Part shown: positions 1 to 29,041 of the stretch, one piece after another
How positions within the stretch are numbered: the first letter of the stretch is position 1
Layout: each line of letters opens with the position of its first letter
Source of the DNA: a virus
DNA length: 29,041 nt
Virus record (IMG/VR): IMGVR_UViG_3300033994_002212
Coordinates: 1 to 29,041 of that record
Direction: 5' to 3' (one strand)
The notes under the pieces: generated by a model
Told to the model about the DNA's origin: nothing
Seen by the model: only the letters and a program-made list of their open reading frames with translations
The model's database searches: none
Position numbers and translations under genes: made by a program

Positions 1-197
1 TCTTCCTCGCCAACTAAATTCTGCAGACGGACCAGCTTATCGGACAACTCTTGCTTGTTTAATCCAGTATGATACATTAAGTAGTCTTCCATCTTGTTTA
101 ATGCCTCGTAAAGAGCGTTTATTGAAACCACACTGAAACCAGAATTATGCATGGCATCTTGCAAAATAGAGTCTTCTTCAGGACTAATGTTTTCCAT
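1..197 (-). CDS. hypothetical protein, N-terminal part (runs off left edge)
   Basis: An open frame reads leftwards from ATG at 197 through the window edge, giving at least 65 residues beginning MENISPEEDSILQDAMH. It is polar and predicted helical. It is divergent from the gene at 268, with about 70 bp between the start codons; a TATACT -10-like hexamer lies about 10 nt upstream of this ATG, so its leader would be very short. No family is recognised and the C-terminus is not visible. Confidence 0.6.
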   Translation of the reverse strand, partial: MENISPEEDSILQDAMHNSGFSVVSINALYEALNKMEDYLMYHTGLNKQELSDKLVRLQNLVGEE

Positions 198-267
198 GCC
201 TAAAGTATAAACCCATAAACACTTGTTAAAAGGAATGTATAATTAAAAGACAAGGAGATATGTATAT

Positions 268-549
268 ATGAAATGCGATAGATGTGTGTGGCACGAAATG
301 CCTAATAACACTGTTCGTTTAGTCAAACATGTGGAGCAATGCTCTGCCTGTTCAGATTACGATGTAGTTGCTGTATGGAGAGATGCCGAACTCGTTGTAA
401 CTAAAGAAGCTCTAGAAACAGACATTGTATTAGAAGAGATTGTTTTTAAAAAATACAAAAAACCTGAAGTATATGTGCAGACAGATGAAAGAATTGATTC
501 TGGAGAAGTAGCGGTTGAAGAAGAGGAAGTAGTAGAAGAAGAAGTATAA
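268..549 (+). CDS. small putative zinc-binding protein with acidic tail
   Basis: This 93-residue protein has two CxxC pairs near its N-terminus (CDRC at about 3-6 and CSAC at about 25-28), the layout of a small zinc ribbon. The last 20 residues are almost all Glu and Val. An AAGGAG ribosome site lies about 10 nt before the ATG, and a TATAAT hexamer lies just upstream. It converges on the beta-propeller gene, whose stop is only 7 bp away. Function unknown; zinc binding is inferred from the cysteines. Confidence 0.7.
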   Translation: MKCDRCVWHEMPNNTVRLVKHVEQCSACSDYDVVAVWRDAELVVTKEALETDIVLEEIVFKKYKKPEVYVQTDERIDSGEVAVEEEEVVEEEV

Positions 550-556
550 GTACTAA

Positions 557-1528
557 TTAATAACGTACTGCTTCTAAACTATCTAAAACCTTTTCTTTAG
601 AAATTGTTATTAAAAACGCTGCTATATCTTGTACACCAAAACTTATAATAAAATTACCTTTATGCTCAACTAATCCTGACGCAAACTCAACGCCAGACTT
701 TCTAAACTGAAAATGATCTGAGATACCAATAATCTTACCTTTTTCATCAAAACGAACAAAGCAATGAGTGTAGTTTCTTATAAAAGCATTAACGGTGCCA
801 AAAGAATTATTCTCTTGAACCGTTGTGTGTCTACCTATAGTTCTATGCATAATTCCTAAATAAGTTGAATCCTTTAAACTTATAAGATTAGTGTTACCTC
901 TTAAAGCATGAAGATCACTATTGTCACTCATTAGTGTAGTTAGCACACCATTTTTAACGGTGGCATTAGGACCATAAATAAAATCAAAATTGGGGTTATT
1001 GTCTGGAGGAAGCATCCAGTTCTTTTCTGGTCTCTTTACTTCTATGCCAGGAAACTTCTCCATGTGAACTACTTTTTCTGCTTTTGCATCAAGTCTACAA
1101 ATTGCCATTCTTGCAACTTCACAGAGTTCTTTCTCCATCATCACACAAGTAAAATGCCAAGCATTATCTCTCCAAAAAAGTTTTGGATCTTCCATACCTC
1201 TATCAAGTTTTATATTAAGTTTAGAAAAATCTATTTGACGAAGATTTTTTAATTCAAAGTCTTTATCCAACTCAGCAAAATATACTTTATTTTTTATCAG
1301 ACCAGAGGAATGGCTAACCGTATAAGCACCATTTGGTGCAATGTAATAATTACTTGACCTTATTGCTACTGCATAACCCTTCTTAGGTGAGTGACCAATT
1401 GAAGGATTTGTTGCAGACCAATGGGTATCTTTAGGATCTACATATCTAGCAAGTTCTTTGCATGCTGCATCAAAAGGTGGATTTGTTAATTTTGCATAGT
1501 CATAGAGACTTACTACTGGACTAGGCAT
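557..1528 (-). CDS. GH130-like five-bladed beta-propeller protein
   Basis: The 323-residue protein looks like the glycoside hydrolase family 130 / beta-propeller glycosidase group. Seen motifs are NPSI (about 41-44), RGMEDPKLF (about 110-118), EKNW (about 168-171) and a late SGVEFASGLV...ISFG..D segment typical of the last blade. Family members phosphorolyse or hydrolyse mannosides, or lie next to glycosyltransferases. Its start overlaps the end of the methyltransferase gene by 8 bp, so the two are translationally coupled. A role in sugar modification of the phage or host surface is inferred. The substrate cannot be read from sequence. Confidence 0.65.
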   Translation of the reverse strand: MPSPVVSLYDYAKLTNPPFDAACKELARYVDPKDTHWSATNPSIGHSPKKGYAVAIRSSNYYIAPNGAYTVSHSSGLIKNKVYFAELDKDFELKNLRQIDFSKLNIKLDRGMEDPKLFWRDNAWHFTCVMMEKELCEVARMAICRLDAKAEKVVHMEKFPGIEVKRPEKNWMLPPDNNPNFDFIYGPNATVKNGVLTTLMSDNSDLHALRGNTNLISLKDSTYLGIMHRTIGRHTTVQENNSFGTVNAFIRNYTHCFVRFDEKGKIIGISDHFQFRKSGVEFASGLVEHKGNFIISFGVQDIAAFLITISKEKVLDSLEAVRY

Positions 1529-2309
1529 CGTAAACTCCTTTAGGATATCTATCTACTACTTCAGATATTTTTCTTGAAACACCAAAAATATTATCTCCCA
1601 CATGATCCATTCTATAGCCAATGGCTTTCAATTTATTTACATCATGAAAAACAGGATCTTCAAAAGTATTCTCTGTCCAAGCTTTTCCATCAAAACCTGC
1701 ACTTTTTAAAAGACTAACTAAAGAATGAATACTGTACTCGTAATTATGCCTATGATATGCAGGTGGCACTTGGTAGTGCATATAAAAGTATGGCTCTATG
1801 CCATTAAGCATTTTTGTAATAGATAAAGAACTAACAGCATTAGGAGTAGTAGTAATTAGAGTTCCTTTAGGTTTTATAACTCTATTAATCTCAGAAAGCA
1901 TGGCCATAGGATCTATCTCCATATGTTCAAGAACTTCACAACAAATTACATAATCAAAAGTGTCTGGCTTTTCTTTAATTAAATGCTTTTCTAAATCTAA
2001 TTGGTATGTAGTGGCCTCTACCTGTTTTCCACCAAACTCAAAAGTTTTCTTAACTACAGAACTCTTCTTCTCATCTAACTCTGTAACATAAACTTCTAAA
2101 TCAGGAGCGAACTCTTTTAAAACTATTGGAACTAAACCACTAGTTGCAACCTCTAAAAGTTTTCCTTTAGGTTCCTGATCAAGTAAAACTTGAATAGTTC
2201 TAAGAAATCTTCTTTCATGAGTTTTATGATAGCTATCATCTTTAGGTATAAGTTTACTTACAAAACTAGCAAGTTTAGGGTTTATGTCTTTATAAGTATC
2301 TTTTATCAT
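1521..2309 (-). CDS. class I SAM-dependent methyltransferase
   Basis: This 262-residue protein has a Rossmann methyltransferase core. The glycine-containing motif I is LLEVATSG, an acidic residue ends the next strand (YVTELDE), and the post-motif is FDYVICCEVLEHME, as in Methyltransf_11/23 families acting on small molecules or sugars. A C-terminal cap contains YHRHNYEYSIHSL. Its stop overlaps the start of the GH130-like gene, which suggests a joint glycan-related job. The acceptor is unknown. No strong ribosome site is seen before the ATG. Confidence 0.8.
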   Translation of the reverse strand: MIKDTYKDINPKLASFVSKLIPKDDSYHKTHERRFLRTIQVLLDQEPKGKLLEVATSGLVPIVLKEFAPDLEVYVTELDEKKSSVVKKTFEFGGKQVEATTYQLDLEKHLIKEKPDTFDYVICCEVLEHMEIDPMAMLSEINRVIKPKGTLITTTPNAVSSLSITKMLNGIEPYFYMHYQVPPAYHRHNYEYSIHSLVSLLKSAGFDGKAWTENTFEDPVFHDVNKLKAIGYRMDHVGDNIFGVSRKISEVVDRYPKGVYDA

Positions 2310-2323
2310 TAGTTTGGTCGCAG

Positions 2324-2524
2324 TTAACTACTACTTACTACACCCTCTCGCTTCTCTGCTCTTATCCTCAGTTTTTCTGGTGAGTATCCTCCAACAGTTC
2401 TACCTGTTGCCTTACCTCTTCCAGAAACTGCTGGAGCAGTGCGTGGATTCTGTTTTCTTGCTTTAGTGCGACCACTACTTTGAACAGGTTCGCTAAAACC
2501 TTTACCTTTTTTCTGTTTTCCCAT
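2324..2524 (-). CDS. small basic Arg/Lys/Gly/Ser-rich protein
   Basis: This 66-residue protein is low in hydrophobic residues and rich in Lys, Arg, Gly and Ser, starting MGKQKKGKGFSEPVQSSGR. It has no recognisable fold and is probably disordered. Nucleic-acid binding is possible from charge alone. It lies 14 bp upstream of the methyltransferase in the same operon. Confidence 0.6.
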   Translation of the reverse strand: MGKQKKGKGFSEPVQSSGRTKARKQNPRTAPAVSGRGKATGRTVGGYSPEKLRIRAEKREGVVSSS

Positions 2525-2569
2525 AGCAAAAGAATACTAAATAAAATAAGCGACTATATGTAGAAACGC

Positions 2570-2743
2570 TTAACCTCTAGAGGAATAAAAACCAGAACCC
2601 TTAAAAAGCACTGGATTACTTGTAAAAACTCTTTTAAGAGGTTTACTACATACTGGACACAGTGTTTTAATCTGCTCTGAGCCCATTGGACGCTCCTCTA
2701 AATAAGAGTGCCCGTCTTCACATTGATATTCGTATGTAGCCAA
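2570..2743 (-). CDS. FmdB-like zinc ribbon protein (TTG start)
   Basis: A 57-residue frame begins with TTG at 2743 and reads MATYEYQCEDGHSYLEE, then TLCPVC, then VFLKGSG-like FKGSGFYSS near the end. This is the layout of the FmdB / putative regulatory zinc ribbon family: aromatic N-terminus, two cysteine knuckles, FKGSGFY tail. The first knuckle is reduced to C8 and H12 instead of CxxC; C29 and C32 form the second. It sits 10 bp after the reductase stop, with a weak GTGAG upstream. There is no ATG, so an ATG-only search misses it. Confidence 0.8.
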   Translation of the reverse strand: MATYEYQCEDGHSYLEERPMGSEQIKTLCPVCSKPLKRVFTSNPVLFKGSGFYSSRG

Positions 2744-2753
2744 AATCTACTCA

Positions 2754-4814
2754 CTATTTTGAGTTATCTGCAATAAGACGGATTTCGCAAGCGTCTGTAG
2801 TGCAGTAAGCCTCACCGATAGCGTCAGAAGCCATTCCAGCATAAACACCAGAGAAGTCGATAGGGAACAACTTCATAGTTGCATCTACATACTCTTCTTC
2901 AGTCATTTGTGTATATGGCATTTGAGGATAAGTAAAGTTTCCTGATGGTAAGAAACTTACAGTTTTTAGTTGTCCGTCATACATATGAAGGACAGTTCCA
3001 ACATGCTCTTTCTCTGTTTCAGGATTAAACGAAATAGTTACAGAGACAGAGTTATCTGACCAGTAGCGTTGTGCAGTTGCTGCAAGCGCCATCTTTTCAA
3101 AAATAGTTACATCTTTTTCTGCACGCTCTGCATCTGATTTGATAGGAAAGAAAACAACAGAAGTTGTGTCAGGTGATTCTGAAGCTGGTTCAACTCTATA
3201 GTTTGCCATTTTAAAAAGTGGAAGCATTGCATCAGAGTTAGCAAAACGAATTGCTCTTAAGAAATACTTTCCACCTGGAGTCCAGTGAACTCCTGGGCTT
3301 TCACCTGCAAGAATTGAAACGGTGCCAGAAGGCTTAACGGTTGTAGTTTTGATTGACTCACGAATACCAAGCCACTCTGAATAAGTTGTGTCGTAGTTCT
3401 TAATATTTTTATAACCTTCATCCATCCAATCACGCAAAATTGGTAAACCAACTTTGTCAGCAAAATTTGCAACACCTGACATAGAAGTACCAATACGACG
3501 ATTACGTTGCATGATTGCGTTTGTCTCTTCCCAGTGAGTTGGAAGAAGAGTTACAGTCTTTGCATAAAGATAAGCGAACTTTAGTGTGCGCTTGTAATCT
3601 TCTAAAGACTCATGACGATTTAGATAAGTTTCAACAAGAGTACACATTTCATATGACTCAAGTGATTGTTCAGCGCAAGGGTTGTAACCTGCAATGCGAT
3701 GATCTTTATTATTAATTGGATCTGCAAGACGGCCATACTTTTTAGAGACATCCATCCAAATAACGCCAGGTTCACCATTGCGAGCGATACCATCAACAAT
3801 TTTTGATAAGTCTTGACCAACGCTAACTGCAACTGAGTTATTACTCATCCAACCCCAGCCAGGAGCTTTTGGATCGTAAGAATTACGCTCTGGAAAAATA
3901 TCAGCATTTTTTAGATTTAAAAACTCATCGTCATCAATAGAGCCAATAAGAAGTTCAGCACTACGACGTACGTTGCCAGATACAACACAAACACCAATTA
4001 AGTTTCCAATATCTGCAATATCTCTTTTTGTTAACTTCTCTCCAGCACGATTGTTAAACAAATTATGTATGTAGTTATGTAGTCTTTCTAGAGGTTCGTG
4101 ACCTGCAGCAGTTCCACCGAAAGTTGAAATAGGTGCGCCAGCAGGACGGATTAGAGAGTAATCAAACTCTAAGCAATTCTGTTCAGGCTTTAAATAAGAA
4201 TTAACAAGCATGGTTAGAGAGTCAACCCAACCCTCGCGAGTGTCAGGAATTTCAAACTTTACGCACTCTTCAGATTTTGGTTTGTAAATTGTAAAATCTT
4301 TTTCAGCACCTTTATCATCAAAGCCAACACCAACGCCAAGCATTGATGCTTCCATTAAAAATCCAAAAGGTTTTGCTGGATCGTTCTTTGTCATTTCTAA
4401 AGTAGAAACAAAAGCACAGTTTTGTAGTGCTGCTGAGTTTCTTTGCTCATTAACAATTGGAGTTCCCATAACCCAAAGTCCACGTCCTGGTGGAGTCCAC
4501 TTCAAATTGAATAAACGATCAAATGCTTCTTTAGCAGATGCTTGACCGCGAGTATCGTTCCAAGGTAAACGGTTAGTTTTGCAATGATCTTTTTGTAATG
4601 AATACATGCCATTAATAACACGCTCACAAACATCAACCCAAGTCTCTTTAGTTCCATCCTCTTTAAGTCGAGAGTAAGTACGAAGAAAAGTAATCTCTCC
4701 AACAGAGTTATCAGCAGCGTCTCTATAACCAAAAGGTGATTTTTTACTTCTGTATCCTGATACAAAGTCCTCTGACAACTTAAAAGACAATACTAATGAC
4801 AATTTCTTCTCCAT
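2754..4814 (-). CDS. nrdJ: adenosylcobalamin-dependent (class II) ribonucleoside-triphosphate reductase
   Basis: The 686-residue protein reduces ribonucleotides to deoxyribonucleotides using a radical made from coenzyme B12. It matches the monomeric Lactobacillus leichmannii type (about 740 aa). Active-site elements are visible: C133 in QNCAFVST, the N378-P-C380-A-E382 loop with the radical cysteine, C391 exactly 11 residues later (same spacing as C408/C419 in L. leichmannii), and the C-terminal CTTDAC pair that recycles the active site. It lies inside the minus-strand operon, and a TATACT hexamer at 4890-4895 on the same strand could be an internal promoter. Its likely role is dNTP supply for replication, which depends on host or environmental cobalamin. 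Confidence 0.95.
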   Translation of the reverse strand: MEKKLSLVLSFKLSEDFVSGYRSKKSPFGYRDAADNSVGEITFLRTYSRLKEDGTKETWVDVCERVINGMYSLQKDHCKTNRLPWNDTRGQASAKEAFDRLFNLKWTPPGRGLWVMGTPIVNEQRNSAALQNCAFVSTLEMTKNDPAKPFGFLMEASMLGVGVGFDDKGAEKDFTIYKPKSEECVKFEIPDTREGWVDSLTMLVNSYLKPEQNCLEFDYSLIRPAGAPISTFGGTAAGHEPLERLHNYIHNLFNNRAGEKLTKRDIADIGNLIGVCVVSGNVRRSAELLIGSIDDDEFLNLKNADIFPERNSYDPKAPGWGWMSNNSVAVSVGQDLSKIVDGIARNGEPGVIWMDVSKKYGRLADPINNKDHRIAGYNPCAEQSLESYEMCTLVETYLNRHESLEDYKRTLKFAYLYAKTVTLLPTHWEETNAIMQRNRRIGTSMSGVANFADKVGLPILRDWMDEGYKNIKNYDTTYSEWLGIRESIKTTTVKPSGTVSILAGESPGVHWTPGGKYFLRAIRFANSDAMLPLFKMANYRVEPASESPDTTSVVFFPIKSDAERAEKDVTIFEKMALAATAQRYWSDNSVSVTISFNPETEKEHVGTVLHMYDGQLKTVSFLPSGNFTYPQMPYTQMTEEEYVDATMKLFPIDFSGVYAGMASDAIGEAYCTTDACEIRLIADNSK

Positions 4815-4899
4815 CTACTTGTAAACAAAAACAAACACTATGTTAGTGGTTGATTGATATTTCTTGGGGTTACCCTCTTGGGAATATTAAGTATACAAG

Positions 4900-5142
4900 T
4901 TATTCGAAAAGATTAATTTGATTCGGATAAACTTCATCTTTAACTTTGACACCTAGAACAACACTAATAGCTGCTTTAACGCCTGCACAAAAATGTTCTG
5001 GTTGTTCTGAAAACTCTGCTGCTTTTAAAAGATTCTCTAACTTAGTAGCAAGAGAGTGTCTTACCTCTGCCTCTACTAAACTTCTAGTTGCGTCCCAGTG
5101 AGACCAATCAACGCCAACGTAAGCAGAATTATCGTAACTCAT
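4900..5142 (-). CDS. hypothetical protein
   Basis: This 80-residue soluble protein is not recognised. It has a helical middle (LVEAEVRHSLATKLENLLKAAEF) and a beta-rich end. Its start overlaps the end of the DUF4406 gene by 4 bp (ATGA), so it is co-translated with the nucleotide-metabolism genes upstream and the reductase downstream. Confidence 0.65.
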   Translation of the reverse strand: MSYDNSAYVGVDWSHWDATRSLVEAEVRHSLATKLENLLKAAEFSEQPEHFCAGVKAAISVVLGVKVKDEVYPNQINLFE

Positions 5143-5441
5143 AGTAAGTCTCCAATATCTTTAATAGGGATGTCGCATTGAGAAGCAACCTCAACCTCAA
5201 GTTTAGCCCCAAGAGAGTCTTGCCACCCTGGTAACAGGGCTACTATTTCGCAGTCGAGAAGGGCTCTTATATCTTCTCTCATAAAATCTGCTCTAGGTTT
5301 TGAACTATCCCCATCGAAAAGTTCAGACGGATCAAAAACTTTAAAACCTTTATCTCTTAATAACTTTGCTGCTTGCCTAAAAGCAGGGTAATTAAAATCT
5401 TCTATTCCAGTCATGGGACCAGACAGATAAACACTTTTCAA
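5139..5441 (-). CDS. DUF4406 family protein (nucleoside deoxyribosyltransferase-like fold)
   Basis: The 100-residue protein shows the DUF4406 signature: YLSGPMTGI near the N-terminus, N-YPAF, a mid segment RADFMREDIRALLDCEIVALLPGWQDSLGAKLE, and an A-SQ-DIP end. The fold is related to nucleoside 2-deoxyribosyltransferases, although catalytic activity has not been shown for this group. It overlaps both neighbours by 4 bp. Its place in a block with ribonucleotide reductase fits nucleotide metabolism, but that role is inferred. Confidence 0.85.
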   Translation of the reverse strand: MKSVYLSGPMTGIEDFNYPAFRQAAKLLRDKGFKVFDPSELFDGDSSKPRADFMREDIRALLDCEIVALLPGWQDSLGAKLEVEVASQCDIPIKDIGDLL

Positions 5442-5683
5442 TCTCTAACTCCAAACAAAGACTTAAATATATCTAAACAGGTAGGACAAACTGGATATTT
5501 ATCAGGGTCTCTAGAGGGAACCCAAATTTTTCCACAAAGAGCCACTACTGGAGTGCCTTCAATTAGAGCTTTGGTTGCCTCTTCTTTTTCAACGTAGTGA
5601 GAGAATCTTTCATGATCTCCGTTGTCGTTAGTAACGCCAGACGTTTCTAATTCTTCAATTAGAAGATTTTTCATTGCACTCAT
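5438..5683 (-). CDS. DUF3039 family protein
   Basis: The 81-residue protein carries the actinobacterial DUF3039 signature: HERFSHYVEKEEAT, then GTPVVALCGKIWVPSRDPDKYPVCPTC. The cysteines (LCGK and CPTC) suggest zinc binding. Function is unknown; the family is essentially confined to Actinobacteria and their phages, so this gene is host evidence. A second ATG three codons in (MKNLL) is an alternative start. Confidence 0.85.
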   Translation of the reverse strand: MSAMKNLLIEELETSGVTNDNGDHERFSHYVEKEEATKALIEGTPVVALCGKIWVPSRDPDKYPVCPTCLDIFKSLFGVRD

Positions 5684-5691
5684 ATTTAAAA

Positions 5692-5907
5692 TTACTTTTC
5701 TATCAATCTTTTAATAAATTTTTTAAACTTCTTCTTTTTGTAGTATTTTTTTGCAATTTTTACAGATGTCAGGCAGTCTTCGTAAACTAATCGATATTGG
5801 CTATCCTCGTTATAGAAATCCCACTCTAAGGGGTTCCGTTTCTTACTTAAATTTCTTTGCTTCAAAACTGCTTCAGTTGCCTTGTGTGCCAGTTTTTTAC
5901 TCTTCAT
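5692..5907 (-). CDS. small basic protein
   Basis: This 71-residue protein is very lysine-rich, with a KKYYKKKKFKKFIKRL-type C-terminus. An AAGGA lies about 13 nt before the start. No family is recognised. Nucleic-acid binding or a structural role is possible from charge only. Confidence 0.6.
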   Translation of the reverse strand: MKSKKLAHKATEAVLKQRNLSKKRNPLEWDFYNEDSQYRLVYEDCLTSVKIAKKYYKKKKFKKFIKRLIEK

Positions 5908-5945
5908 TTGAATCCCTAGTCCTTTGCGTCGATAAAACTATACCT

Positions 5946-6158
5946 CTAAGAACGGGTAAATAGGCTATAAACAATGAAAATACCTAAAATAACTAAACAC
6001 CCTAGAAGCACCCAACCGTCTCCCGTAGAGCCTCTATTTATGTAATATCTGCTCTCTTCATAGAGTTCATAGTCCTCTTGACCTAAAGGCGTGTATGGGC
6101 TTTCTGGACCCTTTAAGCCTGTTTTCTCATGCTTTGGCTTAGAAACACGTCTGCCCAT
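5946..6158 (-). CDS. small membrane protein with C-terminal anchor
   Basis: The 70-residue protein is charged and soluble over about 48 residues. It ends in one clear membrane segment (WVLLGCLVILGIFIVYSLF), followed by TRS. It is the first gene of the minus-strand operon; a GGATGAGG ribosome site precedes the ATG. Function unknown. Confidence 0.65.
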   Translation of the reverse strand: MGRRVSKPKHEKTGLKGPESPYTPLGQEDYELYEESRYYINRGSTGDGWVLLGCLVILGIFIVYSLFTRS

Positions 6159-6225
6159 AAAGCCTCATCCTTTCCATAAGTAGGTAGAGAGTACCACCTA
6201 AAGGGGCTATTTTCAGCTATTTTGT

Positions 6226-6254
6226 ATTATATAGCATGTCGTTTTTAAATGCAA
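6226..6254 (-). promoter_or_regulatory. promoter of the minus-strand block
   Basis: On the minus strand, TTGCAT (complement of 6249-6254) and TATAAT (complement of 6226-6231) are 17 bp apart. Transcription would start near 6219 and run into the gene at 6158. Confidence 0.6.
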
Positions 6255-6353
6255 AAAGGGGCCTACTTTCCTGCATTTTTGTCTATAATAAAGGGGGTTT
6301 TCTATTATAGATGAAAAAGGGTCAAAAACAACAAAAAACTCTAAGTTTGTGAA

Positions 6354-6389
6354 TAGTATACTTTTTTGCCTTTTAGGTGGTATACTATC
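6354..6389. repeat. inverted repeat ATAGTATAC / GTATACTAT
   Basis: Two 9-bp arms face each other across about 18 bp, and each arm contains the palindrome GTATAC. Further ATAGTATA copies occur at about 6422-6430. The arrangement is operator- or iteron-like. Confidence 0.5.
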
Positions 6390-6443
6390 CAAAAAGTAAC
6401 TAGTTATATCTAAAATAGTAAAATAGTATAACTATTAAACTAT

Positions 6444-6537
6444 CCATCTAACATCAATAAAACTAAAGTTACTCGTATTCATAGAGACTTTATCTCCACG
6501 CCTATAGTAAAGTATAGTTAGAATTGATGTTAGATGG
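6444..6537. repeat. perfect 15-bp inverted repeat in the divergent region
   Basis: CCATCTAACATCAAT at 6444-6458 is exactly complementary to ATTGATGTTAGATGG at 6523-6537, with a 64-bp spacer. It could form a large stem-loop in RNA or a cruciform in DNA, or be paired binding sites for a dimeric protein. Confidence 0.75.
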
Positions 6538-6569
6538 TTGGTTTATTTTAGTTAATTTAGGTGTTATAG

Positions 6570-6597
6570 TTGCATATTTTTTTATAGTGTGTATAGT
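6570..6597 (+). promoter_or_regulatory. candidate promoter of the 6688 gene block
   Basis: TTGCAT at 6570-6575 and TATAGT at 6592-6597 are separated by 16 bp and point into the plus-strand block. The leader before the first ATG would be about 85 nt. Confidence 0.4.
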
Positions 6598-6687
6598 GTT
6601 AGTGTATTGATGGATATAGGGGTAGTTGCGTATGGTTTTAGGTGCGTGCTATCGTCTTAGCCAAAGACAAAGAGATGAGGTAAGAAA

Positions 6688-6864
6688 ATGCAATACAAAG
6701 AAAATTGGTTTCCAATTGGATTACTTTTAGTTGTTATATCAATGTCAATGGAATCTTGGGGTAAATATGTTGTAGGAACTTTTGCAGCATTATTTATTTT
6801 AGCTTCTTTTGGATCATCAACTAACAAAGAAAAAAATGACTACAAGAGATACTACAAACCTTGA
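6688..6864 (+). CDS. small membrane protein, two hydrophobic segments
   Basis: A 58-residue frame starts at ATG 6688 after a GATGAGGTAAG ribosome site and reads MQYKENWFPIGLLLVVISMS. Two hydrophobic stretches (about residues 9-19 and 28-42) are followed by a charged tail ending YKRYYKP. Its stop codon overlaps the TTG start of the next gene (TTGA), a coupled arrangement that supports both genes. Function unknown. Confidence 0.65.
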   Translation: MQYKENWFPIGLLLVVISMSMESWGKYVVGTFAALFILASFGSSTNKEKNDYKRYYKP

Positions 6865-7091
6865 GCAAAGTAGATGAAGCCATAGATGCCAGAGGAATAC
6901 CAACGGCTGTATGTCCTCTTTGTGGAAGTGATTGGTTCTATGTTCCAGTTAAGTTTAACCTAGAAACACACAAAATCTCTGCATGGGGAACTGATGGATA
7001 CTGCTACTCATGCTCTAGCAAAGTTACTGTTGTAACTCCTGTAGATGGTGAGGTACTACTTGATGAAGATGAAGACGATAACAATGAGTAA
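6861..7091 (+). CDS. small zinc-ribbon protein with acidic tail (TTG start)
   Basis: The 76-residue protein has two CxxC knuckles, CPLC (18-21) and CYSC (48-51), around a beta-rich core, then a tail of Asp and Glu. It starts with TTG overlapping the previous stop and ends inside the start of the next gene. Zinc ribbons of this kind are common in phage early regions; the partner is unknown. Confidence 0.7.
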   Translation: MSKVDEAIDARGIPTAVCPLCGSDWFYVPVKFNLETHKISAWGTDGYCYSCSSKVTVVTPVDGEVLLDEDEDDNNE

Positions 7092-7302
7092 AAAGAAACT
7101 AGAAGTTATCAAAGGTGGTAATCAAGAACTGGATATAGAAATACCAGAACTAGACAAAAGAGTAGAGATTGCTTCAACGGCTCTACTTAAATACTGGTTC
7201 CCTAAAAGGGTTCCAGAAGATATTGAAAAGTGGGCAGAAATTGCTTACAACGATGCTTCAGCAGTAATTAAAGCCCTAGAAAAGAAAGGCTACCTTAAAT
7301 GA
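7084..7302 (+). CDS. hypothetical protein
   Basis: A 72-residue protein beginning MSKKKLEVIKGGNQELD and ending in a helical IEKWAEIAYNDASAVIKALEKKGY segment. A longer reading begins at 7045 deep inside the zinc-ribbon gene. The ATG at 7084 overlaps the upstream stop by 8 bp, as the neighbours do, so I chose it. Not recognised. Confidence 0.65.
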   Translation: MSKKKLEVIKGGNQELDIEIPELDKRVEIASTALLKYWFPKRVPEDIEKWAEIAYNDASAVIKALEKKGYLK

Positions 7303-7508
7303 CCTTAAGAGAATATTTCCTAATAGGTGCTGTTACCTTTGCGTCTAGTTTTCTAGCAATCTTTAGTTTCTCACTTATGTCGTTTTTTCATAAAAGAAAA
7401 ATAGCACTGAGAATGATAGATGACCTAAAAAGCGAAATAGAGACAGAAATGAAATTTAGAGACATAGTTAAAAGTAATTTTAAATCGGAAGGAGTAGACG
7501 ATGAGTAA
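7299..7508 (+). CDS. small membrane protein
   Basis: This 69-residue protein has one long N-terminal membrane segment (about residues 6-30, FLIGAVTFASSFLAIFSFSLMSFF) followed by a basic, helical cytoplasmic tail. It overlaps the genes before (ATGA) and after (8 bp). Function unknown. Confidence 0.7.
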   Translation: MTLREYFLIGAVTFASSFLAIFSFSLMSFFHKRKIALRMIDDLKSEIETEMKFRDIVKSNFKSEGVDDE

Positions 7509-8004
7509 TGAAGAAGAGTTACAAAACTCTGCCTTATCTGCTTTAGGTCTTACCTCTGAACAAGTAACCAACGTAGATAGACAGTTAAGAGATAGACCAG
7601 AAGCAAGAGATCCAAGAGTCTGTATCTGTGGACACTCTTTCTCTAGACATTACATGGCTGGAGGTGTCTCCATATGCAAACCATCAAAAATGAAATGCAA
7701 ATGTACATATCCAATGTATGTCCTAGAAACTAACGACACTAGAGCATTCCTAAGAAAGACTAGTGGGTCTGGAGCGTTCCATGCACTATCTCGAGGAATT
7801 GCTGCAACGGAGAATCATGGAAAGAAAATTAAGTGGCTAATTCCAGTTCCAATTGAGTGCTTCGAATGTGGTTCAACGACAGGGGTCACAATTACTCCCG
7901 TGTCTGAAAACAAAATCCCAATTGAAGTAGAAAGTTCTAGAAACGCGTTTTTGTGTATCTCATGCAGAAATCAGAAAAAGACAGCTCCTTTGGAAGAGGT
8001 CTAA
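7501..8004 (+). CDS. conserved actinophage-type protein with two zinc-binding clusters
   Basis: The 167-residue protein has an N-terminal Cys/His cluster (RVCICGHSFSRHY at about 40-51, then C59, C66, C68) and a C-terminal zinc ribbon (C120, C123, C152, C155). The phrase ARDPRVCICGHS...H...C recurs in actinobacteriophage proteins of unknown role. GGAGTAGACG before the ATG is a usable ribosome site. It is directly followed by the next start codon. Confidence 0.7.
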   Translation: MSNEEELQNSALSALGLTSEQVTNVDRQLRDRPEARDPRVCICGHSFSRHYMAGGVSICKPSKMKCKCTYPMYVLETNDTRAFLRKTSGSGAFHALSRGIAATENHGKKIKWLIPVPIECFECGSTTGVTITPVSENKIPIEVESSRNAFLCISCRNQKKTAPLEEV

Positions 8005-8289
8005 ATGAAGCACACCAAAACCACTACTGCTGGAAGAATATATCTTCTACTAGAGCCAGTCATATCTAAAGAAGATAAAGACTTCGATGAAATAATTGAC
8101 GCCATCAACACTGGTCTGACAGAGTGGAGAGACGCAATAGCAGAAGAGTTACATAAGAAAGCAACAACCTGGGAAACTAAAATGGACGACGGAGACACCA
8201 CTCTGTACTCATTAGGACTTAGACATGCTGTTGACTTAGTATTGAATTATGACCCAACAATCGAACAGGAAGAAGTAAAGAAATCATGA
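8005..8289 (+). CDS. hypothetical protein
   Basis: This 94-residue acidic protein is predicted mostly helical (TEWRDAIAEELHKKATTWETK). It abuts the previous stop codon and overlaps the next gene by 4 bp, so it belongs to the coupled series starting at 6688. Not recognised. Confidence 0.65.
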   Translation: MKHTKTTTAGRIYLLLEPVISKEDKDFDEIIDAINTGLTEWRDAIAEELHKKATTWETKMDDGDTTLYSLGLRHAVDLVLNYDPTIEQEEVKKS

Positions 8290-8489
8290 CAACAGGAATA
8301 AACCAAAAATCTGGACTAAAGTTCTACACTGTTAAGGAAGTTGCCAGTCATATGAGAGTTTCAAAAATGACTGTCTACAGATTGCTAAACTCCAACGAAC
8401 TGCCTAGCGTCAGGGTTGGTAACAGTTTTCGAGTGCCAGAAGTAGCAGTAGAAAACTACATAAAGAAAAACACAACGGTGGAGTTCTAA
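8286..8489 (+). CDS. excisionase / MerR-type helix-turn-helix DNA-binding protein
   Basis: The 67-residue protein is almost entirely one HTH_17 domain: FYTVKEVASHMRVSKMTVYRLLNSNELPSVRVGNSFRVPEVAVENYI. The VKEVA...S..TVYR...L...VG..FR pattern is that of the Xis/DNA-binding excisionase family. Such proteins act as recombination directionality factors or small repressors. No integrase is in the window, so excision and transcription control cannot be told apart. Confidence 0.85.
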   Translation: MTTGINQKSGLKFYTVKEVASHMRVSKMTVYRLLNSNELPSVRVGNSFRVPEVAVENYIKKNTTVEF

Positions 8490-8735
8490 ATGGAAGATAT
8501 ATTCTTTGAAAGCTCAACCCAACTAGAGGATGAAGTGACCTTTGACTTCTTCATTCAAGATGGGTGGGGAGGTCTTTACATAAAAGATTTACTAGGTTTG
8601 GATTTCAATGTAGCCAACACACTACTTCTAGTAGCAGGGCTATGGGTACTTATAAGATCCTACAAAGTTATTAAAAAGTACGCACTAAAAAAGTCTTTAA
8701 CTAAACAATGGGGAAGACTTAGCGACCATTTTTAA
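8490..8735 (+). CDS. small membrane protein
   Basis: This 81-residue protein starts with an acidic, aromatic segment. It has one membrane helix (about residues 42-58, ANTLLLVAGLWVLIRSY), then a basic tail. Its ATG follows the HTH stop with no gap, and a strong terminator follows. It is the last gene of the 6688-8735 series. Function unknown. Confidence 0.65.
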   Translation: MEDIFFESSTQLEDEVTFDFFIQDGWGGLYIKDLLGLDFNVANTLLLVAGLWVLIRSYKVIKKYALKKSLTKQWGRLSDHF

Positions 8736-8756
8736 CAAGGTCAAAAGCACTTTTTA

Positions 8757-8794
8757 GGGCATCAAATATTATTTTTTGGTGCCCTTTTTTCTAT
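8757..8794 (+). terminator. intrinsic terminator after the 8490 gene
   Basis: GGGCATCAAA pairs with TTTGGTGCCC (one wobble) and is followed by TTTTTT. The loop, TATTATTTTT, resembles box A of the dispersed repeat. Confidence 0.8.
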
Positions 8795-8966
8795 TATATA
8801 AGTTTTACATTTTCCCCCATAAAACCCCACATTTTTCCACTTGTTGTTTATAAAAGAGGCAAAAATTAGGTGCGTTCTCTCTCCATTTTCCCAAAAATTC
8901 TTTTCTAGAAAGCGGCTTACTATGGATATAACGGACACAACCGAAAAAACAAGGAGAAATAAAAAC

Positions 8967-9227
8967 ATGTTCGAAGTTGATTTCCTAAAGGCCACTGCCG
9001 AGAGAGCAATCAAAACTTTCGTCCAAACCCTACTTGCATTAGTGGGTACAGACGCAGCAGGTATCTTGTCAGTTGACCTAAACGCTTCACTTCAGGTAGC
9101 AGCCTCTGCTGCTTTCATCTCAGTACTAACCTCATTTGGATCTTCCTCATTTGGTAGTACAGGACCATCTTTGGCTGGTGAAACCACAAAGCAAATCGTG
9201 GTTAAGGCAGCAGCTAAGAAGAAATAA
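8967..9227 (+). CDS. holin, r1t-like family
   Basis: The 86-residue protein makes the membrane lesion that lets endolysin reach the cell wall. It shows the actinophage r1t-type pattern: FLKATAERAIKTFVQTLLALVG, then a second membrane helix LQVAASAAFISVLTSF, a small-residue turn and the GPSLAGE motif, with a basic tail. An AAGGAG lies 12 nt before ATG 8967. An in-frame ATG at 8922 would add 15 polar residues and is less likely. It is monocistronic between two terminators; no endolysin is visible in the window. Confidence 0.85.
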   Translation: MFEVDFLKATAERAIKTFVQTLLALVGTDAAGILSVDLNASLQVAASAAFISVLTSFGSSSFGSTGPSLAGETTKQIVVKAAAKKK

Positions 9228-9239
9228 TTAACTAAAGAG

Positions 9240-9281
9240 CCGAGGCTCCTTTAATATTTTTTAGGGGAGTCTTGGCTTTTT
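9240..9281 (+). terminator. intrinsic terminator after the holin, box A in its loop
   Basis: AGCCGAGGCTCC pairs over 12 bp (two wobbles) with GGAGTCTTGGCT and is followed by TTTTTT. The loop is the first copy of box A (9253-9268). Confidence 0.8.
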
Positions 9282-9303
9282 TGATAGGAAAGAAAAACCC
9301 TCA

Positions 9304-10239
9304 ATGAGCAACGAATTAGAGTTCCTGGGCCCAGACCCAGAAGAAATTGACCCAACGGACTCAATCCCTAGACACGATGACCCAATGGATTTGCGCCCCG
9401 ATCTTTCGCGCATCGGCATCGTTGAGATAGAAAAGGGTGTGTGTGAGGATACCTACGAAAACCGTCAACTCCTACGCCGAAACGAATTTAACTGGGACGC
9501 TGTCTATGACAACTCTGGCCGCCCAACTGGGCTAATCGCGGCTCGCTCTATTGAGTCGTCCCGTGAACGCCGTCTACTTTCACTTGCCGAAAAGAAACCT
9601 CTTCTTTCCGACCCCAACAACACAAACTCAGATTTCATTACGGGCGTCGACCTTATGGCAGATGACGCCGCCTACAAACTTTGCCCACCTTGGGTTGTCG
9701 GTGCTACTCGCGCCTACATAAAGGAACAAGAGCAAGGCGGCCCGAAGTCTTCAAAGCGGGCACCTCTTGGGCTACCTGCTCGGTGCCGCATTGTGAAACC
9801 AGACGGCATCCGATGCCAGCTTTGGTTTAGTGGTCGTATTAAGGATGACGGTCTCTGCCGTATCCATCTAAAAACAATTCGCCGTCCTGGAGCTGACGTT
9901 GAACGGGCAAGACTCAAACTTGTTCAGGCTGCCCCATACGCTGTGGACAAACTTGAACAACTTATGGAAACGGCAATCTCAGAACCCGTCGCCCTTAAAG
10001 CGGCAACAGAGATTCTGGATCGCGCTGGAGTTCGAGGAGGCGTGGAGTTAGATGTCGGTATTGATGTCCAAGACTCACGGCCAGCCCATGTGATTGTTGC
10101 CGAAAGACTTCAACGGCTTGCCGAAGGAGCAACCATGATTGCTGGAGTTTTGGGGGATCAACACAGAGTTATTGACGCCGAGATTGTTGTTACTGAAGAT
10201 TCTGAATCAACCGATGAAGAGAAAGATAAGAAGGACTGA
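9304..10239 (+). CDS. probable terminase small subunit
   Basis: The 311-residue protein fits actinophage small terminases. An unstructured acidic N-terminus is followed by a zinc-type cluster (RCRIVKPDGIRCQLWF...LCRIH, about residues 160-187) and the helical block LKLVQAAPYAVDKLEQLMETAI..PVALKAATEILDRAGVRGG. It would recognise phage DNA for packaging with the large subunit. Its base use differs from its neighbours: arginine is mostly CGC/CGT/CGA rather than AGA, and C-ending codons are common. The large terminase is not adjacent or in the window, which is unusual. No other family fits better. Confidence 0.6.
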   Translation: MSNELEFLGPDPEEIDPTDSIPRHDDPMDLRPDLSRIGIVEIEKGVCEDTYENRQLLRRNEFNWDAVYDNSGRPTGLIAARSIESSRERRLLSLAEKKPLLSDPNNTNSDFITGVDLMADDAAYKLCPPWVVGATRAYIKEQEQGGPKSSKRAPLGLPARCRIVKPDGIRCQLWFSGRIKDDGLCRIHLKTIRRPGADVERARLKLVQAAPYAVDKLEQLMETAISEPVALKAATEILDRAGVRGGVELDVGIDVQDSRPAHVIVAERLQRLAEGATMIAGVLGDQHRVIDAEIVVTEDSESTDEEKDKKD

Positions 10240-10246
10240 ACAGCTT

Positions 10247-10444
10247 ATGAACAACTTAGATGACGGCACGGGAAGTAACAACTCTTCTTTGTACCTGGTA
10301 GATCTGGCAAGAGAGCTTGCTGAAGAACTTCAATCGGATATCAGACTAGCCACCCACCGTGAAGAACATGTTCGAGTAACGGCTAGGGCTAACAAGGCTT
10401 TAGAGTTATACGGTTATGTATTAGGAGAATCTGAAAACAAGTAG
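10247..10444 (+). CDS. hypothetical helical protein
   Basis: This 65-residue protein starts MNNLDDGTGSNNSSLYLVDLA and is otherwise one helical region (AEELQSDIRLATHREEHVRVTARANKALELYG). A longer reading from 10139 lies inside the terminase gene, so the ATG at 10247 just after its stop is preferred. It could be a terminase accessory, by position only. Confidence 0.6.
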   Translation: MNNLDDGTGSNNSSLYLVDLARELAEELQSDIRLATHREEHVRVTARANKALELYGYVLGESENK

Positions 10445-10490
10445 TTTATATATTAGACAGTTGTTATCAACAGTCTAATTAATAAACTAC
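10441..10490. repeat. 50-bp near-perfect hairpin after the terminase genes
   Basis: The arms GTAGTTTAT.TATTAGAC and their complement form a 23-bp stem (20 of 23 paired) closed by TTAT. It begins at the stop codon of the 10247 gene. There is no T-run, so it is either a structural 3' end or a DNA site rather than a classic terminator. Confidence 0.8.
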
Positions 10491-10514
10491 CATTTGTCAA
10501 ATCGGAGAAACGGC

Positions 10515-10616
10515 ATGGGACTTAAAGACGGAAACTGTACAAAGGAAACGGACTACGACCCTTACCAGTACGAAGATGTCCTAGATTCTATCTTTGGCCA
10601 TAAAAATATTTTTTAG
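10515..10616 (+). CDS. 33-residue small protein ending in box A
   Basis: The frame starts at ATG 10515 after CGGAGAAACGGC and reads MGLKDGNCTKETDYDPYQYE, then DVLDSIFGHKNIF. Its stop codon TAG lies within a copy of box A (10605-10621). Composition is gene-like (acidic, Tyr-rich), but the frame is short and unrecognised. Confidence 0.45.
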   Translation: MGLKDGNCTKETDYDPYQYEDVLDSIFGHKNIF

Positions 10617-10813
10617 GGGAAAAACGGCCTGCGCCTTCGCAGGAACTAATAACTTCCCTTTCCTAGCTATATAGCCCCTCCCAGGTGCACGGTTCATTAT
10701 AAAGAAAAACCGTACAGACTTAAAACTAAGGGTGTATGGAAAGCGGCCTGCCCATGTACACATTTATAACGGATTCAATAGGGAAGTGTAGTTTGCATAA
10801 GGTGTAGCTTATG

Positions 10814-10887
10814 TGGGGCGGCTGGGGCTCGAACCCAGGACCGACGGATTATGAGTCCGTAGCTCTAACCAACTGAGCTACCGCCCC
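10814..10887 (-). tRNA. tRNA with CAT anticodon (Met or lysidine-type Ile)
   Basis: On the minus strand a full cloverleaf is present: acceptor GGGGCGG/CCGCCCC, D-arm GCTC..GAGC, anticodon arm ACGGA-CTCATAA-TCCGT and T-arm CTGGG-TTCGAGC-CCCAG. CCA is not encoded. The paired G1-C72 argues against an initiator tRNA. It lies opposite to the surrounding genes. Confidence 0.93.
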
Positions 10888-11389
10888 TAGAAGAACCAGT
10901 CTATTGGATTTTATGAAAAAGCGGCCTGCGAACAGGGAAGTTATTTTTTAGGGGAACGGATCGTGTTTCACATTATGCAACAACGGGAACCTTTAATATT
11001 TTTTAGGGGAACGGAGCTAAGCGGCCTGGGAAAGAACGGCGTGCGCGTAAGCGAGCCCTATATTTTTTAGGGGAACGGATCCGAGCTGATCCATCCACGG
11101 GAACTAATAACTTTTTAAAACTAGAAGACGGATCGAAAAATGCAAGTAAACCAGGGATTGGATCCAATCGCAGGAAGTAATAACTTTTTAATTAGAGCTA
11201 TATACCAGCTGACCTGGATGGATCGGATCTAAATAATTAAATAAATACTTGACTTTTACTTGACGGATTGGGTAGGATAACTTTACTCACCAGGGTTCGT
11301 AAAGCTTTTTCTGCAGGTAGAACTCGCAGTTGTTTTTTAAATTGATTAACTTCCCAGGTATCGCGCAGTCCCGCCTACCATCCCCCGAT

Positions 11390-11418
11390 TTGACATAAAT
11401 TTACTAACATGTTATCTT
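11390..11418 (+). promoter_or_regulatory. promoter of the 11439-12016 gene pair
   Basis: TTGACA (11390-11395) and TATCTT (11413-11418) are 17 bp apart. The leader then carries TATAGAAAAGAGGAAAT, a variant of the leader common to this region. Confidence 0.65.
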
Positions 11419-11438
11419 TGTTATAGAAAAGAGGAAAT

Positions 11439-11792
11439 ATGAGTTTTAAAGTACTTACAGAAACAGATGCAACAAACGGCACGTCAATGAAGGGTTATGT
11501 AAATATAACCCGTGCGCAACTTGAAAATGTTTTCGGTTTACCAAATGAATACGATGCATTCGAAGGTGACGGCAAGGTAACTACCGAGTGGATGCTTTTG
11601 CTTAACGGCGAGCATGTAGTGACGATCTATGACTGGAAGCGTTACGAAAACGGTGCCCCAGGTCTTGCTGAAAATTATGGCTGGCATGTCGGTGGTCACA
11701 CTGAATCCGTAGTAGATTTGCTATTTGCTGAATTAGAGGAAAACGGCATGAAACGTGTAGAAAGCGATGGAGGAGTATTTTGCGAAGCGTAA
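11439..11792 (+). CDS. hypothetical protein
   Basis: This 117-residue acidic protein begins MSFKVLTETDATNGTSMKGY, with beta-strand-like segments and conserved-looking FGLPNEYDAFEGDGKVTTEW and GWHVGGHTESVVDLLF. A GAGGAAA ribosome site lies 6 nt before the ATG. Its end overlaps the next gene by 13 bp. It resembles uncharacterised mycobacteriophage-type proteins, but I cannot name a family. Confidence 0.75.
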   Translation: MSFKVLTETDATNGTSMKGYVNITRAQLENVFGLPNEYDAFEGDGKVTTEWMLLLNGEHVVTIYDWKRYENGAPGLAENYGWHVGGHTESVVDLLFAELEENGMKRVESDGGVFCEA

Positions 11793-12016
11793 CTGTACTT
11801 AACGCAACGGGTTGGTCGCCAATAGTTTTGGCAAGTGACTTCAATGTTAAAACGGCAAGCGGAGAAGAGTGGTTGATTAGAGGGATGTCTGAAGACAATC
11901 TTGCAGACGGCAAGGGAGAAGTGGATATTCGTTATATGGGACCAGACGGATGGGTAGAAGAAAGTAAAGCGCCATCTGAAGTCGTAGATTTTGCAGTGAA
12001 AGTGTTTTTAGACTAG
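11780..12016 (+). CDS. hypothetical protein (TTG start)
   Basis: A 78-residue protein starting at TTG 11780, placed 6 nt after a strong GGAGGA within the end of the previous gene. It reads MRSVTVLNATGWSPIVLASD and is beta-rich and acidic. Coupled to 11439; not recognised. Confidence 0.65.
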   Translation: MRSVTVLNATGWSPIVLASDFNVKTASGEEWLIRGMSEDNLADGKGEVDIRYMGPDGWVEESKAPSEVVDFAVKVFLD

Positions 12017-12036
12017 AAATATGATAGTTTAGGTTT

Positions 12037-12147
12037 GAGCGCGACTACAATTAAATATCGGATGTAAACAAAGTAACGGGTGTTAACCTCTTTCTACCCG
12101 CCTCTTGTCTCCATTTCCATCCGATCTATCTTGTAGTCGCTGCTCTT
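12037..12147 (+). ncRNA. candidate structured small RNA with T-run end
   Basis: Three nested stems are seen: GCGACTACAA (12041-12050) with TTGTAGTCGC (12131-12140), ATCGGATG (12057-12064) with CATCCGAT (12118-12125), and CGGGT (12077-12081) with ACCCG (12096-12100). A T-run follows at 12145-12151, and tRNA-Arg starts 2 nt later. It could be an elaborate terminator for the 11439 pair or a separate RNA processed off the tRNA. The loop 10-mer TTTCTACCCG recurs in the tRNA anticodon arm. Confidence 0.55.
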
Positions 12148-12152
12148 TTTTA

Positions 12153-12226
12153 CCCCTTGTAGCTCAGTGGAATAGAGCAAACGGTTTCTACCCGTAAGGT
12201 CGGAGGTTCGAATCCTTTCAAGGGGA
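12153..12226 (+). tRNA. tRNA-Arg (anticodon TCT)
   Basis: The acceptor stem is CCCCTTG/CAAGGGG with discriminator A. The D-arm is GCTC..GAGC, the anticodon loop is TTTCTAC and the T-arm is CGGAGG-TTCGAAT-CCTTTC. The bottom anticodon-stem pair is A-A and the T-stem has weak pairs. It reads AGA/AGG, and AGA is the dominant arginine codon in this window. CCA is not encoded. Confidence 0.9.
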
Positions 12227-12227
12227 C

Positions 12228-12256
12228 TTGACAAATTATTTTAAATATGTAAAACT
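12228..12256 (+). promoter_or_regulatory. promoter directly after tRNA-Arg
   Basis: TTGACA (12228-12233) begins two bases after the tRNA 3' end. A weak -10 (TAAAAC, 12250-12255) follows after 16 bp. The ATG at 12263 has no ribosome site and could be read from a leaderless transcript. Confidence 0.55.
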
Positions 12257-12262
12257 ATATCT

Positions 12263-12985
12263 ATGGAGACACTACAAAGATCTAAAGACAGAAAAGTTGC
12301 TAACGCTGTTTCACGTAATGGCGATCAAGCATTAATTGCTAATACCTTCGGGTTACCTGCAGGAAGAGAATATTCCTGCCCTTCCACAACTTCGATGTGT
12401 GAAAAAGTTTGCTATGCAGGCAAACTAGAAAAGCTGTACAAAAGTGTAAAAGCTGTTCTCACTAGAAACTGGGACTTACTAAAAGACGCCGACTATCAAA
12501 CTATGGTTGAACTATTAAACAACATGGTTTCAGACTTTAGAAAAGACTGCGAAAAGCGCAATGCTGAAAAACTATTTCGCATTCACTGGGACGGCGATTT
12601 CTTCAGTCAACAATATACGTTGGCGTGGAAGCAAGTCATTAAGTCTAATTCTGATATTCAATTCTGGGTTTACACTCGCGTGGCAGCTTCAGCCCAAACA
12701 TTGAATGGGATTGAAAACTTATCTTTATATTTCTCTACGGATGACGACAACATAGAAGTTGCAACTATCTTAAAGAAAAAAGACAACATTCGGCTTGCAT
12801 ACCTTGCAGACAACTTTCAAGTCGGGCAAGCAAAGATGAAAGAGATAACTGGCAAGCCTGGAGCAAAGTGCCCTGAGAATGCTAAAAGATTATCTTTAAT
12901 TTCTACAGACGGATCGGCATGCGTTCGATGTGGTTTATGTGTGTTTAACAAAGCAGACATAGTTTTTAGTGCAAGCAAAAAATAG
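12263..12985 (+). CDS. gp88-like protein (mycobacteriophage gene product 88 family)
   Basis: The 240-residue protein matches the phage gp88 family: FGLPAGREYSCPSTTSMCEKVCYAGK (C39, C46, C50), then FRIHWDGDFFSQQYTLAWKQVI, FWVYTR and LYFSTDDDN. Near the end it has C203 and CVRCGLC (C220, C223, C226), a pattern suited to an iron-sulfur or zinc site. The family is widespread in actinophages and its biochemical role is not established to my knowledge. It starts leaderless or nearly so, 36 nt after tRNA-Arg, under its own promoter. Confidence 0.8.
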   Translation: METLQRSKDRKVANAVSRNGDQALIANTFGLPAGREYSCPSTTSMCEKVCYAGKLEKLYKSVKAVLTRNWDLLKDADYQTMVELLNNMVSDFRKDCEKRNAEKLFRIHWDGDFFSQQYTLAWKQVIKSNSDIQFWVYTRVAASAQTLNGIENLSLYFSTDDDNIEVATILKKKDNIRLAYLADNFQVGQAKMKEITGKPGAKCPENAKRLSLISTDGSACVRCGLCVFNKADIVFSASKK

Positions 12986-13002
12986 ACGGCATGGGGGTGG
13001 GG

Positions 13003-13032
13003 TTGACAAATGTCATCCCCGTGCTCTATAAT
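13003..13032 (+). promoter_or_regulatory. promoter with palindromic operator over the -35
   Basis: TTGACA (13003-13008) and TATAAT (13027-13032) are 18 bp apart. The -35 forms half of an inverted repeat, TGACA-AA-TGTCA, flanked by GGGG and CCCC, which looks like an operator. Confidence 0.75.
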
Positions 13033-13049
13033 AATTTTAGGAGGCAAGA

Positions 13050-13298
13050 GTGAAAGTAAAAACTAAAGATGAAGTTAAGCAATTTTATGCAGACCAATGT
13101 AAGGGTGCTATCGGTGCAAAATTAGTAACGGCTCGCCCTATGACGGACTCAGAGATTGAGGATTTTGGTTGGGATGAGTACGAATCAGACGGTGCGATTG
13201 TTTTAATTTTTGATAACGGGCATGTGTTAATACCTGCTCGTGACCCTGAACTAAACGGTGCTGGGTTTATTGAGTCAGCAAGTTTGGTTACCAAATGA
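13050..13298 (+). CDS. hypothetical protein (GTG start)
   Basis: This 82-residue acidic protein begins MKVKTKDEVKQFYADQCKGA. It ends in a beta-rich segment with a conserved-looking IVLIFDNGHVLIPARDPELNGAGFI. AGGAGG lies 6 nt before the GTG. Actinophages have similar uncharacterised proteins; no function is assigned. Its TGA overlaps the ATG of the next gene. Confidence 0.75.
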   Translation: MKVKTKDEVKQFYADQCKGAIGAKLVTARPMTDSEIEDFGWDEYESDGAIVLIFDNGHVLIPARDPELNGAGFIESASLVTK

Positions 13299-13411
13299 TA
13301 AAAGAATTAACGGAGTGCGCAACGTGCGACAATTTTGCAGATTTTATGCAGGATACGGTTTACTTAGTGCCACGTTATGTTGGCATGTGTTTTGAGTGTG
13401 ACGAAAACTGA
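13295..13411 (+). CDS. 38-residue zinc-ribbon protein
   Basis: The frame overlaps the previous stop as ATGA and reads MIKELTECATCDNFADFMQD, ending MCFECDEN. Two CxxC pairs (C8/C11 and C32/C35) support a tiny zinc ribbon and a real gene. A strong terminator follows. Confidence 0.7.
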   Translation: MIKELTECATCDNFADFMQDTVYLVPRYVGMCFECDEN

Positions 13412-13421
13412 CCCGTGAAGT

Positions 13422-13460
13422 AATAAGACCCCCTAGGAAACTGGGGGGTTTTATTTTTTT
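13422..13460 (+). terminator. intrinsic terminator
   Basis: AATAAGACCCCC pairs with GGGGGGTTTTATT around a short loop, followed by TTTTTT. Confidence 0.85.
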
Positions 13461-13483
13461 GAGAAAAAACAACTTGTATTTTC

Positions 13484-13640
13484 CAGCTGCGGATCAGCTC
13501 CCTTAAAAAATATTTTTTAGGGGAACAGCTTGGTCAGCTGCGGCGTTACGCGAAAGTTATTAGTTCCCAGCCTGGGAAACAAGTCTGGCCTCCTACCCCT
13601 CACAGCAGCTGTACGCGTTACTAGAAAGTTATTAGTTCCC
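13484..13640. repeat. composite A/B repeat cluster, palindromic box A
   Basis: Box A at 13509-13526 is here the right half of a near-perfect 24-bp palindrome (13500-13523). Two copies of box B (13553-13568 and 13625-13640) follow, 72 bp apart. The linkers hold five AGCT sites, including CAGCTG twice. Confidence 0.8.
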
Positions 13641-13657
13641 GAAACCTTCAGTCAGTC

Positions 13658-13686
13658 TTGACATTATTTTTGTCAAATGCTATTAT
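13658..13686 (+). promoter_or_regulatory. promoter of the 13711 gene
   Basis: TTGACA (13658-13663), 17 bp, TATTAT (13681-13686). The spacer holds TTGTCAA, an inverted partner of the -35. The leader is TAGAAAGAGAGGAAC. Confidence 0.85.
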
Positions 13687-13710
13687 AGAGATTAGAAAGA
13701 GAGGAACTAA

Positions 13711-14340
13711 ATGCCAAACTGGTGTTCAAATGAATTAACAATCAAGGGCGAGAAAGCAGAACTTCAAAAACTTATAGATTTTGTTGGAGCGCCTTATGAA
13801 AGACAATACGCAATGCCACCTAAATACGAGGAAACTGAAACTACAAAGTTTAGTAATCCTGTATTTGCTTTTTGGAATGTAGTAAGACCAGACGAAGAAC
13901 TAATGGAGTCTTACATAAAAAGCGAGGCTTGGTATCAGTGGAATATAAACCATTGGGGAACTAAATGGGATGTTGCAAATGTTGATGGAGAGAACTCTTT
14001 TGAAACTTATGCCTTTCTAGATTTATTAGATAAAGGAGAGATTGGTTATTCTATGTGGACGGCATGGTCTCCATGTATTCCAATTATAGAAATACTTGCA
14101 GAAAAGTTTCCTACCCTTGAGTTCAAAATTATGTATGTTGAGCCAGGCATGCAATTCTGGGGAATAAATGAATATGCAAACGGAGAACTAACAGAAGAAA
14201 GGTATGAAGAAGAACTGAGCCACAAAGCCTATGTAGAAATGGGTGATGTCGGTAGTTGTAATTGTGCCGAAGGAAATGATGAAGAGTATTTCTATTCCGA
14301 TTGCCCAAGAGTAGTTAGCGAAGAAAAAGTTAATTCCTAA
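13711..14340 (+). CDS. Api92-like / YubB ferredoxin-like domain protein
   Basis: The 209-residue protein opens with MPNWCSNELTIKGEKAELQK, the hallmark of the Api92-like/YubB family found on phages and plasmids. It continues with Trp-rich segments (FAFWNVVRP, WYQWNINHWGTKWDV, MWTAWSPC) typical of that fold. A Cys-rich acidic tail (SCNCAEGNDEEYFYSDCP) is present. Its role is unknown; the ferredoxin-like fold does not imply an iron-sulfur centre. GAGAGGAA lies before the ATG in the shared leader. Confidence 0.8.
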   Translation: MPNWCSNELTIKGEKAELQKLIDFVGAPYERQYAMPPKYEETETTKFSNPVFAFWNVVRPDEELMESYIKSEAWYQWNINHWGTKWDVANVDGENSFETYAFLDLLDKGEIGYSMWTAWSPCIPIIEILAEKFPTLEFKIMYVEPGMQFWGINEYANGELTEERYEEELSHKAYVEMGDVGSCNCAEGNDEEYFYSDCPRVVSEEKVNS

Positions 14341-14357
14341 AAACTATAACTGCCCCT

Positions 14358-14386
14358 TTGATTTTGTCAGAGGGGTATGTTATTAT
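14358..14386 (+). promoter_or_regulatory. TTGTCAG-type promoter of the 14413 gene
   Basis: TTGATT (14358-14363), TTGTCAG (14364-14370), 10 nt, TATTAT (14381-14386). The leader TAGAAAGAGAGGAAA is nearly identical to that of the previous gene. Confidence 0.85.
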
Positions 14387-14412
14387 AGAGATTAGAAAGA
14401 GAGGAAATAAAA

Positions 14413-14811
14413 GTGGATATTCCATTAAATAAAAAGTTATTCAAGGAAGTTTCAATTAAAAATGGTGCTCAAAAAAGAGACGAATTTTTAGATTTGGCAG
14501 TTAATACTTTTTCTAAAGATGAACAAGTGCATACTGCTAACGAACTTCTTTTTATTGTAGGAACAAAAAGACCATACTACGAAAAAGCTAATGCTTTGAC
14601 TTGTGCGGCAATTTTGTTTTGGGTAAATGGCGAAGTTGAAAAAGCACATAACTTGCTTCTTATCTCCGAGCAAATGATTGAATTTGTTAAAGGAAAAAAT
14701 AGGGGCAAGAACAAACTGACTTTTTTGATAAAGAACGCAATCGCAACTGGTATGCCAGTTTCAGAGTTTTTGCCTTGCTTTAACACAAGAAAGCCAGTTA
14801 TAGCAAAGTAA
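14413..14811 (+). CDS. DUF4192-like C-terminal domain protein (GTG start)
   Basis: The 132-residue protein resembles the C-terminal part of actinobacterial DUF4192: VHTANELLFIV..., ANALTCAAILFWVNGEVEKAHNLLLISEQM, then LTFLIKNAIATGMPVSEFLP. Full DUF4192 proteins are several hundred residues, so this is a short phage form. GAGAGGAAATAAAA precedes the GTG. The function of the family is unknown. Confidence 0.65.
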   Translation: MDIPLNKKLFKEVSIKNGAQKRDEFLDLAVNTFSKDEQVHTANELLFIVGTKRPYYEKANALTCAAILFWVNGEVEKAHNLLLISEQMIEFVKGKNRGKNKLTFLIKNAIATGMPVSEFLPCFNTRKPVIAK

Positions 14812-14830
14812 AAGATTTAGACCCTCCTAC

Positions 14831-14860
14831 TTGACTTTTGTCAGTGGGGGGTTCTATAAT
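14831..14860 (+). promoter_or_regulatory. TTGTCAG-type promoter of the 14916 gene
   Basis: TTGACT (14831-14836), overlapping inverted partner TTGTCAG (14838-14844), 10 nt, TATAAT (14855-14860). Confidence 0.85.
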
Positions 14861-14871
14861 AGAAATATCAA

Positions 14872-14887
14872 GGTAGCAAGGTGCTAA
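14872..14887 (+). promoter_or_regulatory. leader hairpin TAGCAAGGYGCTA (copy 1)
   Basis: TAGC-AAGGT-GCTA in the 5' leader is nearly identical to elements at 24648 and 25435. It precedes paralogous genes at 14916 and 25483, which points to shared post-transcriptional control. Confidence 0.6.
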
Positions 14888-14915
14888 CTTTGAGAAATGG
14901 AGAAAAACAAAACCC

Positions 14916-15248
14916 ATGTCAGTATCGACAGTAACTACAACAACTACAGTTAAAACTTCTGATGTTGTTGCCGTATTAGATGGAACTAACGCAGAACAGT
15001 TAATGCAGAGCTTTAACCAAGTTAAGGCAACTATTGCTGAACTAAAAAAAGAGCAAGAACAAATTGACGCACAACTTAGAGAACTTCTAAATGGCGCTGA
15101 AGTTGGAACGCTCAATGGTGTCACTCGACTAAAACTTGAACACAGAACTAAAAACTTTGTGGACATGGAAGTCTTGAAAAAAGATTTCAGCGAAATATAT
15201 GAAAAAGTCCAGAAGTCTACGCCTTGGACTTTCTTAAAGACTATTTAA
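14916..15248 (+). CDS. hypothetical protein, paralogue of the 25483 gene
   Basis: This 110-residue protein has a Thr/Val-rich N-terminus and a coiled-coil centre (SFNQVKATIAELKKEQEQIDAQLRELL). Its C-terminal domain, LNGVTRLKLEHRTKNFVDMEVLKKDFSEIYEKVQKSTPW, resembles the small domain that follows YqaJ-type phage exonucleases (INGxPVVxWK...FDxxxLKxxHPExYxxYxKxSxxRxF). The same plan occurs in the gene at 25483. A DNA-recombination link is inference from that resemblance. A terminator follows. Confidence 0.7.
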   Translation: MSVSTVTTTTTVKTSDVVAVLDGTNAEQLMQSFNQVKATIAELKKEQEQIDAQLRELLNGAEVGTLNGVTRLKLEHRTKNFVDMEVLKKDFSEIYEKVQKSTPWTFLKTI

Positions 15249-15264
15249 GATAGTTCACAAAGAT

Positions 15265-15300
15265 TAGTTGGGTTGGAGATCCCAGCCCAACTTTTCTTTT
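15265..15300 (+). terminator. intrinsic terminator
   Basis: AGTTGGGTTGG pairs with CCAGCCCAACT (one wobble), followed by TTTTCTTTT. Confidence 0.8.
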
Positions 15301-15305
15301 ACAGT

Positions 15306-15352
15306 AATATTTTTTAGGGGTACTTGACAACAAAAGCTTTAGTCTTTATAAT
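15306..15352 (+). promoter_or_regulatory. promoter of the 15376 gene with box A just upstream
   Basis: Box A (15306-15320) ends 3 bp before TTGACA (15324-15329). A 17-bp spacer leads to TATAAT (15347-15352). AAGGAGA follows as ribosome site. There is no TTGTCAG box. Confidence 0.85.
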
Positions 15353-15375
15353 AAAAATAAGAAAAGGAGATTTAT

Positions 15376-15651
15376 ATGAGAGAAGTAAAAGTTTTACACT
15401 ATTTTGCAGTTGATGGAAATTATGGTGATGCAAGTGGTTTAACAATTATTGACACAACTGATTGGACAGAAGAAGACTTTACTCATATTGAGGAAGTTAG
15501 GGACCAAGACAGACCTCTTGCTGCCAGAGCTGTCTCAGAGTGGATAGAAAAAGGTAGAGGTAATAGTGACCAAGACCCAGAGTCTTACAAAGTCTTTGAC
15601 TTATTAGGTATCGAGTACCAATGGGTTGATGATGAATCAGTAAAAGAGTAA
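15376..15651 (+). CDS. hypothetical acidic protein
   Basis: The 91-residue protein begins MREVKVLHYFAVDGNYGDAS and is strongly acidic throughout, with no recognisable motif. An AAGGAG ribosome site lies before the ATG and a perfect consensus promoter precedes it. Small acidic phage proteins are sometimes DNA mimics, but nothing beyond charge supports that here. Confidence 0.7.
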   Translation: MREVKVLHYFAVDGNYGDASGLTIIDTTDWTEEDFTHIEEVRDQDRPLAARAVSEWIEKGRGNSDQDPESYKVFDLLGIEYQWVDDESVKE

Positions 15652-15663
15652 ACACGCCCCAAG

Positions 15664-15692
15664 TTGCAAATGTCACTTGGATAATGTATTAT
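15664..15692 (+). promoter_or_regulatory. promoter of the 15719-17345 operon
   Basis: TTGCAA (15664-15669), ATGTCAC (15670-15676, variant box), 10 nt, TATTAT (15687-15692). The leader is TAGAAAGGAAAGTGAGGAAAC. Confidence 0.8.
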
Positions 15693-15718
15693 AGAGTTAG
15701 AAAGGAAAGTGAGGAAAC

Positions 15719-16231
15719 ATGATTGACAAAGAAAGTAAAGTACAAGGTTATTCCGTGTACGCAGAACTTGGAAGAGAAGATAAATTATCTCTCGTTCAAT
15801 TCTTTATCACTCCTGACGGATATACAGAGGTAGGACAGTTTGTCCCTGCTCGTTTGTATTACCGACAATTACACTCTCATGCACCAAAGCGTCAATGGCG
15901 TATTACAACCATTAACGAAGCAAATGCCATGAGTTTGATTGAATCAGGTAGTTCAATTAGTGCTATCTACCCAGCAAAGTCTAGAGAAGAGTTTGTGATT
16001 GAGAGATTACAAGGCAACTTTAGAAGTATAGTTCAGAGACTTATTATGGGTTCGGGTTCAGGTGGTTCAGCAAATTGGAAACTTATTTACAACCCAATAG
16101 TTGTAGAAGTTTCTAATAAGGATATGAGAGATGTTGCTTTAAGTAGAACTCCTACAAAAGTTGTCTATCGTATTCAACAGGCGAAAAAGGGTATGAAATA
16201 TCCAGAAGCGCTAACAATAACCAAAAGATAA
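15719..16231 (+). CDS. hypothetical protein, first gene of the AAA+ operon
   Basis: This 170-residue protein is not recognised. It has a beta-rich N-terminal half (YSVYAELGREDKLSLVQFFITPDGYTEVGQFVPARLYY), a helical middle (EEFVIERLQGNFRSIVQRLI) and a Gly/Ser linker GSGSGGS. It shares a promoter with the AAA+ ATPase, 25 bp upstream of it, so it may be a partner or adaptor of that machine (inference from position). Confidence 0.7.
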   Translation: MIDKESKVQGYSVYAELGREDKLSLVQFFITPDGYTEVGQFVPARLYYRQLHSHAPKRQWRITTINEANAMSLIESGSSISAIYPAKSREEFVIERLQGNFRSIVQRLIMGSGSGGSANWKLIYNPIVVEVSNKDMRDVALSRTPTKVVYRIQQAKKGMKYPEALTITKR

Positions 16232-16256
16232 TTGTTCAGAGAAAAGTGAGGAAAAT

Positions 16257-17345
16257 ATGAACAACGAAGAATTAAAAGATAAATTAAAAGAGTTAGGTCC
16301 TAGTGGTGTTGCAACTTTTGAACAACCATTAGTTAGTCGTACCCTTTGGGAAATGCTAGTTGATGTAACAACTCAGAAACTTGATGTTGAAGCACAACTA
16401 AGACTTAACTCAGATGTTACGCCTTACGGAAGATTTATAGAAAGAGCGTCAGGTGAAGCACGCAAACCAAGAGCTGTGAGAAAAACAGTTGTTGCACTTG
16501 ATGAAACTTCTCAGGAAGATATTTATATTCGTCCAAATGGCGATAAGTATCATGCTCGCAAGTGGGGAAACTTTCAAGATGTTTCTGCACTACGCAAAGC
16601 AAGAGAAGCAACACAAAAGTATTTCTCTGAAAGTATTGGTTCACCAATGTTTACCATGCTTTATGGTGCGCCAGGAACAGGTAAAACTGCACTTATCGAG
16701 GCTGCGTTTGCAGAACAAGAGGGTGGAGTTTACACACTCATGGGAACAGGTGATACAGAAGTCGCTGATTTAGTTGGTGGTTATGTACAAACTCCTAGTG
16801 GTGGTTTCGAGTGGATTGACGGAGATTTAGTAAAAGCTGCAGAAAATGGTGGCGTTTACTTTGTTGATGAAATTGGTTTGATTGACCCGAAAGTTTTATC
16901 TGTACTTTACGGACTAATGGACGGACGCAGAGAATTAAAAGTCAATGCGAATCCTGAAAGACCAATAGTTAAAGCAGACCCCAATTTCTTTGTGGTTGCT
17001 GCAACTAATCCAAATGCTCCAGGAGTTAGATTAAGTGAAGCATTAGTTTCTCGTTTCACTTTGCAAGCAGAAATGACAACTGATTGGGACCTTGCTCGCA
17101 AGTTAGGTGTACCAACAACTTTAGTTACTGCTGCACAAAACCTATCTAAGAAACAAAGTTCAGGCGAAACTTCTTGGGCACCACAAATGCGAGAACTTCT
17201 TGCGTTTCGTGATATCAACAATGAGTTTGGAACTGACTTTGCAATTTCAAACTTGCTCGCGTCCTCACCTGAGTTGGACAGACCTTTAGTGGCTGATGTC
17301 CTAACTCGAGTGTTTGGCGAAGAGTGCAGACCTGCCAAGATTTAG
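16257..17345 (+). CDS. MoxR/CobS-like AAA+ ATPase
   Basis: The 362-residue ATPase has Walker A GAPGTGKT (137-144), Walker B VYFVDEIG (about 200-207), sensor-1 ATNPN (about 249-253) and an SRF motif (265-267) at the arginine-finger position. The inserted GGVYFVDEIGLIDPKVLSVLYGLMDGRREL segment is typical of the AAA_5/MoxR group. These rings remodel partner proteins and usually act with a VWA-domain protein, which is the next gene. GTGAGG precedes the ATG. Cyanophages carry the related cobS, but cobaltochelatase activity is not implied here. Confidence 0.93.
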   Translation: MNNEELKDKLKELGPSGVATFEQPLVSRTLWEMLVDVTTQKLDVEAQLRLNSDVTPYGRFIERASGEARKPRAVRKTVVALDETSQEDIYIRPNGDKYHARKWGNFQDVSALRKAREATQKYFSESIGSPMFTMLYGAPGTGKTALIEAAFAEQEGGVYTLMGTGDTEVADLVGGYVQTPSGGFEWIDGDLVKAAENGGVYFVDEIGLIDPKVLSVLYGLMDGRRELKVNANPERPIVKADPNFFVVAATNPNAPGVRLSEALVSRFTLQAEMTTDWDLARKLGVPTTLVTAAQNLSKKQSSGETSWAPQMRELLAFRDINNEFGTDFAISNLLASSPELDRPLVADVLTRVFGEECRPAKI

Positions 17346-17364
17346 CCTCACTTTCTCTTGGCAG
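17332..17364 (+). repeat. hairpin at the end of the AAA+ gene
   Basis: CTGCCAAGA (17332-17340, in the last codons) is exactly complementary to TCTTGGCAG (17356-17364). No T-run follows; it may slow or partly stop transcription before the VWA gene promoter. Confidence 0.6.
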
Positions 17365-17371
17365 ACATGGG

Positions 17372-17411
17372 GGGTGGGAGTTTGACTCTCACCCCTTTCA
17401 TGCTCTATAAT
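17372..17411 (+). promoter_or_regulatory. promoter of the VWA gene, -35 inside a hairpin loop
   Basis: TTGACT (17382-17387) and TATAAT (17406-17411) are 18 bp apart. The -35 lies between GGGGTGGGAG and CTCTCACCCC, an inverted repeat that may be an operator. Confidence 0.8.
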
Positions 17412-17435
17412 AGATTATGAAAGGACACAAATATT

Positions 17436-19211
17436 ATGGGACACATTAAATTAAATGAAACACGCGCACAAGTTACTCCTAGCGAGTGGTTGAAAGTTGG
17501 CGCAAATATAACAACTCTAGTAAATGAGTTTGCTAGAAGAAGCGACTTAGTTGCTTATGTAGGACCTAATGCAGGTGGTTCTGCCCCTGCATGCTTTATT
17601 CCAGAAACAGCAGAAATAGAAGTAAATGTAGGTATTGCTTTTGGTAATGCAACAACACCAGAACAAATTAAAGATTTAACACAAAGAAAGAATCAGTTTG
17701 AGTTTCCAAAAGCTGTAGGTGCAATCTTGCATGAAGCGTTCCACGCTAGGTTCTCTAGGTGGGATATTAAAAAAGCCATGGAAGAATTGACAGATAAAGA
17801 TGAGTTTGACGCTTTAATGTTGTTAGAAGAATCTCGTATTGAGGGTAGAGGTTTATCAACTGATAACACCTTTCGTCCTTTCTTGCGCTCCTGCGCTATG
17901 GAAATTGTTGTAGATGAAGCAGAGGAAAAGTTTAAGAACTCTTCTTCTGTATCTTCTGCTGCCTTTTTAGTTGGTTTAGTATTAGCAAGAGTTGAAGCAG
18001 GAGTTCTACTTGAAGAAGAAGTAGAAAGTCTTAGCAAAATTCTTAATGATTTCTTAGGAGCAGAATTAGTTTCTAAGTTAGTTGAACTTGCCCGAAAGTT
18101 TCAGACACACACTATAGATACAAATATGGAATTAACTTATCCAATCGCAAAAGAGTGGGTAAAACTTATTCGTGAAAAGAAAGAAGAAAAAGGCGAAAAT
18201 AATGAAGAGAACAAACAACTACAACAAATGTTTGTTGAAGCATTAAAAGAAGCTTTACAAGAAACTAAAGACCAAGTTGAAACTTCTTCCACTAGCGAAG
18301 TTATAGAAATGGAACAAGACGAAGAGTGGAAAGAAATTGTTAAAGGAAGAAAAGACAGGTCAAAGTTAGAAGAAGAGCATACAGAAATTGCAAAAGAAGT
18401 TTATTCAGACGGAACTTCTGCAACAGATAACTCTACTTCTAGCGTAATAGTTGATGTTAGAAAACCTAACTCTGACGAAAGAGTTGCAGCAGTAAAAGTT
18501 GCACAGATACTTGAACGCGCAAAATATCGCGAGCGTGACGAGTTTGAAATTAACAGCGTAACTCCTCCAGGAAGATTGCGTACTCGTAGTTTGGTTCAAG
18601 CAAGTGCTATGAAAGAACGAGGAGTTAACACTCCTACCGAAGCGTGGCGCAGAACTATACGCAAACACACAGAGGACCCAACTTTGTCTGTAGGAATTAT
18701 GGTTGACATTTCAGGGTCAATGCACCCTGCCATGGGACCAATGGCTTCAACAGCGTGGATTATGAGTGAAGCAGTTAGAAGAGTACAAGGTAAAGTTTCT
18801 ATGGTTTACTTTGGAAATTCTGTATTCCCAACTTTACGAGTAGGTCAGAAGTTGGATAATGTGACAACTTATTCAGCAGTTGATAATACTGAACAGTTTG
18901 ACAGAGGATTTAAGGCGTTAAATGGAAACCTTAATTTACTCGGTGGTCGAGGTGCAAGATTATTAGTTGTTGTTAGTGACGCTAACTACAAAAGAGTCGA
19001 GGCAGAAAAGGCTTTGCGTTGGGTACAGGAGTGCGCTAAGTCAGGCGTTGGAGTGTTGTTTATTCCAATCCACCAAGATTATTATGCACAAAAGTTGTGT
19101 AACAACACAGGTGCAGTAGTTTTGTCGGGTACAGTTAATCCAGCAGAAGTTGCCACAGAAATTGGTAAAGCGGCAGGCAAGGCGCTACAAAAAGCATCGG
19201 TTGCCCCTTAA
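17436..19211 (+). CDS. CobT-like VWA protein with N-terminal metallopeptidase motif
   Basis: The 591-residue protein has three parts. Residues about 1-240 contain HEAFH (99-103) followed by LLEESRIEGR (about 129-138), the zinc-protease-like pair seen in VWA-associated putative metallopeptidases. Residues about 245-345 are highly charged, Glu/Lys-rich linker. Residues about 415-591 are a VWA domain with the MIDAS motif DISGS (424-428). With the MoxR ATPase upstream this is an AAA+/VWA chaperone pair like CobS/CobT. AAGGA lies 12 nt before the ATG; a 10-codon frame (17417-17449) begins earlier in the leader. Confidence 0.88.
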   Translation: MGHIKLNETRAQVTPSEWLKVGANITTLVNEFARRSDLVAYVGPNAGGSAPACFIPETAEIEVNVGIAFGNATTPEQIKDLTQRKNQFEFPKAVGAILHEAFHARFSRWDIKKAMEELTDKDEFDALMLLEESRIEGRGLSTDNTFRPFLRSCAMEIVVDEAEEKFKNSSSVSSAAFLVGLVLARVEAGVLLEEEVESLSKILNDFLGAELVSKLVELARKFQTHTIDTNMELTYPIAKEWVKLIREKKEEKGENNEENKQLQQMFVEALKEALQETKDQVETSSTSEVIEMEQDEEWKEIVKGRKDRSKLEEEHTEIAKEVYSDGTSATDNSTSSVIVDVRKPNSDERVAAVKVAQILERAKYRERDEFEINSVTPPGRLRTRSLVQASAMKERGVNTPTEAWRRTIRKHTEDPTLSVGIMVDISGSMHPAMGPMASTAWIMSEAVRRVQGKVSMVYFGNSVFPTLRVGQKLDNVTTYSAVDNTEQFDRGFKALNGNLNLLGGRGARLLVVVSDANYKRVEAEKALRWVQECAKSGVGVLFIPIHQDYYAQKLCNNTGAVVLSGTVNPAEVATEIGKAAGKALQKASVAP

Positions 19212-19224
19212 CCTTAATAGAGTT

Positions 19225-19310
19225 CCTGCTAGGCGTGAGACCCTTTCTTTGGGTATTCGTCCTTCCAGCGAGTAGTGTCCACTCGCGTCTAGCAGGTTCA
19301 TTTTTTTTTT
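19225..19310 (+). ncRNA. candidate structured RNA / complex terminator after the VWA gene
   Basis: A 15-bp outer stem joins CCTGCTAGGCGTGAG (19225-19239) to CTCGCGTCTAGCAGG (19282-19296, wobbles included). Inside are ACCC-TTTCTTT-GGGT (19240-19254) and CGAGT/ACTCG (19269-19285), the latter competing with the outer stem. Ten T residues follow at 19301-19310. The alternative pairings are more than a simple terminator needs. Confidence 0.6.
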
Positions 19311-19343
19311 ACGGCAAGCAAACCTTCCCCGAGCAAAGAAATT

Positions 19344-19400
19344 AAAGTTATTATTTCCCGAGCTCGGATCTGCAGCTAGCAAAATATTTTTTAGGGGAAC
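19344..19400. repeat. box B then box A upstream of the 19438 gene
   Basis: Box B (AAAGTTATTATTTCCC, 19344-19359), a linker with GAGCTC and CAGCTAGC, then box A (19383-19400), which ends 2 bp before the promoter -35. The A/B order is reversed relative to other copies. Confidence 0.8.
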
Positions 19401-19402
19401 TC

Positions 19403-19431
19403 TTGACAAGCGGCTTGACTTACTCTATAAT
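19403..19431 (+). promoter_or_regulatory. consensus leaderless promoter of the 19438 gene
   Basis: TTGACA (19403-19408), 17 bp, TATAAT (19426-19431). TATAAT occupies -12 to -7 of the ATG, so transcription should start at the start codon. No ribosome site. Confidence 0.9.
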
Positions 19432-19437
19432 AGATTT

Positions 19438-19905
19438 ATGGAGAAGATAACAGCTGACGGGCAAGGAACTCTTAAAGTTAAATGGAAAATACCTACTCCA
19501 AAAACTTACAGGCAAGACGCAGTATTTTATACGGGTTTAGATTGCATAGCAGAAATTACTTTAGAACAAGACGGCTTGGATTGGAGTCTGCTTGTTTATT
19601 GTGACGGAGAGACTCGCTACCAAGATACACAGGGAAATGTTTACCGTAATGGTGAAGGCTTAATCTCTGCTGGATACAACACGGATAAAAAACTTTCTCG
19701 CGCTTTAGAAGAAGAAAAACTAATCCACATTAACAATTCCTGGTTTGATTTCTATTCTATGGACGGAGAACACCTTGACTATGTTACTCATGAAATTAAA
19801 GAAATGATACAAGGTGCAGAAAGTTTGCTATCCGAAATACTCGTTAACGGAAGATATTTTGGGGGAGAAAAGTCTGACGGAACTTTTGTTCCCATGTACG
19901 GATAG
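19438..19905 (+). CDS. hypothetical protein, leaderless
   Basis: This 155-residue acidic, beta-rich protein begins MEKITADGQGTLKVKWKIPT and contains LDWSLLVYCDGETRY and a late helix EIKEMIQGAESLLSEILV. No family is recognised. The ATG lies exactly at the expected transcription start, so the start is well supported without a ribosome site. Confidence 0.75.
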   Translation: MEKITADGQGTLKVKWKIPTPKTYRQDAVFYTGLDCIAEITLEQDGLDWSLLVYCDGETRYQDTQGNVYRNGEGLISAGYNTDKKLSRALEEEKLIHINNSWFDFYSMDGEHLDYVTHEIKEMIQGAESLLSEILVNGRYFGGEKSDGTFVPMYG

Positions 19906-19916
19906 TAACTACTTAC

Positions 19917-19946
19917 TTGACTTTTGTCAGTTGTTAGTTATATAAT
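19917..19946 (+). promoter_or_regulatory. TTGTCAG-type promoter of the 19973 gene
   Basis: TTGACT (19917-19922), TTGTCAG (19924-19930), 10 nt, TATAAT (19941-19946), then leader TAGAAAGAGAGGAAAC. Confidence 0.9.
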
Positions 19947-19972
19947 AGATTTAGAAAGAGAGGAAACAAACT

Positions 19973-20524
19973 ATGCATGTTGCACAGGTTTTACTTATCG
20001 AAGCAGATAGTCACGAACAAGCTGTATCGAGAGTAGAAAACAAATTAACTATTGACGGACTTTCCCCCGATTGGTCTGATTGGCATGGCGAAGGCGCTTT
20101 TGGTTCAGGTCTTGCTGGCCGCTGGGCTGGAGATGTTTTTGGAGAAAAACACCCACAAGGTTCAATGCGCTATGAAGATGACCCAGAACTTGCAGAAAAA
20201 GTAATTAAAGACTTTCTATCTGCTCGCAGTATTGAAGTTAAACATTGTCTCGAGGGACTTGGAAATAGTTTTGACTTAAATACTTATGTGTTTAACTACA
20301 ACCCAGAAGTTGAACCAGAGATGAATCACGAATACTTTGAGGGTCGTATGAAGTTATGGCAAGCAAAGTCTATTTTACAAATACTTAGTGGAGAGTGGAA
20401 CTCTTCTTCTGGTGTCTATGACATGGAAGAGTACACGGCTGAACTTAGGTATTTCAGAGAGAAACTTGCTGACCCTGAAAAAAGAGGTAATCAGTACTTA
20501 GTTGTGGTTGATTTCCATTTCTAA
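19973..20524 (+). CDS. hypothetical protein
   Basis: The 183-residue protein begins MHVAQVLLIEADSHEQAVSR and contains DWSDWHGEGAFGSGLAGRWAGDVFG, a mid helical part and an end FLVVVDFHF-like QYLVVVDFHF. The opening VLIEADSxEQAVxxV looks like phage proteins that start with a small ferredoxin-like unit. Similar GRWAGD phrases occur in the gene at 26335. Function unknown. GAGAGGAAAC is the ribosome site. Confidence 0.75.
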   Translation: MHVAQVLLIEADSHEQAVSRVENKLTIDGLSPDWSDWHGEGAFGSGLAGRWAGDVFGEKHPQGSMRYEDDPELAEKVIKDFLSARSIEVKHCLEGLGNSFDLNTYVFNYNPEVEPEMNHEYFEGRMKLWQAKSILQILSGEWNSSSGVYDMEEYTAELRYFREKLADPEKRGNQYLVVVDFHF

Positions 20525-20531
20525 AATGAGG

Positions 20532-20560
20532 TTGCTTTTGTCGGTAGTGAGTGTTATAAT
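20532..20560 (+). promoter_or_regulatory. TTGTCAG-type leaderless promoter of the 20567 gene
   Basis: TTGCTT (20532-20537), TTGTCGG (20538-20544), 10 nt, TATAAT (20555-20560), which lies at -12 to -7 of the ATG. Confidence 0.9.
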
Positions 20561-20566
20561 AGTTTT

Positions 20567-20812
20567 ATGAGAGAAATTAAAAGAACTAAACCTACGGCTT
20601 GCCGTTGGGAAACAACACTCACTATCTTCAATGAAAATAAAAACTACGAAGTTTCTTTTTTGTTTGACGAAGAGGGCGTAGAAGACCACACAATCGCTTA
20701 TTGGGTTGATGATATCCAGGTTACTGATGAAAGAGTTATTCCAGATGAAATAACTAATTATGTCATGGGCTTGGGATACAATGATTTAATGAAAGGTTCG
20801 GGCAAAAAATAA
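20567..20812 (+). CDS. hypothetical protein, leaderless
   Basis: This 81-residue protein begins MREIKRTKPTACRWETTLTI and is a compact beta-rich protein with an acidic end. It has no ribosome site and starts at the predicted transcription start. The next ATG follows its stop immediately. Not recognised. Confidence 0.75.
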   Translation: MREIKRTKPTACRWETTLTIFNENKNYEVSFLFDEEGVEDHTIAYWVDDIQVTDERVIPDEITNYVMGLGYNDLMKGSGKK

Positions 20813-21121
20813 ATGACAAATGATACAGAGAAAATAAACATAGAAATATCCAGGGAAGAACTAGATATTTTAGTCGGCTCGGTTGGAGCTTTTCTTTCCG
20901 AGCACGAAAAGTGGATTAAGAACTACAACCCCGAAGATAACTTTTTTGGGGGAAAAGAAGTAGGCGGCGTGAAGCAAGAGATATTCTTTGCCATGCTTTC
21001 TGAAAAAATGACGGCTACACATCTTCTCCACAAGTTCGCTGCCATACTTGGTTGGAGCGAAGAAGAAGTAACCGAGTACGAGAAAATAATTGAAAAAGAA
21101 GTTTACGGCAAGGATTTGTAG
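20813..21121 (+). CDS. hypothetical helical protein
   Basis: This 102-residue acidic protein is predicted helical, with ISREELDILVGSVGAFLSEHEKWI, then EIFFAMLSEKMTATHLLHKFAAILGWSEEEVTEYEKII. It is co-transcribed with 20567, with no intergenic base; its only upstream signal is a poor GGGCAAAAAATAA. Not recognised. Confidence 0.7.
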   Translation: MTNDTEKINIEISREELDILVGSVGAFLSEHEKWIKNYNPEDNFFGGKEVGGVKQEIFFAMLSEKMTATHLLHKFAAILGWSEEEVTEYEKIIEKEVYGKDL

Positions 21122-21154
21122 AACCAAATGAAAGATTATTTTTTAGGGGAAAAG

Positions 21155-21286
21155 ATGCTGCCCGATTTAAGCTATTTTGAAACGGGTCTTGTCTTTATAG
21201 GTTTTACTTTAATAACAATAACTATTATAATAACTATTTTTGACTATGCCAACAAGGGCAAGCACATAAACAGAAAGAGATGGTAA
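21155..21286 (+). CDS. 43-residue single-span membrane protein
   Basis: The frame starts at ATG 21155, 4 nt after AGGGGA of a box A copy (21136-21150). It has one strong membrane helix (about residues 11-29, rich in Ile and Thr) and a basic tail ending NRKRW. It fits between the genes at 20813 and 21294. Box A appears to serve as its ribosome site. Confidence 0.65.
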   Translation: MLPDLSYFETGLVFIGFTLITITIIITIFDYANKGKHINRKRW

Positions 21287-21293
21287 GGAAGAA

Positions 21294-21509
21294 ATGAAGA
21301 GTGAACTAATCTATGCAATACGGAAGCCAGACGAAATTAAAATACTTGACACCTTTAACAAAAAGTTAGACCGAGTTGAGCAACAGTTTAATGTCGAACT
21401 AAATCACATCTATAAAAATCTCAACAAGCAATTTGATTTAGTAGAGAAAAGAACCAAAACAAAGATTGACAAGGCTAAGAAAAAAGTTACGGCTGGGCTT
21501 GACAAGTAG
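21294..21509 (+). CDS. small coiled-coil protein
   Basis: This 71-residue, highly charged protein is one long helix with heptad-like spacing (KLDRVEQQFNVELNHIYKNLNKQFDLVEKRTKTKIDKAKKKV). AAGGAAGAA precedes the ATG. Its last codons contain the -35 of the next promoter (TTGACA at 21499). Function unknown. Confidence 0.7.
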   Translation: MKSELIYAIRKPDEIKILDTFNKKLDRVEQQFNVELNHIYKNLNKQFDLVEKRTKTKIDKAKKKVTAGLDK

Positions 21510-21527
21510 TTTCTAGTAATGTATTAT
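21499..21527 (+). promoter_or_regulatory. promoter of the 21548 gene, -35 inside the upstream gene
   Basis: TTGACA (21499-21504), 17 bp, TATTAT (21522-21527), then TAGAAGTAGAGAGGTGGGAAA. The -35 overlaps the last codons of the 21294 gene. Confidence 0.85.
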
Positions 21528-21547
21528 AGAAGTAGAGAGGTGGGAAA

Positions 21548-21793
21548 ATGACAAAAGATGTCACAGAAATATTTGAAAAGCAAACAGTTTTGATGAGAAC
21601 GCCAGTTTGTGGTATTTGTAGTCAAGAGGGTGAAGTTGAAGTTCCAGCAATCGGATTTATGGCAAGACAAATCGGTGCGCTAATTCAAGATGCTTTCCCC
21701 GACTTAGATAAAACTTTGCGCGAGCAAATTGTTTCAGGCACGCACCCAGCGTGTTGGGAAATTATGACAGGTGGATTTCCAGTTCCACAATAA
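21548..21793 (+). CDS. putative zinc-binding protein
   Basis: The 81-residue protein has VCGICSQEGEVEVP near the N-terminus. It continues with FMARQIGALIQDAFPDLDKTLREQIVSGTHPACWEIM, in which His and Cys could complete a zinc site with CGIC. GGTGGG precedes the ATG. It resembles small actinophage proteins of unknown role. Two terminator hairpins follow. Confidence 0.75.
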   Translation: MTKDVTEIFEKQTVLMRTPVCGICSQEGEVEVPAIGFMARQIGALIQDAFPDLDKTLREQIVSGTHPACWEIMTGGFPVPQ

Positions 21794-21796
21794 AAC

Positions 21797-21842
21797 TTTA
21801 ACGGCAAGAATACAAATTTCCCCTTTCTCTCTTGCCGTTAAA
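21797..21842. terminator. hairpin with perfect 13-bp stem
   Basis: TTTAACGGCAAGA pairs exactly with TCTTGCCGTTAAA. A/T-rich ends make it usable as a terminator in either direction. Confidence 0.7.
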
Positions 21843-21844
21843 CC

Positions 21845-21892
21845 AAAATGACTCCGAGCTTTTTGTGGGAAACGGGCTCGGGGTCATTTTTT
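21845..21892 (+). terminator. intrinsic terminator
   Basis: AAAATGACTCCGAGC pairs over 15 bp (one wobble) with GCTCGGGGTCATTTT, followed by TT. Confidence 0.85.
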
Positions 21893-21898
21893 ACTTGA

Positions 21899-22005
21899 GA
21901 TATTTTTTAGGGGAAGTGTTGCAGCTAGTTCGCGCAGCTAAAGTAAAAACTTTTGGTTCCGAGCTGCGCATCAGCTCCTCCCCCTAAAAAATATTTTCCA
22001 GCTGC
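21899..22005. repeat. composite repeat with inverted box A pair
   Basis: Box A (21899-21915), a diverged box B (21945-21960) and an inverted box A (21981-21995) form a mirror-like unit with five AGCT sites. Confidence 0.75.
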
Positions 22006-22023
22006 TGGGGCACACGAGAAAAA

Positions 22024-22060
22024 AATTACCCCCCGTATTTCTACGAGGGGTAACTTTTAT
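22024..22060 (-). terminator. terminator of the minus-strand gene pair
   Basis: ATTACCCC and GGGGTAAC arms with CGTA/TACG form a stem of about 13 bp with one mismatch; A/T-runs flank both sides, so it may act on both strands. Confidence 0.8.
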
Positions 22061-22064
22061 TTGA

Positions 22065-22259
22065 TTAGGCAGGCATCGCGGTAATCGCGTAAGTGTCTAA
22101 ACGATCACGGAAGTCTGTTCCGTGTATTTGATAACCAATCTTGATGCCTTCGTCAATAATAATGTTTGACGTTTCTTCATCTAGATGGTTGATGTTACTC
22201 TCAACGAGAACATCTGCTTCACCGTATTTTCCAACGAAGGATACTCTATAAATTTTCAC
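22065..22259 (-). CDS. small hypothetical protein (GTG start)
   Basis: I start this 64-residue protein (MKIYRVSFVGKYGEADVLVE) at GTG 22259. It is preceded by GAGGAAAAACCAAACC, the same leader found before the gene at 22739. A longer frame from ATG 22295 overlaps the upstream gene and ignores this signal. Beta-alpha pattern; function unknown. It is the second gene of a two-gene minus-strand operon. Confidence 0.7.
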   Translation of the reverse strand: MKIYRVSFVGKYGEADVLVESNINHLDEETSNIIIDEGIKIGYQIHGTDFRDRLDTYAITAMPA

Positions 22260-22273
22260 GGTTTGGTTTTTCC

Positions 22274-22471
22274 TCATTTCATTTCCTGCTGCCACTTTAG
22301 GGTGTCGTAAATTTCCCAGATTTCATCATCTGTTAAATGTTCGTGCAACCATTCAGCGCGACGCTTTTGTACTATCGGGTTTTCGTCTACTGGCTGTTTA
22401 TAACCAGTTCCGAAGATGGTACCCATAAGGGCTTGGTATCCGTATTCACTTGCTTTATTGTTATCTTTCAT
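22274..22471 (-). CDS. small hypothetical protein
   Basis: This 65-residue protein begins MKDNNKASEYGYQALMGTIF and ends in a helical EHLTDDEIWEIYDTLKWQQEMK segment. On the minus strand a TGTCAG box and TAATAC lie just upstream, leaving almost no leader. Not recognised. Confidence 0.65.
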   Translation of the reverse strand: MKDNNKASEYGYQALMGTIFGTGYKQPVDENPIVQKRRAEWLHEHLTDDEIWEIYDTLKWQQEMK

Positions 22472-22515
22472 AGTTTTATTAGTATTACATAGCGGACTGA
22501 CATTTCTTCTAAATT

Positions 22516-22547
22516 GCCTAGCCCCTGAAATTTATCAGGGACTAGGC
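22516..22547 (-). terminator. terminator of the 22557-22739 gene
   Basis: GCCTAG.CCCTGA pairs with TCAGGG.CTAGGC around AAATTTA-like loop sequence; the minus-strand end is only weakly T-rich. Confidence 0.6.
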
Positions 22548-22556
22548 GCTTTTAAT

Positions 22557-22739
22557 TTAGAGTTCTGTAACTACGACTAACTCGCCTATGGTGTAGGTGT
22601 TGCCGTCGAAGCCTTTCTCCACCATTGGATTAAGCATTACTCTTAGGTACAATTCTGCCAGTTCTAATGATGCAAACAAAGCAGTACCTACATTATCGTT
22701 ACCGTCTTCATCTACCCAGTTTATGTTCCAAACTTTCAC
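22557..22739 (-). CDS. small hypothetical protein (GTG start)
   Basis: This 60-residue protein starts MKVWNINWVDEDGNDNVGTA at a GTG after GTGAGGAAACACAAACC. Its layout (short beta strand, acidic turn, helix, beta end) and leader resemble the gene at 22065-22259, so the two may be diverged copies of one cassette. Function unknown. Confidence 0.7.
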   Translation of the reverse strand: MKVWNINWVDEDGNDNVGTALFASLELAELYLRVMLNPMVEKGFDGNTYTIGELVVVTEL

Positions 22740-22794
22740 GGTTTGTGTTTCCTCACTTTCTCAAAGTTTGCACCCTGCTAACTTCTATAAATTT

Positions 22795-22817
22795 ATTATA
22801 GAACACTCGACTGACAA
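22795..22817 (-). promoter_or_regulatory. TTGTCAG-type promoter on the minus strand
   Basis: Reading leftwards: TTGTCAG (complement of 22811-22817), 10 nt, TATAAT (complement of 22795-22800), then a leader with GAGAAAGTGAGGAAAC before the GTG at 22739. Confidence 0.85.
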
Positions 22818-22863
22818 AATAGGTCGGCAGCCAAATCAGACACAAAATTTCTTATAGTTAATT

Positions 22864-22886
22864 TTGTCAGTGATGTCTGGTAATCT
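22864..22886 (+). promoter_or_regulatory. TTGTCAG-type promoter of the 22915 gene
   Basis: TTGTCAG (22864-22870), 10 nt, TAATCT (22881-22886). A frame starting with the TTG of this box exists but would begin inside the promoter. Confidence 0.7.
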
Positions 22887-22914
22887 AGTAAATGAAAGTG
22901 AGGTAGTAAAAACA

Positions 22915-23112
22915 GTGAATTACATTGAAGCGGTTCCAGCATACGGCAGGGATTACAAGAATCAGTCTGAGATAAAAGCAGACTGGCGCGATAACAAAGA
23001 CTTCAAAGATTCTAGAAGCGGTTCGTATCTAAATAAATCTGATGCGGAGCGACTTGGAATCAAAGTCTTAGTTCGATACGCTCGTAACACCAAAGTGTTT
23101 GCGGTCAACTAA
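22915..23112 (+). CDS. small basic hypothetical protein (GTG start)
   Basis: I choose GTG 22915, which follows the promoter and the leader-type sequence GAAAGTGAGGTAGTAAAAACA, giving 65 residues that begin MNYIEAVPAYGRDYKNQSEIK. The longer in-frame reading from 22864 would start within the TTGTCAG box. The protein is Lys/Arg/Asp-rich with a beta end (IKVLVRYARNTKVFAV). Function unknown. Confidence 0.7.
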   Translation: MNYIEAVPAYGRDYKNQSEIKADWRDNKDFKDSRSGSYLNKSDAERLGIKVLVRYARNTKVFAVN

Positions 23113-23120
23113 ATAACTAA

Positions 23121-23159
23121 ATGCCCCGTGTGCTGAAACTTGGCACGCGGGGTATTTTC
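23121..23159 (+). terminator. intrinsic terminator
   Basis: ATGCCCCGTGTGC pairs with GCACGCGGGGTAT, followed by TTTT. Confidence 0.85.
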
Positions 23160-23160
23160 A

Positions 23161-23314
23161 TGTGCAGCGAGCTCGAGCTGCCTGGGAGCTTAAATATTTT
23201 TTAGGGGAATTAGAGCTGCACCTGCAGCTACACCTGCAGCTAAACAAATAACTTTAATTTCTAGAGCTGCCTGGGAGCTGGAGATCAGCTACCTTCACAT
23301 ATTTTTTAGGGGAA
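23161..23314. repeat. AGCT-rich composite repeat with two box A copies
   Basis: Box A at 23193-23209 and 23299-23314 with a diverged box B (23246-23260) between. GAGCTGCCTGGGAGCT occurs twice and CACCTGCAGCTA-like units occur in tandem. Nine AGCT tetramers lie in about 130 bp. Confidence 0.8.
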
Positions 23315-23316
23315 GC

Positions 23317-23346
23317 TTGCGGCAAGAACTTATTTCGTGGTATTAT
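23317..23346 (+). promoter_or_regulatory. promoter of the 23372 gene
   Basis: TTGCGG (23317-23322), 18 bp, TATTAT (23341-23346), then TAGAAGTAGAAAGAGAGGGAAA. The -35 starts 3 bp after box A. Confidence 0.75.
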
Positions 23347-23371
23347 AGAAGTAGAAAGAGAGGGAAATTTT

Positions 23372-23446
23372 ATGGAAAAGCTAGGTTGGTGGGATTGGTA
23401 CGGATATCCTGCACCCGTAAAGGAAAACGATAAGAATGAAAAATAG
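23372..23446 (+). CDS. 24-residue Trp-rich peptide
   Basis: The frame begins at ATG 23372 after the common leader GAGAGGGAAATTTT and reads MEKLGWWDWYGYPAPVKEND, ending KNEK. The shared promoter and leader are the main reason to call it. Its end overlaps the next start by 11 bp. Function unknown. Confidence 0.6.
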   Translation: MEKLGWWDWYGYPAPVKENDKNEK

Positions 23447-23585
23447 TTTCTTAAAAAAATTTGTTATGGGTCGAGGCAGCTACGTACAAGACCAGAAGCA
23501 TCAAATCTTTGATGACAGGCGAACGAAAAGAAATCGGACAAGGTCAGAGAAAAAACGCAGAGCCATTGACGACCAGAGAAATTGA
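23436..23585 (+). CDS. small highly basic protein
   Basis: This 49-residue frame begins at ATG 23436 inside the end of the previous gene and reads MKNSFLKKFVMGRGSYVQDQ, then a Lys/Arg-rich tail. Its stop lies within the -35 of the next promoter. Coupling with 23372 and basic composition support it; function unknown. Confidence 0.55.
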   Translation: MKNSFLKKFVMGRGSYVQDQKHQIFDDRRTKRNRTRSEKKRRAIDDQRN

Positions 23586-23610
23586 TTTTGTCAGAGGTTT
23601 AGGTTATTAT
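23582..23610 (+). promoter_or_regulatory. TTGTCAG-type promoter of the DUF2958 gene
   Basis: TTGATT (23582-23587), TTGTCAG (23588-23594), 10 nt, TATTAT (23605-23610), leader TAGAAGTAGAAAGAGAGG. Confidence 0.9.
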
Positions 23611-23633
23611 AGAAGTAGAAAGAGAGGTAAGCC

Positions 23634-23963
23634 GTGAGTAATTTAAGAGGTCATAAACTAATGACCAAGGAACTCATAGAAAAAATGCCAGACCTTTATT
23701 CGCAAGAAGAAAAAGGCTTGGACGCAGTAGTACAGGTGAAATTCTTTAGCCCGTACTCTAATTGGACTTGGTACGCCACCGAGTTTGATGGCAAGGATGT
23801 CTTCTTCGGGTATGTTGAGGGTTTCGAGAACGAACTAGGAACTTTCAGTCTTTCCGAACTAGACAAAGTAACAACAAAAATGTTTGGCACGGAAGTACCA
23901 GCAGTTGAGAGAGATTTGTATTGGACTCCTCGACCACTTAAAGAAGTGATGAAAGTTTCATAA
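23634..23963 (+). CDS. DUF2958 family protein (GTG start)
   Basis: The 109-residue protein shows the DUF2958 pattern: MPDLYSQEE, VVQVKFFSPYSNWTWYATEFDGKDVFFGYVEGFENELGTFSLSEL, then VERDLYWTPRPL. The family is common on plasmids, integrative elements and phages; its role is not known. The GTG lies after the shared leader ending GAGAGGTAAGCC. A terminator follows. Confidence 0.9.
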   Translation: MSNLRGHKLMTKELIEKMPDLYSQEEKGLDAVVQVKFFSPYSNWTWYATEFDGKDVFFGYVEGFENELGTFSLSELDKVTTKMFGTEVPAVERDLYWTPRPLKEVMKVS

Positions 23964-24005
23964 CTTTAATTACGCACGAGAGATGCGTAGAAGTTAGGAA
24001 AAAGG

Positions 24006-24056
24006 AAAGGCACGGGGTTTACTCCATAATCACCCCGTGTCTTTCTTTATTTTTAA
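24006..24056 (+). terminator. intrinsic terminator
   Basis: AAAGGCACGGGGT pairs with ACCCCGTGTCTTT (one wobble), then CTTTATTTTT. A TACGCA/TGCGTA hairpin lies just upstream. Confidence 0.85.
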
Positions 24057-24071
24057 CCTTCAGCAGCTGTC

Positions 24072-24126
24072 ATATTTTTTAGGGGAACTGATCGAAGGCG
24101 CGGCCCCAGGAAAAAATAACTTTTTG
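24072..24126. repeat. composite A/B repeat
   Basis: Box A (24072-24088) and a diverged box B in the opposite sense (24107-24126), with a CAGCTG site just before and a GGCGCGGCC-rich linker. Confidence 0.7.
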
Positions 24127-24160
24127 TTTGTAAGCGGCGTCCCGTAAAAATTACGGAGGC

Positions 24161-24189
24161 TTGCGTTTATTAAATAATTTTGGTATTAT
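24161..24189 (+). promoter_or_regulatory. promoter of the 24214 gene
   Basis: TTGCGT (24161-24166), 17 bp, TATTAT (24184-24189). No TTGTCAG box. A CCGTAA..TTACGG inverted repeat lies upstream. Confidence 0.7.
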
Positions 24190-24213
24190 TTGTTTTAAGA
24201 AAAGAGGAAATAA

Positions 24214-24384
24214 ATGCATTCGCTAACAATAGAAATACACGAGTTTGATGGCTGGTACAAAGTTGATGTGTACGACGCTGTAACGGGAGAACTTTTAGTT
24301 GAACGAGGAGAAGACACCCTCCAACACGCAATAGTTAGAGCACTAGAGCACGTTGTGCCAGATTCTGTAGAACTCACAATCTAA
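24214..24384 (+). CDS. small hypothetical protein
   Basis: This 56-residue protein starts after AAGAGGAAATAA and reads MHSLTIEIHEFDGWYKVDVY, then a helix (TLQHAIVRALEHVV) and a beta end. The beta-beta-helix layout recalls small phage proteins with a type II antitoxin HicB-like half, but no family can be named. It is flanked by its own promoter and terminator. Confidence 0.7.
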   Translation: MHSLTIEIHEFDGWYKVDVYDAVTGELLVERGEDTLQHAIVRALEHVVPDSVELTI

Positions 24385-24401
24385 CTAACTGGATTTAAAA
24401 A

Positions 24402-24437
24402 TAATTACCCCCTGTAAACATACGGGGGGTTTTTTAT
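24402..24437 (+). terminator. intrinsic terminator
   Basis: AATTACCCCC pairs with GGGGGGTTTT, followed by TT. Confidence 0.8.
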
Positions 24438-24466
24438 TGAAAATTGTCGCTGCGGTGTGTTATTAT
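24437..24466 (+). promoter_or_regulatory. TTGTC-type promoter of the 24491 gene
   Basis: TTGAAA (24437-24442), TTGTCGC (24444-24450), 10 nt, TATTAT (24461-24466), then TAGAGTTAGAGAGGC. Confidence 0.8.
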
Positions 24467-24490
24467 AGAGTTAGAGAGGCAAGGTGGAAC

Positions 24491-24604
24491 ATGTCATTAC
24501 TAATGATGGTTGAAAAAGGCAAGATATTTTGGCAATGCAACGAATGTGATTCAACATTCTTTGACAGCGAAGAATGTATGTACGGACACGATTGCGAAGC
24601 ATAG
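24491..24604 (+). CDS. 37-residue zinc-finger-like protein
   Basis: The frame begins at ATG 24491 and reads MSLLMMVEKGKIFWQCNECD, then STFFDSEECMYGHDCEA. CNEC followed by C, H and C gives a plausible zinc site in a tiny protein. AAGGTGG lies 4 nt before the ATG and a family promoter precedes it. Confidence 0.7.
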   Translation: MSLLMMVEKGKIFWQCNECDSTFFDSEECMYGHDCEA

Positions 24605-24608
24605 AAAA

Positions 24609-24631
24609 TTGTCAGTCGGTGTTGCTATAAT
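24609..24631 (+). promoter_or_regulatory. TTGTCAG-type promoter of the 24692 gene
   Basis: TTGTCAG (24609-24615), 10 nt, TATAAT (24626-24631); the -35 region itself is poor. Confidence 0.8.
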
Positions 24632-24647
24632 AGATTTAACAGGTTGA

Positions 24648-24660
24648 TAGCAAGGCGCTA
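24648..24660 (+). promoter_or_regulatory. leader hairpin TAGCAAGGCGCTA (copy 2)
   Basis: TAGC-AAGGC-GCTA in the leader of the 24692 gene, matching the elements at 14874 and 25435. Confidence 0.6.
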
Positions 24661-24691
24661 CAACTTAGAGAAAGAGGGAAACAACTAACAC

Positions 24692-24952
24692 ATGTTATAT
24701 TCATTTAGATTTAATGAAGTTTCAATGAACCAAGTTTGGTTCGAGGCAGCAGATGACGAGCAAGCAAAGTCACTCATCAACAAAGTTATTGATGATGAAC
24801 TTAACATCTCGGATTTGCCAGATAGTTACGAACGTAATCGAGGGATTGAAATGGACTACAGCGTTTCAACACTAGAAAACCACGATGGTCAAGTAATTAT
24901 TTACGACGAAACCCCAGAGCCACCAAGTGGATTTGTTCCACCTGCTTGGTAA
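24692..24952 (+). CDS. hypothetical acidic protein
   Basis: This 86-residue protein begins MLYSFRFNEVSMNQVWFEAA and continues DDEQAKSLINKVIDDELNI, a beta strand then a helix as in small phage proteins with a ferredoxin-like unit. It ends in a Pro-rich tail, PEPPSGFVPPAW. AGAGGGAAAC is the ribosome site. Function unknown. Confidence 0.75.
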   Translation: MLYSFRFNEVSMNQVWFEAADDEQAKSLINKVIDDELNISDLPDSYERNRGIEMDYSVSTLENHDGQVIIYDETPEPPSGFVPPAW

Positions 24953-24968
24953 AAGAAATAAAGAAAAG

Positions 24969-24999
24969 TAGCCTCGCGAAAGCGCGGCTATTTTTTTTT
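24969..24999 (+). terminator. intrinsic terminator
   Basis: TAGCC.CGC pairs with GCG.GGCTA around GAAA, followed by nine T. Confidence 0.85.
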
Positions 25000-25031
25000 G
25001 CCCTATGCAAAAATTTTTGCTGCTACCTTCG

Positions 25032-25177
25032 TATATTTTTTAGGGGGACAGATGGAAGTTCGAGGTGGAAGTGGTGTTGGTGGTGGTGGCGGTGGAGGTG
25101 CTGCGCGGCTCGCAAGAAAAAGTTATTAGTTCTGCCGCCTGCCGCCGCTGCGAAGCAGCTCTCCCCTAAAAAATATT
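25032..25177. repeat. composite repeat with inverted box A pair
   Basis: Box A (25032-25049), box B (25117-25132) and inverted box A (25163-25177). A GGT-rich tract (25064-25100) fills the centre. A 25-codon frame (25052-25129) starts after box A and stops in box B; it is treated as unproven. Confidence 0.75.
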
Positions 25178-25240
25178 AAAATCTTCTGGCTGCTAATTTC
25201 CTGGTCAAGCCCGACACGCCGAAAACACAAATCCCCGAAA

Positions 25241-25263
25241 TTGTCAGAGGTTTAATCTATTAT
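25241..25263 (+). promoter_or_regulatory. TTGTCAG-type leaderless promoter of the 25270 gene
   Basis: TTGTCAG (25241-25247), 10 nt, TATTAT (25258-25263), which sits at -12 to -7 of the ATG. The -35 is poor. Confidence 0.85.
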
Positions 25264-25269
25264 AGAAGT

Positions 25270-25434
25270 ATGAATAGAGAACAACTACAAGCAAGGCGAA
25301 GCAGACTAAAGAGAATTGCTCAAGAACATACCGACGCTGGGCGTATCTTTATGGCTGCAAAAATAAGAAAAGAAATGGAAGAAATCGACTTGCTTTTGTC
25401 AGGGGTTTCATCTATTATAGAAGTAAGAAGTTAG
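25270..25434 (+). CDS. small helical basic protein, leaderless
   Basis: This 54-residue protein reads MNREQLQARRSRLKRIAQEH, then a second helix AGRIFMAAKIRKEMEEID. Its last 14 codons (LLLSGVSSIIEVRS) are the translation of the next promoter. The ATG is at the expected transcription start. Function unknown. Confidence 0.65.
   Translation: MNREQLQARRSRLKRIAQEHTDAGRIFMAAKIRKEMEEIDLLLSGVSSIIEVRS
25390..25418 (+). promoter_or_regulatory. TTGTCAG-type promoter inside the 25270 gene
   Basis: TTGCTT (25390-25395), TTGTCAG (25396-25402), 10 nt, TATTAT (25413-25418), all within the coding end of the upstream gene. Confidence 0.9.
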
Positions 25435-25448
25435 TAGCAAGGCGCTAC
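25434..25448 (+). promoter_or_regulatory. leader hairpin TAGCAAGGCGCTA (copy 3)
   Basis: GTAGC-AAGGC-GCTAC is the best-paired of the three copies and lies in the leader of the 25483 gene. Confidence 0.65.
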
Positions 25449-25482
25449 CTAACTAAAAAGAAAAAGAGGCAAAGACAAAACC

Positions 25483-25821
25483 ATGACAACTACAATCATC
25501 AATCGCGTAGTTACTACCGAAGTGGTCAGCACATCTAAGGCAGTAGATTTAACATCTACCGACATAGTGAACCACATCAATCAATTAAATGAAGTGCGCC
25601 GTACTCTAAGAGCACTAGAAGCCCAAGAAAAAGAAGTTAAAAAAGTTATTTTTGACTTAATGGGCGAAGCCAAAGAGGGAATTATCAATGGTGTCCCTCG
25701 TGTGTTTCTACAAGAAGTACCACGCACCGACATTGACAGAGAAAAACTAAAAACTAATTTCTCTGAAGTTTGGGAAGCAGTAAGTTATGCTAACCCTTAC
25801 ATTAAGTTAGTAACTAAGTAA
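25483..25821 (+). CDS. hypothetical protein, paralogue of the 14916 gene
   Basis: The 112-residue protein has the same plan as the gene at 14916: Thr/Val-rich start (MTTTIINRVVTTEVVSTSKA), coiled coil (LNEVRRTLRALEAQEKEVKKVIFDLM) and a C-terminal domain INGVPRVFLQEVPRTDIDREKLKTNFSEVWEAVSYANPYIKL. Shared positions include the NGV-R motif, the D....LK..FSE block and the final aromatic segment. Leaders are also shared, so the whole cassette was probably duplicated. Function unknown. Confidence 0.75.
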   Translation: MTTTIINRVVTTEVVSTSKAVDLTSTDIVNHINQLNEVRRTLRALEAQEKEVKKVIFDLMGEAKEGIINGVPRVFLQEVPRTDIDREKLKTNFSEVWEAVSYANPYIKLVTK

Positions 25822-25835
25822 ATAAACTTAGTCAG

Positions 25836-25869
25836 ACACGCCCTCGAAAGTTTGGGGGCGTGTTTGCTT
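25836..25869 (+). terminator. terminator overlapping the next promoter
   Basis: ACACGCCC pairs with GGGCGTGT; the T-rich tail is shared with the -35 of the 25899 promoter. Confidence 0.65.
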
Positions 25870-25892
25870 TTGTCAGGGGTATGGTTTATTAT
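25864..25892 (+). promoter_or_regulatory. TTGTCAG-type leaderless promoter of the 25899 gene
   Basis: TTGCTT (25864-25869), TTGTCAG (25870-25876), 10 nt, TATTAT (25887-25892), at -12 to -7 of the ATG. Confidence 0.9.
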
Positions 25893-25898
25893 AGAAGT

Positions 25899-26123
25899 AT
25901 GGAAACATTAAAAGAGGTAACTAGCCAAGTTAAATGGGACTTGCTAGATGAGTGCAAAGAGTTGCTTGAAGCACATTACGGCAACACGGGCAGTATGTAT
26001 GCCCACCTAACTGGAGTAATGAGCGCATTACTCTCACCAAGTCAGATAGTTGACTTAAACGATTCAGTTAAAAGATTTGTAGATGAATCTAGAGACTACC
26101 GAGAGCGTCATGGTTTGAATTAA
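25899..26123 (+). CDS. hypothetical helical protein, leaderless
   Basis: I start this 74-residue protein at ATG 25899 (METLKEVTSQVKWDLLDECK), the predicted transcription start. The longer frame from 25860 would be inside the promoter. It is mostly helical, with HLTGVMSALLSPSQIVDLNDSVKRFV and a charged end. Function unknown. A terminator follows. Confidence 0.75.
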   Translation: METLKEVTSQVKWDLLDECKELLEAHYGNTGSMYAHLTGVMSALLSPSQIVDLNDSVKRFVDESRDYRERHGLN

Positions 26124-26146
26124 AAAGTAAAGACGCCGACAAAGAT

Positions 26147-26178
26147 AAGCCCGAGCAATCGCTCGGGTTTATTTTTTT
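26147..26178 (+). terminator. intrinsic terminator
   Basis: AGCCCGAGC pairs with GCTCGGGTT, followed by TATTTTTTT. Confidence 0.85.
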
Positions 26179-26192
26179 GCGGCCGAAGACGA

Positions 26193-26282
26193 AATATTTT
26201 TTAGGGGAAGTGGAGAAGGCAGCTCCAGCTGGCAGCTAGCTCACGCAAAAGTTATTAGTTCCCGAGAACTAACTTTTTAAAA
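26193..26282. repeat. composite A/B repeat
   Basis: Box A (26193-26209), four AGCT sites in the linker, box B (26247-26263) and an adjoining inverted partial box B, making AAAAGTTA...TAACTTTTT a hairpin. Confidence 0.8.
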
Positions 26283-26283
26283 T

Positions 26284-26312
26284 TTGACTTTTTAGTTATT
26301 AGTTTCTATAAT
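26284..26312 (+). promoter_or_regulatory. promoter of the 26335 gene
   Basis: TTGACT (26284-26289), 17 bp, TATAAT (26307-26312), leader TAGATTTAGAAAGGTAGGAC. Its spacer contains GTTATTAGTT, as in box B. Confidence 0.85.
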
Positions 26313-26334
26313 AGATTTAGAAAGGTAGGACAAA

Positions 26335-26721
26335 GTGGGACAATATCACTCGTTAGTAAATATAGACAAGAAAGAAATAGTTAATCCACATGGATTGGGT
26401 TTGGGTGCAAAGCAACTTGAGCACTTAAATGTGCAGGGTTCTTTATCAGATGCTCTCTATTTGTTGGTTATGACGTCTCCACAAAGAGGTGGTGGTGACT
26501 TACTAGCAACTCCAATGTCAGGTCATTGGGCTGGAGACAGAGTTGTTGTGTACGGAGATTACACAGAAGAATCCGACACTCCTTACATTCCAAAGGGGGA
26601 AAACCCTGAAAGGGATTACACCGACATTACTGAATCATTAGCAATTTCTATGGAAATGGCTTTTAGAGTAAAAACTTATGGTGATGGTTGGAAACAAAGA
26701 AAAATTTTAGAAACTATCTAA
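26335..26721 (+). CDS. conserved actinobacterial/actinophage hypothetical protein (GTG start)
   Basis: The 128-residue protein begins MGQYHSLVNIDKKEIVNPHG, continues GLGAKQLEH, and has RGGGDLLATPMSGHWAGDRVVVYGDY. This is a recognisable family in actinobacterial genomes and phages (MGQYY..VNxDK..., RGGGD, W.GDRV...GDY) whose function is not known to me. AGGTAGGAC precedes the GTG. A strong terminator follows. Confidence 0.8.
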   Translation: MGQYHSLVNIDKKEIVNPHGLGLGAKQLEHLNVQGSLSDALYLLVMTSPQRGGGDLLATPMSGHWAGDRVVVYGDYTEESDTPYIPKGENPERDYTDITESLAISMEMAFRVKTYGDGWKQRKILETI

Positions 26722-26746
26722 CTTTAGTTTCTTAAATACTAGACAT

Positions 26747-26790
26747 AAATACCTTTAGATGGAAAACATCTAAGGGTATTTTTGTTTTTA
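26747..26790 (+). terminator. intrinsic terminator
   Basis: AAATACCTTTAGATG pairs over 15 bp with CATCTAAGGGTATTT (one wobble), followed by TTGTTTTT. Confidence 0.9.
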
Positions 26791-26936
26791 ACCTGGCTGC
26801 CTTCACATATTTTTTGGGGGGATGGATCAGCTGGGTTGCGGCATACGGTCACTTTTTGAGAATCAAGGTTTCTTGTTTATATTACACTTTTACTACTATG
26901 GTTAAGCGTCGAGTTTAATTATTCCGCCCATAGGAA

Positions 26937-27002
26937 CAGGGGGTAACCCACCCTAATACCCCCTGCGCCAGTGTCACTTACCCTCTCTCAAAGTGATACT
27001 GG
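26937..27002 (+). promoter_or_regulatory. two adjacent hairpins upstream of the 27047 operon
   Basis: CAGGGGGTA/TACCCCCTG (26937-26945/26957-26965) and CCAGTGTCACTT/AAGTGATACTGG (26968-26979/26991-27002) stand side by side in the likely leader. Neither has a T-run. It could be a structured leader controlling the downstream pair; it matches no riboswitch I recognise. TAAAAT at -12 to -7 of the 27047 ATG offers an alternative leaderless promoter. Confidence 0.55.
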
Positions 27003-27046
27003 TGTTGCTACCGATAAACCTCTGGATTAGGGGATAAAATTTTGGT

Positions 27047-27292
27047 ATGAATCTGAAGATTGTTGAGCGCCATTATCACCCTAATGGGCACGAAGTTCCG
27101 TTCTATACGGCTATCGTTGACGACCTACTTGATGGCGATACAAAATTAGTAATCATGTTTGAGGATAGTGGTTGTACGGCTGTCTTGTCGTTAGATAAGT
27201 TAATAGAAAACGAAGACATTTCTAAAACTAACTCACATAATTCAGAAAGATTTGAAGTCCTACGAGAAGATATTTGGAATCCATTCGAATGA
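27047..27292 (+). CDS. hypothetical protein
   Basis: This 81-residue protein begins MNLKIVERHYHPNGHEVPFY and is beta-rich in its first half (TAIVDDLLDGDTKLVIMFEDSGCTAVLSL). It overlaps the proteasome-like gene by ATGA and is presumably co-translated with it. No ribosome site is evident. Not recognised. Confidence 0.75.
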   Translation: MNLKIVERHYHPNGHEVPFYTAIVDDLLDGDTKLVIMFEDSGCTAVLSLDKLIENEDISKTNSHNSERFEVLREDIWNPFE

Positions 27293-27861
27293 CAACACTT
27301 GCAGCAATTCAAGGAGAGGGTTGGGCTGTAATAGGTTATGACTCAAGAGTTACAGAAGAAAACAGACTTTACCTTCTTCCAAAAGATAATCCCAAGCTGG
27401 TTAAGAATGGTCCATATTTTTTAGGGGCAGCTGGAGACATGCGAGCTATAAATTTGATGGCTCACTCTTTCAAACCACCAATCCCAACTAACAATGAAGT
27501 TGGTGAGAAACTAGACAAATTTATTACTAGCAAATTTATACCTGAACTAAAAAGTTGTTTTGAAGAAAATGGTTACGGTAAAGAGGGAGAGCAAGACTCT
27601 TACATAATGGTTGTAGTTAATGGAACTATCTACGAACTTGGTTCTAACTACGAGTGGGCTAGAGACTCTAGAGGTATCTATGCTTTAGGTTCAGGTGCTA
27701 GTTATGCACTTGGCGCTATTTTTTCAGAGTTAAGTACTAAGAAAAGAACTTTAACTATTGCACGGACTGTAGTTAAAAACTCTGTTCAAATTGCTGCACA
27801 ACTCGACCCAGGAACTGGGGAACCAATAAATACCGTTATTCAGAAACACGAAGTTAAATAA
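27289..27861 (+). CDS. proteasome beta-subunit-like Ntn hydrolase
   Basis: From ATG 27289 the 190-residue protein reads MTTLAAIQGEGWAVIGYDSR. Removing Met exposes Thr, the nucleophile of proteasome/HslV peptidases. Asp18 then takes the Asp17 position (YDSRVT versus ADSRAT) and Lys36 in PKLV fits catalytic Lys33. Further matches are YFLGAAGD, AIYALGSGASYALGAI-like GSGA..A.G, and a late LDPGTGEP. The start overlaps the previous stop; an upstream in-frame ATG (27274) would bury the Thr. It is shorter than usual subunits and carries no long propeptide. Activity and partners are unknown. The YFLG codons contain an exact box A core. Confidence 0.75.
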   Translation: MTTLAAIQGEGWAVIGYDSRVTEENRLYLLPKDNPKLVKNGPYFLGAAGDMRAINLMAHSFKPPIPTNNEVGEKLDKFITSKFIPELKSCFEENGYGKEGEQDSYIMVVVNGTIYELGSNYEWARDSRGIYALGSGASYALGAIFSELSTKKRTLTIARTVVKNSVQIAAQLDPGTGEPINTVIQKHEVK

Positions 27862-28495
27862 CTATAATTTCTTGTTCCCCTCTGCCACTGAAGTAAGCAA
27901 CAATTTCTTCCTTGCCTATCGCTTTTTCAATGACAATTCCTTTTTGGTCGAACCTATTAGCAAACCACTCTGCACGTTCTCTATCAAGAGTCCAAGACAA
28001 ACCGTCTTCGTTAAGGTTCTTCACACAACCCCTAAAAATAGTTACCGTGTCATCTAAAGATTCCATAGTTGTTAGTTCTTCTTCGGTCATCAAATTGTGC
28101 CTTTGATTTTTCTTAGATTTGAAAAGGTTCTTCCAAGTGCCTAGGTCTTGGTGTGAGTTTTCAGTGTCAGTCCATATGCTTGACAGAAGTTTCCAGTAGT
28201 TCTCATCAGTTAGTTGATGTTTGATGTCTTTGAATGCCGAGAGTCTGTACGGTCTTTCGTGTAGAAAAACGTATCGACTGAAATTTTTGGTATCTAAAGC
28301 TTCTCGTAGTTGCTTGTTTTTTTGTTCTAGCATTTGGTTCGCAAGTCCTGGTAAAACTAGAGGTGAGAATACTAAAGGGTGCTTTATGTACTTACCGATT
28401 TCAGTGTCAACAACAAATTTCTGTAACTCTGGGCATAGTTCTACATTGGAGTATTGCTTGAGCATTTCTAAACTGTTATCTGTATTAATACTCAT
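27854..28495 (-). CDS. putative ADP-ribosyltransferase-like protein
   Basis: The 213-residue protein has, in its last 65 residues, the order of the R-S-E class of ADP-ribosyltransferases: FRG (R155), GLSWTLDRERAEWFANRF (S167-W-T), and a terminal E207-Q-E209. Phage enzymes of this class modify host proteins such as RNA polymerase with NAD+. The N-terminal 140 residues are helical and unrecognised. It is translationally coupled (ATGA) to the gene upstream and converges on the Ntn hydrolase gene with an 8-bp overlap. It is a motif-level call; an inactive relative is possible. Confidence 0.5.
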   Translation of the reverse strand: MSINTDNSLEMLKQYSNVELCPELQKFVVDTEIGKYIKHPLVFSPLVLPGLANQMLEQKNKQLREALDTKNFSRYVFLHERPYRLSAFKDIKHQLTDENYWKLLSSIWTDTENSHQDLGTWKNLFKSKKNQRHNLMTEEELTTMESLDDTVTIFRGCVKNLNEDGLSWTLDRERAEWFANRFDQKGIVIEKAIGKEEIVAYFSGRGEQEIIVI

Positions 28496-28761
28496 CTTGT
28501 TGTCTCTTTTGTAGTTAGTTTTTCAAATTCTGCTTCTAAGAAAATTCTTGCTTGTTTTCTATTCTTAAAAATTTCATAGACTAATACGGTGTTTGATTTT
28601 TTAATTGTTACAACATATCTTTTAAAATTAAATCTCTCATCAACACCCTCTGTTGTGAATTTAAGTTCTCCAAGGTATTCTCCCTCGTTGAGAGTTTTAC
28701 TTTGATTCCAATAGTAAGATGTTCTGCAGGTAATACAAGGGTGAGAACATTTGTTTGTCAT
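28492..28761 (-). CDS. hypothetical protein, leaderless, coupled to the ART-like gene
   Basis: This 89-residue protein begins MTNKCSHPCITCRTSYYWNQ. The first part has C5, C9 and C12 and a His, which could hold zinc; the rest is a beta-rich region and a helix (KNRKQARIFLEAEFEKL). Its ATG lies at the expected transcription start on the minus strand. It might regulate or protect against the downstream ART-like protein, by position only. Confidence 0.7.
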   Translation of the reverse strand: MTNKCSHPCITCRTSYYWNQSKTLNEGEYLGELKFTTEGVDERFNFKRYVVTIKKSNTVLVYEIFKNRKQARIFLEAEFEKLTTKETTR

Positions 28762-28767
28762 AAATCT

Positions 28768-28797
28768 ATTATAACACTAGCAAAGCCTGCAAGTCAA
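28768..28797 (-). promoter_or_regulatory. leaderless promoter on the minus strand
   Basis: TTGACT (complement of 28792-28797), 18 bp, TATAAT (complement of 28768-28773), at -12 to -7 of the ATG at 28761. Confidence 0.88.
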
Positions 28798-28811
28798 CTC
28801 AGACGCCCGAT

Positions 28812-28840
28812 TTGGATGCTCGGAGCGTTCATGCTATACT
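28812..28840 (+). promoter_or_regulatory. promoter of the 28860 gene
   Basis: TTGGAT (28812-28817), 17 bp, TATACT (28835-28840). It diverges from the minus-strand promoter 15 bp away. Confidence 0.7.
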
Positions 28841-28859
28841 TTTTTAATGAGAGGATATA

Positions 28860-29041
28860 ATGACATTAACAACATACGATGACGCAAACTACGACGATTT
28901 CCTCCCAAAAGACATATGGACAGAAGTAGCCCCTAACCTATGGCAAGGGGGAACTGACGACGACGACATAATCGGAATGAAAGTTTTAGATGCGAATTAT
29001 GAACCTCGCATCACAACAGAGGAATTCGACACGGTCGTTAC
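28860..29041 (+). CDS. N-terminal part of a possible dual-specificity-phosphatase-like protein
   Basis: The frame begins at ATG 28860 after GAGAGGATATA and runs off the right edge after 60 codons. It reads MTLTTYDDANYDDFLPKDIW, then TEVAPNLWQGGTDDDDIIG and EEFDTVV. The PNLWQGG...FDTVV pattern resembles the start of phage dual-specificity phosphatase-like proteins, but the catalytic Cys loop would lie outside the window, so this is tentative. Confidence 0.6.
   Translation, partial: MTLTTYDDANYDDFLPKDIWTEVAPNLWQGGTDDDDIIGMKVLDANYEPRITTEEFDTVV

Follow-up and report, generated by a model that had tools for sequence, protein, structure and literature searches.

AAA+ ATPases of the MoxR type that work with a VWA protein are known from several settings, and chaperone pairs joining a MoxR ATPase to a protein with vWA and metallopeptidase domains have already been published (Iyer et al. 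2021, PMC7824862). In the jumbo-phage pairs, as that paper describes them, and in cyanophage pairs labelled phrog_459 'peptidase' and CobS, a MoxR/CobS-like AAA+ ATPase sits beside a VWA protein with an N-terminal HExxH. For the jumbo-phage pairs a role in virion assembly and maturation was proposed, with Acidianus two-tailed virus (ATV) as the precedent (PMC7824862); the MoxR-VWA genes of ATV have been linked to tail development, according to citing passages in PMC7824862 and PMC7159879. Others have read such pairs as a viral CobST (PMC8651126). Among cellular systems, NorQ-NorD and CbbQ-CbbO have an ATPase family and a VWA fold in common with the phage genes. The substrate of NorD is nitric oxide reductase; a search of the NorD paper for HExxH found no mention of it, and that paper treats NorD and CbbO as having N-terminal domains with no relation to one another. 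For NorQD, PMC13036017 describes a mechanism in which a finger enters the ATPase pore and the linker between the N-terminal and VWA domains is twisted. CobS-CobT also consists of an AAA+ ATPase and a protein with a C-terminal, MIDAS-bearing VWA domain, and the N-terminal part of CobT has an E-x-x-R-x-E helix like that of the phage protein.

Here we describe a related three-gene set in a stretch of 29,041 nucleotides (the window) from an IMG/VR virus record, IMGVR_UViG_3300033994_002212. Its source is a freshwater actinobacterial virus. The set lies on the + strand in the order third gene, ATPase, VWA protein, with these features:

15664..15692, + strand: promoter-like site TTGCAA-17-TATTAT preceding the three-gene set (9/12 in a consensus scan, a weak score at which chance matches are common)
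15719..16231, + strand: third gene, 170 aa, directly upstream of the ATPase gene
16257..17345, + strand: MoxR/NorQ/CbbQ-type AAA+ ATPase, 362 aa, with an AAA_5 match
17382..17411, + strand: promoter-like site TTGACT-18-TATAAT between the ATPase and VWA genes (11/12 in the same kind of scan)
17436..19211, + strand: 591-aa protein with an N-terminal zincin-like domain, a helical linker and a C-terminal VWA/MIDAS domain
17730..17744, + strand: HEAFH, residues 99-103, putative zinc-binding and catalytic motif on helix 91-106
17826..17843, + strand: EESRIE, residues 131-136, candidate third metal ligand on helix 121-142
18564..18575, + strand: PPGR, residues 377-380, proposed NorD-like 'finger' tip
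18705..18719, + strand: DISGS, residues 424-428, MIDAS motif of the VWA domain

The coordinates given in a first-pass annotation of this DNA are right. That annotation placed the genes in one operon, which fits the ATPase gene, starting after a gap of 25 bases behind the third gene, but less well the VWA gene, which has a promoter-like site of its own. It also called them the largest accessory genes; the largest gene of the window is in fact a 686-aa class II reductase (2754-4814, - strand) outside the module.

The ATPase is readily classified. It matches AAA_5 (PF07728, 2.9e-21), as expected of the motor in MoxR AAA+/VWA pairs, along with phrog_16448 'ATPase' (4.7e-49) and phrog_249 'porphyrin biosynthesis' (3e-26), and the best PDB matches of its profile are midasin (1.7e-64), NorQ (3e-13) and CbbQ (3.4e-10). 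Walker A (GAPGTGKTA), Walker B (VYFVDE) and sensor-1 (ATNPN) are intact, and their residues are invariant or nearly so in an alignment of its relatives.

Neither Pfam nor PHROG gives a significant match for the 591-aa protein, so its assignment as a VWA protein rests on its relatives, which match VWA_CoxE (4e-4 for phage relatives, 3e-7 for one cellular relative), and on its fold. The AlphaFold model (pLDDT 88.4) finds as its top PDB match the NorD VWA domain in complex with NorQ (Foldseek, 3.9e-6), and other viral VWA proteins give long fold matches to it. Together with the DxSxS of the MIDAS, this fold gives the protein both hallmarks of a MoxR partner. In the N-terminal part, the HEAFH and EESRIE helices are modelled with confidence as neighbours that follow three short strands, the order found in zincins, and the HExxH, together with a glutamate further along on a second helix, would form a putative zincin site. 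The 50 best PDB hits that Foldseek gave for the full-length model were VWA domains or VWA-containing proteins, with no zincin among them, so the zincin assignment draws on the motifs and the helix order. The putative metallopeptidase family DUF2201_N (PF13203) was considered and set aside: at E<=10 its Pfam model hit neither the window nor any of nine other phage records.

Conservation shows that these motifs did not arise by chance: HExxH, EExRxE and DxSxS each occur in all 74 distinct relatives of the VWA protein. H99, E100 and H103 are invariant among relatives, and the key motif residues are unchanged across freshwater, Microbacterium and Gordonia phages. PPGR is likewise invariant in the eight divergent phages compared; from its spacing, 44-47 residues ahead of DISGS, we infer that it may be the finger tip.

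The module is also conserved as a unit. The order unknown-ATPase-VWA is kept in 74/74 non-truncated IMG/VR loci, counted as those relatives with enough upstream sequence to show it, and the third gene stands upstream of the ATPase in every one. In public phage records the ATPase accompanies the VWA protein in 21 of 21 cases, even where the two genes lie about 30 kb apart. The proposal that the three genes form a module thus withstood a co-occurrence test that could have overturned it. Gordonia phages (Phendrix, Sixama, GMA2) and Microbacterium phages (Pumpernickel, A3Wally) encode homologues of both the ATPase and the VWA protein, their motifs invariant, in other layouts: in the former another protein of 227-263 aa sits between the two genes, and in the latter the genes are the ones separated by about 30 kb. 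In several of these records the VWA protein is annotated as an 'AAA-ATPase'. Similarity to phrog_459-type pairs is low, the profile match being confined to the VWA part (7e-13); in cyanophage, pelagiphage, nickie and ICP2 the order is reversed, with VWA before ATPase, and the third gene was not seen beside these pairs. Even so, HExxH recurs with LEDxRIE in cyanophage, Gordonia phage and Brevibacterium phage partners.

Homologous ATPase-VWA pairs are also present in Streptomyces and Amycolatopsis genomes, an observation that is new here. Of 24 actinobacterial open frames, a set that includes fragments, 20 contain HExxH and E(E/D)xRxE, and one Aquiluna MAG carries the module. We considered whether the actinobacterial copies are cargo of relaxase-bearing mobile elements and rejected this, as only 1 of 21 genomes has a relaxase close to the pair.

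The third gene, conserved but without known relatives, is equally new. It matched no Pfam family, and its confident structure model (pLDDT 88.8) has no PDB fold match at E<=0.001; a PDB profile search produced noise apart from a single weak hit (0.0033), which was to an unrelated decarboxylase. Relatives were found in DSL-LC01 (27% identity) and on a contig of the Aquiluna MAG (L108, 3e-16). In two Amycolatopsis loci a WGR gene occupies the slot directly upstream of the ATPase, which is suggestive, but profile similarity to the phage third gene is not significant (E 0.14) and Pfam WGR matched 0 of 39 members. Similarity is likewise absent to GMA6 Orf60 and to the in-between protein of Sixama, the only such protein compared.

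We put the probability at roughly 0.6 that the phage encodes, in this module, a MoxR AAA+/VWA remodelling machine whose effector resembles a zinc peptidase. Judged from sequence and predicted structure, the effector is probably an active zincin and the machine NorQD-like, encoded outside the structural region, and its task is probably to remodel or cut another protein and not to aid the making of vitamin B12.

What that protein might be bears on the best-surviving alternative, a chaperone-protease for virion assembly or maturation. The architecture is the same as that of the jumbo-phage pairs, and there is a weak fold match to ATV ORF892 (4.3e-4). In DSL-LC01, however, the module lies at 26.7-30.1 kb, outside a structural block (44-83 kb) that has annotated capsid maturation proteases of its own, and related pairs elsewhere adjoin replication genes: sliding clamp and clamp loader, DNA ligase and polymerase, or primase and helicase. 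The actinobacterial pairs have no obvious virion role either, although they may be prophage remnants. Because the module lies apart from the structural genes, the target is likelier to be an intracellular complex of host or phage than a part of the virion, although where a gene lies speaks only indirectly to its timing, and we regard a role in the virion as unlikely.

Slightly further down our ranking, and also improbable, is a metal-centre activase without proteolysis, in which the pair would insert or repair the metal cofactor of a phage or host enzyme. The closest structural relatives of the pair, NorQ and NorD, act in metal insertion, and since NorQD inserts iron into nitric oxide reductase, the conserved HExxH+E could be a site of metal delivery and not of cleavage. 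Yet the invariant HExxH glutamate is the peptidase-catalytic residue and is not required merely to hold zinc, and no metalloenzyme common to the module carriers was seen, their reductases being of different classes or absent.

As a viral CobST, the pair would replace the CobS and CobT motor of aerobic cobaltochelatase, borrow the host's CobN and raise cobalamin for the class II reductase. The phrog_249 match of the ATPase and the label 'cobalamin biosynthesis protein' on the DSL-LC01 VWA protein are in keeping with this, as is the adenosylcobalamin-dependent reductase of the window (TIGR02505, 7e-103), which is found together with the module in DSL-LC01 and in 12 of 14 large IMG/VR records; at its E-x-x-R-x-E helix the VWA protein also shows a weak, remote resemblance to CobT (E 0.08; 0.026). 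The CobT domain PF06213, however, went unmatched at E<=10 while a Caulobacter control genome was positive, and cellular CobT carries HDxxxH where the phage protein has HExxH. Searches for CobN drew a blank in all 20 phage records, in all 200 genomes from the family of the Aquiluna carrier MAG, in that MAG itself and in a module-carrying Streptomyces genome; among 14 control genomes, the same search detected it in 5. The reductases that go with related modules in other phages are of class Ib in Microbacterium phages and of class I in cyanophage, pelagiphage and nickie, the Gordonia phages having none, and coupling to a class II reductase, seen only in the freshwater clade, was rejected as a general rule. 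None of the ten papers listed by a literature search on when cyanophage cobS is expressed contains the term cobS. With CobN absent and other carriers having class I reductases or none, the evidence speaks against a cobaltochelatase, which the first-pass annotation had already thought less likely and which we hold to be the least probable of these readings.

A remodelling and cutting machine of the kind we favour might work as follows. The ATPase would form a hexameric ring, as its family does. By analogy with NorQD and midasin, the C-terminal VWA domain would dock on this ring through a finger-in-pore contact, and its MIDAS site would hold an acidic residue of the target. ATP-driven rotation could then twist or open the target, and the N-terminal HExxH+E domain, carried on the helical linker, would clip it, as the conservation of its motifs suggests. 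The fixed gene order hints that the 170-aa protein may be a lineage-specific adaptor or partner.

More tentatively, and with appreciably less confidence than in the machine itself, we can imagine a B12-independent family of ATP-driven zinc proteases common to phages and actinobacteria, in which motor and MIDAS feed a chosen target to the HExxH. CobT, with its HDxxxH and ExxRxE helix, might then be a relative that has lost its catalysis and been recruited for inserting metal.

The intact active-site motif described here bears on two published, conflicting proposals for viral pairs, and the Streptomyces homologues offer a tractable laboratory version of the module. Virus surveys often count phage 'cobS/cobT' as auxiliary vitamin B12 genes. 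Our results suggest that, for this lineage and its relatives at least, the label is wrong, and that viral genes of this kind may instead encode machines that remodel or cut proteins.

The three genes form a real and conserved variant of a known viral module; here an AAA_5/MoxR-type ATPase gene stands between a small third gene and the gene for a VWA protein. All three lie on the plus strand, and the last product has HEAFH and DISGS, as the first-pass annotation had observed.

Features of the window, a 29-kb fragment of an IMG/VR virus
10813-10887, minus strand: tRNA-Met, near the GC-rich island that holds a 311-aa ORF
12153-12227, plus strand: tRNA-Arg, near the same ORF
12263-12985: phage GP88-family protein (PF17338, 6.9e-53), 5' of the module
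13711-14340: protein with an Api92-like C-terminal domain (PF18406, 1.8e-10), 5' of the module
15719-16231, plus strand: third gene
16257-17345, plus strand: AAA_5 ATPase gene
17436-19211, plus strand: VWA protein gene (HEAFH, residues 99-103; EESRIE, 131-136; DISGS, 424-428)
15324-15352, 17382-17411, 19403-19431 and 19917-19946: near-perfect promoter sites (11-12 of 12 consensus)

The 311-aa ORF (9304-10239) has no Pfam match, and its island has a GC content of 0.49 against about 0.38 elsewhere. The near-perfect promoter sites are of sigma-70 type (TTGACA/TTGACT-17/18-TATAAT) and precede gene cassettes; 17 promoter-like sites were observed in the window, against 9.3 expected.

No public phage record matches the window's first 25 kb at the DNA level. 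Its closest named relative, Actinomycetia phage DSL-LC01 from lake water, carries the three genes in unchanged order, with identities of 27% (third gene), 64% (ATPase) and 47% (VWA protein). About 8 kb 3' of the module, DSL-LC01 has an annotated HslV-like ATP-dependent protease subunit (37959-38648; L140:660-1349), followed by a WhiB regulator gene.

Co-occurrence of the three genes elsewhere, proposed as a check in the first-pass annotation, is borne out. Scanning IMG/VR with a profile of the VWA protein gave 240 relatives, of which 80 loci were retained. In 74 of them the third gene and ATPase lie directly 5' of the VWA gene in fixed order; in the other six, a contig end cuts off the upstream genes. 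All 74 of 74 distinct VWA proteins contain HExxH, EExRxE and DxSxS. The key residues do not vary between the freshwater phages and those of Microbacterium and Gordonia, whose proteins have just 22-34% identity to the window protein. The ATPase accompanies the VWA protein in all 21 public phage records that have the latter; in Microbacterium phages the two genes are ~30 kb apart, yet both are in the record. GenBank labels the Microbacterium and Gordonia VWA proteins 'AAA-ATPase' (L002:5959-7686, L006:5956-7929, L003:4519-6789), the true ATPase being a different gene.

Homologues also occur outside phages. A genome scan with a follow-up search located neighbouring VWA protein and ATPase genes in Amycolatopsis, Streptomyces and Streptacidiphilus, and among 100 relatives of one Streptomyces genome 21 carry the VWA protein. 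HExxH and E(E/D)xRxE are both kept at the right spacing in 20 of 24 open frames, some of them fragments. Individual actinobacterial copies may be of prophage origin. At two Amycolatopsis loci (L109:4299-5015 and 7909-9033; L111:4527-4949), a WGR-domain gene stands where the phages have their third gene, just 5' of the ATPase, with no significant similarity between the two products; downstream in L109 is a NADAR/YpsA-SLOG protein gene.

The VWA protein model has a mean pLDDT of 88.4, mostly above 90 in the N-terminal 250 residues. After three short strands come helix 91-106, which carries HEAFH, and helix 121-142, which carries EESRIE; a putative HExxH+E zincin would show this order. The top PDB fold match is the NorD VWA domain in complex with NorQ, followed by further VWA domains, the MIDAS domain of midasin among them. 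Among viral structures, matches of comparable length come from Gordonia GMA2 and Sixama, Brevibacterium Cantare and haloarchaeal tailed viruses, with a weak match to Acidianus two-tailed virus ORF892; their low TM-scores (0.2-0.4) are unsurprising for multidomain proteins whose linkers are flexible. By profile, the ATPase is closest to midasin, NorQ and CbbQ, with CobS absent at E<=1e-4.

A role as the CobS/CobT motor of a cobaltochelatase is suggested by the window's adenosylcobalamin-dependent reductase, present also in DSL-LC01 and 12 of 14 large IMG/VR records, and by weak remote profile similarity to CobT on the ExxRxE helix. Cellular CobT (Sinorhizobium, Pandoraea) keeps that helix but has HDxxxH in place of the phage HExxH; in Sinorhizobium meliloti, a DnaJ-domain gene (L091:1954-2589) lies directly 5' of cobS-cobT. 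The Pfam model of CobT does not match the window protein. Microbacterium phages carrying the module have a class Ib reductase. Three phages with related pairs (cyanophage S-CAM22, pelagiphage HTVC008M and Pseudomonas phage nickie) have reductases of class I, whereas the module group's three Gordonia phages have none, nor do GMA6, Cantare, Chidiebere and ICP2. CobN was found in none of 20 phage records, nor in an Aquiluna MAG with all three genes on one contig (which may come from a phage that was binned with the MAG), nor in 200 genomes of that MAG's family, which may not be the virus's host family; the search was positive in 5 of 14 control genomes and, among possible phage hosts, covered this MAG and its family. 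The role is thus unlikely here; the first reading had called it less likely.

A remodelling protease is the best-supported, though unproven, reading of this putative machine. Two readings of such viral pairs have been published: as a viral 'CobST' (Liu et al., PMC8651126), and, for a jumbo-phage pair, as a MoxR-vWA chaperone that includes a metallopeptidase, with a proposed part in virion assembly (Iyer et al. 2021, PMC7824862). In the NorQD model (PMC13036017), a finger of the VWA domain enters the pore of the ATPase ring, and ATP turnover twists the VWA/N-terminal linker. By analogy, the phage VWA domain would dock on its ATPase ring, finger in pore, and the ATPase cycle would twist the stretch that joins it to the N-terminal domain, a putative zinc-peptidase-like effector. 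The tip of the finger may be an invariant PPGR, 44-47 residues ahead of the MIDAS motif, and gene order makes the third protein a candidate adaptor.

The DSL-LC01 module (26.7-30.1 kb) is surrounded by small genes and lies outside the structural block (about 44-83 kb), which has its own annotated capsid maturation proteases, and related pairs in other phages adjoin sliding clamp and clamp loader, DNA ligase and polymerase, or primase and helicase genes. This placement mildly favours a role inside the cell over one in the virion.
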